NCBI RefSeq assembly: GCF_002285435.1
Contig: NZ_NSBT01000018.1
Location: 62,001-126,000 of the forward strand
DNA length: 64,000 nt
Reading direction: 5' to 3'
Source of the DNA: Actibacterium ureilyticum
Lineage (GTDB): Bacteria > Pseudomonadota > Alphaproteobacteria > Rhodobacterales > Rhodobacteraceae
Positions 1-64,000 of the stretch are shown piece after piece. The notes below the pieces were generated by a model that saw only the letters and a program-made list of their open reading frames with translations, was not told where the DNA came from and did not search any database. Within the stretch, counting starts at the first letter, position 1. Every line of letters starts with the position of its first letter. Made by a program: the position numbers and the translations under genes.

Positions 1-1
1 G

Positions 2-163
2 GCATCCGATGTGCTGTACCTGCATCGGCTGAAGGACGAGTTGGACAAGCGCCTGGCGCGCGAAGGGCGCACCGACCTTGCGCAAAGCTGCTTCGACTTC
101 CTGCCAACGCGGGCCCGGCTGGATCTGGCCGGCTGGCCCGAGATTGACATTTTCGCGCACTGA
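2..163 (+). CDS. rnd: Ribonuclease D family exonuclease, C-terminal end (partial)
   Basis: The window opens inside a gene whose last 53 codons are visible. The tail contains LYLHRLKDELDKRL and ends with LDLAGWPEIDIFAH, which I recognise as the C-terminus of the short alphaproteobacterial ribonuclease D-like 3'-5' exonucleases (DnaQ/DEDD fold). No catalytic acidic residues lie in this fragment, so the assignment rests on the tail only. The stop is one base before the kdsD start codon, so the two genes are probably co-transcribed. The start lies outside the window. Confidence 0.7.
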   Translation, partial: ASDVLYLHRLKDELDKRLAREGRTDLAQSCFDFLPTRARLDLAGWPEIDIFAH

Positions 164-164
164 C

Positions 165-1130
165 ATGGCCCCTGATCGCAACAAGCTGATGCAAACCGGT
201 CACCGCGTCCTGACGCGCGAGGCCGAAGCGCTGCGCCTGCTGGACGAGGCGCTGGATGCGACCTTTGCCGACGCGGTGGAGCTGATCCTGAACGCCCGCG
301 GCCGCGTGATCGTGTCGGGCATGGGCAAATCGGGCCATATCGCGCGCAAGATCGCCGCGACCCTGGCCAGCACCGGCACCCCCGCCCATTTCGTCCACCC
401 GGCCGAGGCCAGCCATGGCGACCTGGGGATGCTGGCGCGCGGCGACGTGGCGCTGGTGCTGTCGAATTCCGGTGAAACGCCGGAACTGGCCGATATCATC
501 GCCTATACCCGCCGGTTCGAGATCCCGCTGATCGGCGTCGCGGGCCGGGCCGGGTCGACCCTGCTGCGCGAGGCGGATGTGGCTCTGTTACTGCCCAATG
601 CGCCCGAGGCCTGCGATACCGGCATCGTGCCCACCACATCCACCACCATGACACTGGCGCTGGGCGACGCGCTGGCCATCGCGCTGATGGAACACCGCCA
701 GTTCACGCCCGCCCATTTCCGCGAGTTCCACCCCGGCGGCAAGCTGGGCGCGCAGCTGTCCAAGGTGCGCGACCTGATGCATGGCATGGACGAGGTGCCC
801 ACCGTGCCCAGCGGCACCGCGATGAGCGAAGCCCTGCTGATCATGAGCCAAAAGGGCTTTGGCGTGGTTGGCGTGACGGGTTCGGATGCTACATTGAATG
901 GTGTGGTGACCGACGGTGACCTGCGGCGCCACATGCAAGGATTGCTGGATTTGACCGTGGACCAGGTGATGACCGACAACCCCCTGACCATCGCGCCCGA
1001 CGCCATGGCCGAAGAGGCGCTGGCGCTGATGAACGGGCGCAAGGTGACGTGCCTGTTCGTGACAGATAGCGAGCGGCGTGTTCAGGGCATTCTGCATATC
1101 CATGACTGCCTGCGCGCGGGGGTGGCCTGA
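165..1130 (+). CDS. kdsD: Arabinose-5-phosphate isomerase KdsD (KpsF/GutQ family)
   Basis: This enzyme interconverts D-ribulose 5-phosphate and D-arabinose 5-phosphate, the first step of Kdo synthesis for lipopolysaccharide. The 321-residue protein has an N-terminal SIS sugar-isomerase domain (about residues 30-170, with SGMGKSGHIARKIAATLAS and the segment LSNSGETPEL) and two C-terminal CBS domains (about 195-320, with VVTDGDLRR in the first). This is the standard family architecture and length. The ATG at 165 was chosen because it lies one base after the upstream stop, and the longer in-frame extension would run into the ribonuclease D gene. It is followed directly by the LPS-transport genes, a common alphaproteobacterial arrangement that joins Kdo supply to LPS export. 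kdsB lies about 12 kb away in the same window. Confidence 0.95.
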   Translation: MAPDRNKLMQTGHRVLTREAEALRLLDEALDATFADAVELILNARGRVIVSGMGKSGHIARKIAATLASTGTPAHFVHPAEASHGDLGMLARGDVALVLSNSGETPELADIIAYTRRFEIPLIGVAGRAGSTLLREADVALLLPNAPEACDTGIVPTTSTTMTLALGDALAIALMEHRQFTPAHFREFHPGGKLGAQLSKVRDLMHGMDEVPTVPSGTAMSEALLIMSQKGFGVVGVTGSDATLNGVVTDGDLRRHMQGLLDLTVDQVMTDNPLTIAPDAMAEEALALMNGRKVTCLFVTDSERRVQGILHIHDCLRAGVA

Positions 1131-1134
1131 GCGT

Positions 1135-1746
1135 ATGGTGTCATCTTATGACAACGGCTATTCCCGCTTCATCGCCATGGCGAAGATCGTCTTGCCGCTG
1201 GCGGGGCTGGGGCTGTTGTCGACGCTGTTCCTGTTTTCGCGCGATATCGATCCGATGCGGTCAATCCCCTATTCCCAGGTGGATGTGGACCAGATCGTGC
1301 GCGAACAGCGGATCAAGGCGCCCGATTATACCGGCGTGACCAGCGATGGCACCGCGATCCGGGTGATTGCCGACACCGCCCGCCCCGACATCACCAACCC
1401 GAATCGCGCCAGCGCCGAGGCGCTGGTGGCGCGGCTGGAATTCACCGATGGCGGCTTTGCCGACATCACCGCCGAGGCGGGCGTGATCGACACCGAGATC
1501 GACGAGGCGAACCTGCGCGATGGCGTGGTGATCGACACCTCGACCGGGTATCACATCGTGACCGAGCGGCTGAAAACCGCGCTTAGCGAAACCCGGCTCA
1601 GCACCGATACGACCGTGACTGCGGACGGCCCGCTGGGGCATCTGACCGCCGGCAGCATGGATATGCGCCCCGACCCGGAAGCGCCGGGCAGCTATGTTGT
1701 TGTTTTCAACGACGGGGTGAAGCTGATATACGACCCCCAGCAATAA
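1135..1746 (+). CDS. lptC: LPS export ABC transporter periplasmic protein LptC
   Basis: LptC is the bitopic inner-membrane protein that takes LPS from LptBFG and passes it to LptA. The 203-residue product has one N-terminal membrane anchor (about residues 15-35, IVLPLAGLGLLSTLFLF) followed by a periplasmic domain with alternating strands typical of the OstA-like beta-jellyroll (RIKAPDYTGVTSDGTAIRV and onward). Sequence conservation in this family is low, so the call leans on the anchor, the length and the position between kdsD and lptA. The ATG at 1135 is 4 bases after the kdsD stop. Confidence 0.88.
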   Translation: MVSSYDNGYSRFIAMAKIVLPLAGLGLLSTLFLFSRDIDPMRSIPYSQVDVDQIVREQRIKAPDYTGVTSDGTAIRVIADTARPDITNPNRASAEALVARLEFTDGGFADITAEAGVIDTEIDEANLRDGVVIDTSTGYHIVTERLKTALSETRLSTDTTVTADGPLGHLTAGSMDMRPDPEAPGSYVVVFNDGVKLIYDPQQ

Positions 1747-1761
1747 GGATGTCTGCTGCCC

Positions 1762-2262
1762 ATGTACCGGACCGCGCTCGTTTGTCTGAGTGTTCTGTTG
1801 ATGCCTGTCATCGCCCTGGCCCAGGGCGCGCCTGTGGCGTTCGGCGGGCTGAAGCATGACAAGACCCTGCCGGTCGAGGTCACGTCCGACCAGCTGAATG
1901 TCGATCAGTCCGACGGCACCGCAGTCTTTACCGGCAACGTGGTGATCGGCCAGGGCGAGATGCGGATCACCGCCCGCCGCGTCGATGTGTTCTATGAAAC
2001 CGTGAACGGCGAAACCACCGGACGCATCCAGCGGATGCTGGCCACCGGCGATGTGGTGATGGTCAACGGGGCCGAGGCCGCCGAGGGCGAGCGCGCCGAA
2101 TACACCATCGACACCGGCAATGTGGTGATGACCGGCCAAGTGCTGCTGACCCAGGGACAGAACGCGCTGTCGGGCGAGCGGCTGGTTATCGACCTGGATA
2201 CCGGCACCGGCGTCATGGAAGGCCGCGTCAAGACGATCTTCCAGCCCGGAACCAGCCAATGA
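1762..2262 (+). CDS. lptA: LPS transport periplasmic bridge protein LptA
   Basis: LptA forms the periplasmic filament along which LPS travels from LptC to LptD. The 166-residue protein begins with a Sec signal peptide (MYRTALVCLSVLLMPVIALA, cleavage probably after ALA). An OstA/LptA domain follows, recognisable by LPVEVTSDQLNVDQSDGTAV, then VFTGNVVIGQGEMRI and the later ATGDVVMVNGAEAA. The start is 15 bases after lptC. The stop codon overlaps the lptB start by 4 bases (ATGA), so translational coupling with the ATPase is likely. Confidence 0.92.
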   Translation: MYRTALVCLSVLLMPVIALAQGAPVAFGGLKHDKTLPVEVTSDQLNVDQSDGTAVFTGNVVIGQGEMRITARRVDVFYETVNGETTGRIQRMLATGDVVMVNGAEAAEGERAEYTIDTGNVVMTGQVLLTQGQNALSGERLVIDLDTGTGVMEGRVKTIFQPGTSQ

Positions 2263-3020
2263 GCCCCGCGCCGGAACTGACGGTGTCGGATGGCGATGTT
2301 GGGCTGAAGGTCGCGCATCTCAGCAAAAGCTATCGCCGCCGCCCGATCATCCGCGATGTCAGCATGGAGCTGGGCCGGGGCGAGGTCGTGGCGCTGCTGG
2401 GGCCGAACGGCTCGGGCAAGACCACCTGTTTCTATTCCATCGCCGGGCTGATCGCCCCCGAAGGCGGCAGCGTGACGATTGACGGGCGCGAGGTCACGAC
2501 CCTGCCGATGTATCGCCGCGCCAAGATGGGGATCGGCTATCTGCCGCAAGAGGTCAGCATCTTTCGCGGGCTCAGCGTCGAGGACAACATCCTGGCGATC
2601 CTGGAAATCGCGGAAAGCGACCGCCACAAGCGGCGCGAGCGGCTGGAAGAGCTGCTGTCGGAATTTTCCATCGGCCACCTGCGCCGCGCGCCCGCGCTGT
2701 CGCTGTCGGGCGGGGAACGCCGCCGGGTGGAAATCGCCCGCTGCCTGGCCGCCAATCCCAAATACCTGCTGCTGGACGAACCCTTTGCCGGGGTCGACCC
2801 GATTGCCGTGGGCGAGATTCGCGGCCTGGTCTCCGACCTGAAAAAGCGCGGCATCGGCGTGCTGATCACCGACCACAACGTGCGCGAGACGCTGGAAATC
2901 GTTGACCGCGCCTATATCCTGCATGACGGCAAGGTGCTGATGAGCGGCACCACCGACGAGGTCGTGCAGGACGAGAATGTGCGCCGGGTTTATCTGGGCC
3001 AGAATTTCCGGATCTCGTGA
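2259..3020 (+). CDS. lptB: LPS export ABC transporter ATP-binding protein LptB
   Basis: LptB is the cytoplasmic ATPase that powers LPS extraction by LptF/LptG. The 253-residue protein shows a Walker A motif (GPNGSGKTT, about residues 48-56), an ABC signature (LSLSGGERRRVEIARCLA), a Walker B (YLLLDEPFAGVDP) and the switch histidine in LITDHNVRETL. The family-typical GYLPQEVSIFRGLSVEDNI segment distinguishes it from generic amino-acid transporter ATPases. Permease genes lptF and lptG are not in the window, as is usual. The rpoN gene follows after 24 bases, a linkage seen in many proteobacteria. Confidence 0.96.
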   Translation: MSPAPELTVSDGDVGLKVAHLSKSYRRRPIIRDVSMELGRGEVVALLGPNGSGKTTCFYSIAGLIAPEGGSVTIDGREVTTLPMYRRAKMGIGYLPQEVSIFRGLSVEDNILAILEIAESDRHKRRERLEELLSEFSIGHLRRAPALSLSGGERRRVEIARCLAANPKYLLLDEPFAGVDPIAVGEIRGLVSDLKKRGIGVLITDHNVRETLEIVDRAYILHDGKVLMSGTTDEVVQDENVRRVYLGQNFRIS

Positions 3021-3044
3021 CCGGGTGACACGCGGGGTGCGCAG

Positions 3045-4313
3045 ATGGCGTTGAAACCGACCCTTCGTTCCCGCCAGACACAGACATTGGCGCTGACCCC
3101 CGGTCTGATGCAAAGCCTGGGCCTGTTGCGGATGCCGGTGACCGATCTGGTGGACGAAATCCGCCGGGAAGTGGCCGAAAACCCGTTCCTGCAGGTGGTC
3201 GAGGCACCGACCGGCGCGGTGTCTTTCGACGACATCGCGCCCTGGGCGGCCAGCGCGCCGGGTCTGACCGAACAGCTGCACGCCCAGATCGCGCTGATGG
3301 CGCTGCCGCCCCGGATTGCGGCGCTGGCGCGGTTCCTGGCCGGTGACCTGGACGAGAACGGCTATCTTCAGACCGACCTGCCCGCGCTGTCGGCACAGGC
3401 CGGGCTGGAACCGGACGAGTTGGATCAGGCGATCGCGGCGCTGCAATCCTGTGACCCGCCCGGCATCGGCGCGCGCGATCTGGCCGAATGCCTGCTGCTG
3501 CAACTGCTGGCCAAAGGCATGGATCGGGCCGAGTCAGAGACGATCTGCGCCCATCTGGACCTGTTCGCCAGTCGCGATTTCGCCAAGCTGCGCCGCCTGA
3601 CCGGATGGCCCCGGACGCGACTGGACGCGGCGGCCGCGCTGCTGCATGGCCTGACCCCGCATCCCGCCGCCGATTTCGCCGAACCCGCGCAGACCCTGAT
3701 CCCCGACGTTCTGGTCGAACACGGCCCAGATGGCGGCTTTGTTCTGCGCAACAACACCGCCTTCATCCCCGATATCCGACTGGATCGCGACATGCTGGCG
3801 CAGCTGGACACCGACGATCCGATGCGCCAGGCCTATCGCGACCGGGCCGCGGCGCTGCTGCGGGGCCTGCGCTATCGCGGCGAAACGATCCACCGGATCG
3901 CCGCCGCCATCGTGCAGCACCAGCACGCCTTCTTTCGCGACGGTCCCGACCACATGGCCCCGCTGACCCGCGCCGCGCTGGCCGCCGATCTGGGGCTGCA
4001 CCCGTCGACCGTGGGGCGCGCCATCGCGGGCAAGGTGCTGGGCTTTGACGGCGTGTCGATCCCGCTGCGGCATTTCATGTCCTCGACCCTGACGCGGCGC
4101 GACGGCTCTGCGCTGTCGGGCCGCGCGGCGCAACACCGCATTGCGCGGATCATCGCCCACGAGTCGAAGGCCGATCCGCTGAACGACGAACAGATTGCGG
4201 ACCTTCTGCGCGCAGAAGGCGTTGACATCTCTCGTCGAACTGTCGCCAAATACAGGGGATGTCTGAACATACCATCATCGTTCAAGCGTCGGCGAAGCCA
4301 GGCTTCGCCCTGA
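3045..4313 (+). CDS. rpoN: RNA polymerase sigma-54 factor RpoN
   Basis: Sigma-54 directs RNA polymerase to -24/-12 promoters opened by AAA+ activators. The 422-residue protein has the N-terminal activator-interacting region (SRQTQTLALTPGLMQSLGLL), the core-binding domain (ENPFLQVVEAP onward), a helix-turn-helix near residues 307-345 (AADLGLHPSTVGRAIAGKVL) and the C-terminal RpoN box as SRRTVAKYRG. The canonical box is ARRTVAKYRE, so the first and last residues differ here. It is shorter than the 477-residue E. coli protein, mainly because the variable acidic region II is nearly absent. It sits between lptB and hpf-ptsN, the usual rpoN neighbourhood. Confidence 0.93.
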   Translation: MALKPTLRSRQTQTLALTPGLMQSLGLLRMPVTDLVDEIRREVAENPFLQVVEAPTGAVSFDDIAPWAASAPGLTEQLHAQIALMALPPRIAALARFLAGDLDENGYLQTDLPALSAQAGLEPDELDQAIAALQSCDPPGIGARDLAECLLLQLLAKGMDRAESETICAHLDLFASRDFAKLRRLTGWPRTRLDAAAALLHGLTPHPAADFAEPAQTLIPDVLVEHGPDGGFVLRNNTAFIPDIRLDRDMLAQLDTDDPMRQAYRDRAAALLRGLRYRGETIHRIAAAIVQHQHAFFRDGPDHMAPLTRAALAADLGLHPSTVGRAIAGKVLGFDGVSIPLRHFMSSTLTRRDGSALSGRAAQHRIARIIAHESKADPLNDEQIADLLRAEGVDISRRTVAKYRGCLNIPSSFKRRRSQASP

Positions 4314-4412
4314 TCCCGTCCGGGGCCACCGGCGAGACACCCCTAGAGTCAGACCGATCGACTGGATAAGGCGGGACCAGATATGCATAACAGTACAACC
4401 ATAGGAGGAATG

Positions 4413-4976
4413 ATGCGGTATCAAATTAGCGGCAAACAGATCGATATTGGCGATGCGCTTCAGACTCATGTCAAACAGGAACTGGGCGAAGCGGTCGACA
4501 AATACGCGGAACGCCCCACCGACGCCCAGATCGTCTTTTCCCGAAACGCGCATGAGTATGTCTGCGAAGCCACCGTCCACCTGTCGACGGGGCTGACCGC
4601 ACAGGCCAAGGCCCACGCGACCGAGATCTACGCCGCTTTCGACGGGTGCCGTGACAAGATGGAAAAACAACTCCGGCGATACAAACGCCGGCTCAAGGAC
4701 CATCACCGCGAGCGTTCACAGCCGGTTGAACTTTCAGGTGCTTCCTCTTATATCCTCGCCGGAAACGAGAGCGCGGGCGAATCAGAGCCCGATACGCTTC
4801 AGCCGATGATCATCGCAGAGATGGAAACCAAGATCCCTTCTTTGTCGGTCGGCGAGGCAGTGATGCAAATGGAATTGGCAGGGGCAGCCGTACTGGTGTT
4901 CCGCAACGAGAAAACAGGCGGTCTGAACGTCGTTCACATGCGCGACGATGGAAACATAGGCTGGATCGACCCCTAA
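4413..4976 (+). CDS. hpf: Ribosome hibernation-promoting factor, long form
   Basis: HPF binds the 30S decoding centre and dimerises ribosomes in stationary phase. The 187-residue protein has an N-terminal S30AE domain (MRYQISGKQIDIGDALQTH) and the C-terminal dimerisation domain of the long form (MIIAEMETKIPSLSVGEAVM, with LVFRNEKTGGLNVVHMRDDG). I place the start at the second of two adjacent ATGs because AGGAGG (4403-4408) is then 4 bases upstream; the ATG at 4410 would leave only one base. A further in-frame ATG at 4383 would add ten residues and is less likely. The rpoN-hpf-ptsN order is widespread in proteobacteria. Confidence 0.93.
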   Translation: MRYQISGKQIDIGDALQTHVKQELGEAVDKYAERPTDAQIVFSRNAHEYVCEATVHLSTGLTAQAKAHATEIYAAFDGCRDKMEKQLRRYKRRLKDHHRERSQPVELSGASSYILAGNESAGESEPDTLQPMIIAEMETKIPSLSVGEAVMQMELAGAAVLVFRNEKTGGLNVVHMRDDGNIGWIDP

Positions 4977-5017
4977 GGCGCGCCCGGCGCGCGAAAGCAG
5001 CAAGCGAAGAAAACTGT

Positions 5018-5482
5018 ATGGAACTTTCGAGCATCCTCAAGCCCGAGGCCGTCAAGGTATTTGGCACATTGTCCAGCAAGAAGCGTCTCTTCCAGGATCT
5101 GGGAGAGATTGCCGCTTCGGTCTATGGGCTGAAATCCAGTGACGCGGTCGATGCGCTTCAGGAACGCGAAAGCTTGGGACCCACCGGCGTGGGGCATGGC
5201 GTTGCCCTGCCCCATGCGCGCCTGCATGGCCTGACAGAGGTCGTCGGCACATTCCTGCGGCTGGAAACGCCGCTGGATTTCGATGCGGTCGACCGCCAGC
5301 CCGTGGATCTGATCTTTGCGCTGTTCGCGCCGCAGAATACCGGCGTGGATCACCTCAAGGCGCTGGCGCTGGTGTCGCGCACCCTGCGCAACCCGACGAT
5401 CTGCAGCAAGCTGCGCGCCAATACCGATCCCCTGACGCTGCACACGGTCCTGACCGAGGCCCCGTCGACCCAGGCGGCCTAA
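5018..5482 (+). CDS. ptsN: Nitrogen PTS system EIIA component PtsN
   Basis: PtsN is the terminal phosphoacceptor of the nitrogen-type phosphotransferase system, a regulatory relay from EI-Ntr through NPr. The 154-residue protein is a single PTS EIIA type-2 domain. The phosphorylatable histidine is His66 in GVGHGVALPHARLHGL, and the upstream ERESLGPTGVGHGVALPH block is diagnostic. It lies 41 bases after hpf, probably in the same transcript. Its stop overlaps by 4 bases the end of the convergent sulfotransferase gene. Confidence 0.94.
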   Translation: MELSSILKPEAVKVFGTLSSKKRLFQDLGEIAASVYGLKSSDAVDALQERESLGPTGVGHGVALPHARLHGLTEVVGTFLRLETPLDFDAVDRQPVDLIFALFAPQNTGVDHLKALALVSRTLRNPTICSKLRANTDPLTLHTVLTEAPSTQAA

Positions 5483-6903
5483 ACCTCGGCCCAGGCCTGA
5501 TATCCAAACAGCATATAGTCCCGCTGATAAGCCGCGCGCGCCGCGGATTCCAGCGCGTCGTCATGGATCTGCGACAGCGACACGGCTGACGGCTCGGCCC
5601 GGTCCGGAACCGGCGGCGACTGCCGGTCGACCTGTTGGGCCAGCACCGCCAGGTCCCGCGCCAGATACTCGTGCCGCACCACCATGTCGGGCATCACGAA
5701 CCCGGCCATGCCCTGCAACAGCACCCCTTGCGAGGCCCAGGCCGCATCTACGCGCAGATTGGTCTGACCCGCCAGGTTTGCCTTGAGAAACCGCAGGAAT
5801 CCCAGGAACGCGGCGTGCTGCTGGGCCGGGCCGAAACCCGGGCCGGGATCGGTCGCGGGCAGCGGCACATCGAACCGCGCGCGCAACGCGGCGCGGATCT
5901 CGGCATAGGGGCCGTCGCGTACCGGCAGGATCGCGGTGCAGAACACGCGATAGGCCCGCGCCAGCGGATGGCTGACAACGGTCAGGGTCCGGTGACCGGG
6001 ATTCTGGCGTTTCCACTGGCGCAGGGTTTTCTGGGTAAAGCCCCGCCGCAGATCCCCCGGCGCGGCATCGTCCAACGCGGCCAGCCACTGTTCGACCTGC
6101 GACACCGGCCCGCCGGGCAACGGGGCGAACAGCACCGGCGCCTTTGCCGCCGCGACATAGCGCCGGATCGACGCGCCCCGCCCCGGCTCGGACAATACCG
6201 TGTGATCCAGCCCCGCCCAATCGAACGCCGCGACGGCCTGTTCCATTTGATCCGGGTTGCTGACCTTGTCGCGCGCCGTTTCGGGGTTCTGCCGTTTCAG
6301 CCGCGCCGCACCATCGGGGGCGGGCAGGTCGGCATCCAGAAACCGGACCAGCCCCTGAACCACGGCGGCATCCGACACGTCATCATAGCCCAGCGAAAAC
6401 GCCGTCTGACCCCGGGTCTGAAGCCCATGCCGGATGTCGCGAAAGAAGGCCTGTTCATCCTGCAAATACGTCTCGAACGCAGCCGGATCGAAGGTGATCT
6501 GCGCCGCGCGCCGGTGGCGGCCATCGGTCAGTTTCCATTGCCCCGTCGCGCGCGCAATCTGAAGCGAGATGAAGCTGTCCACCGGATTGCGCGTCAACAG
6601 GATCTTGGCACAGCGCGGGTCGTCCAGAACCGCCGCCAGAACCCGCGGATCGTGGTCGCGGAAATACCGGAATCCCGCCAGAACGCCCGGCTGGTCCTGG
6701 ATACGCCGCAGCAACGCCAGCGGATCCGCATCGCGCGCCGCACGGGTGATGCCCAGGATGTCGTCGCGTTTCGGATAGCCGACGAAATTGGGATTGAACG
6801 CCTCGCCATAACAGCACAGGCCGGGCACCGCGTTCAGCTGCGATTCAAGCAGGTTCGAGCCGGTCCGCATACCCGCCAGGATCACGAAACTGTCGAACCC
6901 CAT
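5479..6903 (-). CDS. Two-domain sulfotransferase (active N-terminal, degenerate C-terminal domain)
   Basis: The N-terminal half (about residues 1-240) is a NodH/Stf0-like PAPS-dependent sulfotransferase. It has the 5'-phosphosulfate loop LAGMRTGSNLLES at the extreme N-terminus and a 3'-phosphate motif LLTRNPVDSFISLQIA. The C-terminal half resembles a second sulfotransferase, of the Sulfotransfer_2 type. FAPLPGGPVSQVEQWL lines up with FAHVPKCAGSAIEDYL of the enzyme at 53534, VVSHPLARAYRVF with VVRHPVARIVSAY, and the end is DYMLFGYQ. In this second copy the Lys of the PAPS loop and the Arg of the RHP motif are lost, so I infer a non-catalytic or acceptor-binding role. The ATG at 6903 is one base from the stop of the upstream glycosyltransferase, implying an operon. 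The sulfated acceptor is unknown but is probably a surface glycan. Confidence 0.8.
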   Translation of the reverse strand: MGFDSFVILAGMRTGSNLLESQLNAVPGLCCYGEAFNPNFVGYPKRDDILGITRAARDADPLALLRRIQDQPGVLAGFRYFRDHDPRVLAAVLDDPRCAKILLTRNPVDSFISLQIARATGQWKLTDGRHRRAAQITFDPAAFETYLQDEQAFFRDIRHGLQTRGQTAFSLGYDDVSDAAVVQGLVRFLDADLPAPDGAARLKRQNPETARDKVSNPDQMEQAVAAFDWAGLDHTVLSEPGRGASIRRYVAAAKAPVLFAPLPGGPVSQVEQWLAALDDAAPGDLRRGFTQKTLRQWKRQNPGHRTLTVVSHPLARAYRVFCTAILPVRDGPYAEIRAALRARFDVPLPATDPGPGFGPAQQHAAFLGFLRFLKANLAGQTNLRVDAAWASQGVLLQGMAGFVMPDMVVRHEYLARDLAVLAQQVDRQSPPVPDRAEPSAVSLSQIHDDALESAARAAYQRDYMLFGYQAWAEV

Positions 6904-6904
6904 C

Positions 6905-8611
6905 CTAGCGGCCCCCGGATACGGCGGTGAAACGCGGCAGGTCCTGCGGCGCGGTGGGTGTCTCCAGGTCAAGCGGCACGTCCCCCGCCAGATGCAGATG
7001 CACGCCCTGGTTCTTGAGCGCCTGAAGGAACTGTCCGAACCCGGTCAGGTCGACCATCTGCGGCAGCTCCGACAGGTTGCGCGTCCGGTGCGGTGTCAGC
7101 TCGTCGACGATCTCCTGCAGGGGTTCCAGTGGGTTGAGCAGGAAATCGGCCAGCGTCCAGACCACGACATCGGCCCGCGCATGGGACGCCTGCAACAGGC
7201 GGATATGCCGTGCCTCGATCTCTTGCAGCGCCGCCGCCAACGCCAGCAGGTCGTCCGAAATCGCGCCGGTCCGGAACAGCTCCAGCGCCCAGGCGCCGGA
7301 AATCACCCGGATACGCGCATTGGGGTCGCGCGCCAGCATCCCGCCGATCCGCTGCCGGTCGCGCGGGCCGAACTGGAAACACTGATGCTCGTCGCGGGTG
7401 TTCCAGATCAGACTGGTCAGAAAGCTCTCGGGCGAATGGTCGCGCAACAGGGCGCTGGTGCCCAGCCCACCGTTATAGACCTCGGCCCGGCCGGCGAACT
7501 GCACCTGTTCGGGGTGGAACAGATGCCCATGCACCCGGCCCACGGCGGCCTTTTCCAGCCACATGGCAAAGTTCTGGAACAGATCGCTGAACCCTTCGAA
7601 CACCGTATAGGGGCCGCTGGTCAGCATCTTGTCTTCGGTATGGATCGGATAGCGGCCCGCCATGTAAAGCCCGGCCCGCCCGTGCACACGCTTTTCGACC
7701 GCCTGTGCGAACACCCGGTCGATCTTGGCCGGTTTCGGTTCGGCATTCTTGGTGACCGCCGGGTCGTTGGACAGAAACCCCTGATACAGCCGCTCGGCCT
7801 GCGGCCAGATCTTGCGCGCGACGAAACAATCCGACCGCCGCAAAAGCTGCAGGTGGTCGTCATAAAAGACATGCGGCTTGCCCTGGAAATCGAACTTGGA
7901 CAGCGTCAGCGACCGGGATTCGATGGCGGTGCTGTGCAGCCGCACCAGGCTTTGGAAATAGCTTTCGTCCGGGATCCAGACACGCCGGAAATAACGGTCA
8001 TATTCCGCCCGCTTGGGATCGTGCAGGATCGCGGTCAGCGTGCGGCGCGACATACACCACCACTGCGACCCCAGATGCGGCACGATTCCACCCGGAATCC
8101 GGCGTTTCACCTTCAACCGGCGTTGCAGCCGGACATAGCCGTCGAACAGCCGCCGGTTGGTTTTCCACGAGAACGGAAAGCGCAGGTGGAACCGCTCTTC
8201 CTCGAGCCCGTCGATCGTCCAGCGGGTTTCGGCGGTGGTGACGGATTCGATGAAATCGGTCTCGGGGTGGCTGTGCAGATAGGCCTGCAGCTCCTGCACC
8301 GGGCGCAGCGGCAGACACGACCCCGACGCCAGATAGACATGCCCGACCTGCGGAAAGGCCGCCAGCATCTCCTCGCACGCGACCTGGGTCGCGCGCACCA
8401 TCGACCAGGTGCCCCAGACCACGCGATGCCGGTTGACGAAACGCACGTTCTCCAGACCGCGCAGGTCGTCGACCAGCCGGCCATAAGCCTTGTGCGGGAC
8501 CCGCGCATCGGCATGCAGCACGACCGGACAGCCGCTTTCGGCCCAGAACCGCGCCACCTGCGCGGCCCGGTCCAGCGCGGTGTGGACCAGCATGACGAAC
8601 CCCACGGTCAT
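6905..8611 (-). CDS. Core-2/I-branching type (GT14-like) glycosyltransferase with C-terminal extension
   Basis: The N-terminal half of this 568-residue protein resembles beta-1,6-N-acetylglucosaminyltransferases of the core-2/I-branching family. It begins MTVGFVMLVHTALDRAAQVA, continues with VYLASGSCLPLRPVQEL, and has SQWWCMSRRTLTAIL and WIPDESYFQSLV. The C-terminal half (about 290-568) contains HLFHPEQVQFAGRAEVYNGG and matches nothing I can name; similar bipartite proteins occur in Rhodobacterales. No signal peptide is seen, so action on a nucleotide sugar and lipid-linked glycan in the cytoplasm is likely. The start at 8611 overlaps the upstream gene stop by 4 bases (ATGA). Confidence 0.78.
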   Translation of the reverse strand: MTVGFVMLVHTALDRAAQVARFWAESGCPVVLHADARVPHKAYGRLVDDLRGLENVRFVNRHRVVWGTWSMVRATQVACEEMLAAFPQVGHVYLASGSCLPLRPVQELQAYLHSHPETDFIESVTTAETRWTIDGLEEERFHLRFPFSWKTNRRLFDGYVRLQRRLKVKRRIPGGIVPHLGSQWWCMSRRTLTAILHDPKRAEYDRYFRRVWIPDESYFQSLVRLHSTAIESRSLTLSKFDFQGKPHVFYDDHLQLLRRSDCFVARKIWPQAERLYQGFLSNDPAVTKNAEPKPAKIDRVFAQAVEKRVHGRAGLYMAGRYPIHTEDKMLTSGPYTVFEGFSDLFQNFAMWLEKAAVGRVHGHLFHPEQVQFAGRAEVYNGGLGTSALLRDHSPESFLTSLIWNTRDEHQCFQFGPRDRQRIGGMLARDPNARIRVISGAWALELFRTGAISDDLLALAAALQEIEARHIRLLQASHARADVVVWTLADFLLNPLEPLQEIVDELTPHRTRNLSELPQMVDLTGFGQFLQALKNQGVHLHLAGDVPLDLETPTAPQDLPRFTAVSGGR

Positions 8612-9618
8612 GCCCAGTTCCCCTTGGACATCAGACCCAAAAGCTCCAGCTGGCGCCAGTTGATGTATTTCTCGGACCACTTGTTCCACAGCACCGGATC
8701 GTCATGCATGTGCTGGACATAGGCCTGGTATTCCCGGCTTTCGGCGAAATGCTCGTTCCGGTCGATCTCTTCCCGGCTTTTGTCGATGAACGTGTCCAGA
8801 AACTTGGCATGCAACAGCACGCCGCTGGCCTTTTCGCCGCCGCGCGCGTCGTAAACCAGGTTCAGACCGCGCGGCAAAAGCATGTGGGTCGAGTTCGCAA
8901 AGGCATAGCTGTGATGCCATTTCACCAGCGGGATCTTGTTCAGCGCCGGGGCCTCGTCCGGGCGGTCGGCAAAGAACAGCCGCGCCCGTGGCCCACCCTG
9001 AATCCACAGGTTGAAATACAGCGGGTTGCGGCTGAAGATATAGTTCCCGCTGTCGAACCAGGCCGCGATATCGAACGGGTTGGTGCCGGATTGATAGGTT
9101 TCGGCATGCACCGCCCCGCTCGGGTACATGTCCAGCGTCATCGTGCCGAAACTGCGGATGCCGCTGCTTTCCAGCCAGTCGGTCAGCGCCGCGATGGGCC
9201 GCGTATCGCAGAACGGATAGATCAGGAATTCGTCGACATCGACCACCACGCACCAATGCCCGCAGCCATAGCGCCGCAGCAGCCCGTTCAGCCAATCCAC
9301 CCCGAACCGCGCCGCCTTATAGCTTTTGCCGGTCTCCCAGAGCGAGACATCGGGCTGCGACGCCAGATAGTCGCGGCAGCCATCGGTCGAGCCATTATCG
9401 ACGATCAGGAAATGTTTGACCCCCTGCCGCCGGTAATAGTTCAGGAAATAGGGCAGGCGGGGCAGCTCGTTCCGCAGGGTGCAGAACAAAAGCACGTCGT
9501 CGGCGCCGATCTGCACCGTGCGATCAGCCACCGCCGTCAGGTCGCGCCGTTTGCGCAGCGCACGCAGGCGAAAGCGCTGGCGCGTCAGCCGCAGCCTGTA
9601 TCGTTGCACAATGCTCAA
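8608..9618 (-). CDS. Glycosyltransferase family 2 protein (copy A)
   Basis: This 336-residue protein has the fold signatures of GT-A glycosyltransferases: LLFCTLRNELPRLPYFL, then HFLIVDNGSTDGCRDYL and the acidic metal-binding segment VVVDVDEFLIYPF. The N-terminus is short and highly basic (YRLRLTRQRFRLRALRKRR), suggesting membrane-surface association. It is a paralogue of the next gene upstream (9661-10770); the two share RNE-LPY, DNGSTDG/DNASTDG, the RFGVDWL block and a common domain length. Donor and acceptor are unknown. It is translationally coupled to the GT14-like gene and is probably part of the same operon as galE and galU. Confidence 0.8.
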   Translation of the reverse strand: MSIVQRYRLRLTRQRFRLRALRKRRDLTAVADRTVQIGADDVLLFCTLRNELPRLPYFLNYYRRQGVKHFLIVDNGSTDGCRDYLASQPDVSLWETGKSYKAARFGVDWLNGLLRRYGCGHWCVVVDVDEFLIYPFCDTRPIAALTDWLESSGIRSFGTMTLDMYPSGAVHAETYQSGTNPFDIAAWFDSGNYIFSRNPLYFNLWIQGGPRARLFFADRPDEAPALNKIPLVKWHHSYAFANSTHMLLPRGLNLVYDARGGEKASGVLLHAKFLDTFIDKSREEIDRNEHFAESREYQAYVQHMHDDPVLWNKWSEKYINWRQLELLGLMSKGNWA

Positions 9619-9660
9619 CGGTGCCTCATCTGCGTGTTGCCGGATTTTATGACAGGCGTG

Positions 9661-10770
9661 TCATTTGACGATTTTGTCGCAGCATACGCAGGAGTGACGC
9701 GCAGGTAAATCTTCTCTGTCCCACCCGCCACAGGTCATCAGGCCCAGCGCCACCAGCTGCTGCCAATCCCGCAGCCGCACCGATTCCGGCCCCCACAGCA
9801 CGGGATCTGCGGCCAGCGCGTCGTAATAGCCGTCATAGCGCCCGGAATGGGTGAAATGTTCGGCCCGGTGTTTTTCCTCGGCCGATCTGGGCACCACCTG
9901 GGCCAGGAACTTGCTGTGCAGCAGCACACCCGTGGGCAGGTTCCGCCGCGCGTCCAGCCCCGCGTTCAGCCGCCGTGGCAGGGCGATGTGGGTCGAACTG
10001 AGATAGGCAAAGCGCCGGTTCCAGCGGATCAGCGGCGTCTTGTGCAGATGCGGCGCGTGATCGGGTTTTTCGGTGAAATAGAGCCTTTTTCGCACCCCGC
10101 CCCGGACCGAGATATTGCGGTATTTCGGCTGGTATTCCCACGTGTACCCGTGGGCATCGAACCCGGTCAGAACCGTCTGCGGCGGCACATCCGGTGGGCA
10201 GGTCGCGGTGCTCAGCCGTTCCGTGGGATAGAGGTCCAGCATGATGGCGGCGAAGGCATCGGCGCCCTGATCCTCCAGCCAGCCGGTCAGGTCGCGCAGG
10301 TCCCGCGAGCCGTGATGCGGGATCAGCAACAGCTCGTCTGCATCCGCCGTCAGGCACCAATGCCCGTGCCCGTGGCGCATCTGCAGCCATGTCAGCCAGT
10401 CGACGCCGAAGCGCGACGCGCGATAGCTGGCATCGGTGGTCCAGACCGACACATCGGGCTGGTCTGCCAACAGCCCCGGCGTGCCATCGGTGCTGGCATT
10501 ATCGACGATCAGGAAATGCGCCACCCCCAGATCGCGGTAATGGCGCAGGTAATAAGGCAGGCGGTTCGCCTCGTTCCGGACGGTCGCAAAACACAGGATA
10601 TCGCCGGGCCGGATCGACGCCGTGCGGTCGGTCACCGACCGCAGCTCGCGCCGCTTTTTGAACGCCCGCCACAGCAACCGGCGGCGTTTCCAGCGCAGCT
10701 TATAGGCATCAATCAGGCTGGAATCGGGACTATTTCTCGTAATCCCCGTTCTGATGCCAGCGCCACGCAT
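9661..10770 (-). CDS. Glycosyltransferase family 2 protein (copy B)
   Basis: This is a paralogue of the 8608-9618 gene, with CFATVRNEANRLPYYLRHY, then FLIVDNASTDGTPGLL and CLTADADELLLIP in place of the acidic VDVDE segment. The C-terminus carries a short Cys/His-containing tail (ARHSCVCCDKIVK) absent from copy A. The only standard start codon for the full domain is the ATG at 10770, which overlaps galE by 41 bases. Homology with copy A begins about 18 residues later, so the real N-terminus is uncertain and could use a rare CTG. Tandem duplication is the simplest origin of the pair. Confidence 0.75.
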   Translation of the reverse strand: MRGAGIRTGITRNSPDSSLIDAYKLRWKRRRLLWRAFKKRRELRSVTDRTASIRPGDILCFATVRNEANRLPYYLRHYRDLGVAHFLIVDNASTDGTPGLLADQPDVSVWTTDASYRASRFGVDWLTWLQMRHGHGHWCLTADADELLLIPHHGSRDLRDLTGWLEDQGADAFAAIMLDLYPTERLSTATCPPDVPPQTVLTGFDAHGYTWEYQPKYRNISVRGGVRKRLYFTEKPDHAPHLHKTPLIRWNRRFAYLSSTHIALPRRLNAGLDARRNLPTGVLLHSKFLAQVVPRSAEEKHRAEHFTHSGRYDGYYDALAADPVLWGPESVRLRDWQQLVALGLMTCGGWDREDLPARHSCVCCDKIVK

Positions 10771-11728
10771 CGGTGATCATCGTCTCCAGGTTCGACCGTT
10801 TCGGCGCCCAGCCTAGTTCGCTTTCCGCGCGCGTGCTACCCGACACCAGACATTGCGCGTCACCTGCGCGGCGCGGGCCGATGTCATGCGGGACGGGCTG
10901 GTTGGTCACGACCTTGCCATGCGACAGCACATCGCGCACCGAAAAGCCGGTTCCGGTGCCCAGGTTGAAGACCCGGCTGCCCTTGCCGTCCAGCAGCCAT
11001 TCCACCCCCAGGACATGCGCATCGACCAGATCCATCACATGGACATAGTCGCGGATGCAGGTGCCATCGGGCGTGTCGTAATCGTCGCCATGGATGGTCA
11101 GCGCCGGGCGCTTGCCCGCAATCGTGTCCAGCATCAGCGGCACCAGATGCGTTTCCGGCTGGTGGAACTCGCCCACCTGGCCATCGGGATCGGCGCCCGC
11201 CACGTTGAAATAGCGGAAAATCACCGATTGCAGCCCGTCGCTGGCGCCGAAATCGGTCAGCATATCCTCGATCGCGCGCTTGGACGCGCCATAGGCGTTC
11301 AGCGGCATCTGCGCGCTGTTTTCATCCAGCACAACGCCGTCCTGATCGCCATAGGTCGCGCAGGTCGAGGAGAAGACGAAGTTCAGGCACCCCGCCGCCA
11401 CCGCCGCCTCGATCAGCGACAGCGAGCCGCAGACATTGTTGCGCCAGTATTTGCCGGGGGCGGACATCGCCTCGCCCACCTGGCTCAGCGCCGCGAAATG
11501 CATCACGGCCACGGGCTGGTATTTGGCGAAAACGGCATCCAGCCGCGCCCGGTCCAACAGGTCCCCCTGTTCGAACGGGCCGAATTTCACCGCATCGGCC
11601 CAGCCGGTGCAGAGATTGTCATAGGTAACGGGCACATAGCCCTGCGCCGCAAGCACCTTGCAGGCGTGCGAGCCAATATAGCCCGCACCCCCGGTGACAA
11701 GCACATTCCGCGCCTGTGTGGCCGTCAT
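10730..11728 (-). CDS. galE: UDP-glucose 4-epimerase GalE
   Basis: GalE interconverts UDP-glucose and UDP-galactose using bound NAD. The 332-residue short-chain dehydrogenase/reductase has the Rossmann motif VTGGAGYIGSHACKVL at the N-terminus, the catalytic YGASK (Tyr and Lys of the YxxxK motif) and the downstream FRYFNVAGADPDG characteristic of GalE. Its start overlaps the galU stop by one base (TAATG), so galU and galE supply UDP-Glc and UDP-Gal as one unit. The following glycosyltransferases are the likely consumers. Confidence 0.93.
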   Translation of the reverse strand: MTATQARNVLVTGGAGYIGSHACKVLAAQGYVPVTYDNLCTGWADAVKFGPFEQGDLLDRARLDAVFAKYQPVAVMHFAALSQVGEAMSAPGKYWRNNVCGSLSLIEAAVAAGCLNFVFSSTCATYGDQDGVVLDENSAQMPLNAYGASKRAIEDMLTDFGASDGLQSVIFRYFNVAGADPDGQVGEFHQPETHLVPLMLDTIAGKRPALTIHGDDYDTPDGTCIRDYVHVMDLVDAHVLGVEWLLDGKGSRVFNLGTGTGFSVRDVLSHGKVVTNQPVPHDIGPRRAGDAQCLVSGSTRAESELGWAPKRSNLETMITDAWRWHQNGDYEK

Positions 11729-12618
11729 TACTGTGCGGCGCTGTCGATCGCGGTCATTTCACGCAGGTACTGCGAGAACTCGTCGCGCAGGTCGTCGCGT
11801 GCCAGACCGAAGGCCACGGTCGCCTGCAGGAAGCCCGCTTTCGAGCCGCAATCGAACCGCTGGCCGCGGAACCGCAGACCAAAGACACCCTCGCCGTCGA
11901 TCTCGTCGGCAATCGCGTCGGTCAGCTGGATCTCGCCGCCCGCGCCCTGCTTGCCCTGGTTCAGGTTGTCCATGATCTTGGGCGTCAGGATATAGCGGCC
12001 GATCACCGCCAGATTGGACGGCGCATCTTCGGCCTTGGGCTTTTCGACCATTCCCTTGACCGACACCAGGTTGCCCATGTCCTGCCGTACATCCAGCACG
12101 CCATAGGCCGATGTCTTGTCCTGCGGGACCTCCATCGCGGCGACCATGTTGCCGCCGGTTTCGGCATACGCCTCGACCATCTGTTGCAGGCACGGTTTTT
12201 CCGCCGCGATCACGTCATCGGGCAGCACCACGGCAAAGGGCTCGTCGCCGATCAGGCGCCGCGCGCACCAGACCGCATGGCCCAGGCCCAGCGCCTTTTG
12301 CTGGCGGATATAGGCAATACCGCCGCTGTCGACATAGGTTTCTTCCAGCACTTTCAGCAGCTTGTCCTTGCCTTTGCGCTGCAGCTCGGCCTCAAGCACG
12401 GGCGAGCTGTCGAAGTAATCTTCCAATGCGCTTTTGCCGCGCGAAGTCACAAAAATAAATTCTTCAATCCCGGCGGCACGGCATTCGTCGATCGCGTATT
12501 GGATCAGCGGCCGGTCCACCAGCGTCATAATTTCTTTTGGCACCGATTTCGTCGCCGGCAGGAAACGGGTGCCTAGCCCGGCTACCGGAAAGATCGCTTT
12601 GGTGACTTTACGTTTCAT
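11728..12618 (-). CDS. galU: UTP-glucose-1-phosphate uridylyltransferase GalU
   Basis: GalU makes UDP-glucose from UTP and glucose 1-phosphate. The 296-residue nucleotidyltransferase opens with KAIFPVAGLGTRFLPATKS, and has VDRPLIQYAIDE, then VVLPDDVI and GMVEKPKAEDAPSNLAVIGR. The length agrees with bacterial GalU. It is the first gene of the galU-galE-GT-GT-GT14-sulfotransferase run, with a candidate promoter at 12673-12702. UDP-glucose made here could also feed the exopolysaccharide locus. Confidence 0.95.
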   Translation of the reverse strand: MKRKVTKAIFPVAGLGTRFLPATKSVPKEIMTLVDRPLIQYAIDECRAAGIEEFIFVTSRGKSALEDYFDSSPVLEAELQRKGKDKLLKVLEETYVDSGGIAYIRQQKALGLGHAVWCARRLIGDEPFAVVLPDDVIAAEKPCLQQMVEAYAETGGNMVAAMEVPQDKTSAYGVLDVRQDMGNLVSVKGMVEKPKAEDAPSNLAVIGRYILTPKIMDNLNQGKQGAGGEIQLTDAIADEIDGEGVFGLRFRGQRFDCGSKAGFLQATVAFGLARDDLRDEFSQYLREMTAIDSAAQ

Positions 12619-12672
12619 TAAAGGTTACCCCTCACAGTTCAGAGTGCGCCGTCAATCGATCACACATTACAA

Positions 12673-12702
12673 GTTACACAGCGTCAGATTCTTGACGGTC
12701 AA
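12673..12702 (-). promoter_or_regulatory. Candidate promoter for galU operon with overlapping palindrome
   Basis: On the minus strand TTGACC (12697-12702) and TGTAAC (12673-12678) are separated by 18 bases, a plausible but imperfect sigma-70 pair about 55 bases upstream of the galU start. The -35 box lies within a perfect 11-base palindrome, TTGACNGTCAA (12692-12702), which could be an operator. The surrounding intergenic segment 12619-12853 is AT-richer than its neighbours and I see no gene in it. Confidence 0.4.
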
Positions 12703-12853
12703 TGGGACCGAACATCCCGGTACATATAAAACTACTCAACCAACTCTTCAGTTCCGCCGAAACCGCCCGATTTTGCCTGTACCCCAAACGGGGTCCGGTA
12801 CGACTCGACATGCCAACTTTACTATTTCGCAGTCGCAGAATCCAATGAAACGC

Positions 12854-13654
12854 TCAGGTTTGATTCATTGTTCTTAAAATTGCTTCAATTCTTGGCACAT
12901 CTTCTGGATTGTTCAACTCCCAGAACTGCCGGCCACGGGCCTGAACCTCGACGCACAGCACCGGGCGCTCGCGCTCCAGGAACCGCAATTGCTCCAAACC
13001 CTCAAGCTTTTCCAGCGGTCCTGCGGCCCACAGCGGATAGGCCGCCAGCGCCGACGGGCGATAGGCATAGACGCCCACATGGTGATGCACCGGGGTCTCG
13101 TCGGTATCGGCAAAGTCTTGCCCGGTATAGGGGATGACCTCTTTCGAGAAATAGAGCGCCTTGCGGTCCTGCCCGAACACCGCCGTGGTGCCGCCGACGC
13201 GCCCCGCCCGGCGATCGGCCAGCAGCGCGTTCAGCGTTTCGCCATCGCAGCGCAGCACCGGGGTTGCGACCTCGGCCACCGGGTCGGCGCGCAGCCCCGC
13301 CACCAGATCCTCAATGAACCAGGCGGGGGTCAGCGGCGCGTCACCCTGCAGGTTGACGATGATCTCGAACCCGCCGCCCAGACGCTCCAGCGCCTCGGCA
13401 CAGCGTTCGGTACCGTTGGCACAGGTGTCCGATGTCATCACGACCTCGGCCCCGAAGGCCTCGGCCGCGTCGCGGATGCGGTCGTCATCGGTGGCCACCA
13501 CCACCCGGTCGACACCGGCGACGGCCTGCGCGGCCTCCCACGAGCGCTGGATCAGGCTTTTGGCGGTGCCATCCGGCCCGGTCAGCGCCACAAGCGGCTT
13601 GCCCGGATACCGGGTCGAGGCATAGCGCGCCGGAATGACGATCAGGACAGACAT
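12854..13654 (-). CDS. kdsB: 3-deoxy-manno-octulosonate cytidylyltransferase KdsB
   Basis: KdsB activates Kdo as CMP-Kdo for transfer to lipid A. The 266-residue protein has the family hallmarks VIPARYASTRYPGKPLVAL at the N-terminus, VVVATDDDRI, then INLQGD-like IVNLQGDAPL and the C-terminal REPAL-equivalent LERERPVLCVEV with WELNNPEDVPRIEAIL. The NLQGD segment here reads QGDAPLTP rather than the common QGDEPLI. The start overlaps the cysQ stop by one base, so kdsB is co-transcribed with cysQ. It complements kdsD at the start of the window. Confidence 0.9.
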   Translation of the reverse strand: MSVLIVIPARYASTRYPGKPLVALTGPDGTAKSLIQRSWEAAQAVAGVDRVVVATDDDRIRDAAEAFGAEVVMTSDTCANGTERCAEALERLGGGFEIIVNLQGDAPLTPAWFIEDLVAGLRADPVAEVATPVLRCDGETLNALLADRRAGRVGGTTAVFGQDRKALYFSKEVIPYTGQDFADTDETPVHHHVGVYAYRPSALAAYPLWAAGPLEKLEGLEQLRFLERERPVLCVEVQARGRQFWELNNPEDVPRIEAILRTMNQT

Positions 13655-14451
13655 CAGCCCTGCTTCAGCGCGACGCCGGGGGCATAGGCGATGAAGAACG
13701 GGTTTTCATAGATCGGCTTGCCATAGGTCAGCGGCGTGTGATCGTCGAACCGGATCACCTGCCCGCCCGCGCCCAGCAACACGGCGTGGCCCGCGGCGGT
13801 GTCCCATTCCATCGTGCGGCCCAGCCGGGGATAGAAATCGGCCTCGCCCGTCGCCACAAGGCAGAATTTCAGCGACGAACCCGCGCCGGTCATGTCCTTG
13901 ACGCTGTATTTGTTGATATAGTCGTCGGTCGCCTGATCCCGGTGCGATTTCGACGCCACCACGATCAGCCCGTCATTGTCGGGGGTCGACACATGCATGG
14001 GCGTGACCGGGCCCACCGTATCCAGCGCCAGATCGCCGGTCTCCTCGACCGAAGTGCCATCGGCCTGGGTATAGAACAGCCGCCCCTTGGCGGGCGCATA
14101 AACCACGCCGCGCACCGGCACGCCGTTTTCGACATAGGCGATGTTCACCGTGAACTCGCCCCGGCGCTTGACGAATTCCTTGGTCCCGTCCAGCGGATCG
14201 ACGATCAGGAAACTGTCGGCGCTCTGGCTGTGGCTGGCGGCCTGTTCCTCGGTCACGATCAGGGTATCGGGAAACGCCTCGGCCAGGATTTCGGAAATCA
14301 GCGCATCGGCGGCCTCGTCGGCGGCGGTCACCGGGCTGTCGTCGGATTTGCTGCGCACCTCGAAATCATCTGCTTGATAAATTTCCATGATTTTCGCACC
14401 TGCCTGAAGCGCGGCGCGGCGACAGACCTGGGCCAGTTTGTCGTGATCCAA
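13654..14451 (-). CDS. cysQ: 3'(2'),5'-bisphosphate nucleotidase CysQ
   Basis: CysQ hydrolyses 3'-phosphoadenosine 5'-phosphate (PAP), the by-product of PAPS use. The 265-residue inositol-monophosphatase-fold protein has the metal ligands in VTEEQAA (Glu) and IVDPLDGTKEFVKRRGEF (Asp-Pro-Leu-Asp-Gly-Thr), and the C-terminal WDTAAGHAVLLGAGG motif containing the third acidic ligand. Family members may also act on inositol phosphates. The four PAPS-type sulfotransferases in this window would produce PAP, giving the gene a clear local role, although cysQ next to kdsB may simply be ancestral. Confidence 0.92.
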   Translation of the reverse strand: MDHDKLAQVCRRAALQAGAKIMEIYQADDFEVRSKSDDSPVTAADEAADALISEILAEAFPDTLIVTEEQAASHSQSADSFLIVDPLDGTKEFVKRRGEFTVNIAYVENGVPVRGVVYAPAKGRLFYTQADGTSVEETGDLALDTVGPVTPMHVSTPDNDGLIVVASKSHRDQATDDYINKYSVKDMTGAGSSLKFCLVATGEADFYPRLGRTMEWDTAAGHAVLLGAGGQVIRFDDHTPLTYGKPIYENPFFIAYAPGVALKQG

Positions 14452-14497
14452 TTCAAAAACTCCTCAATCGCATGACACACGCAGCCGGGCGGTTGCG

Positions 14498-14526
14498 TTG
14501 TAAGACTTTGGCAAACCCCTTATGAT
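14498..14526 (+). promoter_or_regulatory. Sigma-70-type promoter for the KpsM-like permease
   Basis: TTGTAA (14498-14503) and TATGAT (14521-14526) are separated by exactly 17 bases, a good match to the -35/-10 consensus. It lies about 68 bases upstream of the permease start at 14594 and faces it, between that gene and the divergent cysQ. Confidence 0.6.
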
Positions 14527-14593
14527 CTTATGCAACCAGATCGGCAAGCGGATGGGGACGCGAACCGCAACCGCACACAGGAATGAACAAAAA

Positions 14594-15415
14594 ATGTTCG
14601 ACCCGCGCAGAACCAGCACCACCTTTGGCGGCGCGTTCGAAACCCTGCGGCTGATTTACCGCACCACCGCACGCAACATCCGCAAGACCCACAGCAACCC
14701 GGTGATCGGTCTTTTGATGAACATGCTACAGACGGTGATGTTCGTCATGGCGTTCTATTTCATGTTCACGGTGCTGGGGCTGCGCAGCAATGCGGTGCGC
14801 GGCGATTTCCTGCTGTACATCATGTCGGGCATCTTCCTTTACATGACGCATATCAAGGCTTTGGGCGCCGTCACCGGTGCCGATGGCCCAACCTCGCCGA
14901 TGATGCAGCACGCGCCGCTGAACACGATCATCGCGATCTGCGGCGCGGCGCTGGCCTCGCTCTATATCCAGATTCTATCGATGTCGGTGGTGCTGACGAT
15001 CTATCACGTGGGGTTCACGCCGATCACCATCCAGGACCCAGCGGGCGCGATGGGGATGATCCTGTTGGCGTGGTTCACCGGCGTTTCGGTGGGGATGGTG
15101 CTGCGTGCCGCAAAGCCGTGGTTTCCCGGCATCGTCAACATCATCTCGACCATCTATACCCGCGCCAACATGATCGCCTCGGGCAAGATGTTTTTGGCCA
15201 ACACCATGCCGGGCTATATGCTGGTAATGTTCGACTGGAACCCGCTGTTTCACGCCATCGACCAGGCGCGGGGTTTTGTTTTCATCAATTACAACCCGCA
15301 TTTCAGCCGGATCGACTATCCGATCTATGTCGCGGTGACGCTGATCATGATCGGCTTGATGGGGGAATTCTATACGCGGAAACATGCCTCGATCAGCTGG
15401 TTTGCCAAGCGATAA
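14594..15415 (+). CDS. ABC-2 type permease, polysaccharide-export (KpsM-like), orphan
   Basis: The 273-residue protein has six predicted membrane segments, a basic N-terminal amphipathic stretch (LRLIYRTTARNIRKTHSNP) and a C-terminal WNPLFHAIDQARGFVFINYN segment. These are typical of KpsM/Wzm-type permeases that export capsule or O-antigen with an ATPase partner. No KpsT/Wzt ATPase or KpsE/KpsD gene is adjacent; neighbours are cysQ and a small lipoprotein. I chose the ATG at 14594 because AGGA lies about 11 bases upstream and the N-terminus then matches family length. A partner ATPase is presumably encoded elsewhere. The substrate is unknown. Confidence 0.8.
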   Translation: MFDPRRTSTTFGGAFETLRLIYRTTARNIRKTHSNPVIGLLMNMLQTVMFVMAFYFMFTVLGLRSNAVRGDFLLYIMSGIFLYMTHIKALGAVTGADGPTSPMMQHAPLNTIIAICGAALASLYIQILSMSVVLTIYHVGFTPITIQDPAGAMGMILLAWFTGVSVGMVLRAAKPWFPGIVNIISTIYTRANMIASGKMFLANTMPGYMLVMFDWNPLFHAIDQARGFVFINYNPHFSRIDYPIYVAVTLIMIGLMGEFYTRKHASISWFAKR

Positions 15416-15517
15416 GCCGCTGAAACCCGTCCCTGTCATTGGATAACACCGGCGCGCGCGCGATATTTCGAATGTCGCCGCCCGCGATCCGGGCGGCCCT
15501 GACGAAAGGACAACGGT

Positions 15518-15781
15518 ATGAAACCCCTGATAGCCTCCATAGCCGCGCTGAGCCTGCTGGCCGCGTGCGATACCCCGGAACAAAGCGCCGGAACCGGCGC
15601 GCTGGTTGGTGCCGGGATCGGGGCCGCCACCGCGGGCGAGGACGAAACCGGCGGCGCAGTGATGGGCGCCGCGATCGGCGCCGTGGCCGGGCTGGCCGCG
15701 CATGGCGCCAAGGAAGGCGGGCGGCGCTGCTATATCCCGCATGCCGACGGCACCCGCACCTATGTGGATTGCCCGAACTAA
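15518..15781 (+). CDS. Small glycine-zipper lipoprotein
   Basis: The 87-residue product has a type II signal peptide with lipobox LLAAC (lipidated Cys near residue 16). A glycine-rich repeat GTGALVGAGIGAATAGEDET and VMGAAIGAVAGLAAHGAK follows, resembling glycine-zipper membrane-associating segments. The C-terminal part has two cysteines that could form a disulfide (RCYIPHADGTRTYVDCPN). It is likely an outer-membrane or periplasmic lipoprotein of unknown role. Its stop overlaps the convergent alkB gene by 3-4 bases. Confidence 0.8.
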   Translation: MKPLIASIAALSLLAACDTPEQSAGTGALVGAGIGAATAGEDETGGAVMGAAIGAVAGLAAHGAKEGGRRCYIPHADGTRTYVDCPN

Positions 15782-16419
15782 TCGACCACGCGCAGCGTCA
15801 GGTTGATCCGTCCGCCCTGCGGCAACAGGGCGGACGTGCCCGCGCGGATCCGGTCGATCCCGTGATAGATCAGCCGCGCGTCGCCCCCCATGACCACCAC
15901 ATCGCCCGAACCCAGCCAGGTGCTTTCGGTCTTGCCGCCGCGCGTCAGGTTGCCCAGCCGAAACAGCCCGTCATCCCCCAACGAGATCGAGACCACGGGA
16001 AAGCTGAAATCGGCCTCGTCCCGGTCCTGGTGCAGGCCCATCCGGGCATCGGCATCATAGAAATTGATCAAACAGCAATCGGGCCGCCGCGACAGGCCGG
16101 TCACCCGGTCCCAGACCCCGATGATGCTGTCGGGAATCGGTGGCCAGGCCGTCCCGCCGGGGTGGCGGGGCTCGTACCGATAGCCCGTCCGGTCCGAAAA
16201 CCAGCCATACCGCCCGGCCGAGCTCATACGCACGCGCATCGGTTTGCCATAGGGGGTCATGGGCGAAAACAGCGGCGCCTGCTGCACCACCGCGCGCAGG
16301 TCGTCGACCATCGACCGCTGCGCCGCATCGTCCAGAAGCTGGCGGTGAATCGCAACGTCGCGAATGACCTCATCCGGCGTCAAAGCGCCTGATTTTGCGG
16401 ATTCGAGTCGATTTTTCAT
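15778..16419 (-). CDS. alkB: DNA/RNA oxidative demethylase AlkB
   Basis: AlkB removes N1-methyladenine and N3-methylcytosine by Fe(II)/2-oxoglutarate-dependent oxidation. The 213-residue protein has the family motif INFYDADARMGLHQDRDE, with iron ligands His130 and Asp132, the distal His186 in LIYHGIDRI, and the 2-oxoglutarate-binding Arg in RINLTLR at the C-terminus. The ATG at 16419 gives the expected length. The same reading frame stays open far upstream across dnaK, but that extension is an antisense artefact. alkB is divergent from dnaK. Confidence 0.93.
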   Translation of the reverse strand: MKNRLESAKSGALTPDEVIRDVAIHRQLLDDAAQRSMVDDLRAVVQQAPLFSPMTPYGKPMRVRMSSAGRYGWFSDRTGYRYEPRHPGGTAWPPIPDSIIGVWDRVTGLSRRPDCCLINFYDADARMGLHQDRDEADFSFPVVSISLGDDGLFRLGNLTRGGKTESTWLGSGDVVVMGGDARLIYHGIDRIRAGTSALLPQGGRINLTLRVVD

Positions 16420-16451
16420 GCCAAATCCCCCTGATTCAGGTCCCCGCGCCG

Positions 16452-16483
16452 CTTGCAGGGCCAATGCGCCCTCCTTATATACG
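16452..16483 (+). promoter_or_regulatory. RpoH-type heat-shock promoter for dnaK
   Basis: CTTG (16452-16455) is followed after 18 bases by CTTATATACG (16474-16483). This fits the alphaproteobacterial RpoH consensus CTTG-N17/18-CYTATNTNNG at every defined position. It lies about 110 bases upstream of dnaK, in the region shared with divergent alkB. The match is read directly; use by RpoH is inferred. Confidence 0.75.
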
Positions 16484-16590
16484 CCGGGAAGCGTGAAAGG
16501 GATCGAAACCCGCTCACATCTGGGATCGGGGACCGGAAGCCTGACTAGGGTCCGGACCCCACGAAATCGCCGAAGAAGAGGTAGAGTATT

Positions 16591-18507
16591 ATGGCTAAAG
16601 TCATCGGGATCGACCTTGGGACGACAAACTCTTGCGTTGCCATCATGGACGGCGCGCAACCCCGGGTCATCGAAAACGCCGAAGGGGCGCGTACCACCCC
16701 GTCGATCGTTGCATTCACCGACACTGAAAAACTGGTTGGACAGCCCGCAAAGCGTCAGGCCGTCACCAACCCCGAAAACACCATCTTCGCCGTCAAGCGC
16801 CTGATCGGGCGCCGCGTGGACGATGCCGAGGTCGAGAAGGACAAGAACCTTGTCCCCTACAAGATCGTCGACGGCGGCAATGGCGACGCATGGGTCGAAG
16901 TCAACGGCGAGAAATACAGCCCCGCGCAGATCTCGGCCTTCACCCTGCAGAAGATGAAGGAAACCGCCGAGAGCTATCTGGGCGAGGATGTGACCCAGGC
17001 GGTCATCACCGTTCCGGCCTATTTCAACGACGCCCAGCGTCAGGCCACCAAGGACGCGGGCAAGATCGCCGGTTTGGAAGTGCTGCGGATCATCAACGAA
17101 CCGACCGCGGCCGCGCTGGCCTATGGCTTGGACAAGAAGGAAACCAAAACCATCGCGGTCTATGACCTTGGCGGCGGTACCTTCGACATCACCATCCTGG
17201 AAATCGACGACGGCCTGTTCGAGGTCAAGTCGACCAATGGCGACACCTTCCTGGGCGGCGAAGATTTCGACATGCGGATCGTCAACTATCTGGCGAACGA
17301 GTTCAAAAAGGAAAACGGCGTCGATCTGTCGAAAGACAAGATGGCCCTGCAGCGCCTGAAAGAGGCCGCAGAGAAAGCCAAGATCGAACTGTCGTCGAGC
17401 CAGCAGACCGAGATCAACCAGCCCTTCATCAGCATGGACCCCAATGGCGGCCAGCCGCTGCACATGGTGATGAAGCTGACCCGCGCCAAGCTGGAAAGCC
17501 TGGTGGGTGACCTGATCAAGGGCTCGCTGAAGCCCTGTCAGGCGGCGCTGAAGGATGCCGGTCTGTCGACCAGCGATATCGACGAGGTCGTTCTGGTCGG
17601 TGGTATGACCCGGATGCCGAAAGTGGTCGAAGAGGTCTCGAAATTCTTCGGCAAGGAACCGCACAAGGGTGTGAACCCCGACGAGGTCGTGGCCATGGGC
17701 GCCGCCATTCAGGCCGGTGTTCTGCAAGGCGACGTCAAGGACGTGGTCCTGCTGGACGTGACCCCGCTGTCGCTGGGCATTGAAACGCTGGGCGGTGTCT
17801 TCACCCGCCTGATCGACCGCAACACCACGATCCCGACGAAGAAGAGCCAGATCTTCTCGACCGCCGAGGATAACCAGAACGCCGTGACTCTGCGCGTGTT
17901 CCAGGGCGAGCGCGAGATGGCCGCCGACAACAAGCTGCTGGGCCAGTTCAACCTGGAAGAAATCCCGCCGGCACCGCGCGGCCTGCCGCAGATCGAAGTG
18001 ACCTTCGACATCGACGCCAACGGCATCGTGTCGGTCGGGGCCAAGGACAAGGGCACCGGCAAGGAACAGTCGATCACGATCCAGGCGTCGGGCGGTCTGT
18101 CGGATGACGAGATCGACAAGATGGTCAAGGACGCCGAGGCCAATGCCGAGGCCGACAAGTCCCGCAAGGAGCTGGTCGAAGCCAAGAACCAGGCCGAAAG
18201 CCTGATCCATTCGACCGAAAAGTCGATGGAAGAGCATAACGACAAGGTCGATCCGACCACGATCGAGGCAATCGAACTGGCCATCGGCGCGCTGAAGGAA
18301 ACGCTGGAAACCGACGATGCCGACAAGATCAAGTCGGGCATCCAGAACGTGACCGAAGCCGCGATGAAGCTGGGCGAGGCGATCTACAAGTCGCAGCAGG
18401 AAGCCGCTGGCGAGGAAGCGCCCGAGGGCGATGACGAGCCGCGTGGCGTCGATGACGACATCGTGGATGCCGATTTCGAGGACCTGGACGACGACAAGCG
18501 CGCCTAA
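16591..18507 (+). CDS. dnaK: Molecular chaperone DnaK (Hsp70)
   Basis: DnaK is the ATP-driven chaperone acting with DnaJ and GrpE. The 638-residue protein has the N-terminal ATPase signature [17 protein letters not shown], the second signature [16 protein letters not shown], the third [17 protein letters not shown], the linker [17 protein letters not shown], a substrate-binding domain and an acidic tail ending with an aspartate-rich, EEVD-like segment ([13 protein letters not shown]). Length and domains are standard. A ribosome-binding site AAGAGG precedes the ATG. An RpoH-type promoter lies upstream and dnaJ follows after 71 bases containing a hairpin. Confidence 0.98.
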
Positions 18508-18525
18508 GCGCACGGACATGCAGGC

Positions 18526-18551
18526 GGCCGGTCCGGTGATCCGGGCCGGCC
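18526..18551 (+). other. Strong hairpin in the dnaK-dnaJ intergenic space
   Basis: The arms 18526-18536 and 18541-18551 can form an 11-bp GC-rich stem containing one G-U pair, with a 4-base TGAT loop. It begins 18 bases after the dnaK stop and ends 27 bases before dnaJ. It lacks a T-run, so it is more likely an mRNA-stabilising or partial-termination element that sets the dnaK:dnaJ ratio than a full terminator. Confidence 0.6.
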
Positions 18552-18578
18552 CTTGCGTTCCCAAACAAGGATTTTCTG

Positions 18579-19730
18579 ATGGCGAAGCGTGACTACTACG
18601 ATGTTCTGGGCGTCGGGAAAGAAGCATCGGCTGACGAAATCAAGAAGGCCTATCGCACGAAGGCCAAGGAACTGCACCCCGACCGCAATGCCGACAACCC
18701 GGATGCCGAATCGCAGTTCAAAGAGGTCAACGAGGCCTATGACGCCCTGAAAGACCCCGAGAAAAAGGCCGCCTATGACCGGTTCGGCCACGCCGCCTTC
18801 GACGGTGGCATGGGCGGCGGACCGCGTCCCGGCGGCGGGTTCCAGGGCCAGGGCGATTTCGCCAGCGCATTTTCCGATGTATTCGACGACCTCTTTGGCG
18901 ATTTCATGGGTGGGCGCGGCGGTGCCGGTGGCCGGCAACGTGCCACGCGCGGCTCGGACCTGCGCTATAACCTGCGGATCTCGCTCGAAGAGGCCTTCTC
19001 GGGCGCGCAGAAAACCATCAACGTGCCCGGCTCGGTCGCGTGCGGCGAATGCAACGGCACCGGATCCGAAGGCGGCGCCGAACCCGCCACCTGCCCCACC
19101 TGTTCGGGCATGGGCAAGGTGCGCGCGCAACAGGGGTTCTTCACCGTCGAACGCACCTGTCCCACCTGTTCGGGTCTGGGCCAGATCGTCAAGAACCCGT
19201 GCAAGGCCTGTGGCGGCGCGGGACGGATGGAAAAGGAACGCGCGCTGAGCGTGAACATCCCCGCAGGCGTCGAAACCGGCACCCGCATCCGCCTGGCGGG
19301 CGAGGGCGAGGCCGGGCTGCGCGGCGGACCTTCGGGCGATCTCTATATCTTTATCGAGGTCAAGGATCACCCGATCTTCCTGCGCGACAGCCAGAACCTT
19401 TATTGCCGCGTGCCGGTGCCGATGACCTCGGCCGCGATGGGCGGCGATATCGAGGTGCCGACGATCGACGGCGGCCGCAGCCGGGTGAAGATCCCCGCAG
19501 GCAGCCAGACCGGCAAGCAGATGCGCTTGCGTGGCAAGGGCATGCCCGCCCTGCGCGGGGCCGGGTCGGGCGACATGTTCATCGAACTGGCCGTCGAAAC
19601 GCCGGTGAACCTGACCGCCAAGCAGAAAGAGCTGCTGAAAGAGTTCGACCGGCTGAGCGAGGATAATAACCCCGAAAGCTCGAACTTCTTTTCCAAGGTC
19701 AAAAGCTTCTGGGACGGGATGAAGGGTTAG
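18579..19730 (+). CDS. dnaJ: Chaperone DnaJ (Hsp40, type I)
   Basis: DnaJ stimulates the DnaK ATPase and delivers substrates. The 383-residue protein has an N-terminal J domain ([19 protein letters not shown], with the HPD tripeptide in [11 protein letters not shown]), a Gly/Phe-rich linker (about residues 70-125), a zinc domain with four CxxCxGxG motifs ([32 protein letters not shown]) and a C-terminal substrate-binding domain. All features of a functional type I DnaJ are present. It forms an operon with dnaK. A short inverted repeat (19722-19729/19735-19742) spans its stop codon and may act as a weak terminator. Confidence 0.97.
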
Positions 19731-19771
19731 GCGTTAACCCTTCGTTCACGATGCTCTGACAGGGTCGGCCC

Positions 19772-20533
19772 ATGCGCCGACCCGATGCTTTTCATGAACC
19801 CCCCTTGCCGCTTCTGAATGCGGAAACCGCCACCCCGGTGGCGGCGGTGGCGGGCAAGCTGCCGTCCTATATCCGCGACCACCGCAAACGGCTGCGCGAA
19901 CGGTTCCTGTCGGGCGGGGCCGATGCGCTGCCGGATTACGAGATGCTGGAACTGGTCCTGTTCCGCGCCATTCCCCGGCAGGATGTCAAACCGCTGGCCC
20001 GGCAGTTGCTGGAACATTTCGGCGATTTCAACCGCGTGCTCTCTGCGCCCATCCCCCGGTTGCGAGAGGTCAAGGGCGTGGGCGACGCGGTGATACAAGA
20101 GCTGAAGATCGTCGAGGCCGCCGCGCATCGCCTGGCCAAGTCACGGGTGATGGAACGTCATGTCATTTCCGGGTGGGAGGCGCTGATCACCTATTGCCAC
20201 ACCACCATGGCCCACCGCGAAACCGAACAGTTCCGCGTGTTCTATTTGGACCGCAAGAACGTGCTGATCGCGGACGAGGAACAGGCCCGCGGCACCGTCG
20301 ATCATGTGCCCGTCTATCCGCGCGAGGTCTGCAAACGCGCGCTGGAGCTGAACGCAAGCGCGCTGATCCTGGTGCATAACCATCCATCGGGCGATCCGAC
20401 GCCATCGGATGCCGATATCGCCATGACCCACCAGATCGAAACGGCGGCCCAGGCGCTGGGTCTGACGCTGCACGATCATCTGATCATCGGCAAATCGCGC
20501 GAGCTGAGCTTTCGCAGCGCGGGCTATCTTTAA
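19772..20533 (+). CDS. radC: RadC family JAB-domain protein
   Basis: The 253-residue protein has an N-terminal helix-hairpin-helix region (LREVKGVGDAVIQELKIVEA) and a C-terminal RadC/JAB1-MPN metalloprotease-like domain with the zinc motif ILVHNHPSGDPTPSDAD. The motif supplies two histidines and an aspartate. Family members were once called DNA-repair proteins, but their molecular role is unclear and a nuclease or protease-like function is debated. It starts 41 bases after dnaJ and its stop overlaps the convergent OmpA-family gene by 4 bases. Confidence 0.9.
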   Translation: MRRPDAFHEPPLPLLNAETATPVAAVAGKLPSYIRDHRKRLRERFLSGGADALPDYEMLELVLFRAIPRQDVKPLARQLLEHFGDFNRVLSAPIPRLREVKGVGDAVIQELKIVEAAAHRLAKSRVMERHVISGWEALITYCHTTMAHRETEQFRVFYLDRKNVLIADEEQARGTVDHVPVYPREVCKRALELNASALILVHNHPSGDPTPSDADIAMTHQIETAAQALGLTLHDHLIIGKSRELSFRSAGYL

Positions 20534-22083
20534 CGCAACCAGACCTCGACCCGGCGGTTCATGCTGCGGCCCCAGGCGTTGTCGTCACAGGCCATCGGCA
20601 TCGCCTCGCCAAAGCCTTCGACCTGCATCTTCACACGGCTGAAATCGGCGGAAAATCCGGCCTTGCGCACCGCGGCCCGCACCGCCTCGGCCCGGGTTTT
20701 CGACAGCGCGCGGTTGGCGTCCGCGCTGCCCGCGCCATCGCTGAACCCGGCAAAGATCAGCGTGCGGTCATCGAAGGCGCCGGTTTCCAGCGCCTGTGCC
20801 AGCGTCGCGATATTGCCGAAGGATTGCGCATCCAGCGCGCTGGCGCCATCGCGGAACCGGAACGTGGTGGTCAGCCGGGCGGCCCCCGACAGGGTTTGCA
20901 TCATCTGTTGCAGATCGGCCAGTGACACCTCGCCCCCCGCATGGGTGATGGCCGATGTCAGCCGGTCCCCCTGCAACGCCAGCGGGATCGCCTCCCACCC
21001 CAGATCGACCAAGCCCAGACCGCGCACGATGCGGTGGGCCGCCGGGGTCGTCAGATAGTCCAGGAACTCCCGCGCCAGCAACGGGAGCCGCTGCGCCGGG
21101 GTATACAGAAACAGCGGCGCGGTCAGCGGGTAATCCTCGGCCATCAGGGCGTGCCGGTCGGTGGGCAGCATCACGCCGCAATCGCCGATCAGCGACAGGA
21201 TGCGCGCATTGCCCTGTTCCGACCGCCGCACCAGGCCCAGCGCCAGCGGGTCGGCGGCCACGCTGTCCGACAGTTCGGCCGCATCCGCATACGCAGTCAG
21301 CTCAAGCTGCCGCGCCGTGCCGAATTCGAACCGCAGCTTGCGCTGCAACAGGTCGCCGAAACCGGCATCCCCCGCGCCCAGATGCAGCGCAATCGGCAGC
21401 TCCAGCCCCGGCCAGTCCGCCTGTTGCCCCGACAGGATCGCGCGCAGCTCTTCCATGCCGATCTGGCGGCGCAGGTTGCCCGCCGCCACCACCGGCACCA
21501 GCGCGTCCAGCGCAACGATCCGCGCACGCGCCGGTTGGGTCAGGTCGCCCAGCCCGGCGGCGGCCAACGCCGCGGCCTCGTCGGTGCGCACCTCGCGCAT
21601 GGACATGACCAGATCCGCCTGGCCGTCCAGCAGGTCGGCAAAGCCCTGATCCGCGCTGTTCAGCCGAAAGCCGATATCGGCCATTTGCCGGTCCTGCCCC
21701 GGCAGCGACAGCACCAGGCGGAACGTGTCCACCCCCGTGATCTCGCGCGTCAGGGCAAAGCCGCGCGCCGTCGCGAACCCCTCGACCAGCGCCGGCAGCA
21801 GGGTCGCGCCGATGCCCGGATCGCCCGAGAAATCGAACCGGGCCACATAGGCGTCCAAATCGGGGCAGCCCACACCGGCACAGACTACGCCCTGCCCGTC
21901 CAGCGTCAGCACGCCATAGGCCGAATTCAGGCGATAGAATTCCCCGTCATAAGAGATCAGCGTGCCCGTCACCTCGACGCTGCCATCGCGCGAGGTCAGC
22001 GTGACATCCTGCGCCCATCCGGGAAGCGCCATAAGTGCCAGCAACGCGACGCGGCATGCCATTCGCCAAAGTATCAAGATCAT
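20530..22083 (-). CDS. Fusion of periplasmic substrate-binding domain and OmpA peptidoglycan-binding domain
   Basis: The 517-residue protein starts with a signal peptide (ACRVALLALMALPGWA). The central region (about residues 90-330) resembles PstS-type phosphate-binding proteins, with LLPALVEGFATARGF, then ARIVALDALVPVV and EELRAILSGQQADWPGL. The C-terminal region (about 395-517) is an OmpA-like domain with TLIFAGFSDGAGSADANRAL, then SKTRAEAVRAAVRKAG and the terminal NRRVEVWL. I infer a periplasmic protein that binds a ligand while attached to peptidoglycan. The downstream partner of typical PstS (PstCAB) is absent. The start could alternatively be the ATG seven codons later. The neighbouring gene 22102-23040 lies 18 bases upstream. 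Confidence 0.8.
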   Translation of the reverse strand: MILILWRMACRVALLALMALPGWAQDVTLTSRDGSVEVTGTLISYDGEFYRLNSAYGVLTLDGQGVVCAGVGCPDLDAYVARFDFSGDPGIGATLLPALVEGFATARGFALTREITGVDTFRLVLSLPGQDRQMADIGFRLNSADQGFADLLDGQADLVMSMREVRTDEAAALAAAGLGDLTQPARARIVALDALVPVVAAGNLRRQIGMEELRAILSGQQADWPGLELPIALHLGAGDAGFGDLLQRKLRFEFGTARQLELTAYADAAELSDSVAADPLALGLVRRSEQGNARILSLIGDCGVMLPTDRHALMAEDYPLTAPLFLYTPAQRLPLLAREFLDYLTTPAAHRIVRGLGLVDLGWEAIPLALQGDRLTSAITHAGGEVSLADLQQMMQTLSGAARLTTTFRFRDGASALDAQSFGNIATLAQALETGAFDDRTLIFAGFSDGAGSADANRALSKTRAEAVRAAVRKAGFSADFSRVKMQVEGFGEAMPMACDDNAWGRSMNRRVEVWLR

Positions 22084-22101
22084 GGGCCCCGGTGCTGCGC
22101 G

Positions 22102-23040
22102 CTAGTTCCGGGCGATTTTCAGGTCTCGAAGCACGTTTTTCAACACCAGAAATTCACCCACCGCCGAACAGTCCGGCATCTGCACGCGCAGCCCTGCGGC
22201 CAGTAGCCCGTCCGCGCCGGGTTGCAGGGTTTCGGCCACGGCCATGCGGCCGCAATTCTGGCGGGTGACTTCGGCCTCGACGCTGACGCGCACGACGCCG
22301 GGCCCCCGGTCCAACCCGCGCGCCAAGCTATAGACCTGCGCGCGCCAACCATCGGCGGCATCCGCATCGCCCAGCTGGCTGAGATAACCGCCACGATGGG
22401 CCACCGCATCCTCGGCCCGGCCGGGCTGCGCGGTCCAGACATGGCCGGTGCCGCCGTAACCCGCGCCGAATTCGCGGGCATGCAGCGACACGCCCTGATC
22501 GCCCTGCCATTGCAGCACCACCCGGCGATAAAGCGGCGCATCGGGCACAGCCACATGCACCTGAACGCTGGCACCGTCGGCAAAGCTTATCTGAAACAGC
22601 GCGTCGTCGTTCAGGGCGGGGACCATCACGCGATAATGCCCGCGCGCATCGGTCCGCCCCGAAAACCGCAGCCCGGCGTGTTCAACGATCAGGGGCTGCG
22701 ACAGGGCGCAGTTGGCCTGAAGCGACAACACCACCTGGGCCGCAAGCGCCAGCCGCGCCGACAGCGCCACGTCGCATGGCAGGCCATAGGGGCTGTAGCG
22801 CCCGGGTTGCAGCGCCGCACCATCCCCCGGCGCGGCCGGGGCGGTGACGGTCCGCGATGCCACGCGCGGCACCAATGGCGCCTGTGGCAGATCCACGGCA
22901 CCGGTGGCGGGGGATATCCCCTGTGCGACGGGGGTGGCGGGTGCGGGATCCGGCGTCTGAAACCGCTGGATCGTCAGAACGATGCCGGTGACAAGAAAGA
23001 CACTGGCGCCCAGGGCGGTAAAAAGCACGCTTCGGTTCAT
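22102..23040 (-). CDS. Membrane-anchored protein of unknown function
   Basis: I do not recognise this 312-residue protein. It has one N-terminal membrane segment (about residues 5-25, VLFTALGASVFLVTGIVLTI), a Pro/Ala-rich linker to about residue 80, and a periplasmic domain with several cysteines (GLPCDVALS, LQANCALSQP, RQNCGRMAV, MPDCSAVG) that may form disulfides. The ATG at 23040 was chosen because GGAGG lies 8 bases upstream; the GTG three codons earlier is too close to that site. It probably forms an operon with the OmpA-domain gene downstream, suggesting an envelope role. Confidence 0.75.
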   Translation of the reverse strand: MNRSVLFTALGASVFLVTGIVLTIQRFQTPDPAPATPVAQGISPATGAVDLPQAPLVPRVASRTVTAPAAPGDGAALQPGRYSPYGLPCDVALSARLALAAQVVLSLQANCALSQPLIVEHAGLRFSGRTDARGHYRVMVPALNDDALFQISFADGASVQVHVAVPDAPLYRRVVLQWQGDQGVSLHAREFGAGYGGTGHVWTAQPGRAEDAVAHRGGYLSQLGDADAADGWRAQVYSLARGLDRGPGVVRVSVEAEVTRQNCGRMAVAETLQPGADGLLAAGLRVQMPDCSAVGEFLVLKNVLRDLKIARN

Positions 23041-23160
23041 CCGCTGCACCTCCGGCCGGCGCCGCCCAGTGGGGCGGCCAGCCGATCAGGGTCAGGATCG
23101 CGCGCGGGGATCAAAAATCAACCCATAGCTGCAAAGGCGCGCCGCGCAGCCAAAGCCGGA

Positions 23161-25866
23161 TCAGGCCAGGCTGCCGTGGCAATGCTTGAACTTTTTCCCC
23201 GAGCCACAGGGGCAGGGATCGTTCCGGCCCGGATTGCCCCAGGTTTCCGGCGCGTTTTCGTCAAACGTGCCACTGTCCTTGGCCAGCTCGGCGGCCTCGG
23301 CGGCGGCGGTTGCTGCGTCGGCGGCGGACTGGATTTCTTTTTGCTGTTCGACCAGTTGCTGCATCATCTGCTGCTGCTCGTCCTCGGTCAGCATCCGGAT
23401 CTGGCCCAGCTTCTGGGTCACTTCCTCGCGCAGCGAATCCAGCAGGGTTTCGAACAGGGTGAAGGCCTCGGTCTTGTATTCGTTCAGCGGATCGCGCTGT
23501 GCATAGCCACGGAAGCCCACGACCGACCGCAGATGTTCCAGCGTCAGCAGGTGATCGCGCCATTTGCCGTCGATGGTCTGCAGCAGGATCTGCTTTTCGA
23601 TATTGCGCATGTTTTCGGGGCCGAACTGCGCGGCTTTGGCGGCCATGTATTCGTCGGACGCCTTGTACAGACGCTCGCGGATGTCATTGTCATCCACGCC
23701 TTCTTCCTGCATCCAGGCGATGACCTTGGAATCCAGGTTGGTCTTTTCCATCATCGCCGCATACAGCCCCTCGGCATCCCATTGATCGGCATAGGATTTC
23801 GGCGGGATATAGGTATCGACCACGTCGTCGATCACCTGATGGCGCATGTCCTGAACGATTTCCGACAGATCGGCGGCTTCCATGATCTCGCGCCGCTGGG
23901 CAAAGATCACCTTGCGCTGGTCGTTCATCACATCGTCGAATTTCAGCAGCTGCTTGCGGATGTCGAAGTTCCGCCCCTCGACCTTGGCCTGGGCGCGTTC
24001 CAGCGATTTGTTCACCCACGGATGCACGATCGCCTCGCCCTCTTTCATGCCCAGCTTCGACAGGACATTGTCCAGCCGTTCCGAGCCGAAGATGCGCATC
24101 AGATCGTCGTCCAGCGACAAAAAGAACGAGGACCGTCCCGGGTCCCCCTGACGGCCCGACCGGCCGCGCAGCTGATTGTCGATCCGGCGGGATTCGTGCC
24201 GTTCGGTTGCCAGAACGAACAGGCCACCGGCCGCCAGGACCTTTTCCTTTTCGTCAGCATGTTCGGCCTCGATCCGGGCGCGAATGGCCTCGGGATCGGC
24301 ATCGGGGTCGGCGTCCAGCGCCTCGAGCACCTTCAGCTCGACATTGCCGCCCAGCTGAATGTCGGTGCCGCGCCCGGCCATGTTGGTGGCGATGGTGACC
24401 GCACCGAAACGGCCCGCATCGGCGACGATCTTGGCTTCCTGTTCGTGATGGCGCGCGTTCAGAACGTTATGTTCGACACCGGCCTTTTTCAGCATATCGG
24501 ACAGGAATTCCGATTTCTCGATCGACGTGGTGCCCACCAGAACCGGCTGGCCCTTCTTGTGCGCTTCCTGGATCTCTTCGACGATGGCGGCGTATTTCTC
24601 GCGCGCCGTGCGGAACACCTGGTCATGCTCGTCGATCCGGGCGATGGGGCGGTTCGTCGGAACCTCGACCACGCCCAGCTTATAGATGTCGCCGAATTCC
24701 TCGGCCTCGGTCGCGGCGGTGCCGGTCATGCCCGCCAGCTTGTTGTAAAGCCGGAAATAGTTCTGGAACGTGACCGAGGCCAGCGTCACGTTTTCGGGCT
24801 GGATCGGCACGCCCTCTTTCGCCTCAATCGCCTGATGCATCCCGTCCGACAAACGCCGTCCGGCCATCATCCGGCCGGTGAATTCGTCGATCAGCATGAC
24901 CTCGTTGTTGCGGACGATGTAATCCTTGTCGCGCTGGAACAGCTTGTGCGCACGCAGGGCCTGGGTCGCGTGGTGCACGATGGTCGTGCTTTCGGGATCA
25001 TAGAAGGACTGGTCCTTGGGCAGGACGCCCTCGAACTGGAACAGGTTTTCCAGAAACTCGTTGCCCTCGTCGGTAAAGGTCGCGTTCCGGGTCTTTTCGT
25101 CCAGCGTGTAATGTTCCTCGGTTAGGCGGTTCATCAGCTTGTCGATGGTGACATAGAGCTCGCTGCGGTCCTGGCTGGGCCCCGAGATGATCAGCGGCGT
25201 CCGCGCCTCGTCGATCAGGATGCTGTCGACCTCGTCCACGACGGCGAAGTTGTGGTCGCGCTGCACCATCTGGCTGATTTCCGAGCGCATGTTGTCGCGC
25301 AGGTAATCGAAGCCCAGCTCGTTATTGGTGGCATAGGTCACGTCGGCGGCATAGGCGGCGCGCTTTTCCTCTTCGGGCTGCTGGGGATAGATCACCCCAC
25401 AGGTCAGCCCCAAAGTGTTGTAAACCTTGCCCATCCAGTCGGCGTCGCGCCGCGCGAGATAATCGTTGACGGTGACGATATGCACGCCCTTGCCCGTCAG
25501 CGCGTTCAGATAGGCCGGGAAGGTCGCGACCAGGGTCTTGCCCTCGCCGGTCTTCATCTCGGCGATATTGCCCTGATGCAGAAAGATACCGCCCATCAAC
25601 TGCGTGTCGAACGCCCGCAGGCCCAGCGCGCGGCGGGCCCCCTCGCGGCAATTGGCGAAAGCTTCGGGCAGCAGCGCGTCCAGGCTTTCGCCCTCCATCG
25701 CGCGTTTGGCCAGATCTTCGGTCTTTTGTTTCAGCCCCTCGTCGCTCAGCGCTTCGAATTCGGGCTCCAGCGCGTTGATCTTCTCGATGAGCGGACGGGT
25801 GGCTTTGACCATACGATCATTCGGGGTGCCAAAAACCTTTTTGGCGAGTGTTCCTAAGCCCAGCAT
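23161..25866 (-). CDS. secA: Preprotein translocase ATPase SecA
   Basis: SecA drives protein export through SecYEG. The 901-residue protein has Walker A within [18 protein letters not shown], the DEAD-type Walker [19 protein letters not shown], the preprotein cross-linking and helical scaffold domains, and motif [19 protein letters not shown]. The C-terminal zinc-binding SEC-C motif is [20 protein letters not shown] with three Cys and one His ligand. It is full length. It is divergent from the parvulin gene, whose product would fold exported proteins. Confidence 0.98.
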
Positions 25867-26053
25867 GTGTTCTCCGCTCGGATGCCAATCACGGGATCAT
25901 TCCAGAGGATACCTTGCCCCCCCATCGCCGCGGCCTTAGGTAAGGTCAGGAAACAATGGCGGTCGGGCTCTCTGCGACCATGCAGCGATGTAAGCGGCCA
26001 CCACAACAGTGTCAACGTTGCCAGCAAGCGCAACACCAGATGGAGTGGCCCGA

Positions 26054-26899
26054 ATGCCCGTTCTTCCCCGTACCGCCCTTGCGATCAGCCTGTGTGCGCT
26101 GATCTCGGCCCCCGCTTTCGCTCAGGAACCGGCCGCCGACACCGTAATCGCCACCGTGGGCGGTGAAGACATCACTTTGGGTCACATGATCATGATGACC
26201 CAGCAACTGCCGCCGAACTATCAGGCGCTGGACGACCAGGTGCTGTACGAGGCCGTGCTGGACCAGCTGATCCGTCAGACCGCCGTGGCCCAGACGATGG
26301 AGGGCGAGCTGAGCAAGGCCGCCAAGCTGGCGCTGGAAAACGAGCGCCGGTCGTTCCTGGCGGGCGAGGCCTTGGGCCAGATGGATGCGATCCAGATCGA
26401 CGACGCCGCGATCGAGGCCGCCTATAACGAACAATTCGCCGATGTCGCGCCCGAACAGGAATTCAATGCCTCGCATATCCTGGTCGAGACCGAAGAAGAC
26501 GCCAAGGCGATCAAGTCCGATCTGGACGGCGGCGCCGATTTCGCGGAGCTGGCGAAAGAGAAGTCCACCGGCCCGTCCGGCCCGTCGGGCGGCAATCTGG
26601 GCTGGTTCGGCAAGGGCATGATGGTCGCCCCGTTCGAGGAAGCCGTGGTGGCGATGGAACCCGGCCAGATCTCGGACCCGGTACAGACCCAGTTCGGCTG
26701 GCATGTCATCCTTCTGAACGAAGCGCGTGACAAGCCCGCCCCGACCCTGGACGAGATGCGCGATTCCATCACCGCCGAATTGCAACAGCAGGCCGTGACC
26801 AAAGCGCTGGACGAAATCACCAACGCGGCGGATATTGTCCGCAACGAGACCGAGATCGACCCCGCGCAATTGCGGAACATGGACCTGCTCGAAAACTGA
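26054..26899 (+). CDS. Periplasmic parvulin-type peptidyl-prolyl isomerase
   Basis: This 281-residue protein has a Sec signal peptide (LPRTALAISLCALISAPAFA), a SurA/PrsA-like N-terminal helical region and a parvulin domain at about residues 135-230. The parvulin domain is recognised from NASHILVETEEDAKAI, then LAKEKSTGPSGPSGGNLGWF and VQTQFGWHVILLNEARD. It is expected to catalyse prolyl isomerisation and chaperone proteins emerging from the Sec channel. I chose the ATG at 26054, which directly precedes the basic signal-peptide region. argJ follows after 23 bases and may be co-transcribed. Confidence 0.92.
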   Translation: MPVLPRTALAISLCALISAPAFAQEPAADTVIATVGGEDITLGHMIMMTQQLPPNYQALDDQVLYEAVLDQLIRQTAVAQTMEGELSKAAKLALENERRSFLAGEALGQMDAIQIDDAAIEAAYNEQFADVAPEQEFNASHILVETEEDAKAIKSDLDGGADFAELAKEKSTGPSGPSGGNLGWFGKGMMVAPFEEAVVAMEPGQISDPVQTQFGWHVILLNEARDKPAPTLDEMRDSITAELQQQAVTKALDEITNAADIVRNETEIDPAQLRNMDLLEN

Positions 26900-26922
26900 G
26901 CTGGCCAGCCAACGAGGGACAG

Positions 26923-28323
26923 ATGGCGAAGAAAAAGACCCAGAAGGCGTCGAAGAAGAAAGCCAAGCAGGTCAGCAAGTCAGACGACAAGGATCTGAAG
27001 CTGAAACTGTCGAAGCTGCGCAAGAAGGTGAAACAGCTCAAGGCCGCGGCGGTCGCACCCGCGGACGCGGCCCCGGCGGCCGGGCCCAAGGTGTCGCCGC
27101 TGGCCCCGGCCAGCTTTCCCGACCTGCCGGAAATCGCCGGGGTGCGCTTTGCCGTCGCCCGGGCCGGCGTCCGCTACAAGGGGCGCGACGATGTCATGCT
27201 GGCCGAACTGGCGCCCGGCACGCAGGTGGCGGGCGTCTTCACCCGCTCGGCCACCCGCTCGGCCCCCGTGCTGGATTGCGAAGCCAAGATCGGCAAACCG
27301 GCGCAGCCGGATCAGCCCTCGGCCATTCTGGTCAATGCGGGCAATTCCAACGCCTTTACCGGATCTTACGGCGAACGTTCCGTCCAGGCGCTGACCCAGG
27401 CCGTGGGGGCCGCGCTGAACGTTGCGCCCGAACGCGTCTTCACCTCGTCCACCGGGGTGATCGGCGAACCCCTGCCGCATGAGCGGATCGAGGCGGTCCT
27501 GGCGCAAATGGCCGCCGACCTGACCCCGGCGGGCGCCAAGGCCGCTGCCGGCGCCATCATGACGACCGACACCTATCCCAAGGGCGCCACCGCCACGATC
27601 GAGATTGACGGGACCCCCGTCACCATCACCGGCATCGCCAAAGGCTCGGGCATGATCGCGCCGGATATGGCGACGATGCTGGTCTATATCTTCACCGATG
27701 CTGCAATCCGGCATCAGACCCTGCAACGCCTGCTGTCGCGCCTGACGGACGAGACCTTCAACTGCATCACGGTGGATGGCGATACCTCGACCTCGGACAC
27801 GTTGCTGGTCGCCGCGACGGGCCAGAGCGGCGCGACCGAGATCCGCGATCTGCGCAGCCGCCCCGCCCGGGATTTCGCCGACGCGCTGAAGGCGGTGATG
27901 CTGGATCTGTCGCATCAGGTCGTGCGCGACGGCGAGGGCGCCACCAAGTTCGCCGAGATCCGCGTGACCGGCGCCACCCGTGACGCCGACGCGCACAAGG
28001 TCGCCATGGCCATCGCGAATTCGCCGCTGGTCAAGACCGCGCTGGCGGGCGAGGATCCGAATTGGGGCCGCATCGTCATGGCGGTGGGCAAATCCGGCGC
28101 CCATGCCAATCGCGACAAGCTGTCGATCCGGTTCGGCGACATCCTGGTCGCGGAAAACGGCTGGGTCGCCGAAAGCTATACCGAAGAGGCCGGCGCGACC
28201 TATATGAAGCAATCCGATCTGGTGATTGCGGTCGATCTGGGCCTGGGACGCGGCGCGGCCACGGCGTGGACCTGTGATCTGACCTATGACTATATCCGGA
28301 TCAACGCGGATTACCGGTCGTGA
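26923..28323 (+). CDS. argJ: Bifunctional ornithine acetyltransferase / N-acetylglutamate synthase ArgJ, with Lys-rich N-terminal extension
   Basis: ArgJ recycles the acetyl group in arginine synthesis (N-acetylornithine + glutamate) and may also make N-acetylglutamate from acetyl-CoA. The core begins at VSPLAPASFPDLPEIAGVRF (about residue 52). The self-cleavage site is APDMATMLVYIFTD, where Thr251 becomes the N-terminal nucleophile of the beta chain. GEDPNWGRIVMAVGKSGA is also diagnostic. Unusually, about 50 extra residues precede the core; they are rich in Lys (MAKKKTQKASKKKAKQ, then KLKLSKLRKKVKQLKAA) with a short predicted coiled coil and an Ala/Pro linker. The extension is in frame with good alphaproteobacterial codon use, so it is probably translated. 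Confidence 0.93.
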   Translation: MAKKKTQKASKKKAKQVSKSDDKDLKLKLSKLRKKVKQLKAAAVAPADAAPAAGPKVSPLAPASFPDLPEIAGVRFAVARAGVRYKGRDDVMLAELAPGTQVAGVFTRSATRSAPVLDCEAKIGKPAQPDQPSAILVNAGNSNAFTGSYGERSVQALTQAVGAALNVAPERVFTSSTGVIGEPLPHERIEAVLAQMAADLTPAGAKAAAGAIMTTDTYPKGATATIEIDGTPVTITGIAKGSGMIAPDMATMLVYIFTDAAIRHQTLQRLLSRLTDETFNCITVDGDTSTSDTLLVAATGQSGATEIRDLRSRPARDFADALKAVMLDLSHQVVRDGEGATKFAEIRVTGATRDADAHKVAMAIANSPLVKTALAGEDPNWGRIVMAVGKSGAHANRDKLSIRFGDILVAENGWVAESYTEEAGATYMKQSDLVIAVDLGLGRGAATAWTCDLTYDYIRINADYRS

Positions 28324-28718
28324 AAACGGTTCTGGTATCGGCGGTTGCGCTGATCGATGTCGAAGGCCGGGTGCTGCTGGCGCAGCGCCCCGAAGGGAAA
28401 TCCATGGCGGGGCTGTGGGAATTTCCCGGCGGCAAGGTCGAACCGGGCGAAACGCCCGAAGCGGCGCTGATCCGCGAGCTGCACGAGGAATTGGGCATCG
28501 AAACCTGGTCAAGCTGCCTGGCGCCGCTGACCTTTGCCAGCCACAGCTATGATTCGTTTCACCTGCTGATGCCGCTTTTTGCATGCCGAAAATGGGGCGG
28601 AATACCGAATCCCCGCGAAAATCAGGTGCTGAAATGGGTTCACGCCACGGATTTGCGGAAATTTGACATGCCCGCAGCCGATGTCCCACTGATCCCGATT
28701 CTGCAACAATGGCTATAA
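28320..28718 (+). CDS. mutT: Nudix hydrolase MutT (8-oxo-dGTP diphosphatase)
   Basis: The 132-residue protein contains a complete Nudix box starting GGKVEPGETPEAAL and finishing RELHEELGI, giving the G-x5-E-x7-REUxEExGU pattern. The N-terminal VALIDVEGRVLLAQRPEGK and the length are typical of MutT, which hydrolyses 8-oxo-dGTP to prevent mutation. It starts with GTG, overlapping the argJ stop by 4 bases, so it is translationally coupled to argJ. A weak inverted repeat follows at 28722-28744. Confidence 0.9.
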   Translation: MKTVLVSAVALIDVEGRVLLAQRPEGKSMAGLWEFPGGKVEPGETPEAALIRELHEELGIETWSSCLAPLTFASHSYDSFHLLMPLFACRKWGGIPNPRENQVLKWVHATDLRKFDMPAADVPLIPILQQWL

Positions 28719-28828
28719 CTCAGGCAATTTAAACGAATTTGCCTAAGGTCGTCATTATTTTGCGCATTATTTAGCCGTGCTTTGGCGACAGTAACCCAAT
28801 TTTTAGGATGATTTTTTATTTATATGTA

Positions 28829-28842
28829 TTACATTCATGTAA
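28829..28842. promoter_or_regulatory. Inverted repeat upstream of the 45-codon gene (possible operator)
   Basis: TTACAT (28829-28834) and ATGTAA (28837-28842) form a perfect dyad around two bases, 23 bases upstream of the small gene start, in a strongly AT-rich stretch unlike the flanking coding DNA. A transcription-factor site is possible, but no protein can be named. Confidence 0.35.
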
Positions 28843-28865
28843 CGAATTGGGTTTGGGAGAGAGAA

Positions 28866-29003
28866 ATGCTTCGCACGATCACCGTGGGCAGTTGTGTTTC
28901 AGTACAAGGTTCTTTCGTTCGCAAGCTGGCCAACGGCAACATCCAAGTGCGCGTAGGGGAAAAGGTTTTCGAAGGCCGCCCCGTGACCCGCACCGCCGCG
29001 TAA
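28866..29003 (+). CDS. Conserved-looking 45-residue protein
   Basis: A short gene reads MLRTITVGSCVSVQGSFVRK followed by a Gly/Asn turn, QVRVGEKVFEGRPV and a stop. It has a purine-rich ribosome-binding site (GGGAGAGAGA) just upstream, its own AT-rich leader, and a perfect intrinsic terminator 18 bases after the stop. The codon choice is coding-like and the sequence alternates hydrophobic and polar residues as a small beta-sheet protein would. I recall similar 40-50-residue proteins (starting M-x-x-TI-x-VG) in Rhodobacterales genomes, but their function is unknown to me. Confidence 0.75.
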   Translation: MLRTITVGSCVSVQGSFVRKLANGNIQVRVGEKVFEGRPVTRTAA

Positions 29004-29021
29004 GACGGTAAAACAGATCAT

Positions 29022-29055
29022 AAAAAAGGGCGCTTGGCAGAAGCGCCCTTTTTTT
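29022..29055. terminator. Bidirectional intrinsic terminator between the small gene and infB
   Basis: A perfect 14-bp stem (29022-29035 with 29041-29054) with loop GGCAG has A6 on one side and T7 on the other. It therefore reads as an intrinsic terminator in both directions. It serves the convergent 45-codon gene (+) and the rimP-nusA-infB operon (-), which ends at 29085. Confidence 0.92.
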
Positions 29056-29084
29056 ATTTCAGGGTTGCGCGGTCAGCGGCCGGA

Positions 29085-31576
<2,492 letters not shown>

Positions 31577-31580
<4 letters not shown>

Positions 31581-32209
31581 ATGGTCTTCGTACCTTTCGA
31601 GGGGCCTTCCCCTCCATCTGTCGTGCGCACGCCCGAAAGCTTGGCTGCATCCTCTACTACACGTGTCGTGAGTCCACCAGCCGCAAGCGCGCCATGTATC
31701 ACATTTTCCCGCCCGAATGCCAAACCCAATTCATTTGCACTCAGACAGTCGATCAGCAGCCCCGTATGATCCGGGGGCCGAAGCTTCGATTTTCCACGTT
31801 CCGATCCATCATTCGCCTGGATCAGAACCTCGGCCGCGTCCGATGTCAGCCATCCCTTGACCTTCTCGAACCCGGCCACCGCCAGCCCGGCCTTGCGCGC
31901 CAGCGATATGCCTTCGATCACCCGGCGCAACAGCACCGCCTCGACCTGCTCCAGCAGATCATCGGGCGCCGTCACCTTGCGCTTGGCCCCGCGGGAGAAC
32001 GTTCCCTTGGCAATCGCCTGCGCCAACACCGCGCGGTCGGCCGACACCCAGATGCCGCGCCCGGGCAGCTTGCCCAGGATATCCGGCACCACAACGTCAT
32101 CGGGCCCGACCACGAACCGGATCAGCCCCGATTTGGGCTGAACCGTTCCGGTCACCACACAGCGCCGCTCGGGCGCCTCCCGGTCTTTCACTTTGCCGCC
32201 GCGCCCCAA
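31577..32209 (-). CDS. YlxR-type RNA-binding protein fused to an L7Ae-like domain, TTG start
   Basis: The N-terminal part is a YlxR/DUF448 domain ([20 protein letters not shown] and [18 protein letters not shown]). The C-terminal part is L7Ae/YlxQ-like ([20 protein letters not shown] and [13 protein letters not shown]). The fused form is common in alphaproteobacteria. It is probably an RNA-binding protein of the nusA-infB operon. The start is a TTG at 32209: GGAGG (minus strand, 32217-32221) lies 7 bases upstream, and this start removes overlap with nusA and matches family length (210 residues). A longer ATG-initiated version would overlap nusA by 65 bases and is unlikely. Confidence 0.88.
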
Positions 32210-32231
32210 GCTGCGCCCTCCGGACCTGAGA

Positions 32232-33857
32232 TCAGGCCTCGGCCTCGGCTTCAACCTCGGCTTCGCCGTCCTCGTCGGTCTCTTCCTCGGACGCAAGCTC
32301 CGCGGGATCGACCCAGCCCAGCTGAATGCGGGCGGTCATCACCAGGTTCTGCGCCTCTTCCAGGGACACGTCGAATTTCTCGAGGATACCGTCGTCCTTC
32401 ACACGCTCGCCATCGACCGTGGTCCAGCCACCGGCCAGTTCCCAGTCAGCACAGGTGGCGAAGTCTTCCAGCGTCTTCACACCGTCTTCGGCCAGCGCCT
32501 CAATCATCTGGGGTGTCAGACCGTCGAAATCAACCAGGTTGTCCTCGACGCCCAGCTCGCGGGCCTTTTCCAGCGCCTTGCGGTTCATCTCGTCCAGGCA
32601 GTCGCGGGCGCGCGCCTGCAGCTCTTCGGCGGTGCCTTCGTCGACACCGTCAATGACCAGCAGCTCGTCCAGCTCGACATAGGCGACCTCTTCCAGGCTG
32701 GTGAACCCTTCCGAGACCAGCAGCTGGGCAAAGAACTCGTCCAGGTCCAGCGTGTCCATGAACAGCTTGGTGCGTTCCTCGAACTCGGCCTGGCGACGCG
32801 CCGATTCCTCGGCCTCGGTCATGATGTCGATGTCCAGCCCGGTCAGTTGGCTGGCCAGACGCACGTTCTGACCGCGACGGCCAATGGCCAGCGACAGCTG
32901 ATCGTCGGGCACCACGACCTCGATCCGCTCGGCTTCCTCGTCCAGAACCACCTTCGACACTTCGGCCGGTTGCAGCGCGTTCACCAGGAAGGTCGGCTGA
33001 TCCTCGTTCCACGGGATGATGTCGATCTTTTCGCCCTGCAGCTCGTTCACGACGGCCTGCACACGGCTACCGCGCATACCCACACAGGCGCCCACCGGGT
33101 CGATCGAGCCGTCATAGCTGATGACCGCGATCTTGGCGCGGCTGCCCGGGTCGCGGGCGACGGCCTTGATCTCGATGATGCCATCATAGATCTCGGGCAC
33201 TTCCATCTTGAACAGCTCGGCCATGAATTCCGGCGCGATCCGGCTCAGGAAGATCTGCGGGCCACGGGTCTCGCGGCGCACATCCTTCACATAGCAGCGG
33301 ATGCGGTCATTCGGGCGATAGCTTTCGCGGCCGATCTTTTCGTTCCGGCGCAGGATCGCTTCGCCACGGCCCACATCGACGATGACGTTGCCGTATTCCT
33401 CGCGCTTGACGACACCGTTGATGATCGTACCGGCGCGGTCCTTGAATTCCTCGTACTGGCGGTCGCGCTCGGCCTCGCGCACCTTTTGCAGGATGACCTG
33501 CTTGGCGCTTTGGGCGGCGATCCGGCCCATTTCCACCGGCGGCACCTCGTCGCGCAGCTCGTCACCCACCTCGGGGTTTTCCATATACTGCTTGGCCTGC
33601 TCGACCGTCATTTCGGCCTGCATGTTCTCGACCGCGTCATCCTCGACCACGGTGCGGACGCGGGTGAATGTCGCCTTGCCGGTCTTGCGGTCAATGCTGA
33701 CCCGGATGTCCATTTCCGAGCCATAGCGGGACTTGGCCGCGCGGGCCAGGGACTCTTCCATCGCCTGAACCACCAGATCGGGGTCGATCATCTTTTCGCG
33801 GGCCACCGCTTCGGCGGTCTGCAGCAGTTCCAGCTGGTTGGCTGAGGTGATTGCCAT
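32232..33857 (-). CDS. nusA: Transcription termination/antitermination factor NusA
   Basis: NusA binds RNA polymerase and modulates pausing, termination and antitermination. The 541-residue protein has the N-terminal polymerase-binding domain ([20 protein letters not shown]), an S1 domain (about 135-200, [20 protein letters not shown]), two KH domains ([20 protein letters not shown] and [18 protein letters not shown]) and C-terminal helix-hairpin-helix-type acidic repeats. The very acidic C-terminus ([19 protein letters not shown]) fits alphaproteobacterial NusA. It starts 3 bases after rimP ends. Confidence 0.97.
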
Positions 33858-33860
33858 CTC

Positions 33861-34445
33861 TCACTCCTCCTCGGAAGCGTCGGTTGTTTCTATGTCGTCA
33901 AATTGGTCTTCGTCCACGATGCCGGCGGCCTTGCGCTGCTTCAGCATCTCACGGATCAGCTCGTCGGTCAGCACCAGTTTGGCGTCCGACAGCCAGTCAA
34001 ATTGCAGCCCGATGGTCACCGGTTCGCCCTGATCCTCGATCTCGATCAGAACCTCGCCATCCTCGGTCCCGCGCAGGATGCCCTTGAACCGGCGGCGGCC
34101 GTCGATCATCTCGGTCGTTTCGATCTTGGCCTCATAGTCTTCCCAGACATCGAAATCCTTCAGCCGGGTCAGCGGCCGGTCGATCCCGGGGCTTGAGACT
34201 TCGAGCGTGTAATTGTCCTCGATCGGGTCCTCGACATCCATGATCGCGCTCACGGCGGTCGAGATTTCGGCGCAGTCATCGACCTCGATCCCGCCCTCGG
34301 GGCGTTCGGCCATGATCTGAAGGATCGGGGTCTTGCCGCCCATCAGGCGAATGCGCACCAGCTCGAACCCCATCCCCTCGATCACGGGGGTGACGATCTC
34401 GGCCAGGCGGCGGTCGATGGCGGTTTTGGCGATCAGTTCGGTCAT
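33861..34445 (-). CDS. rimP: Ribosome maturation factor RimP
   Basis: RimP assists assembly of the 30S subunit. The 194-residue protein has the N-terminal domain ([20 protein letters not shown]), the conserved [20 protein letters not shown] and a C-terminal SH3-like domain. The ATG at 34445 has an AAAGGA site just upstream. An in-frame extension further upstream would pass through the leader terminator and looks non-coding. It is the first gene of the rimP-nusA-ylxR-infB operon, with promoter and attenuator-like hairpin described separately. Confidence 0.94.
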
Positions 34446-34472
34446 GTGGTCCTTTGCCTGCGGTTCAGGCAC

Positions 34473-34495
34473 AAAAAAACGGGCGCGCGGCCCGT
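34473..34495 (-). terminator. Intrinsic terminator in the rimP leader (candidate attenuator)
   Basis: On the minus strand ACGGGC (34490-34495) and GCCCGT (34479-34484) form a 6-bp GC-rich stem around CGCGC. A run of seven T (34473-34479, overlapping the arm by one base) follows. It lies 27 bases upstream of the rimP ATG and inside the predicted leader, after the promoter. That position suits conditional termination rather than the end of another gene, since no gene lies upstream on this strand. Confidence 0.65.
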
Positions 34496-34551
34496 CGATC
34501 TTTCCCGGTGGAGCGTTGGGGGTGGAGACCAACACGCCGCTGTTGAATGGG

Positions 34552-34580
34552 GATATACGCCCTTGGGGGTGAGTCTGCAA
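34552..34580 (-). promoter_or_regulatory. Sigma-70-type promoter for rimP-nusA-infB
   Basis: On the minus strand TTGCAG (34575-34580) and TATATC (34552-34557) are separated by exactly 17 bases. Transcription would begin near 34545, leaving a leader of about 100 bases before rimP that includes the terminator hairpin. Confidence 0.65.
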
Positions 34581-34840
34581 GGGGGTCTGGCGATTGCATG
34601 TCGCCCTAACAGCATGGAACCCCGCGCATCGGCGGGCCGCGGTGCGGCGATCCGACCGAAGATCCTCTCGTTTTATGGCGGCCATGTCCGAATTCCGTGG
34701 AAACGGCGCGCCGACCCGACCAAATCGCCGGACCGTCGGGGCGGCCCGGCGATGCGCGGCGGGCTTCGCCCTTGATTCCGCGCTTTACGGGCAGCCTCTG
34801 ACACCCGGCACGGGCGACCAGCCCGGGCCGCGCGCGGCCC

Positions 34841-35446
34841 TTAGCGCAAGGTGACGCCTGCGGCTTTCATCCCATCCATCGCCGCCTGCAATGACCCGTC
34901 CAGATCAATCGCCCGGCACAGGCTGGTATCAACTGTCACCTTGAAACCCAGCTTGGCCGCATCCACCGCCGAGAAGTTCACGCAGAAATCCGTAGCCAGC
35001 CCCACCAGCGTCAGCGTATCGACGCCGCGTGTGCGCAGATACCCCTCCAGCCCCGTGGGGGTTTCGTGGTCGTTCTCGAAGAACGCGGAATAGCTGTCGA
35101 TGGCCCGCCGAAATCCCTTGCGGATGATCAGATCGGCGTAATCAGTCTCTAACCCGCCATGAAACGCCGCCCCATCGCTGCCCTGCACACAATGGTCGGG
35201 CCACAGCACCTGCGGGCCATAGGGCATCTGGGTCACCGCAAACGGGTCCAGCCCCGGATGCTGCGACGCGAAAGAGCTGTGATCGCCCGGATGCCAGTCC
35301 TGGGTGAAGACCCGCACCGGGAACTCGGCCAGCAGCGCGTTGATCCCCGGCACGATCTGATCCCCGCCCGCCACGGCCAGCGCGCCGCCGGGGCAGAAAT
35401 CGTTTTGAACGTCGATCACGATCAGGGCTTCGTTTTCCGGGCGCAT
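34841..35446 (-). CDS. pncA: Nicotinamidase PncA
   Basis: PncA deamidates nicotinamide to nicotinate for NAD salvage. The 201-residue isochorismatase-fold protein has [17 protein letters not shown] with the catalytic Asp, metal-binding residues in [13 protein letters not shown] (Asp/His/His), a catalytic Lys around IIRKGFRRA, and the nucleophilic Cys in [17 protein letters not shown]. Length and motifs are standard. It is divergent from trhO. Confidence 0.94.
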
Positions 35447-35510
35447 CGGGGTCTCCGCTACTCATCGCCGCACTTGCGCAGCAGGGCCAAGACAGCATAG
35501 ATCACGCGCC

Positions 35511-36437
35511 ATGTACACCATTGCCGCCCTTTATCACTTCACCCGCTTCGATGACCCGGACGCGCTGCGCCCGGCCCTTCAGGCGCTGTGCGAGGCGCAG
35601 GGGGTCAAGGGCTCGCTTCTGATGGCGGGCGAGGGGATCAACGGCACCATCGCCGGCCCCCGCGCGGGCATCGACGCGGTGCTGGCCCATATCCGCGCCC
35701 TGCCCGGTTGCGCGGATCTGGAATGGAAGGAAAGCACCGCGACCAAGCCGCCCTTCACCCGGATGAAGGTCAAGCTGAAGCGCGAGATCGTGACGATGGG
35801 CCAGCCAGACATCGACCCGCGCGCCCGCGTCGGCCACTATGTTGCGCCCGCCGACTGGAACGCGCTGATCAGCGCGCCCGACGTGGCGGTGATCGACACG
35901 CGCAACGATTACGAGGTCGCGATTGGCACGTTTGACGGTGCAATAGACCCTGAAACCGCCACCTTTCGCGACTTTCCTGCCTGGTGGGAAGAAAACAAGC
36001 ACCGGTTCCACAACAAGCGGATCGCGATGTTCTGCACCGGCGGCATCCGGTGCGAGAAATCGACCAACTTCCTGCTGGGGCAAGGGGTCGAGGATGTCTA
36101 TCACCTGAAAGGCGGGATCCTGAAATACCTGGAAGAGGTCCCGCAGGGCGAAAGCCTGTGGCACGGCGAATGCTTCGTCTTTGACGAACGTGTCTCGGTC
36201 GGGCACGGGCTGGTGGAAGGCCCGCACGAGCTTTGCCGCGCCTGTCGCCGGCCGATCCTGCCCGAGGACCGGCAGCGCCCGGAATTCGAGCTGGGCGTGC
36301 AATGCCACCAATGCGTGGACGAATATTCCGAAGCCGACCGCACCCGGTTCCGCGAACGTCAGAAACAGATCAAGCTGGCCCGCGCACGGGGCGAGGAACA
36401 TATCGGCGCCGTACCGCGCAAGGCCGCCGGTCAGTAA
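35511..36437 (+). CDS. trhO: tRNA uridine(34) hydroxylase TrhO (rhodanese family)
   Basis: TrhO performs oxygen-dependent 5-hydroxylation of wobble uridine in tRNA. The 308-residue protein has an N-terminal acylphosphatase-like domain ([20 protein letters not shown]), a rhodanese domain with active-site Cys175 in [17 protein letters not shown], and a C-terminal cysteine-rich segment ([15 protein letters not shown] and GVQCHQCVD). The combination is specific to the YceA/TrhO family. It starts at ATG 35511. Its end overlaps by 7 bases the end of the convergent beta-helix protein gene. Confidence 0.94.
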
Positions 36438-39400
36438 AGCAGCGCGTCGCCGATCATCTGGTCGGTGACATCATCGCCGATAGCCAGGTTGTCGATACTG
36501 CCGGTAATGCTCTCGCCCCAGGCGCTGCCAACGGTCAGACCCCAATGGCTGACCTCGGCCGTGGTGCCGCTGGCCTGTGTCACCGCCATCACCGCATCGT
36601 CGATCTCCAGGCTCAGCACCTCGGCCGTGCTGTCATAGACGATTTGGACATTGTGCCAGTCGGTGTCGTCGAACGCGGCCTCGGCGCTGATGACCTGATG
36701 CGTGCCGGTATCGGTCTGCAGGGTGAAATGCAGACGGCCATCGCCGTCGATCACCGCATCCATGACCTCGTGCAGATGCATGACCCGGCCACTGTCCTGC
36801 GCCGCGTCGCGTTGAAAATCAAAGGCCAGCACGAAGCTGTCGGCGGCATTCAGATCAAGCGCACCGCGCCCAAAGGTCACGCTGCTGCCGGTATCCAGAT
36901 GCAGCGCCTGACCGGTCGGGCCGGTAACGAATGACGGCGCGGTCGGCAGGTCCTGAAACACCGTGGCGCCGTCGAGCACGTCATGCACCACACCTTCGAA
37001 GGTCAGCAGCGTTTCGGCCTGCCAACCCAACAGCTCGACCGTATCCAGCCCGGTATCGACCGGGGCCAGTGTCGTGCCGTCAAGGAAGCGGAAATCCTGA
37101 ACCGTGCCCGACAGCGGCTCTTGCCAGCCATGGCCCAGCACCAGACCCCAATATGCGGCATCGGCGGTCACGCCCGATGCGTCGGTCTGGGCGATGATAA
37201 CACCGTCGGCCTCTAGCTGGAGCAGCCCCGACGCCGCGTCATAGGCAAAGGCCAGGTCATAGCCCGCCGCATCCTGATAGAGCGCGCCCGCGCTGCGCAG
37301 GGTGAAGACCCCGTCGCTGGTCGTCAGCTCGAACACCACGTGGCCATGCGCATCGACCCGGGCCAGCAGGGTTTCGTGCAGATGCAGGAATGCGCCGCTT
37401 TCCCCCGCCGCATCGGTTTCCAGATGCAGCTCAATACGGAAATCGGTGCGGTTGAACAGGAACGCGGTCCTGGCGGGAATGGTGAAATCGACCTCGCCCA
37501 GGACAACAACGGTTCCGGGGGCGGATTCGGCCAAAGCCTCGTCCGTCTGGGGGGTGTCGTCTGGTTGGGCGGCGCTGTCCCCGTCGCCCGCGGTATCGAA
37601 CGCAATCACGTCCACCCGGGCCCCGGTATCGGTGCCTCCCCACCCGTCCGACCAGCCGCCGCGCGGTTCGGTCGACATCGCGAAATTGTCGATCACCCCA
37701 CGCACGCTTTCCGACCACGGATTGCCGACATACAGATGGTAATGCCCCGCCGATGCGGTCGTGCCCTCGGCAAAGCTTTCGCCGGCAAGCGTGTCGCCGA
37801 TGAACAGCTGCAATGTGCCCTGATCGGAATCGTAGGACACCCCGATCTTGCGCCAGTCGGTCGTTTCCATCACCCCGTCGGCGCTCAGAACCTCGAACGT
37901 GCCCGCATCGGTGGTCAGGCGGAACCGCAGCGCCCCGCTGGCGGTGATGAACAGCTCCATCGTGCCGGGCAGCCGCAACAGGGTGCCGTATTCGCGATGG
38001 GTCGCCGGTTTGTAATCCAGATCGAGCGAGAAGCTGGACAGGTCGAACATCTGTTCATTGCTGCGGTCGATCTGGATCAGCGTCCGCCCGGTCAGACGAA
38101 ACCCGCCCGCATCCAGCCCGTCGACCAGCACGGTCTGGTCCCACCCGTGATAGCTGAGCTGCGCATCGGCCTGTGACACATCCTGGACGCCATCGTTGAA
38201 ATCCAGCGACACGATATCGTTGCTGCGCACGCTGACCAGCCGCGATATCGTGTCGGTGCGGCCATCCTCGGACGTGACATCCAGGGTCACGCCATAGGTC
38301 CCGGCCTCGGCAAAGACGGCCAGGATGTTCTTGCCGTTTAGCGTCGTGCCATCGTCGAAGGTCCACCGGTACTGCGCCTTGTCGGGATCGCCGGTGATCA
38401 GGCTTTCGGTCGCGGTCAGGACCTGTGCCAGCCGATTGGCCGAGCTTTCGACGCCGCTGATCACCGCCGCGACCGTATCGGCAACCGTACCCCAGCCCAG
38501 GGTCGAGCCGTATTGGCCATTGGCCGCGCTGTCGGACAGAAAGGCCAGATCGCGGATGTCCAGATCCCCCTGCCCCGACAGGTTCACGATATGCCGGTGC
38601 ACATAGTTGGCATCATTCCGGTCGGCATAGTCGATGATGAAATTGCCATCGTGCTGACGGGTGCCGTCGACGGTCACACGACCGCTGACGTTATCGGTGA
38701 TCTGGGCGTTCAACGTGCCCGACACCGTGATCCCCGGCACGCGGCTGACCGACGTGTCGTCGGGGGTTGTCTGCGTGCCCGCGACGGTATTCCACAAAAG
38801 GGTGTTGTTGCCGATCTGAAGCCCGTCGACATAGCCCACGCGGATGCCGTTGGCCGCGCCGTTGTGGATCAGGTTGTCGGTGATCACGATATTGCGCGGC
38901 AACTCGTTCGCGGGGCCGTCCGTGCCGGCGATCGAATTGCCGATCAAAATCCCCTGCGATGCGGGCCCGGCGCCGGAATCCAGGATATTGCCGCTGATCG
39001 TCAGATCCCGGGTGACGGATTCCGCGCCCCGGGTCCAGATCTGGATCATATCGCTGTGGTTGATATCCTGGGTCGAGCCCAGGAAATCGTGCATGTAATT
39101 GTCGGTGACTTCCACGTTCTGCAATCCGACGCCACGGAACCCATCGCCCTGAATGCCCGACACGTCATTGCCGGTGAAGGTCGAATCCGTCACCTCGCGG
39201 TAGGCCACCCCGTGCAGATAGTTTTCGATCTGGTTGCCCGAGAATGTCACATGCGCGCTGTTACGGATCAGCGCCAGGTCGTTGCCCTCGACCCCGCCGC
39301 CATCGGATGAAAGATAGCCATCGGCCACGCCCTGCATCCGGTTGCCGACGAAGCTGATGTGATGGCTGCCCTGAACCCAGATATCGAAACTGTTGTCGGC

Positions 39401-39703
39401 CTCTTGCGCCAGGATGCCCGACCGGTCCACCACCGCCTCGGTCACGGTTAGATAGCTGGAAGCCTTGATCGTGATCTTCTCGATCACCGGGGGGTCCGCG
39501 GGGTCGAGCGCGCGGATCAATATCGGCGCATCCGCATCCAGACCGTCGGCCTGCAACCGGTACGGACCGCCCGCACCGTCCAGCCGGATCGTCCCGCCAC
39601 CGCTTGCGCTGAGCGTGGCAAGCGCTGCGTCGAGTTCCGCCGTAGAGGTCACGACGATCGTCTGGTTTTCATGTTCCGCATAGGGGGTGAACGGCGCCGT
39701 CAT
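36431..39703 (-). CDS. Large beta-helix / PKD / triple LamG-like protein, probable secreted polysaccharide-active protein
   Basis: The 1090-residue acidic protein has three parts. Residues about 90-340 are a right-handed parallel beta-helix with Asn-rich turns ([50 protein letters not shown]), as in polysaccharide lyases and epimerases. Residues about 430-490 are PKD-like ([17 protein letters not shown]). Residues about 497-1080 hold three concanavalin A/LamG-like repeats sharing a G-x-[14 protein letters not shown] closing strand and an HLHE-containing strand in the second and third. No signal peptide, RTX repeats or sorting signal are visible. It ends [14 protein letters not shown], compatible with type I secretion. 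I infer a lyase, epimerase or adhesin acting on the locus polysaccharide; the activity is unproven. Confidence 0.75.
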
Positions 39704-40197
39704 TCAGATATCGTCCCTTTCGCCTGCTGCCTGCGCCGGGCCGAAAGCCGAACCGCACAGGGCTGATCCTGGTGCGCCACCGAATTGGACTTACGGGCTA
39801 AAACAACACTGGAACCTGAATTCGAAACCGACCCATTTGCCTTGGCGCTTCAGTAAAAGGCGTAGGTGCGGTTGGCGGCGAAAATACGGCACTATTTCGC
39901 TCTGGTTAACAAAGGTTAAAATAGAATACCGCCGTTTCCGAATTGAAAAACATGCGTATATCCGCGTCCGGATGCCCTCAAAACCCTGATTTCAATACAG
40001 TTTATGCGCAATATGTAATGTGTCTGCTTGTATAATGTCGCATTAACATTTGTGGCGGCGTCCCGCCAACAGATCGCGCAATTTTGAGCGGATTTTTGGG
40101 TACCGCAAACGAATGCCGAAGAATTGGGCGAATTGCCGGGCCGAAATGCGCCGATCAAACCGGTTCAATTGCATTGCGCGGCACAGATCGAATCGCG
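39704..40197. other. Gene-free AT-rich interval upstream of the beta-helix protein gene
   Basis: This 494-bp interval has no supported gene. It is much richer in A+T than its surroundings and must contain the beta-helix gene promoter (minus strand) and the 3' end of the acyltransferase operon. A short GGCGG/CCGCC hairpin at 40054-40067 could be a weak terminator for the minus-strand operon. GGTTAA occurs twice near 39903-39918. No convincing paired -35/-10 elements were found. Confidence 0.55.
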
Positions 40198-40767
40198 TCA
40201 GGCCGGTCGGTCGAACGGGGTGCGCGCGCCCACCACGCGGGCGGGGACCCCCACGGCGATTGCATGGGCGGGTATGTCGCCCGTGACCACCGCACCGGCG
40301 CCGATGATGGCCCCGTCGCCGATCCGGGCGCCGGGCAATACCGTGACCCGCGTCGCCAGCCAGACATCGTTGCCGATCACCACATCGGCCTCGTCCATCT
40401 TCTGAGCGGTCACCGGGCTGCCGTCGTTGAAACGGTAATTGGCCGCGGTGACCATCACCTCGGGGCCGAACAGCACGTCATCGCCAATCACGATCCGCCC
40501 ATGCGACGGCCCGGCCCACAGATGGCACCGCGCGCCCAGATGCAGACCGCGCCCGGCCGAAATCCGCTCGGGGTTGGAAAAGACGGCATTCGGGCTGATC
40601 GCCGCGCCGGGGCCCAGCGTCACCTTTCGAAGGGGGGCGACGTGGGAATAGTTATAGTAATTCACCAGCTTGAACAGATGCGCCCAGGCGCGCGGGTCCA
40701 GAACCCCGGACACCAGGCGCAGCGCGCGGCGGCGCCGCGACAGTCTGGGCTTTGCCGTTCCGGTCAT
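40198..40767 (-). CDS. Hexapeptide-repeat (LbetaH) acyltransferase, WcaF/colanic-type
   Basis: The 189-residue protein has a basic N-terminal segment (PRLSRRRRALRLV) and a left-handed beta-helix of hexapeptide repeats, seen in GDDVLFGPEVMVTAANYRF, then DEADVVIGNDVWLATRVTVL and ARIGDGAIIGAGAVVTGDIP. It ends with the GVPARVVG signature of sugar O-acetyltransferases. It probably acetylates an exopolysaccharide sugar using acetyl-CoA. The start at 40767 overlaps the upstream glycosyltransferase stop by 4 bases (ATGA). It is the last gene of the left arm of the exopolysaccharide locus. Confidence 0.88.
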   Translation of the reverse strand: MTGTAKPRLSRRRRALRLVSGVLDPRAWAHLFKLVNYYNYSHVAPLRKVTLGPGAAISPNAVFSNPERISAGRGLHLGARCHLWAGPSHGRIVIGDDVLFGPEVMVTAANYRFNDGSPVTAQKMDEADVVIGNDVWLATRVTVLPGARIGDGAIIGAGAVVTGDIPAHAIAVGVPARVVGARTPFDRPA

Positions 40768-41636
40768 CGCGTCCCCTGACCGGCGGCCTGGCGCAGCATC
40801 CAGCCCGCGCGTGTCAGCCGCAACCGGACCAGAACCGCGGCACAGCGCAGCCGTTCGCGCCCGTCGCGCAGCGCGGGATGGCGCAGCACGCGCGGCAGAT
40901 GCACCAGAATGCTGATCGGCATCAACAGCGCCTTGCCCGCCCAGCGCAGGCGCCCGGCAATGTCGTGGCCAGCGCTGCCAAAGGCCTCGTCCGTCATCCG
41001 CCGCCATTTCTTGCTGAGCGCGGGCCAATCCCCGCGCGACGGATGCGCGACCACCAGACGATCCTCATAGATCAGATCGAACCCCGCCGCCGTTGCCCGC
41101 TGGCACCATTCCACATCCTCGGACAGACCCACGACAAAGGGACCCACGGCCTGAAACACCGCCCGCGTGGTCAACAGGTTGGCGGTCACCGAAAACCCCT
41201 TGTCGCGGACATAGGCGCGCTGGTTGAAGGCAAAGACGGTCTCGAACGCCTGGGCGCCGCTGCGCGGGCCGGTCCCCTCGTCAAAGACATCGATCCGCCC
41301 GCCGATCACCGTATCGGGGCGCGACACCCGCAGGGCGGTGGCAACCCAATCAGGCGCAGGCACGCAATCGGCATCCAGAAAGAACAGCAGCGGCGCGGTG
41401 GTTTCGGCCACACCCCGGTTGCGCGCTGCCGCCGCGCCGCGCGTGGGCTCGGTGACAAAGCGCACCGTGGGGAACTGCGCGGCCAGCGCATCCAGCGGCG
41501 GGTCCGACCGGTTGTCGGCCACCACGACCTCGGCCCCGGTCAGGTCATTGCGCAGCAACGCGGTCAGACAGCGTTCCAGCCGCGCGTGGTCGTTGTAATG
41601 CGGGATGATGATCGCAAAGCCGGGGTGATCAGCCAT
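40764..41636 (-). CDS. Glycosyltransferase family 2 (exopolysaccharide)
   Basis: The 290-residue protein has the GT2 signature FAIIIPHYNDHARLERCLTA, then VVVADNRSDPP and the DxD-containing LLFFLDADCVPAPDWVA, followed by SEDVEWCQRATAAGFDL. The C-terminal basic helix may contact the membrane. I prefer the ATG at 41636 over a TTG six codons earlier because the core domain begins immediately after it. It lies between the acyltransferase and the tyrosine-kinase gene. It is a candidate for repeat-unit assembly; donor and acceptor are unknown. Confidence 0.88.
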   Translation of the reverse strand: MADHPGFAIIIPHYNDHARLERCLTALLRNDLTGAEVVVADNRSDPPLDALAAQFPTVRFVTEPTRGAAAARNRGVAETTAPLLFFLDADCVPAPDWVATALRVSRPDTVIGGRIDVFDEGTGPRSGAQAFETVFAFNQRAYVRDKGFSVTANLLTTRAVFQAVGPFVVGLSEDVEWCQRATAAGFDLIYEDRLVVAHPSRGDWPALSKKWRRMTDEAFGSAGHDIAGRLRWAGKALLMPISILVHLPRVLRHPALRDGRERLRCAAVLVRLRLTRAGWMLRQAAGQGTR

Positions 41637-41650
41637 AAGGCGCCTGCCGC

Positions 41651-42457
41651 TCAATATCCGTAGCTATAGCCGTATTCTTCTTCGTTGAACCGGCATTTGT
41701 TCAGCACCACCCCCAGGATGTTGGTGTGCTGGGCCAGCTCTTTCTCGCAGGTGTCGATCTGCTTGGCGGTCGTTACCTCGGCCTCGGCCACGATCATCAC
41801 GCAATCCACGATCCGCAGGAATGCCGACGTGTCGTCATTGGCCAGCATCGGCGGCAGGTCGAACAGCATCAGCCCCGGCTGATAGGTGCGCTCGATCTCG
41901 TTTATGATCTCTTCCGTCCGCTTGCGCAGGATCAGCTCGGACGGGTCGCGGGCCGGTCCGGCATTCATCGAAAGCGCCACATTGGGACCCAGCCGGCGGG
42001 CCTGATCCGCGAAATCGATGTCTTCCTCCAGCACGTCGAACACGCTGGCGCGGCCCTCGTACCCGAAAAGCTGGCCCAGGGTGGGGCGACGCATGTCCAT
42101 GTCCATCAGGATCGTGCGCTTGTCGACCTGTCGGCCCAGGCTGGCGGCCAGGTTGGCGGCGGTTGTCGTCTTGCCGCAGCCCGCCGAAGGCGAGGTGATG
42201 GCCACGCGCGTCCACTGATTGGCGGCGGTCAGCTGCAACACCTTGGTCCGCAACAGGTCGAAGGGCGTGGCATGGACCCCGCCCGCCAGCGACACAAGCC
42301 GGTTCTGCGCCGCCGTTTCGGCCGAAATCTCCAGCGGTGCGATCTGGTCCCAGGCGCCGGGCTTTACCGATGCGGCGACCACACCGCGCACATGGGCCGG
42401 GCCGGTCTTGCCCCGCATCTCACGGGCCTGTGCGATCGCTGCCTGAAGCTTTTCCAT
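41651..42457 (-). CDS. Bacterial tyrosine kinase (CpsD/CapB/Wzc-C type)
   Basis: The 268-residue P-loop protein has Walker A in SPSAGCGKTTTAANLAASLG, the Walker A' motif RTILMDMDMRRPTLGQLFGY and Walker B MLFDLPPMLANDD. It ends with a tyrosine cluster (EEEYGYSYGY), the autophosphorylation tail of BY-kinases. These kinases control polymer length by cycling phosphorylation with the membrane Wzz partner, here encoded 56 bases upstream. The separate kinase and co-polymerase genes follow the Gram-positive-like and exosortase-locus arrangement. Confidence 0.93.
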   Translation of the reverse strand: MEKLQAAIAQAREMRGKTGPAHVRGVVAASVKPGAWDQIAPLEISAETAAQNRLVSLAGGVHATPFDLLRTKVLQLTAANQWTRVAITSPSAGCGKTTTAANLAASLGRQVDKRTILMDMDMRRPTLGQLFGYEGRASVFDVLEEDIDFADQARRLGPNVALSMNAGPARDPSELILRKRTEEIINEIERTYQPGLMLFDLPPMLANDDTSAFLRIVDCVMIVAEAEVTTAKQIDTCEKELAQHTNILGVVLNKCRFNEEEYGYSYGY

Positions 42458-42513
42458 CTTATGTCCTTGCTCGAATAAGGCCGATTGTTCCGGTCGTCCC
42501 CTGCGCCACCGCG

Positions 42514-44040
42514 TTACAGTCCCAGCCGCTCGGCGATCCGGCCCGCCAGAAGATCCAGCGGAAGATATTCGGTGTGCAGCAGATACAGCAGCGCCGGTAT
42601 CCCCGCCGCCAGCAGCGCCAGGATCACGAATTGCAGCGACCGCTTGCGCACCGTCTGACCCCGTGTCGGGATATAGGGAATGGTCACCAGCGGCGTAATG
42701 CCCAGCGCATTGGTCAGCTCGACCGGGCGGCGCACCGCGCCGTTCAACAGTTCCAGCAACAGCACCAGACCGAACCCCGCGCCAAGTCCCAGCGTGGTTC
42801 CCCCGATCGCGATCAGCGGCCGGTTGGGGCTGGTCGGTTCGGTCGGCACGGTGGGCTGTTCCAGAACCGCGATGCGCTGACCCTTGGACGACAGCTCGAT
42901 CCGCTCGCCGGTGGCGGCTTTCGACAGACGTTCCTGCGCGGCGCTGTATTGCAGCTGGATATTCTCGTAATCGCGCTGCAACGCGCCCAGCGAAATCGCA
43001 TTGGCGGGGGTCTTGCTGATCGACCCTTGCAGCTTGGACAGTTCCGCCGCGATCTCGTCGGCCTGATCGTCCAGCGCGGCCATGCGGGTGTCGATCTCGG
43101 CCAGGTTGATCTGCAGCACGGTTTCGGAATCCGTCGGCACCTCGCCCCCCTGTTGGGCGGCCACGACGCGCTCCAGCTGCTCCAGCTGGGTTTTCAGCAC
43201 CCTGACCTTGGGGTTGGCATCGGAATAGACCGCACTGGCGGCGGCCAGTTCCTCGCGCACGCGCTGCAACTGGCGTTCCTCGGCGGTTTGCGGGCCGGTT
43301 TGGCTGGCCTGGATCTGGCCGGTCGACTCATAGATCTGCAACAGACGCTCGCGCTGATCCTGAAGCGTCGTCCGCTCGCGCGAGATCTGTGCCTGACGTT
43401 CCTGCAGAGTGCTTTGGCGGGTCAGGCGATAATCCAGACTGTCGGGCAGCGCCTCGCTGTTTTCATTCTGGAACGCGACGATCTTGGCGGAATATTCGCC
43501 CAGCTCGGTGCCCAGCCGCTCGACCTCCTGCCGGAAGAATTCCAGCGTGTCCTCGGCCTGGTCGGTGCGCAGGCGCACGTTTTCATCCAGGATACGGGTG
43601 ACATATTCGTTCACCACACCCGACGCGATCTTGGGCGACCGCCCGTAAAAAGTGATCTGCATCAGCGTCGCCCGGTCCCGGCCGCTGGTGCTGGTGAATT
43701 CGGTGCTGGCCCGCATCTTGCGCACGATCTGGTCCGGCGTCATCTCGTCGACATCCTCGAACACCTGCTGGCCGCGGGCCACGTCGATCAGGTTCGCGCG
43801 TGTCATCAGGCGCTGTTCGATGATCTCGAGCTGCTCGACCGCGTTGGTCTGCACCGTGGACGAGGCAAGCTCGTCCGGGATCTGCGCCGATTCCACCAGC
43901 AGCGTGGTGTTCGACGAATAGACCGTCGGCAGCGACACCGCCAGCGCGACCGCCGCAGCGGACAGCCCAAGCGCCACGATCAGGAACAGCGGCAGACGCC
44001 GCATGAAGATCGCAACATAGTATTTCAGATCGTTTTTCAT
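42514..44040 (-). CDS. Wzz/GNVR-type polysaccharide co-polymerase
   Basis: The 508-residue protein has two membrane segments (about residues 17-37, LFLIVALGLSAAAVALAVSL, and about 470-490 near LQFVILALLAAGIPALLYLL) around a large periplasmic coiled coil. It carries the GNVR-like C-terminal region (LGALQRDYENIQLQYSAAQE and VLEQPTVPTEPTSPNRPLI). It should control chain length and pair with the BY-kinase downstream. Its start overlaps the upstream ATPase stop by 4 bases, so coupling is tight. It resembles the chain-length proteins of exosortase-linked loci. Confidence 0.92.
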   Translation of the reverse strand: MKNDLKYYVAIFMRRLPLFLIVALGLSAAAVALAVSLPTVYSSNTTLLVESAQIPDELASSTVQTNAVEQLEIIEQRLMTRANLIDVARGQQVFEDVDEMTPDQIVRKMRASTEFTSTSGRDRATLMQITFYGRSPKIASGVVNEYVTRILDENVRLRTDQAEDTLEFFRQEVERLGTELGEYSAKIVAFQNENSEALPDSLDYRLTRQSTLQERQAQISRERTTLQDQRERLLQIYESTGQIQASQTGPQTAEERQLQRVREELAAASAVYSDANPKVRVLKTQLEQLERVVAAQQGGEVPTDSETVLQINLAEIDTRMAALDDQADEIAAELSKLQGSISKTPANAISLGALQRDYENIQLQYSAAQERLSKAATGERIELSSKGQRIAVLEQPTVPTEPTSPNRPLIAIGGTTLGLGAGFGLVLLLELLNGAVRRPVELTNALGITPLVTIPYIPTRGQTVRKRSLQFVILALLAAGIPALLYLLHTEYLPLDLLAGRIAERLGL

Positions 44041-44930
44041 TCCGCAGCTTTATCCGTAGGCCCAGAGGAGAGCGTGAACAGGTTCTCGGGGTCTTCTGTC
44101 GCCCGCGTTTCCAGAAAGATGTTGTCACGCAGCACGTCTTCGATGGTTTCGGCATCGACGTGGCGCTGTTCGGTGGCCGCCGCATAGACCATGGCGAAAT
44201 CGCACAGCTTGTTGACCATCCGCGGGATGCCTTCGGAATGCACCCAGACCAGGCCCATCGCGTGACGGCTGAATTCCTCGCCCGTGCCGCCCGCATGGAT
44301 CAGGCGGTGGCTGATATAGGCCTCGACCTCGGCCCGGGTCATCGGCGGGATGTGAAAGCTGGCCACGACCCGCTGGGCGAACTGGCGCATGCTGGGGCGG
44401 GTGATCATCTCGCGCAGCTCGGGCTGACCCACCAGGATCAGCTGCAACAGCTCGTCCTTGTTGGCGTTGATATTGGTCAGCATCCGGATCTCTTCCAGCG
44501 CATCGACCGACAGGTTCTGCGCCTCGTCGATGATCAGCACCACGCGGCGCCCTTGGGAATACTCGCGCAGCAGGAAATCCTGCATCGTCTGGAACAGACC
44601 CACGTAATCAAGCGTCGGGTCGCATTCCACGTCATAGGCATTCAGCGCCCAGCGCAGCAATTCGCCCCGCCCGCCCTGCGCGTTCGAGATCAGCCCGACC
44701 GTGGTGTCCTGTTCGACCGCCTTCAGCAGCGCCTGCACCAGCGTCGTCTTGCCCGCGCCGACCTCGCCGGTGATCACGGTGATGGGCGCGCGGCTGATTA
44801 TGCCGTATTCCAGAACCGTAAAGGCCCGGCGATAGGCGCCGCTCCAATAGATGAAGTCGGGATCCGGCAACAGGGCGAAGGGGCGCTCTTTCAGGCCGAA
44901 GAAGTCGGTATATAGACCGGGGATCGTCAC
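44037..44930 (-). CDS. ExeA/GspA-like AAA ATPase of the exopolysaccharide locus
   Basis: The 297-residue protein opens with GLKERPFALLPDPDFIYWSG, and has Walker A TGEVGAGKTTLVQALL, Walker B RVVLIIDEAQNLSVDAL and the sensor region LILVGQPELREM. These mark the general-secretion ATPase (ExeA) branch that accompanies exosortase/PEP-CTERM-type polysaccharide loci. Its exact role is unknown; it may organise the envelope assembly. It is the first gene of the left arm and starts next to the 638-bp control region shared with the divergent priming-transferase gene. Confidence 0.9.
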   Translation of the reverse strand: MTIPGLYTDFFGLKERPFALLPDPDFIYWSGAYRRAFTVLEYGIISRAPITVITGEVGAGKTTLVQALLKAVEQDTTVGLISNAQGGRGELLRWALNAYDVECDPTLDYVGLFQTMQDFLLREYSQGRRVVLIIDEAQNLSVDALEEIRMLTNINANKDELLQLILVGQPELREMITRPSMRQFAQRVVASFHIPPMTRAEVEAYISHRLIHAGGTGEEFSRHAMGLVWVHSEGIPRMVNKLCDFAMVYAAATEQRHVDAETIEDVLRDNIFLETRATEDPENLFTLSSGPTDKAAE

Positions 44931-45568
44931 GATGCCCTCACTTGCTTTCTGGCGCAGCCGATTCGTGCCGGGTGCCTGTTACGGGTGCGTTGCCCGCGGC
45001 CCCACCGCCGGGCGGTCACGCTGGTGATACACCTTTTCCTCGTACCGATCACGTCTATTTCCCGACTGCTCTTCGTCTTGTTGGCGGATCCCCGCATACC
45101 GGCGTTGTTGCCGATTCGAAGCGAATCCTTGTTGGCGACACTTATTATCCATCCATTTTGACCGAAATACGCCGAGAGGGCGACATTCCCCCCCACGACT
45201 CATCCGCGAAACCCCGGCTGAACGCAACCTTAGGCAACGATCCGCCGGTCTGACCGGCAAGTTTTGGGTAGCTGGTGACACCTGTTTGCATAGCTCGTTA
45301 CAAGGTTGCACAGGATAAGGGCAAATCTGCACCCCAGATGCGGAAAATCTTCTCGCAGTTGCAGCAAAATCGTAATAAATTCTTTGAAAACAGGATTTTG
45401 GGTTCGCTGCCTTGCAATTGCCACGATCTCGACAGATTGAATCATGATTAAATCTAAGTTAAGAAATAAATGTCTGGATCGGTTGACCGGATAACAAGTG
45501 AGACCGCAGTTGCGTGCAACTACGAAGCGTAAGATGGCAGGGCTGATCAGGCTCGTTGGAGAGATCGA
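44931..45568. promoter_or_regulatory. 638-bp divergent control region of the exopolysaccharide locus
   Basis: No gene is supported here. The part nearest the priming-transferase gene (about 45340-45480) is distinctly AT-rich. Two perfect dyads are visible: GCCGGT-CTG-ACCGGC (45244-45258) and AGTTGC-GT-GCAACT (45508-45521, 48 bases upstream of the start at 45569). A third short one, CGGT-TG-ACCG, lies near 45480-45489. These could be operators controlling both arms. I could not find an unambiguous -35/-10 pair. Confidence 0.55.
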
Positions 45569-46252
45569 ATGACTGTAAGTTTTCAGAAGTTCTCAGACGA
45601 CATCGACATCATGAAAGCGCCCGGTCGGGGCCGGTCGCCACGCGGCGGGATCTATCGGTCTTTCTTGAAACGCTTGATGGATGTTACCCTGGTCATCGTC
45701 ACGCTGCCTTTCACGCTGCCGCTGGTGGCGGTGCTGGCCGTGTTCCTGTTCGCCGAAAGCGGCAACCCGTTCTTCCTGCAGCGCCGGTTGGGGCGGAATG
45801 GCCGCGTCTTCAGGATCTGGAAGCTGCGCACGATGGTGCCCGACGCGGATGCCCGCCTGAAGGCATACCTGGAACAGGACGCCGACGCGCGCGAGGAATG
45901 GACCAGAACGCAGAAGCTGAAGAAGGACCCGCGCATCACCCCGCTGGGCCGGTTCCTGCGCAAGACTTCGCTGGATGAGCTGCCGCAGCTTTGGAACGTG
46001 CTGCGCGGGGACATGTCCCTGGTCGGTCCGCGCCCGATGATGTGCAACCAGCGCCACATGTATCCCGGCGCGTCCTATTACAAGCTGCGCCCCGGCATCA
46101 CCGGCGCCTGGCAGATCTCGGACCGCAATGAAAGTGAGTTCAAGAGCCGCGCCGCCCATGACACCCGCTACGATCAGGACCTGTCGCTGTTCAACGACCT
46201 GCGCATCCTGGCCGGCACTGTCACCGCGGTGCTGCGCGGCACAGGCTACTGA
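45569..46252 (+). CDS. Priming sugar-phosphate transferase (ExoY/WbaP-type)
   Basis: This enzyme starts repeat-unit synthesis by moving a sugar 1-phosphate from a UDP-sugar to undecaprenyl phosphate. The 227-residue protein has one membrane segment (about 38-60, VTLVIVTLPFTLPLVAVLAV) and the bacterial sugar-transferase domain with VFRIWKLRTMVPDADARL, then ITPLGRFLRKTSLDELPQLW, RGDMSLVGPRP and RPGITGAWQISDR. The short form lacks the extra N-terminal helices of WbaP. The start at 45569 has GGAGAG upstream. UDP-Glc or UDP-Gal from galU/galE are candidate donors. Confidence 0.93.
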   Translation: MTVSFQKFSDDIDIMKAPGRGRSPRGGIYRSFLKRLMDVTLVIVTLPFTLPLVAVLAVFLFAESGNPFFLQRRLGRNGRVFRIWKLRTMVPDADARLKAYLEQDADAREEWTRTQKLKKDPRITPLGRFLRKTSLDELPQLWNVLRGDMSLVGPRPMMCNQRHMYPGASYYKLRPGITGAWQISDRNESEFKSRAAHDTRYDQDLSLFNDLRILAGTVTAVLRGTGY

Positions 46253-46284
46253 CACCTTCCAACCACCTTCGACACATGTATTTC

Positions 46285-46313
46285 GGCGCGTCGGTCAATC
46301 TGACGCGCCTTTT
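46285..46313 (+). terminator. Intrinsic terminator after the priming-transferase gene
   Basis: An 8-bp stem GGCGCGTC (46285-46292) with GACGCGCC (46302-46309), a 9-base loop and TTTT form a plausible terminator 33 bases after the stop. It could separate expression of the priming enzyme from the rest of the right arm. Confidence 0.6.
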
Positions 46314-46369
46314 ACTGGCTGAGACGCGTTAACAATAGTAACTAGGGGCTGGTTTTGGAGGGTGTGCGT

Positions 46370-48799
46370 ATGACTGTGCTCGGCTTGATGCGTATCGGGA
46401 TTCTATCGGTGGGGCTGTCGGTTCTGGCCGCCTGCGATTCGGCCGAAGACCGTGCGGAAAAGCATTTCGAAAAAGGGATGGAGCTGCTGCAGGCCGGGGA
46501 TACCGACCGCGCGCTTGTCGAATTTCGCAATGTGTTCAAGCTGAACGGCGCCCATGCCGAGGCGCGCAAGGCCTATGCCCGTGCGGTTCAGGAACGCGGG
46601 CAGCTGCGCGAGGCCTTTGGTCAGTATCTGCGTCTGGTGGAACAATATCCCGACGATCTGGAAGGCCGCCGCGCCCTGGCCGAGCTGGGCATCCGCATTC
46701 AGAACTGGGCCGAGGTCGAACGCCACGGCGCCAAGGCGATCGAGCTTGCCCCCGACGATCCGCGGGTTCAGGTGATTGCCGCCGCGATGGAATATCGCCG
46801 CGCGCTTCAGGATGACGACGGCGCCGCCCGCCGCGCCGCACTGGCCGATGCGATCGCGCTGAAAGCCGCGCTGCCCGACAGCCAGATCAACCAGAGCATC
46901 ATCATCGACGGCTATCTGCGCGACCGCGATTTCACCAATGCCCTGGCCGAGGTCGACGCCGCCATCGCCGGCAATCCCGACGAGCTGCCGCTCTATCGTG
47001 CCCGGTTGCAGATCCTGGAACAGATGCAGGACCGCGCGGGGATCGAAAGCCAGCTGCGTCAGATGGTCGAACGCTTCCCCGATGACACGCCCACCAAATC
47101 GCTGCTGATCCGATATCTGATCTCGCTGGGCGATCTGGACAGCGCCGAAAGCTTCCTGCGGGCGGAATTCGAGGAAGGCGTCGCCAATGACCCGGCCCGG
47201 ATCACGCTGATCCAGTTCCTGCTGGGCACCCGCACCCGCGATGCCGCGCGGGCGCAGCTTGACGCGTTCATCGCCGAGGGGACCAATACCGACCGGTTCC
47301 GCACCATGCGCGCAACCATGGATTTCGAGGACGGCCAGCGCGAAGCCGCGATTGCCGCGCTGGACGACATCCTGTCCAACGCCCCGGAATCCGACCAGAA
47401 ACGCGATTTCAAGGTGATTCAGGCGCAATTCCTGCTGTCGACCGGGAACGAGGTCGGCGCCCGCAAGCTGGTCGAAGAGGTCCTGCAGGCCGACCCGACC
47501 ATGGTTGCGGCGCTGAAACTGCGCGCCAACTGGCTGATCGACGAGGACAAGGCCGACGAGGCAATCAATGTCCTGCGCACCGCGCTGGACCAAAGCCCCG
47601 ACGATCCGACCGTCATGACCCTGATGGCGCGCGCGCATCAGCGCAACGGCAACCACGAATTGTCCGGCGAGATGCTGTCGTTGGCGGTCGAGGCGTCGAA
47701 CAACGCGCCCGAGGAAAGCCTGCGCTATGCGGCCTATCTGCTGTCCGACAACAAGCCGATGCCCGCGGAATCCATTCTGGTTCAGGCCCTGCGCCTGGCG
47801 CCGGACGATCCCCAGATCCTGTCGCAGCTTGGCCGGATCTATGTCCAGATCGAGGATTGGGGCCGCGCGCAACAGATCGAGACCACCCTGCGCCGGATCG
47901 GCACCGACCAGACCGTGGCCGAGGCGGATGGCCTGAAGGTTGCGCTGCTGAACGCCCAGGAACGCACCGACGACGCCATTGCCTTGTTGGAAAGCCTGGC
48001 GACCGAGAATACCGGCCATATCGGCGCCCAGGTGACGGTGGTCCGGTCGTTGTTGCTGCGCGGTGACACGACCGAGGCGCGGCAATTCCTGAACGGTCTG
48101 CTGGCCGATCAGCCCGACGAGCCGCTCTATCGGTTTCTGGATGCGGCGATCATGGTGGCCAATGGCGATGTCGACGGGGCCGAGGGGCAATATCGCGCGC
48201 TGCTGGACGAAGAGCCGAAACGCGAGCGGGTCTGGATGGAACTGATCCGGCTGCTGGCGGCCAACCAGCGCGAGGACGAAGCCGAAGCCGCCCTGGACGA
48301 GGCGCTGCAGCACCTGCCCGAGGGGCGCGACCTGTTGTGGACCCGCGCCTCGCAGCTGGAACGCGACGGCGACACCGATGCCGCGATCGAAATCTACGAG
48401 CGGCTTTACGCCCAGAACAGCAGCACCAGCATCGTCGCCAACAATCTGGCCAGCCTGCTGGTGACCACGCGACAGGACGATGAAAGCCTGGCGCGCGCCT
48501 ATACCGTGGCGCGGCGGCTGCGGGACACCGAATTCCCGCCTTTCCAGGACACCTATGGCTGGATTTCCTATCGGCGCGGCGATTTCAACGAGGCCGTGCG
48601 CCATCTGGAACCCGCCGCGCGCGGATTGCCGCGCGACGCGCTGGTGCAGTACCATCTGGGCATGGCCTATCTGGCCGTGAACCGCCGGGCCGAGGCGCTG
48701 ACCCAGCTTCAGCACACGCTGGAGCTGGCCGGCGACGACCCCCGGCCGCAATTCCAGACCGCCCGGGATGAGGTCGAAAGGCTGAGCCAGGGCGAATAA
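46370..48799 (+). CDS. TPR-repeat lipoprotein of exosortase-linked exopolysaccharide locus (PrsT-like)
   Basis: The 809-residue protein has a lipoprotein signal (LSVGLSVLAAC, lipidated Cys near residue 22). At least a dozen tetratricopeptide repeats follow (for example AEKHFEKGMELLQAGDTDRA and ELPLYRARLQILEQMQDRAG), and residues after about 680 contain more (TSIVANNLASLLVTTRQDDE). It matches the TPR lipoproteins that accompany exosortase loci and probably scaffolds the export complex in the periplasm. The ATG at 46370 was chosen over the upstream TTG because GGAGG (46357-46361) lies 8 bases before it and the lipobox is then well placed. Confidence 0.88.
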   Translation: MTVLGLMRIGILSVGLSVLAACDSAEDRAEKHFEKGMELLQAGDTDRALVEFRNVFKLNGAHAEARKAYARAVQERGQLREAFGQYLRLVEQYPDDLEGRRALAELGIRIQNWAEVERHGAKAIELAPDDPRVQVIAAAMEYRRALQDDDGAARRAALADAIALKAALPDSQINQSIIIDGYLRDRDFTNALAEVDAAIAGNPDELPLYRARLQILEQMQDRAGIESQLRQMVERFPDDTPTKSLLIRYLISLGDLDSAESFLRAEFEEGVANDPARITLIQFLLGTRTRDAARAQLDAFIAEGTNTDRFRTMRATMDFEDGQREAAIAALDDILSNAPESDQKRDFKVIQAQFLLSTGNEVGARKLVEEVLQADPTMVAALKLRANWLIDEDKADEAINVLRTALDQSPDDPTVMTLMARAHQRNGNHELSGEMLSLAVEASNNAPEESLRYAAYLLSDNKPMPAESILVQALRLAPDDPQILSQLGRIYVQIEDWGRAQQIETTLRRIGTDQTVAEADGLKVALLNAQERTDDAIALLESLATENTGHIGAQVTVVRSLLLRGDTTEARQFLNGLLADQPDEPLYRFLDAAIMVANGDVDGAEGQYRALLDEEPKRERVWMELIRLLAANQREDEAEAALDEALQHLPEGRDLLWTRASQLERDGDTDAAIEIYERLYAQNSSTSIVANNLASLLVTTRQDDESLARAYTVARRLRDTEFPPFQDTYGWISYRRGDFNEAVRHLEPAARGLPRDALVQYHLGMAYLAVNRRAEALTQLQHTLELAGDDPRPQFQTARDEVERLSQGE

Positions 48800-48964
48800 C
48801 CGGATCGGACAGGCGGCACGTTTGCGCAACACAAGCGTGGCGAGGTCGCATCACCCCAATGCCAAGTCTTGATTAAACCTTGGAAAAAGCTTGGATTGTC
48901 CACAAGATACGGTCATAGAAGCCTCAAACCTGGTTGGGGGGCAACCGAAAGGATCCGACACGCC

Positions 48965-49582
48965 ATGATGCGCGCCGTTCTCGTTATTCTGAGCTTCCTC
49001 TTTGCAACCGCTACCGCGGCACTGGCCGCCGGGGGCAACTATACTGTCCGTGCGGGCGACACGCTTTCGGTCGAGGTTCTGGAAGATTCCTCGCTGAACC
49101 GGAACGTTCTGGTCCTGCCCGACGGGCAGATCAATTTCCCCTTCGCCGGCAGCGTCAGCGCGGCGGGCCGGACCATCGGCCAGATCCAGGGCGCGCTTGT
49201 CGCCGGGATCGAAGATCAGTTTCAGACCACCCCGACCGTCGTGGTGTCGGTGGTCAATATCCCGCTACGCACCGCGCCCAGCAGCCAAAGCGTCGCGCCC
49301 GCGACCATAAACGTGTATCTCATGGGCGAGGTGAACAATCCCGGCCTGCGCGAGGTCACGCCGGGAACCAGCTTCTTGCAACTGCTGTCGCAGGGCGGGG
49401 GCTTTACGAAATTCGCGGCAACCAAGCGTGTGCAAGTGCGCCGCCGCGATGCAACGACCGGAGCAGAACGGGTCTATAAGATAAACTATCGCGCTTTGGC
49501 GAATGGGGCAGCGCTGAGCGAAGATATCATACTGGCAAATGGCGATGTCATCCTCGTCCCGGAGCGTCGCCTCTTCGAGTAG
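48965..49582 (+). CDS. Short OPX-family polysaccharide export protein
   Basis: The 205-residue protein has a type I signal peptide (VLVILSFLFATATAALA), a Poly_export domain (YTVRAGDTLSVEVLEDSSLN, then DGQINFPFAGSVSAAGRTI) and a SLBB domain (YLMGEVNNPGLREVTPGTSF). It lacks a lipobox and the C-terminal amphipathic helix that forms the Wza outer-membrane pore. This is typical of short OPX proteins that need a separate barrel, presumably the next gene. Two ATGs in tandem (48965, 48968) make the first residue uncertain. Confidence 0.92.
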   Translation: MMRAVLVILSFLFATATAALAAGGNYTVRAGDTLSVEVLEDSSLNRNVLVLPDGQINFPFAGSVSAAGRTIGQIQGALVAGIEDQFQTTPTVVVSVVNIPLRTAPSSQSVAPATINVYLMGEVNNPGLREVTPGTSFLQLLSQGGGFTKFAATKRVQVRRRDATTGAERVYKINYRALANGAALSEDIILANGDVILVPERRLFE

Positions 49583-49591
49583 ACAAGAAAA

Positions 49592-50992
49592 ATGACAGCA
49601 CAGAAACGCTGGCTGATCACAACCGGACTGACCTTGGTGGGCGCCCTGACCTTTGTCGGCGCCCGCGCGCAGGAAAACGCCGCGGATGCAGGTGCGGGCG
49701 TCGAGGTGACCGTCGATGTCAAATCGACGCTGCGCTTCACCGACAATTACGAAAACGAACAGAATCCGGACAGCGGCACGACCTTTTTGCGGACCGATCT
49801 GGGCTTTGGCGTGCTGAGCGAGACCCGCTCGCAGCGGTTCGAATTCAACCTGCGCGGCCAGGTCGATGCGGGTGATTTCCCGCAATCGGACGGGTTTGAA
49901 ACCAGCCTGGAGAACCGCTCGGCCGATCTGGCCTATCAGCACGAAACCCGCGACACGCGGTTGCGGTTCAACGCCAGGACCCGCCGGACCGAGGTCCGCG
50001 ACACGGCGATTTCGCCGGAATTCGATCTGCGCGACACCTTTGCCGGGACGGGCACGCTGGATGTGAATCGGCTGGCCTTCGATATCGAAACCGGGCGCAG
50101 CGCGCCCTTTGGCCTGAAATTCGGCACCAGCCTGCGCGAGCGGAACTATTCCGATGTCAGCAGCGACAACCTGTTTGACAGCGACACCGTCGATCTGGAC
50201 CTGAGCGCGCGGTTCGACCTGTCGCCCACCCTGTCGGTTTCGCCCTTTGTCGGCCTCAGCGAATACGACGCCGAGGATCTGCCCGAAACCGAGCGGGACC
50301 GCACCAATGTCGGCCTGCGGGTGGACCACGAAATCGCGCCCGGCCTGTCCTTTGACGGGCAGGTATCGTTCGACCGGGTCGAAACCACGGAAACCGTTGG
50401 CGGCGAACGGCGCACGACCGAAACCGACGGCCCGTCGGCCCGTCTGGGGATCAAGACCGACCGCGCCAATGGCACCATCGGCGCACGCTATAGCACCCGG
50501 ATCAGCGCCGCGGGCCGCCGCGATACGATCTGGGTCGACCGCACGCTGGATCTGCCCGACGGGTCGTTCGGCCTGTCACTGGGCCTGACCGATAGCGAAG
50601 AAACCGACACCCGCGCGCTGGCCGCGCTGCGCTATGACCGCGAGCTGCGGACCGGCGCCATCAGCGCCAGCCTGGCGCAATCGGCCGATACCGCGCTGGA
50701 AGACGATGACGAGGTTCTGCGCACGCGGGTCGAGTTCAACTATGACTATCAGATCAACGCCGATTCCACGATCCGCGCCGGTGTCGACTTTGCCCATATC
50801 GACGGGCTGTCGGACAACGCAACCGATAGCCAGCGGGCGCGGCTGAACGTGTCCTATAACCACGGGCTGTCGAATGATTGGGACCTGACCACCGGCTTCG
50901 AACATTCCTATTCCAAGCGGGACAACAGCAGCGACCGGACGACGAATACGGTGTTCATGGGGCTGGAGCGCAGCTTTTCCTTCCGCCCCTGA
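49592..50992 (+). CDS. Outer-membrane beta-barrel protein of exopolysaccharide locus
   Basis: The 466-residue protein has a signal peptide (WLITTGLTLVGALTFVGARA) and then repeated amphipathic beta-strands, many with Thr/Arg/Asp on the surface (RFEFNLRGQVDAGDF, LKFGTSLRERNYSDVS). It ends in ERSFSFRP with an aromatic close to the C-terminus. It resembles the BBP2-type or pepcterm_hypo_1 barrel proteins found next to OPX genes in exosortase loci. It begins 9 bases after the OPX gene. I infer it forms the outer-membrane exit for the polymer. Confidence 0.85.
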   Translation: MTAQKRWLITTGLTLVGALTFVGARAQENAADAGAGVEVTVDVKSTLRFTDNYENEQNPDSGTTFLRTDLGFGVLSETRSQRFEFNLRGQVDAGDFPQSDGFETSLENRSADLAYQHETRDTRLRFNARTRRTEVRDTAISPEFDLRDTFAGTGTLDVNRLAFDIETGRSAPFGLKFGTSLRERNYSDVSSDNLFDSDTVDLDLSARFDLSPTLSVSPFVGLSEYDAEDLPETERDRTNVGLRVDHEIAPGLSFDGQVSFDRVETTETVGGERRTTETDGPSARLGIKTDRANGTIGARYSTRISAAGRRDTIWVDRTLDLPDGSFGLSLGLTDSEETDTRALAALRYDRELRTGAISASLAQSADTALEDDDEVLRTRVEFNYDYQINADSTIRAGVDFAHIDGLSDNATDSQRARLNVSYNHGLSNDWDLTTGFEHSYSKRDNSSDRTTNTVFMGLERSFSFRP

Positions 50993-51016
50993 GCCGGTCC
51001 GTCACGATCACGCGAA

Positions 51017-51050
51017 AAATGCCGGGATTTCTAGAAAAATCCCGGCATTT
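51017..51050. terminator. Terminator-like perfect hairpin before the exosortase gene
   Basis: Arms 51017-51030 and 51037-51050 are perfectly complementary over 14 bp with a 6-base loop CTAGAA. There is no T-run after the stem on the plus strand beyond its own ATTT end. It lies 24 bases after the barrel gene and 42 before the exosortase start, so it may reduce rather than stop read-through. Confidence 0.55.
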
Positions 51051-51091
51051 GCGATACATACGGATGGAAACAGGGGGCTTGCCGCCCTGGT

Positions 51092-52708
51092 ATGAAAACG
51101 GATCCTGTCGTGCATTCAACCGACCACGCCCCCTTGGCGCCGACCTGGCAGACGCGCCCGAACATGCCCGGGCTTCTGGGCTTCATCGCGCTGCTGGCGG
51201 TGTCGGTTCCCGTGTTCTGGGTCGGCTTTCTGTCGCTGGGCAGGGCCTGGGCGACTGCTGAATACAGCCACGGGCCGCTGATCCCGCTGATCTCGCTCTA
51301 CCTGTTCCTGCGCGAGCTGCGCCGGTCGCCGCCGCCGGCCGAAACCGTGACCGACCGCTGGCCGGGCGTGGTGGTGATCGGCATCGGGCTGGCCATCGCG
51401 ATCTTGGGCAACCTGGTGCTGATCCCCGATATCGTCACCTATGGGTTCATCATCTGGGTGGGCGGCGTGGTGCTGACCGTGTTCGGCTGGCAGCGGGGCA
51501 AGCAACACCAGCTGCCGGTGCTGCACCTGGTCTTCATGCTGCCGCTGCCGCAATTCCTGTACTGGAAACTGTCGATCTTCCTGCAAACCGTGTCGTCGCA
51601 ACTGGGCGTCTGGTTCGTGTCGCAGGCGGGCGTGTCGGTGTTTCTGGACGGCAATATCATCGATCTGGGCGTCTACAAGCTGCAGGTGGCCGAGGCCTGT
51701 TCCGGCTTGCGCTACCTGTTCCCGATCCTGTCGTTTTCCTATCTGTTCGCGATCCTGTATCGCGGGCCGATGTGGCACAAGGCGGTGCTGCTTTTGTCGG
51801 CCGCGCCGCTGACGGTGCTGATGAATTCGTTCCGCATCGGCGTGATCGGCATTCTGGTCAATTCCTATGGCATCGAACAGGCCGAGGGGTTCCTGCATTT
51901 CTTCGAAGGCTGGGTGATCTTCCTAGCCTGTGTGGGGCTGCTGTTCCTGTTGGCGGTCGGGCTGCAACGGCTGGCGCCCAACCCCCTGTCGCTGGCCGAG
52001 GCGATCGACCTGGATTTCCAGGGTTTCGGCGGTATCCTGTCACGGATCGTGGGCATCAAGGCGTCGGCGGCGATGTTCGTGGCCACCGCGCTGACGCTGG
52101 TGGTCACCACGTCCTGGCTGCTGATCAAGCCCGCCGATCCCGTGCCGGTGCCGCGCGACCCCTTCACGCTGTATCCCAACAGCATTTCGGGCTGGTCGGC
52201 GATCCGCGAAAAGCTGGACCCGGCGGTCGAACAGGTTCTGGGCGCGGATGACTATATCAACGCCACCTTCGCTAGCACGGACGAGGCCGCATCGGTCAAT
52301 TTCTTCGTCGCCTTCTACAAGAAACAGACCGAGGGCACCGGCATCCACTCGCCCGAGGTCTGCTTGCCCGTCGGCGGGTGGGAGGTCTATTCGATCGACC
52401 CCTATCAGGTGTCGATGCCGCATACGATCTATGGCACGTTCGACCTGAACCGGGCGGTGATCGAAAAGGGCACGCTGCGGCAGCTGGTCTATTACTGGTT
52501 CGAACAGCGCGGCAAGCGGTTCACCAACGATTACCTGGCCAAGGCCTCGGTGCTGTATGACGGGCTGAGCATGGGCCGGACCGACGGTGCGATGGTCCGT
52601 TTCGTCACCCCCATCGAACCGGGCGAGGACGAAGCCGCCGCCGATGCCCGGCTGCAACGGTTCATGGCCGAAAGCCTGCCGCGCCTGCCGCGTTTCGTGC
52701 CGGAATAG
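51092..52708 (+). CDS. xrtD: Exosortase with C-terminal EpsI domain (XrtD-like)
   Basis: Exosortases are polytopic membrane cysteine proteases that recognise C-terminal sorting signals and may transfer proteins to surface polymers. The 538-residue protein has about ten hydrophobic segments and the catalytic triad Cys203 ([12 protein letters not shown]), Arg248 ([11 protein letters not shown]) and His269 (GFLHFFEGW). The C-terminal third is an EpsI domain ([20 protein letters not shown], then [18 protein letters not shown]). This architecture and an alphaproteobacterial host match the VPLPA-CTERM-specific class XrtD; the class assignment is my inference. No substrate with a matching C-terminus lies in this window. 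Confidence 0.88.
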
Positions 52709-52758
52709 ACCCGCGACGATGCTTGAAACAGGCGCGGCTTTCGCGCCAAGATAGCCGG

Positions 52759-53427
52759 ATGAGAACCACCGTGCCCAAGGGCCTGCCACAGGACGACAGC
52801 CAGCGGGCGCGTAAATTCGCCGCGTTGGTGCCTTTGGCGCTGGTGCTGATCTGCGTGCTGATCGAGGTGGTTCTGCAAATGGGCGATCTGGGCGTCTTTG
52901 GCCCGCCCCGGCTGCGCCAGTGGGCCTATGAGCAGGGCGGCTTCTGGCCCGGTCTGCTGCAGGACTGGACGCCGAACTATGCGTTGCAACCGGTGCTGAT
53001 GTTCGTGACCTATGGCTTTCTTCATGGCGGTCTGCTGCATCTGCTGATCAACATGATCACGCTGCATTCGCTGGGACAGGGCGTCGTCGAACGGGTGGGG
53101 CCGGTGCAGTTCCTGCTGCTGTATTTCGCGACCATGATCGGCGGGGCGGCGGGCTTTGGCCTGATCGCCGATACGGTCTATCCAATGGTCGGGGCATCCG
53201 GCGCGCTGTTCGGTCTGGCCGGTGCGCTGATGGCGTGGAACTATGTCGACCGCTACACCTATCGGCTGGATCTGTGGCCGATTGCGCGGGTGGCCGGGCT
53301 TTTGATCGTGATCAACGCGGTGATGTGGTGGGCGCTGGACGGGCAGCTGGCCTGGGAAACCCATCTGGGCGGGTTCGTGACCGGTTGGATTATGGCCCTG
53401 CTTTTGGACCCGCGCGGGCGGATTTAG
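52759..53427 (+). CDS. Rhomboid-family intramembrane serine protease
   Basis: The 222-residue protein has six predicted membrane segments, the catalytic Ser147 in VGASGALFGLAGALMAW and catalytic His202 in WETHLGGFVTGW. A long loop carries the structural FLHGGLLHLLINM motif. It should cleave membrane-embedded substrates. The ATG at 52759 was preferred to an upstream TTG because the conserved region starts later. It lies 50 bases after the exosortase gene; whether the two processing enzymes cooperate is unknown, as rhomboids are widespread housekeeping enzymes. Confidence 0.9.
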   Translation: MRTTVPKGLPQDDSQRARKFAALVPLALVLICVLIEVVLQMGDLGVFGPPRLRQWAYEQGGFWPGLLQDWTPNYALQPVLMFVTYGFLHGGLLHLLINMITLHSLGQGVVERVGPVQFLLLYFATMIGGAAGFGLIADTVYPMVGASGALFGLAGALMAWNYVDRYTYRLDLWPIARVAGLLIVINAVMWWALDGQLAWETHLGGFVTGWIMALLLDPRGRI

Positions 53428-53533
53428 CACGGGATTTGGTCAAATACCGCCGATGCGCCCCGATGCACCCGCGGGGCGATGACATCGAAAGACCGCGGTG
53501 CTAGACCTTTGACACATCAATGGCGAGCTTCAG

Positions 53534-54307
53534 ATGCCGATCATTCGCACCAATACCGACCTCATCTTCTTCGCCCATGTCCCGAAATGCGCCGGCTCTG
53601 CCATCGAAGATTACCTGCGCGCGCGGTTCCCGCTGATCGCCTTCGAAGACAACGCCTATATGCGCCGCCCGGTGGAACAGCGCTGGAACAAATCCTCGCC
53701 CCAGCATATCGACCTGGAAGCGCTGAACCGCCTGTTTCCACAGGGGTTTTTCGATCACAGCTTTGCCGTGGTGCGCCATCCCGTCGCCCGCATCGTCAGC
53801 GCCTATCACTTCCAGCACGAGGTCGAGCGCAGCATCCCCGAGTCCACCTCCTTCGTCGACTGGCTGCGCCTGATTCAGGACGAATCCGCGCAGCGCCCGT
53901 TCCAGTACGACAACCATGTCCGCCCCATGACCCAGCTTGTGCCCGAGGAAGCCCAGGTCTTTTACCTGGAACACGGGCTGGATGCGGTGATCCCGTGGCT
54001 GGACATGATCACCGGCGATATCGCCGGGCCGCGCGCCTTCACCCACAAGAACAAGCGCGGCGCATATACCCGCAACGCCAAGGAACAGGTCGTGCCCAGC
54101 GACGAGGAACTGGCCCTGATCGAAGAGATCTATGGCACAGATTTCGAACGCTTCGGCTATCGGATCGGCCAGAAGATGCCCGATGCCCCCGCGCCCGCCC
54201 TGCCCGACAGCTTCATCCTTGCGCGCGATGCGGAACTGGCCGCGCGCGATACGCTGTCCAGCAAGGTCAAGGACAAAGCCAACCGCCTGATGGCGCGGCT
54301 GAAATAA
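53534..54307 (+). CDS. PAPS-dependent sulfotransferase (Sulfotransfer_2 type)
   Basis: The 257-residue protein has the 5'-phosphosulfate loop FAHVPKCAGSAIEDYLRA near the N-terminus and the 3'-phosphate motif VVRHPVARIVSAYHFQ, with a C-terminal YGTDFERFGYRIG segment typical of this family. It should sulfate a carbohydrate. It starts 107 bases after the rhomboid gene and is followed after 8 bases by the metallophosphatase gene. Its intact PAPS loop contrasts with the degenerate second domain of the enzyme at 5479. Confidence 0.88.
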   Translation: MPIIRTNTDLIFFAHVPKCAGSAIEDYLRARFPLIAFEDNAYMRRPVEQRWNKSSPQHIDLEALNRLFPQGFFDHSFAVVRHPVARIVSAYHFQHEVERSIPESTSFVDWLRLIQDESAQRPFQYDNHVRPMTQLVPEEAQVFYLEHGLDAVIPWLDMITGDIAGPRAFTHKNKRGAYTRNAKEQVVPSDEELALIEEIYGTDFERFGYRIGQKMPDAPAPALPDSFILARDAELAARDTLSSKVKDKANRLMARLK

Positions 54308-54315
54308 GCCAAGGC

Positions 54316-55131
54316 ATGCTGCGCAAGATGCTCAAGCGATTTCGCAACCTTATCGGCCCCGCGCAGCACACAACCCTGGATCTGTCCCCGCCGGTGCCCA
54401 ATCGCCTGACCTATGTCGTGGGGGATATCCACGGGTGCAGCGCCCTGCTGGATACGCTGATCGACATGATCCGCACCGATCAGGGCGACCGGTCGGCCGA
54501 TTGGGTGTTTGTCGGCGATTATGTCGATCGCGGCCCCGACAGCGCGGGCGTTCTGCGGCGGCTGCGTGCGCTGTCCGATGATCCGGCGCGGCGCGTGACC
54601 TGTCTGATGGGCAATCACGAGGCGATGCTGCTGCAATTCCTGAAAACCCCGACCGAAAGCGCCGAACACTGGCTGTTGAACGGCGGGTTGGACACGCTGT
54701 CCAGCTTTCATGTCGACCGGGTCGCGGGCAGTTCGCCCGTTGAACGGCACGAAGCGCTGGCGCAGGAATTGCGCCGCGCTCTGCCGCCCGGCACCGAAGA
54801 CTGGCTGAGCCGCCTGCCGATGTGGTGGCAAAGCGGCAATCTGGCGGTCGTGCATGCGTTGACCGACGGGCAGCGCCCGCTGGACGAACAGCCGACCGAA
54901 ACGCTGCTCTGGGCGCGGCCCGGCAAGCGGTTGCAACCGCGCGGCGACGGCCTGTGGGTGGCGCATGGCCACACCGTGACGCCCGAACCCGCGATCCGCG
55001 CCGGTCACATTGCCGTCGATACCGGCGCTTTTCGCAGCGGTGTGCTGACCGCGGCAGCAATCGACAAAGGCGATATTCGTTTTCTAAGCACAAAGGTGGA
55101 ACATGACGTGTCGAAACAATGGCCGGGATAA
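54316..55131 (+). CDS. PPP-family metallophosphatase (serine/threonine phosphatase-like)
   Basis: The 271-residue protein has all three metallophosphatase motifs: VVGDIHGCSALLDTL, FVGDYVDRGPDSAGVL and MGNHEAMLLQF, plus distal His residues (VVHALTD and VAHGHTV). Homologues are annotated as Ser/Thr phosphatases or diadenosine tetraphosphatases; the substrate cannot be told from sequence. Inside an exopolysaccharide locus that also has a BY-kinase, a regulatory role is possible, but BY-kinases are normally paired with PHP-type or low-molecular-weight phosphatases. Confidence 0.88.
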   Translation: MLRKMLKRFRNLIGPAQHTTLDLSPPVPNRLTYVVGDIHGCSALLDTLIDMIRTDQGDRSADWVFVGDYVDRGPDSAGVLRRLRALSDDPARRVTCLMGNHEAMLLQFLKTPTESAEHWLLNGGLDTLSSFHVDRVAGSSPVERHEALAQELRRALPPGTEDWLSRLPMWWQSGNLAVVHALTDGQRPLDEQPTETLLWARPGKRLQPRGDGLWVAHGHTVTPEPAIRAGHIAVDTGAFRSGVLTAAAIDKGDIRFLSTKVEHDVSKQWPG

Positions 55132-55233
55132 GGCATTGAGCAGGTATTCGCCGCAATCCCCGACTTTGTCATGGATTCGTTTCCACCAGCTTAGTAGCGT
55201 GCAGAGGAAATCGTTTTGAAACCGGGGCTTACG

Positions 55234-56649
55234 ATGATCCACCCTGTTATCCTTTGCGGCGGCTCCGGCACGCGGCTGTGGCCCAGTTCGCGCCGGGCCT
55301 ATCCAAAACAGTTCATCGGGCTGTTGGGCCAGGACACGTTGTTTCAATCGACGCTGAAACGCCTGTCCGGCCCGGATTTCGGCGCGCCGCTGGTGATGAC
55401 GAATGCCGATTTCCGCTTCATCGCGACCGATCAATGCGAGGAAATCGGCCTGTCGGATGCGCGCGTGGTGATCGAACCCGCGCTGCGCAACACCGGGCCT
55501 GCGATTCTGGCCGCCGCGCTGATGCTCGAGGATACGCCAGACGCGCTGATGCTGGTGGCCCCGTCCGATCACATCATGGGCGATATCGATGCGTTTCTGC
55601 AAAGCCTGCGCATCGGTGCCGAGGCCGCGGCAAGCGGCAAGCTGGTGACATTCGGCGTGACGCCCACCGGACCCGAAACCGGCTATGGCTATCTGGAGCT
55701 CGAGGCGCCGGTCAACGGTGCACTGAAACCCTATCCCCTGAAGGGGTTCACCGAAAAACCCGATGCCGAGACCGCGCAGAAACTGGTCGATGGCGGGCGG
55801 CATTTGTGGAACGCGGGCCTGTTCCTGTTCCGTGTGCGCGACATCATCGCCGCGTTCGAAAAACACGCGCCCGACATGATGGCGCCCTGCCGGGGCGCGG
55901 TGCAGAACGGCGCGCAGGATCTGGGATTCTATCGCCTGTCCGAGGCCGAGTTCACCGACGCGCGGTCGGAATCCATCGACTATGCCGTGATGGAAATGGC
56001 CGACAATATCGCGGCGGTGCCGCTCAGCTGCGGCTGGTCGGATCTGGGCAGCTGGGACGCGCTTTGGGCCGCGTCAGAGCCTGATTCAGACGGTATCGTC
56101 ACCCAAGGCACCGCCACGGCGGTCGATTGCGCCAACACGTTTCTGCGGTCGGAAAGCGACGATATCCAGCTGGTCGGCGTCGGCCTGAAGGATATCGTGG
56201 CGGTCGCGATGCGCGACGCGGTTCTGGTGGCGGACATGAACGCCTCGCAACAGGTGAAGGACGCCGTCACGCTGCTGAAACAGCGAAAGGTTTCGCAGGC
56301 CGAGGATTACCCGCGCTTTCACCGCCCTTGGGGCTGGTACGAGACCCTGTGCCTGGACAGCCGGTTCCAGGTGAAACGCATCATGGTGAAACCCGGCGGC
56401 ACGCTGAGCCTGCAAAGCCACATGCACCGGTCCGAACACTGGATCGTGGTCGCCGGCACCGCGCAGATCACCATCGGGGACGAGGAAAAGCTGCTGTCGG
56501 AAAACCAGTCGGTCTATATTCCGCTGGGCGCCGTACACCGCATGGCAAACCCCGGACGCGTGCCGATGTACCTGATCGAGGTGCAGACCGGCGCTTATTT
56601 GGGCGAAGACGACATCGTGCGTTACGAGGATGTCTATAACCGGAACTAA
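55234..56649 (+). CDS. manC: Mannose-1-phosphate guanylyltransferase / mannose-6-phosphate isomerase (type II, ManC-like)
   Basis: This enzyme makes GDP-mannose. The 471-residue protein has an N-terminal nucleotidyltransferase domain (VILCGGSGTRLWPSSRRAYP, then GFTEKPDAETAQ) and a C-terminal cupin domain with HRPWGWYETLCLDSRFQVKR and LSLQSHMHRSEHWIVVAGTA, typical of bifunctional type II PMI-GMPs. The ATG at 55234 lies directly before the nucleotide-binding strand. It stands next to the AlgD-like dehydrogenase gene, which would use its product. Confidence 0.95.
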   Translation: MIHPVILCGGSGTRLWPSSRRAYPKQFIGLLGQDTLFQSTLKRLSGPDFGAPLVMTNADFRFIATDQCEEIGLSDARVVIEPALRNTGPAILAAALMLEDTPDALMLVAPSDHIMGDIDAFLQSLRIGAEAAASGKLVTFGVTPTGPETGYGYLELEAPVNGALKPYPLKGFTEKPDAETAQKLVDGGRHLWNAGLFLFRVRDIIAAFEKHAPDMMAPCRGAVQNGAQDLGFYRLSEAEFTDARSESIDYAVMEMADNIAAVPLSCGWSDLGSWDALWAASEPDSDGIVTQGTATAVDCANTFLRSESDDIQLVGVGLKDIVAVAMRDAVLVADMNASQQVKDAVTLLKQRKVSQAEDYPRFHRPWGWYETLCLDSRFQVKRIMVKPGGTLSLQSHMHRSEHWIVVAGTAQITIGDEEKLLSENQSVYIPLGAVHRMANPGRVPMYLIEVQTGAYLGEDDIVRYEDVYNRN

Positions 56650-56745
56650 TACGATCATGCTGCACCGCAGCGGGTTGATAAAATCCCGCGGTCACGTATC
56701 AGCGATAGGTGATCTGAGCGTGCGTAACGAAGAGAAGGCGATGAC

Positions 56746-58014
56746 ATGAAGGTTGTCATTTTTGGGTTGGGGTATGTCGGGTTCACGGCCGGGTGCTGTA
56801 TCTCTTCCGAGGGTCACACGGTGGTCGGCATCGATGTCAGCCAGAAAAAGGTCGATGCGATCAATGCGGGCCAGGCCCCGATCGTCGAGCCGCAAGTCAC
56901 CGAAATGCTGTCAGATGCGCTGGAAAAGGGACTGTTTCAGGCCGATACGACCATTGGCGACCACCTGAAGGATGCCGATCTGGCCATTGTCTGCGTCGGC
57001 ACGCCATCGGCGCCCGACGGGTCGCACAACATGGGCTATATCGCCGATGTCAGCCGCCAGATCGCCGAGGCGGTCAAGAACACCGATACCGGCAAATTCG
57101 CCGTCGCCTATCGGTCGACCATCCGCCCCGGCACGATCGAAGAACTGATCGCGCCCATCTTCGCTTCCACCCTGGGCGCGGATTTCAAGAACCGGGTCGA
57201 GATCGTCTATAACCCCGAATTCCTGCGCGAAGGGACGGCGGTAAAGGATTATTTCGAGCCGCCCAAGATCGTCATCGGCACCAGCGACGGCCAGCCCAAC
57301 GCCGCGATGGAGGCGCTGAACGCCAATATCACCGCGCCGACCTTCATCGTGGGCTATCGCGAGTCCGAGGTGACGAAATTCGTCGACAACACCTGGCACG
57401 CGGTCAAGGTGGCCTTTGCCAATGAAATCGGGCGCGTCTGCCTTCAGGCCGGGATCTCCGCCAAGAAGGTGCACGAAATCTTCGTGTCGGACACCAAACT
57501 GAACATCTCGCCCTATTACATGCGGCCGGGCGGGGCGTTTGGCGGCTCGTGCCTGCCCAAGGACGTGCGCGCGTTGCAGCATATCGGCTCGGATATCGGC
57601 GCGAACCTGCATCTGGTCGACAGCCTGATCCGCTCGAACGAGGCGCATAAACACGCGCTGTTCGAATTCGCGGCCGAGGGGCTGGAGCCCGGCGCAAGCA
57701 TCCTGATCGCCGGGCTGGCGTTCAAGGCGGGCACGGATGACCTGCGCGAAAGCCCGAATGTCGACCTGACGCGCAAGCTGCTGGCGGCTGGGTACAAGGT
57801 GGAAATCTATGACCCCGCCATCGCCGCCGACATGCTGGTGGGCGCGAACCTGGGCTATGCCTATAGCCGGCTGCCGATGCTGGAAACATTGCTGATCGAC
57901 AAGGATCGCGCTGAAACAGGGTCTTATGACCGGGTTCTGGCCAATAACGCGACGATCAAGCAACTGGCCCTGAAGGACCCCGGGATTGTTCGCGATCTGG
58001 GGACCCTGGCATGA
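56746..58014 (+). CDS. GDP-mannose 6-dehydrogenase-like nucleotide-sugar dehydrogenase
   Basis: The 422-residue enzyme has an N-terminal NAD-binding motif (VVIFGLGYVGFTAGCCISSE), the central YRESEVTKFVDNTWHAVKVA and the catalytic Cys269 in GGAFGGSCLPKDVRALQ. The LNISPYYMRPGGAFGGS context closely resembles AlgD, which oxidises GDP-mannose to GDP-mannuronate. Its adjacency to manC supports that over UDP-glucose dehydrogenase, but this family is easily misassigned. The next gene overlaps it by 4 bases. It predicts a uronic acid in the exopolysaccharide. Confidence 0.88.
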   Translation: MKVVIFGLGYVGFTAGCCISSEGHTVVGIDVSQKKVDAINAGQAPIVEPQVTEMLSDALEKGLFQADTTIGDHLKDADLAIVCVGTPSAPDGSHNMGYIADVSRQIAEAVKNTDTGKFAVAYRSTIRPGTIEELIAPIFASTLGADFKNRVEIVYNPEFLREGTAVKDYFEPPKIVIGTSDGQPNAAMEALNANITAPTFIVGYRESEVTKFVDNTWHAVKVAFANEIGRVCLQAGISAKKVHEIFVSDTKLNISPYYMRPGGAFGGSCLPKDVRALQHIGSDIGANLHLVDSLIRSNEAHKHALFEFAAEGLEPGASILIAGLAFKAGTDDLRESPNVDLTRKLLAAGYKVEIYDPAIAADMLVGANLGYAYSRLPMLETLLIDKDRAETGSYDRVLANNATIKQLALKDPGIVRDLGTLA

Positions 58015-59246
58015 GCCGGATCGAAACCCCGCGCATGACGGCGGCCCGCGCCGCCGCGCCGCTGGCGGGGCGCAAGGTTCTGATCATCGTCGAAAACCTG
58101 CCGCTGCCCTTCGACCGGCGCGTCTGGCACGAATGCCGCACATTGACGGCTGCGGGCGCGCAGGTCAGCGTGATCTGCCCCACCGGCAAGGGGTACGAGG
58201 CACCCTATGAAGAGATTGAGGGCGTCCATATCTATCGCCACAACTTGCCCGTGGATGCCAAGGGCGCGGCGGGCTATCTGCTGGAATATTCCGCCGCGTT
58301 GTTCCACGAGATGCGGCTGGCCATCAAGGTGGCGATGAAACACGGGTTCGACACGATCCAGGGCTGCAACCCGCCGGACCTGATCTTTCTGGTCGCCTGG
58401 CCGTTCAAGCTGTTCGGCAAGCGCTATATCTTCGACCACCACGACATCAACCCCGAGCTTTACGAGGCGAAATTCAACCGCCGCGACTTTTTCTGGCGGC
58501 TGATGAAATGGTGCGAGCGGCGGAATTTCCGCGCCGCCGATGTGGTGATCTCGACCAACAATTCCTATCGCGATATCGCGCTGACCCGTGGCGGCAAGGC
58601 CCCGCAGGATGTGTTCGTCGTGCGCTCGGGCCCCGATTTGACCCGGCTGACGGTGATGCCACCCAATCCGAAATGGAAGAACGGGCGCGCGCATATGGTG
58701 GGCTATGTCGGCGTGATGGGCGACCAGGAGGGGCTGGACCTGTTGCTGGAATCCGCGCGCGATCTGGTGCATGAACGCGGCCGCGATATCCAGTTCGTTC
58801 TGGTGGGCGGCGGCCCCGCGCTGGACGATCTGAAACGCATGGCCGCCGACATGAAGCTGACCGATCACGTCACCTTCACCGGCCGCGCCCCCGATGCCGA
58901 CCTGTTCGAGGTGCTGTCGACCGCCGATGTCTGCGTGAACCCCGACCGGGTGAACCCGATGAACGACAAGTCGACCATGAACAAGATCCTGGAATACATG
59001 GCGTTTTCCAAACCCATCGTGCAGTACGAGGTTGCCGAAGGCCGGTTTTCGGCGCAAGAGGCCTCGCTCTACGCCACCCCGAACGACACCACCGACATGG
59101 CCGACAAGATCGCGGCCCTTCTGGACGACCCTGATCGGTGTGCCGAAATGGGTGTTTTCGGGCGAAACAGGGTCGAAACGGAGCTGAGCTGGGATCATCA
59201 GGTCGACATACTTATCGCCGCCTATCAGCGCGTGATGGACCGCTGA
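58011..59246 (+). CDS. Glycosyltransferase family 4 protein
   Basis: The 411-residue protein has the GT-B fold with an N-terminal acceptor domain (VLIIVENLPLPFDRRVWHEC) and a C-terminal donor domain. The donor motif includes VGYVGVMGDQEGLDLLLESA and the E-x7-E-like STMNKILEYMAFSKPIV. DHHDINPELYEAKF is typical of one exopolysaccharide subgroup. It is translationally coupled to the dehydrogenase gene (ATGA overlap), so it may transfer the uronic acid made there. It overlaps the next gene by one base. Confidence 0.9.
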   Translation: MSRIETPRMTAARAAAPLAGRKVLIIVENLPLPFDRRVWHECRTLTAAGAQVSVICPTGKGYEAPYEEIEGVHIYRHNLPVDAKGAAGYLLEYSAALFHEMRLAIKVAMKHGFDTIQGCNPPDLIFLVAWPFKLFGKRYIFDHHDINPELYEAKFNRRDFFWRLMKWCERRNFRAADVVISTNNSYRDIALTRGGKAPQDVFVVRSGPDLTRLTVMPPNPKWKNGRAHMVGYVGVMGDQEGLDLLLESARDLVHERGRDIQFVLVGGGPALDDLKRMAADMKLTDHVTFTGRAPDADLFEVLSTADVCVNPDRVNPMNDKSTMNKILEYMAFSKPIVQYEVAEGRFSAQEASLYATPNDTTDMADKIAALLDDPDRCAEMGVFGRNRVETELSWDHQVDILIAAYQRVMDR

Positions 59247-60139
59247 TGCAGCCGCGCCGACAGATCACGACCCAGGCCGGGTTCGGCCCGCAGATCCAGC
59301 GCTCGCCGCTTGAAAAGCTGCGGATCAAGCTGAAGAACGCCTATGGCCGGAACAAGGGCACGCTGCGCAATCCCGAATTCTGGGCGCTGACGCCGAAACT
59401 GGCGGCGGGCGCGCTGAACCGCAAGCCGCGCCAGCCGGGCGATCCGGTGCTGTTCGTGTCGACCCATCACAAGGCGATGACCACCTATTTCGTCGACGTG
59501 ATGCGGCTGTTTGCGATGTGCCGTGGCCAGCGGTTCGAGATCGTGAACATGCAGCAGCCGAAAGCCCAGACCGACATCTTCGTGTCGGGCCACAGCAAGA
59601 TGGACCTGCCCGCGCTGGCGCCATATCGCGGGGTGCATATCACGCGCGACCCGCGCGACATGATCATTTCCGGTTACCACTACCACAAATGGACGACCGA
59701 GGAATGGGCCCACCGCCCCGATGACCAGGGGCGCAGCTATCAGCAGAAGCTTCTGGCCGCGTCGCAGGATGACGGGCTTTACATGGATATCGACCATTTC
59801 ATCTTTTCCTATCGCGATCTGCTGGAAAACTGGGACATGGACGATCCCGATATGCTGGAGCTGAAGTTCGAGGATCTGATGGGCGACGGGCGCGCCGCAC
59901 TTTACGACCAGATTTTCCGCCATTTCGGCTGTAACAGTGACGATCTGGCGCTTGGCATCCGGCTGATGACCATGTTCGAGGCCAAGAAACGCGCGGGCAA
60001 ATCCACCGGCGCGAAATCCCATGTCCGCAGCGCGAAATCGGGCCAGTGGAAGGGGATGCTGACCGCCGATCACCTGGCCTATATCGATACCGAACTGGGC
60101 GATGTGCTGGACAAGTTCGGCTATCCCCGCGCGGGCTAG
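59246..60139 (+). CDS. PAPS-dependent sulfotransferase (exopolysaccharide locus)
   Basis: The 297-residue protein has the 5'-phosphosulfate loop FVSTHHKAMTTYFVDVMRLF, in which HHKAMTTY replaces the usual PKxGTT, and the 3'-phosphate motif ITRDPRDMIISGYHYHKW. The C-terminus has a nucleoside-binding SHVRSAKSGQWKGMLTAD segment. The start overlaps the glycosyltransferase stop by one base, so it probably sulfates the same polymer. An inverted repeat surrounds its stop codon (60135-60162). Confidence 0.85.
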   Translation: MQPRRQITTQAGFGPQIQRSPLEKLRIKLKNAYGRNKGTLRNPEFWALTPKLAAGALNRKPRQPGDPVLFVSTHHKAMTTYFVDVMRLFAMCRGQRFEIVNMQQPKAQTDIFVSGHSKMDLPALAPYRGVHITRDPRDMIISGYHYHKWTTEEWAHRPDDQGRSYQQKLLAASQDDGLYMDIDHFIFSYRDLLENWDMDDPDMLELKFEDLMGDGRAALYDQIFRHFGCNSDDLALGIRLMTMFEAKKRAGKSTGAKSHVRSAKSGQWKGMLTADHLAYIDTELGDVLDKFGYPRAG

Positions 60140-60162
60140 GGCGTTGCGCCCATGGCCCTAGC
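60135..60162. other. Perfect 8-bp inverted repeat spanning the sulfotransferase stop
   Basis: GCTAGGGC (60135-60142) and GCCCTAGC (60155-60162) flank 12 bases; GGGCG/CGCCC inside offers an alternative stem. It lacks a T-run. A related GCTAGGGT occurs about 60 bases downstream. Confidence 0.5.
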
Positions 60163-60238
60163 AGCGGGCGGGGCGCTTACGAACCCTCAACACCGGCATC
60201 GCTAGGGTGGCGCGCATTTCGACCTGAAAGGACGCACC

Positions 60239-60502
60239 ATGCCCCAAGATGCCTATGACAACATGACCCCTTCGCTTCAAAGCCCCGCTGTCGGGATCGA
60301 AGAGGTCACGCCCGACGACCTGACCGACCTGGCCAATGTCACCCGCGCGCTGAACGTGGCCACCGCCGGAACCGTTCGCGTGATCGCGGCCGACGGCACC
60401 AGCGGCGATGTGTTCGTGGCCGCCGGGATCACCTTTCCGATCCGGGCCCGCCGCGTTCTGGCGACAGGCACCACCGCGACCGGTATCCGCGGGCTGTACT
60501 GA
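60239..60502 (+). CDS. Phage/GTA spike-base-like small protein
   Basis: The 87-residue protein contains PSLQSPAVGIEEVTPDDLTD, then RALNVATAGTVRVIAADGTS and ends with ITFPIRARRVLATGTTATGI. This resembles the small spike-base proteins of gene transfer agents and tailed phages (RCAP_rcc01079-like), which have beta-rich LPVR..RVLATGTTAT ends. No capsid, tail or terminase gene is nearby. It may be an isolated domain recruited for a surface role, or a scattered GTA-accessory gene. AAAGGA lies 7 bases upstream of the ATG. Confidence 0.7.
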   Translation: MPQDAYDNMTPSLQSPAVGIEEVTPDDLTDLANVTRALNVATAGTVRVIAADGTSGDVFVAAGITFPIRARRVLATGTTATGIRGLY

Positions 60503-60515
60503 GCGCGCAAAAATT

Positions 60516-60549
60516 GGCCAATCCGCGCCGCTTGGGTTGTGGATTGGCC
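60516..60549. other. Perfect 9-bp inverted repeat between the spike-base-like gene and the flippase gene
   Basis: GGCCAATCC (60516-60524) and GGATTGGCC (60541-60549) flank 16 bases, starting 13 bases after the stop of the spike-base-like gene. It could terminate that short transcript; no T-run follows. Confidence 0.5.
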
Positions 60550-60639
60550 GGCGGGACTTGACCCCGCGACGCAAACCCTAGAACTCTGTCGGGAGTATCT
60601 TCCTCCTTGAAAATCAAGGAAGTAACAAGGTAACCGGCG

Positions 60640-62052
60640 ATGTTCAAATCCGTCCTGCTGCTGCTTTCGGGCAATGCGTTCAGCGCATTGATGCTGCTGA
60701 TACGCAACCTGCTGGTGGCGCGGCTGATTTCGGTGTCCGACTATGGCATCGCGGCGACATTCGCGATCTCGATGGCCATGGTCGAGATGATGTCGAACCT
60801 GGGCCTGCAGCAGATGATCGTGCAGGACAAGGATGGCGAGGACCCCGCGCTTCAGGCCGGGTTGCAAGGGTTTCAGGCCCTGCGCGGCGTGCTGTCATCG
60901 CTGATCCTGCTGCTTCTGGCGCATCCGCTGGCGATGTTCCTGGGCGTGCCGCATGTCGCCTGGGCCTATCAGGCGATGGCGCTGGTGCCGCTGATGAACG
61001 GTTTCATGCATTTCGACGTGTTCCGCATGCAGCGGCAGATGCGCTACCTGCCGCATATGCTGACCGTTTCGGTGCCTGCGCTGGTGTCGGTGCTGCTGGT
61101 CTGGCCGCTGGACCGCCTTTTCGGCGATTATCGCGTGATGCTGTTCGCGGTGCTGGCGCAGTCGATGATGACGCTCGTCACCTCGCATCTAACGGCCAAA
61201 AGCCGCTATCGGATTCGCATGGATCGCCAGATCATGGGGCGCGGATTGCGATTCGGTTGGCCGCTTCTGATCAACGGAATGCTGCTGTTCATCGTGTTTC
61301 ACGGCGAAAAACTGGTCGTCGGGCGTGAATTGGGCATGGCGAAACTGGCCATCCTGGCGATGGGTTTCACCCTGACCCTGACGCCCACGCTGGTGGTGTC
61401 GCGCAGCGTGCAATCCTTCTTCCTGCCGCAGCTGTCGCGCCCCGATCTGCCGCCCGAGAAATTCACCATGATCGGCATCGCCGCGGTCGAGGCGAACCTG
61501 CTGAATGGCCTGGTGCAGGTCGCCGGGATCATGCTGTTCGGACCGTTGCTGGTGCAATGGGTTCTAAACACGAATTACGGTGAATTGGTGCCGCTTTTGC
61601 TGTTCCTGTCGATCCTGCACGCCGTGCGCGTGTTCAAGGCTGGACCGGCGGCGGTGGCGCTGGCCTGTGCCCAGACCGACAACGCCATGTGGGCCAACCT
61701 GTGCCGGGTCCTGACCGTGCCGCTGGCGTGGTATGCGGCGGCCCAAGGCTACGGGCTGACCACGGTGGTCTGGATCGCGCTGGGGGGCGAGCTTTGCGGC
61801 TTTGCCGTGGCGCTGATCCTGCTGCGGCGGCGGGTTGGATTTGACCTGCGACCATTGCGCGGTCCGGTGATTGCCTGTTTCCTGTTCCTGACCCTACTCT
61901 TTCTGTACGGGCTGATCAGCCAGGGTATTTTGCCGCTGCCGATCAATCTGAACCTGCTGGCGGGGTTGTGCATCGCGACCTTCGGGCTGGCGCTGTTCAT
62001 GTTGGGCGGGTTGCGCCGCTATGTTCTGGATCGAAAGGCACGACGCCCCTAA
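60640..62052 (+). CDS. Oligosaccharide flippase (Wzx-like, polysaccharide-biosynthesis MOP family)
   Basis: The 470-residue protein has about 12-14 membrane segments and begins LLLLSGNAFSALMLLIRNLL with the MOP-superfamily pattern of early helices (LVARLISVSDYGIAATFAIS). It likely moves undecaprenyl-linked repeat units to the periplasm. It is the only recognised flippase of the locus. The leader carries a perfect 7-bp hairpin (60604-60620, loop AAA) just before the ribosome-binding site. The stop overlaps the next start by one base. Confidence 0.9.
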   Translation: MFKSVLLLLSGNAFSALMLLIRNLLVARLISVSDYGIAATFAISMAMVEMMSNLGLQQMIVQDKDGEDPALQAGLQGFQALRGVLSSLILLLLAHPLAMFLGVPHVAWAYQAMALVPLMNGFMHFDVFRMQRQMRYLPHMLTVSVPALVSVLLVWPLDRLFGDYRVMLFAVLAQSMMTLVTSHLTAKSRYRIRMDRQIMGRGLRFGWPLLINGMLLFIVFHGEKLVVGRELGMAKLAILAMGFTLTLTPTLVVSRSVQSFFLPQLSRPDLPPEKFTMIGIAAVEANLLNGLVQVAGIMLFGPLLVQWVLNTNYGELVPLLLFLSILHAVRVFKAGPAAVALACAQTDNAMWANLCRVLTVPLAWYAAAQGYGLTTVVWIALGGELCGFAVALILLRRRVGFDLRPLRGPVIACFLFLTLLFLYGLISQGILPLPINLNLLAGLCIATFGLALFMLGGLRRYVLDRKARRP

Positions 62053-62972
62053 TGACCGAGAGCCTGCCTCTTTTGCTGCATGTCGGTTATCACAAGACCG
62101 CCACCAGCTGGATGCAGAACCGGTTGTTCACGCCCGATCACGGATACGCCCAGCTTTGCGGCCATCAACAGGTGCACGACCTGATCACCAATCCCCACGG
62201 GCTGCAGTTCGACCCGCATCTGATGCGGGATCTGATCGACACCGCCCGCCAAAAGGTGCCCCAAGGGGCGGTTCCCGTGATTTCGTCCGAGATCCTGTCG
62301 GGCCATCATTTCACCGGCGGCTATCAGTCCGATGTCTATGCCTGGCGGCTGAAAGAGATCGCCCCCCGCGCCCTCATCCTGTTGTCGATCCGGTCGCAGA
62401 TGACGATCCTGCCGTCTTGCTACATGCAATATCTGATGAGCGGCGGCACAATGCCCTGGCCGCAATTCTTTCGCGGCGAACGCGATATCGGCTATCCAGC
62501 GTTTTCCCCGGTGCATTTCGAGTATGACCGCCTGATCGACCATTACCAGACCCTGTTCGGGGCGGAAAACGTGCATGTCGTGACCCAGGAAAGCATCGCT
62601 CACGACATGGGACAGATGGCTGACGAGCTGGCGGCGTTTACCGGAAACAGGCTCTATTCCGGCCTGAGTGACAGCGCTCGCGTGATCTATGCGCCCAGCT
62701 ATGCCGAAACGACCGCGCCGGTTCTGCGGCGGATCAACCATGTGCAATCCAGCATGCTGAACCGGTGCCCGGTTATCGAGCTGGGCCATACACCCACCGG
62801 TCTGTTCAAACTCTATGGCGCGGGGCATCGGCGTGTGATGGGGGCGCTTGGCCGCGAGCCGGCCCGGCCGATCCGGGCCTATGTGCGGGACACCTTTGGC
62901 GACCGGTTCGGTGACAGCAACCGGCGTCTGGCCGCGCTGGTTCCCGGCCTGGACCTGAGCGATTATCCCTGA
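62052..62972 (+). CDS. Sulfotransferase-like protein
   Basis: The 306-residue protein has a PAPS-loop-like N-terminus, LLHVGYHKTATSWMQNRLF, and a probable 3'-phosphate segment LILLSIRSQMTILPSCYMQY. The sequence is more divergent than the other sulfotransferases in the window, so activity is less certain. It is translationally coupled to the flippase gene (one-base overlap), suggesting work on the same lipid-linked or exported glycan. Its end overlaps the convergent MarR gene by 10 bases. Confidence 0.8.
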   Translation: MTESLPLLLHVGYHKTATSWMQNRLFTPDHGYAQLCGHQQVHDLITNPHGLQFDPHLMRDLIDTARQKVPQGAVPVISSEILSGHHFTGGYQSDVYAWRLKEIAPRALILLSIRSQMTILPSCYMQYLMSGGTMPWPQFFRGERDIGYPAFSPVHFEYDRLIDHYQTLFGAENVHVVTQESIAHDMGQMADELAAFTGNRLYSGLSDSARVIYAPSYAETTAPVLRRINHVQSSMLNRCPVIELGHTPTGLFKLYGAGHRRVMGALGREPARPIRAYVRDTFGDRFGDSNRRLAALVPGLDLSDYP

Positions 62973-63415
62973 GCGGTCAGCCGCTGCCGCAGCGCCCGCA
63001 GAACCGGCAGCGCGGCGCGGACCTGATCGATCCCGATATCGGCCACCACATCGTTCAGAATCGGCAGCATCGCGGCAATCGCGGCATCGCGCGCCTTGCG
63101 TCCCGCCGGGCTGATCGACACCATCTTGCGCCGCGCATCGTCCCAATCGGGGCGGATATGCACATGACCGGCCCATTCCAGCTTGTTCAGCGTGTTGGTC
63201 ATCGCCCCGCGCGTGACGTGAAACGCCTGAGCCAGTTGCGCGGGCGAGCGTTCCTCGTTCGTGCGCGCCAGATGGTTCAGCACCGAAAAATGGCTCAGCT
63301 CCATGCCCTTGGGCAACGCCTTGCTCAACCGGCTGCGCGCCAGCTGGTCGGCCATGAAGATCTCGCTGAACAGCGAAACGGCCAGGGTATCAGCGCTTTC
63401 GGTTACTCGGGACAT
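62963..63415 (-). CDS. MarR-family transcriptional regulator
   Basis: The 150-residue protein is a winged helix-turn-helix regulator. It contains ELSHFSVLNHLARTNEERSP, then AQLAQAFHVTRGAMTNTLNK as the recognition region, and a wing with HVHIRPDWDDARRKMVSISP. MarR proteins usually bind small aromatic ligands and repress nearby genes. It overlaps the upstream nitrilase-superfamily gene by 13 bases, so the two are co-transcribed. The ligand and targets are unknown. Confidence 0.9.
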   Translation of the reverse strand: MSRVTESADTLAVSLFSEIFMADQLARSRLSKALPKGMELSHFSVLNHLARTNEERSPAQLAQAFHVTRGAMTNTLNKLEWAGHVHIRPDWDDARRKMVSISPAGRKARDAAIAAMLPILNDVVADIGIDQVRAALPVLRALRQRLTAQG

Positions 63416-64000
63416 TCAAACGGGCGGTCATGGCTCAGGGACGGGACGCGATACCGGGCGTTCTGGACCTGTGACAGGTCAAGATCAACAAAAACCGTCT
63501 CGACCCCGTCACCGGCACGGGCCAGAACCTCGCCCCAGGGGGCAATCGCGACACTATGCCCCCAGGTCGCGCGCGGCTTGCCGCTGCGGGTGGTGTGGCG
63601 GCCGGTTTGCGCCGGGGCCAAAACGTAACAGCCGTTTTCAATGGCCCGCGCGCGCAACAGGGTTTCCCAATGCGCCGCACCCGTGGTGGGCGAAAACGCT
63701 GCCGGCACGCACAGGATCTGGGCCCCGGCCTGGGCCAGCGCGCGGTAAAGATGCGGGAACCGCACGTCATAGCAGATGCTCAGCCCCAGCGTGCCAAAGG
63801 GCGTTTCGGCCAGAACCGCGCGATCCCCGGGGCGATAGCCATCGGATTCGCGGAACCGCTCGGCCTCGTTGATCTCGACATCGAACATGTGAATCTTGTC
63901 ATACCGCGCGGCGATCTGCCCATCCGGGGCGATCAGGAAGGACCGGTTGGCAAAGCGGCCATCGGGATCGTCGGTCTTGATCCCCAGCGACCCGATCAGC
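63403..64000 (-). CDS. Nitrilase-superfamily carbon-nitrogen hydrolase (partial)
   Basis: The visible 198 C-terminal residues contain the catalytic Lys region ARYDKIHMFDVEI and the catalytic Cys in LGLSICYDVRFPHLYRALA, with RARAIENGCYVLAPAQTG downstream. The catalytic Glu of the Glu-Lys-Cys triad lies beyond the window. The DKIHMFDV and GHS segments resemble Nit-type omega-amidases or deaminated-glutathione amidases. The frame continues to the last base of the window, where the gene is cut. Confidence 0.88.
   Translation of the reverse strand, partial: LIGSLGIKTDDPDGRFANRSFLIAPDGQIAARYDKIHMFDVEINEAERFRESDGYRPGDRAVLAETPFGTLGLSICYDVRFPHLYRALAQAGAQILCVPAAFSPTTGAAHWETLLRARAIENGCYVLAPAQTGRHTTRSGKPRATWGHSVAIAPWGEVLARAGDGVETVFVDLDLSQVQNARYRVPSLSHDRPFECPE

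Follow-up and report, generated by a model that had tools for sequence, protein, structure and literature searches.

What is the gene for a protein resembling the spike base of a phage or gene transfer agent (GTA) doing in a locus for exopolysaccharide (EPS) synthesis? A GTA is a domesticated virus by which DNA passes from one bacterium to another. The question is raised by a 64,000-nt stretch of the Actibacterium ureilyticum genome, referred to here as the window. A first reading of this stretch, made from the sequence alone, had offered two answers: the protein might cap or modify the polymer, or it might supply a receptor-binding part for a GTA encoded elsewhere. The analysis described here favors the second answer. 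Specifically, by analogy with the GTA of R. capsulatus (RcGTA), the protein is probably part of the polysaccharide-gripping spike of a GTA encoded elsewhere, and not a polymer-modifying enzyme.

The spike base and its neighbors

The open reading frame (ORF) at 60239..60502 (+) is intact, starts with ATG, and encodes an 87-aa head-spike base protein of the RcGTA (GhsA/Rcc01079) type. It matches the NCBIfam model NF048002 (spike base protein, RCAP_Rcc01079 family) with 101.6 bits against a cut-off of 28 (2.2e-29), and the alignment covers the full length of the profile (positions 1–85 of 85). PHROG 12296, “tail fiber,” matches the ORF at 1.8e-20, and the nearest solved chain by sequence is that of Rcc01079, the RcGTA head-spike base (PDB 6tb9, E 7e-14). 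Thus, the resemblance to GTA and phage spike bases proposed in the sequence-only reading is borne out, and the profile comparison with the RCAP_rcc01079 family that it had called for shows strong similarity. In contrast, there is no credible match to an enzyme family: a Pfam scan of the ORF returned no family, and the sole further NCBIfam row is a fusidic acid esterase (E 0.023, 13.3 bits). An AlphaFold2 model of the base, from an alignment of 40 sequences, reaches a mean pLDDT of 95.3, and Foldseek places it on 6tb9_A1, the small jellyroll of Rcc01079, with TM scores of 0.86/0.88 and an rmsd of 1.6. Only two Foldseek matches have E < 0.001, namely 6tb9 (GTA capsid) and 8cjz (phage Carin1 capsid); a PDB sequence search gives the chain name of the latter as Spike Base Protein. 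The predicted fold is that of a capsid-vertex jellyroll. A single copy of the base gene was found in the A. ureilyticum genome.

The neighbors of the base gene in the window are capsule/EPS biosynthesis genes, as judged by Pfam. On the forward strand, they encode a bacterial sugar transferase (45569..46252; PF02397 2e-59), a Poly_export/SLBB EPS export protein (48965..49582; PF02563 9.9e-17), an exosortase with DUF3485 (51164..52708, scanned from 51092; PF09721 2e-65, PF11984), a sulfotransferase of the Sulfotransfer_2 type (53534..54307; PF03567), a mannose-1-phosphate guanylyltransferase/isomerase of the ManC type (55216..56649, start codon unsure; PF01050, PF00483), a UDP-glucose/GDP-mannose dehydrogenase (56746..58014; PF03721, PF00984), and a glycosyltransferase (58011..59246; PF13692, PF13439). 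A second sulfotransferase (59246..60139; Sulfotransfer_1, PF00685 1.2e-6) lies directly before the base gene, and a polysaccharide flippase of the Wzx type (60640..62052; Polysacc_synt_3, PF13440 4e-33) directly after it, as had been described from the sequence. The flippase gene is followed by a gene for a protein without a Pfam match (62052..62972), a homolog of which (cluster c74) also follows the flippase in the Actibacterium naphthalenivorans locus L033. Among ten neighbors scanned with Pfam, nine have non-phage Pfam matches and one has none, which agrees with the earlier statement that no other phage gene lies nearby. Near the EPS locus, on the reverse strand, the window also encodes a 1090-aa protein with right-handed beta-helix, PKD, and Laminin_G domains (36431..39703). 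Related beta-helix proteins (cluster c15) are repeatedly found in EPS loci that contain base genes, and the 1090-aa protein is possibly EPS-acting or EPS-bound.

The two hairpins said to bracket the base gene fared unequally. The downstream dyad (60516..60549, +) has perfect 9-bp arms, at 60516–60524 and 60541–60549, with no T tract, and the stretch that holds it is more stably folded than shuffles (z −2.9). A search downstream of the base gave no terminator-like site with a T tract. Upstream of the base there are inverted repeats, for example the 8-bp arms at 60135–60142 and 60155–60162, but a hairpin acting there as a terminator or structured leader is ruled out by a z of −0.22 versus shuffles and by the lack of a terminator-like site. 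The same inverted-repeat stretch holds the conserved promoter element described below.

A transfer agent cluster and a candidate fiber elsewhere

The A. ureilyticum genome has one match to the portal family PF04860 and one to GTA_TIM, ~10 kb apart on contig C30, where the gene calls run from a 457-aa terminase to a 1315-aa GTA_TIM protein. The order of this GTA cluster is canonical, as expected from RcGTA, and no spike base was found in the cluster stretch. The family was sampled with one genome per genus, 295 in all, and the base occurs in 102 of them (101 over the cut-off). GTA_TIM is present in 97/102 base-positive and 162/193 base-negative genomes (Fisher p = 0.005). GTA_TIM may match phage proteins too, so this association is supporting evidence only; several sample genomes have more than one GTA_TIM match. 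Since 162 of the 259 genomes with GTA_TIM have no detectable base, a GTA does not need a base of the NF048002 family. GTA_TIM is missing from five base-positive genomes, of which G114, G239, and G248 have a match to the A. ureilyticum GTA terminase, and G141 and G263 have neither match. Two other base-positive genomes (G018 and G274) have GTA_TIM and no terminase match at 1e-50. There are also GTA structural homologs in the base stretch itself at seven Brevundimonas or Caulobacteraceae loci (L070, L075, L082, L098, and L109–L111), at L094 and L053, and once in the family sample (L222). Placement of the base beside GTA structural homologs in Brevundimonas and Caulobacteraceae is possibly ancestral.

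Where is the fiber that such a base would hold? No fiber gene adjoins the base in A. ureilyticum, and a scan for star peptides, a pattern seen at other loci, found no fiber gene within the window. In Actibacterium naphthalenivorans (L033), a 753-aa fiber that starts MMIMMGLAIGPG is encoded ~3.4 kb downstream of the base on the other strand. Used as a query, this protein finds a single place in the A. ureilyticum genome at E up to 1, with an E value of 5.5e-151. The gene found there (C9:29127–31355) lies on the same contig as the base, 91 kb upstream, in a second EPS block. It encodes a 744-aa protein with the N-terminus MMISIGLAIGAG that is 41%–44% identical to the Actibacterium fiber over nearly its full length. 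The candidate matches nothing in Pfam or PHROG at E 0.01; its PDB match, to 7awy, was set aside, with no single stretch passing alone; and the AlphaFold2 model of the Actibacterium fiber has a pLDDT of 33.8. The second EPS block encodes a GT2 glycosyltransferase, a beta-helix protein, a hexapeptide acyltransferase, and a GDSL esterase, and has a weak Wzy_C match under the Pfam cut-off; the two polymerase/ligase-like calls (in L045 and for the C9 gene) rest on sub-cut-off Wzy_C scores. The base and the fiber candidate are each found among EPS genes, even though they are 91 kb apart. The most likely candidate for the partner of the base is this 744-aa protein with its star-like peptide.

The fiber family (E 1e-25) is found in 11 of the 295 genomes, and all 11 are base-positive (hypergeometric p = 6e-6). 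Base and fiber are apart in four of these 11: A. ureilyticum, G063, G225, and G257. The distant fibers of the last three start MGLNLGLNI, MALMIALGMG, and MIGVGLTLG, and behind the corresponding bases (L132, L192, and L209), there is no ORF of at least 90 aa that starts within 80 nt. An orphan base, therefore, need not lack a fiber.

Several features of spike genes were seen in passing. A gene for a GDSL-type esterase lies directly before the in-trans fiber gene of A. ureilyticum (L230:8362–8901; contig C9, 28361), and genes of the same esterase cluster, c122, lie near same-family fibers in L118, L216, L148, and L291. At two other loci, the protein in the fiber position beside the base matches PF03629, a sialic-acid-specific acetylesterase family (L125:10019–11974, 2e-12; L034:10255–12105, 1.1e-4, under the cut-off), which raises the possibility that some GTA spikes deacetylate polysaccharide. 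Another group of bases, with NPF.NR or similar at the N-terminus, is followed by proteins that start MK....[DE][FLI]S and not with a star-like peptide (L119, L121, L129, L131, L140, L149, L160, and L202). One locus (L199, G234:C6) has two spike-base domains in tandem.

Polysaccharide linkage and a shared promoter element

How general is the placement of base genes beside EPS genes? Base neighborhoods of up to 20 kb each, with genes called by a simple script, gave 111 sample loci from 100 of the 102 base-positive genomes; the A. ureilyticum genome was counted apart, and a weak match in G222 (L228) and a duplicate stretch (L227) were dropped. Eleven EPS hallmark profiles were built from Pfam-identified clusters of the base loci, chosen after looking, and applied alike to 20 control regions on contigs of base-positive genomes, two of which are themselves EPS-rich. 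At least two EPS hallmark genes are found in 65/111 base loci versus 3/20 controls (Fisher p = 2.9e-4), and at least three in 50/111 versus 2/20 (p = 0.002). Counted by gene, hallmarks are three times denser near bases (254/1741) than in controls (16/339). Hence, the check on relatives proposed in the sequence-only reading shows that placement is not random. Among the 66 EPS-linked loci, which include the window, there are 49 types of flanking pair, with unclustered neighbors pooled as one type. The other 46 sample loci look, by eye, like phage-like regions or base-fiber pairs among housekeeping genes. On a base tree of 88 columns, which is poorly resolved (4 of 109 inner branches are well supported), EPS linkage requires 30 changes versus 35.8 in shuffles, and 13 of 500 shuffles are as low. 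This mild clustering means that linkage is partly inherited. Repeated gain of linkage by base genes is suggested, with only three changes forced on this tree.

The regions upstream of base genes were searched for shared words and for longer elements. GTTAA/TTAAC occurs in 40/111 base upstreams (shuffles have a mean of 12.9 and a maximum of 26), first among 30 words of equal composition; it was not found upstream of the base in the window. GYGTTGCG/CGCAACRC occurs in 21/111, versus a shuffle mean of 1.6 and 25 of 922 control genes, and the window has this word as the GCGTTGCG box (60141..60148, +). Longer elements were sought by five-fold cross-validation in which the random seeds came solely from the training part; its 650 distinct controls were the upstream regions of non-base genes of these loci that had gaps of 150 nt or more. 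All five folds converge on one composite element, which reads CGYRCGGTG-N3-TAA-N7-TTAA in gene orientation. Held-out scores exceed 8 for 43/65 EPS-linked and 23/46 other base upstreams (66/111 together) versus 33/650 controls (Mann-Whitney p = 7e-25 for EPS-linked and 2e-9 for other bases). With a matrix from which the window was left out, matches lie 78–150 nt before the start codon (10th–90th percentile), and one strand holds 71 of the 75. The element in the window, GCAGCGGGCGGGGCGCTTACGAACCCTCAA (60161..60190, +), lies 49–78 nt before the start codon and scores 13.0 with the matrix from all 111 loci, the window left out. Under the five fold matrices it scores 11.3–12.4, a level reached by 1.8% of the 650 control upstreams. 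Its TTA-N7-TTAA half is degenerate (TTAC-N7-TCAA, by eye). Relatives outside the set score 14.7–17.1 (L032) and 14.4–17.6 (L033). The 200 nt upstream of the in-trans fiber candidate have a chance-level score, which 58% of controls reach.

Is the element also found at GTA clusters? The window-free matrix was used to scan the 900 bases before 30 terminase genes, that of A. ureilyticum included. These 30 encode the terminases of highest similarity from the 260 genomes that had a match. On the reverse strand, 23 of the 30 best matches fall in one 130-nt interval (22 in −450..−320), whereas 300 matrices with permuted columns, each allowed to choose its best interval, average 10.1 of 30 and reach at most 18. 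The gene strand shows no such clustering (11, a level matched by 84 of 300 permuted matrices). At the A. ureilyticum GTA cluster, the match reads, in gene direction, TAATAAACTTCTTGACCTTCCGAACGGTCC, and after it comes GGGGTATACC, which looks like a core promoter. With a promoter region of its own and, in it, an element that also occurs at GTA clusters, the base gene is probably in the GTA regulon and not in an EPS operon. As to the regulators, TTAA-N7-TTAA is the box of the cell-cycle regulator CtrA; CtrA is a candidate for binding the TTAA half of the element, and GafA is one for its CGYRCG half. For R. capsulatus, it has been reported that CtrA-P, together with GafA, triggers the head-spike genes, and that the late-locus promoters have putative CtrA half-sites in three cases and putative GafA sites in two (PMC9638019, in excerpt).

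Explanations and comparison with known spikes

What, then, does the base protein do? Very probably, it is the head-spike base of the cell's own GTA. The earlier suggestion that it supplies a part for a GTA encoded elsewhere is well supported by the single GTA cluster, the matching fiber gene in trans, and the promoter element common to GTA clusters; the description “receptor-binding part” is right as to the GTA part, but, strictly, the base would carry the receptor-binding fiber. By analogy with RcGTA, five copies of the base would form a ring on the capsid vertices, and the ring would hold one fiber via an N-terminal star peptide, most likely that of the 744-aa protein. The fiber would then grip the EPS of the recipient cell before the tail engages, as is known for RcGTA. 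Expression of the base would be under the control of the GTA regulon, perhaps through CtrA with GafA. The place of the base gene among EPS genes probably reflects co-evolution and joint inheritance of spike and receptor.

The other answer offered from the sequence, that the base acts within the EPS pathway by capping or modifying the polymer, has only its position in its favor. It is extremely improbable, given a capsid-vertex jellyroll fold that at E < 0.001 matches two structures, one from a GTA capsid and one a spike base of a phage, the absence of any credible enzyme family match, a promoter element that is rare upstream of neighboring genes (33/650), and the occurrence of the base family near GTA structural homologs in Brevundimonas loci. 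The base could instead be the leftover of a vanished prophage, stranded in the EPS locus with no working particle. There are observations in keeping with this: no fiber gene adjoins the base, base homologs are found in 19 of 50,697 phage records, and some sample loci look phage-like by eye (for example, L158, L169, and L175). However, the ORF is intact with a confident predicted fold, its gene has a promoter element, a fiber candidate is kept in trans, the one GTA cluster in the genome has the canonical order, and bases lie beside EPS genes in many genera with highly varied flanks (49 pair types in 66 loci). A stranded remnant is, therefore, quite unlikely.

A further explanation concerns the placement of spike genes and not the role of the protein: variable EPS loci may simply collect genes, such that the linkage is neutral. 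Linkage is indeed not obligatory, with 46 of 111 base loci failing the EPS rule, and part of it appears to be inherited, given the mild clustering on the base tree (13/500 shuffles). Nonetheless, the threefold hallmark density near bases, the presence of both base and fiber in EPS blocks although they are 91 kb apart, and the proximity of receptor and spike genes in R. capsulatus as well (PMC10218006, in excerpt) make neutral linkage the less likely account, at perhaps one chance in a few. 

What would the GTA reading mean more broadly? We tentatively propose, at somewhat below an even chance, that GTA spike genes of the Rhodobacterales repeatedly settle, with a GTA-type promoter, in the loci for the polysaccharides that their spikes bind, such that receptor and fiber form a lock-and-key module that acts as a kin-recognition device, with split arrangements as swap stages. 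If this is true, GTAs would have a built-in form of kin recognition that steers transfer to cells with the same coat, and bases and fibers split over EPS blocks would be stages in swapping fiber and receptor together. Cells that produce GTAs die, which raises the question of why selection retains these agents; joint travel of spike genes and receptor-making genes, if it occurs, would limit the benefits of GTAs to kin whose coat matches. Polysaccharide receptors have been discussed as limiting GTA targets to close kin (PMC10883770, in excerpt), which fits the lock-and-key reading. There are also practical implications. For annotators, a spike base that stands alone in an EPS locus can be read as a probable GTA part, the fiber of which may be elsewhere, and the shared promoter element provides a way to look for scattered GTA genes.

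Some of this is already known from R. capsulatus, where the spike genes lie beside capsule genes. They adjoin and are co-regulated with the capsule genes, and the spike fiber binds capsule (PMC10218006, in excerpt); a pentamer of the base sits on the RcGTA capsid vertex and holds one fiber, whose IALGLGLGL peptide forms a five-pointed star, and the spikes attach particles to capsule (PMC7296036, in excerpt). The recurrence of the linkage across genera, the split of base and fiber over EPS blocks, and the promoter element shared across genera are additions of the present analysis. These three points were not found in the excerpted texts of PMC7296036, PMC10218006, PMC9638019, PMC8601537, PMC10883770, PMC6209664, and PMC13420450; Brimacombe 2013, Hynes 2016, and Westbye 2016 may report part of them.

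RcGTA is among the closest known systems. A. ureilyticum resembles it in the fold of the base, in having a genomic GTA cluster, and in the location of spike genes amid genes for polysaccharide (for R. capsulatus, PMC10218006, in excerpt). The base in the window is 48% identical to GhsA (Rcc01079, 6tb9) in an alignment with an 80-residue part. There are also differences. In R. capsulatus SP108 (L069), the fiber gene overlaps the end of the base gene, whereas the fiber candidate of A. ureilyticum is 91 kb off. The locus was not filed as an rcc01079-80-type operon because base and fiber are not adjacent, as they are in the type-strain gene order; membership of the base family is independent of this adjacency. 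The promoter element is present at the A. ureilyticum base gene but was not detected upstream of the R. capsulatus base gene, which scores only 2.0–5.8. The N-terminus of the RcGTA fiber GhsB (Rcc01080), IALGLGLGL (PMC7296036, in excerpt), alternates hydrophobic residues and glycine, like that of the candidate. GhsB, however, has 325 aa, and the candidate has 744 aa and is encoded in trans; the candidate clusters with the Actibacterium fiber, and the R. capsulatus fiber falls in a different cluster. The spike bases of tailed phages (Carin1, 8cjz; RcapNL; Pseudanabaena phage Pan1) have the same fold or belong to the same family but are encoded in phage genomes, and they are more distant, with 28% identity to 8cjz over 87 columns and 45% to RcapNL. 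A similar locus is that of A. naphthalenivorans, one of the two closest named relatives. Its base (L033) is 66% identical and lies in a similar EPS gene order, with base and same-family fiber together in one EPS locus, whereas in A. ureilyticum they occupy separate EPS blocks.
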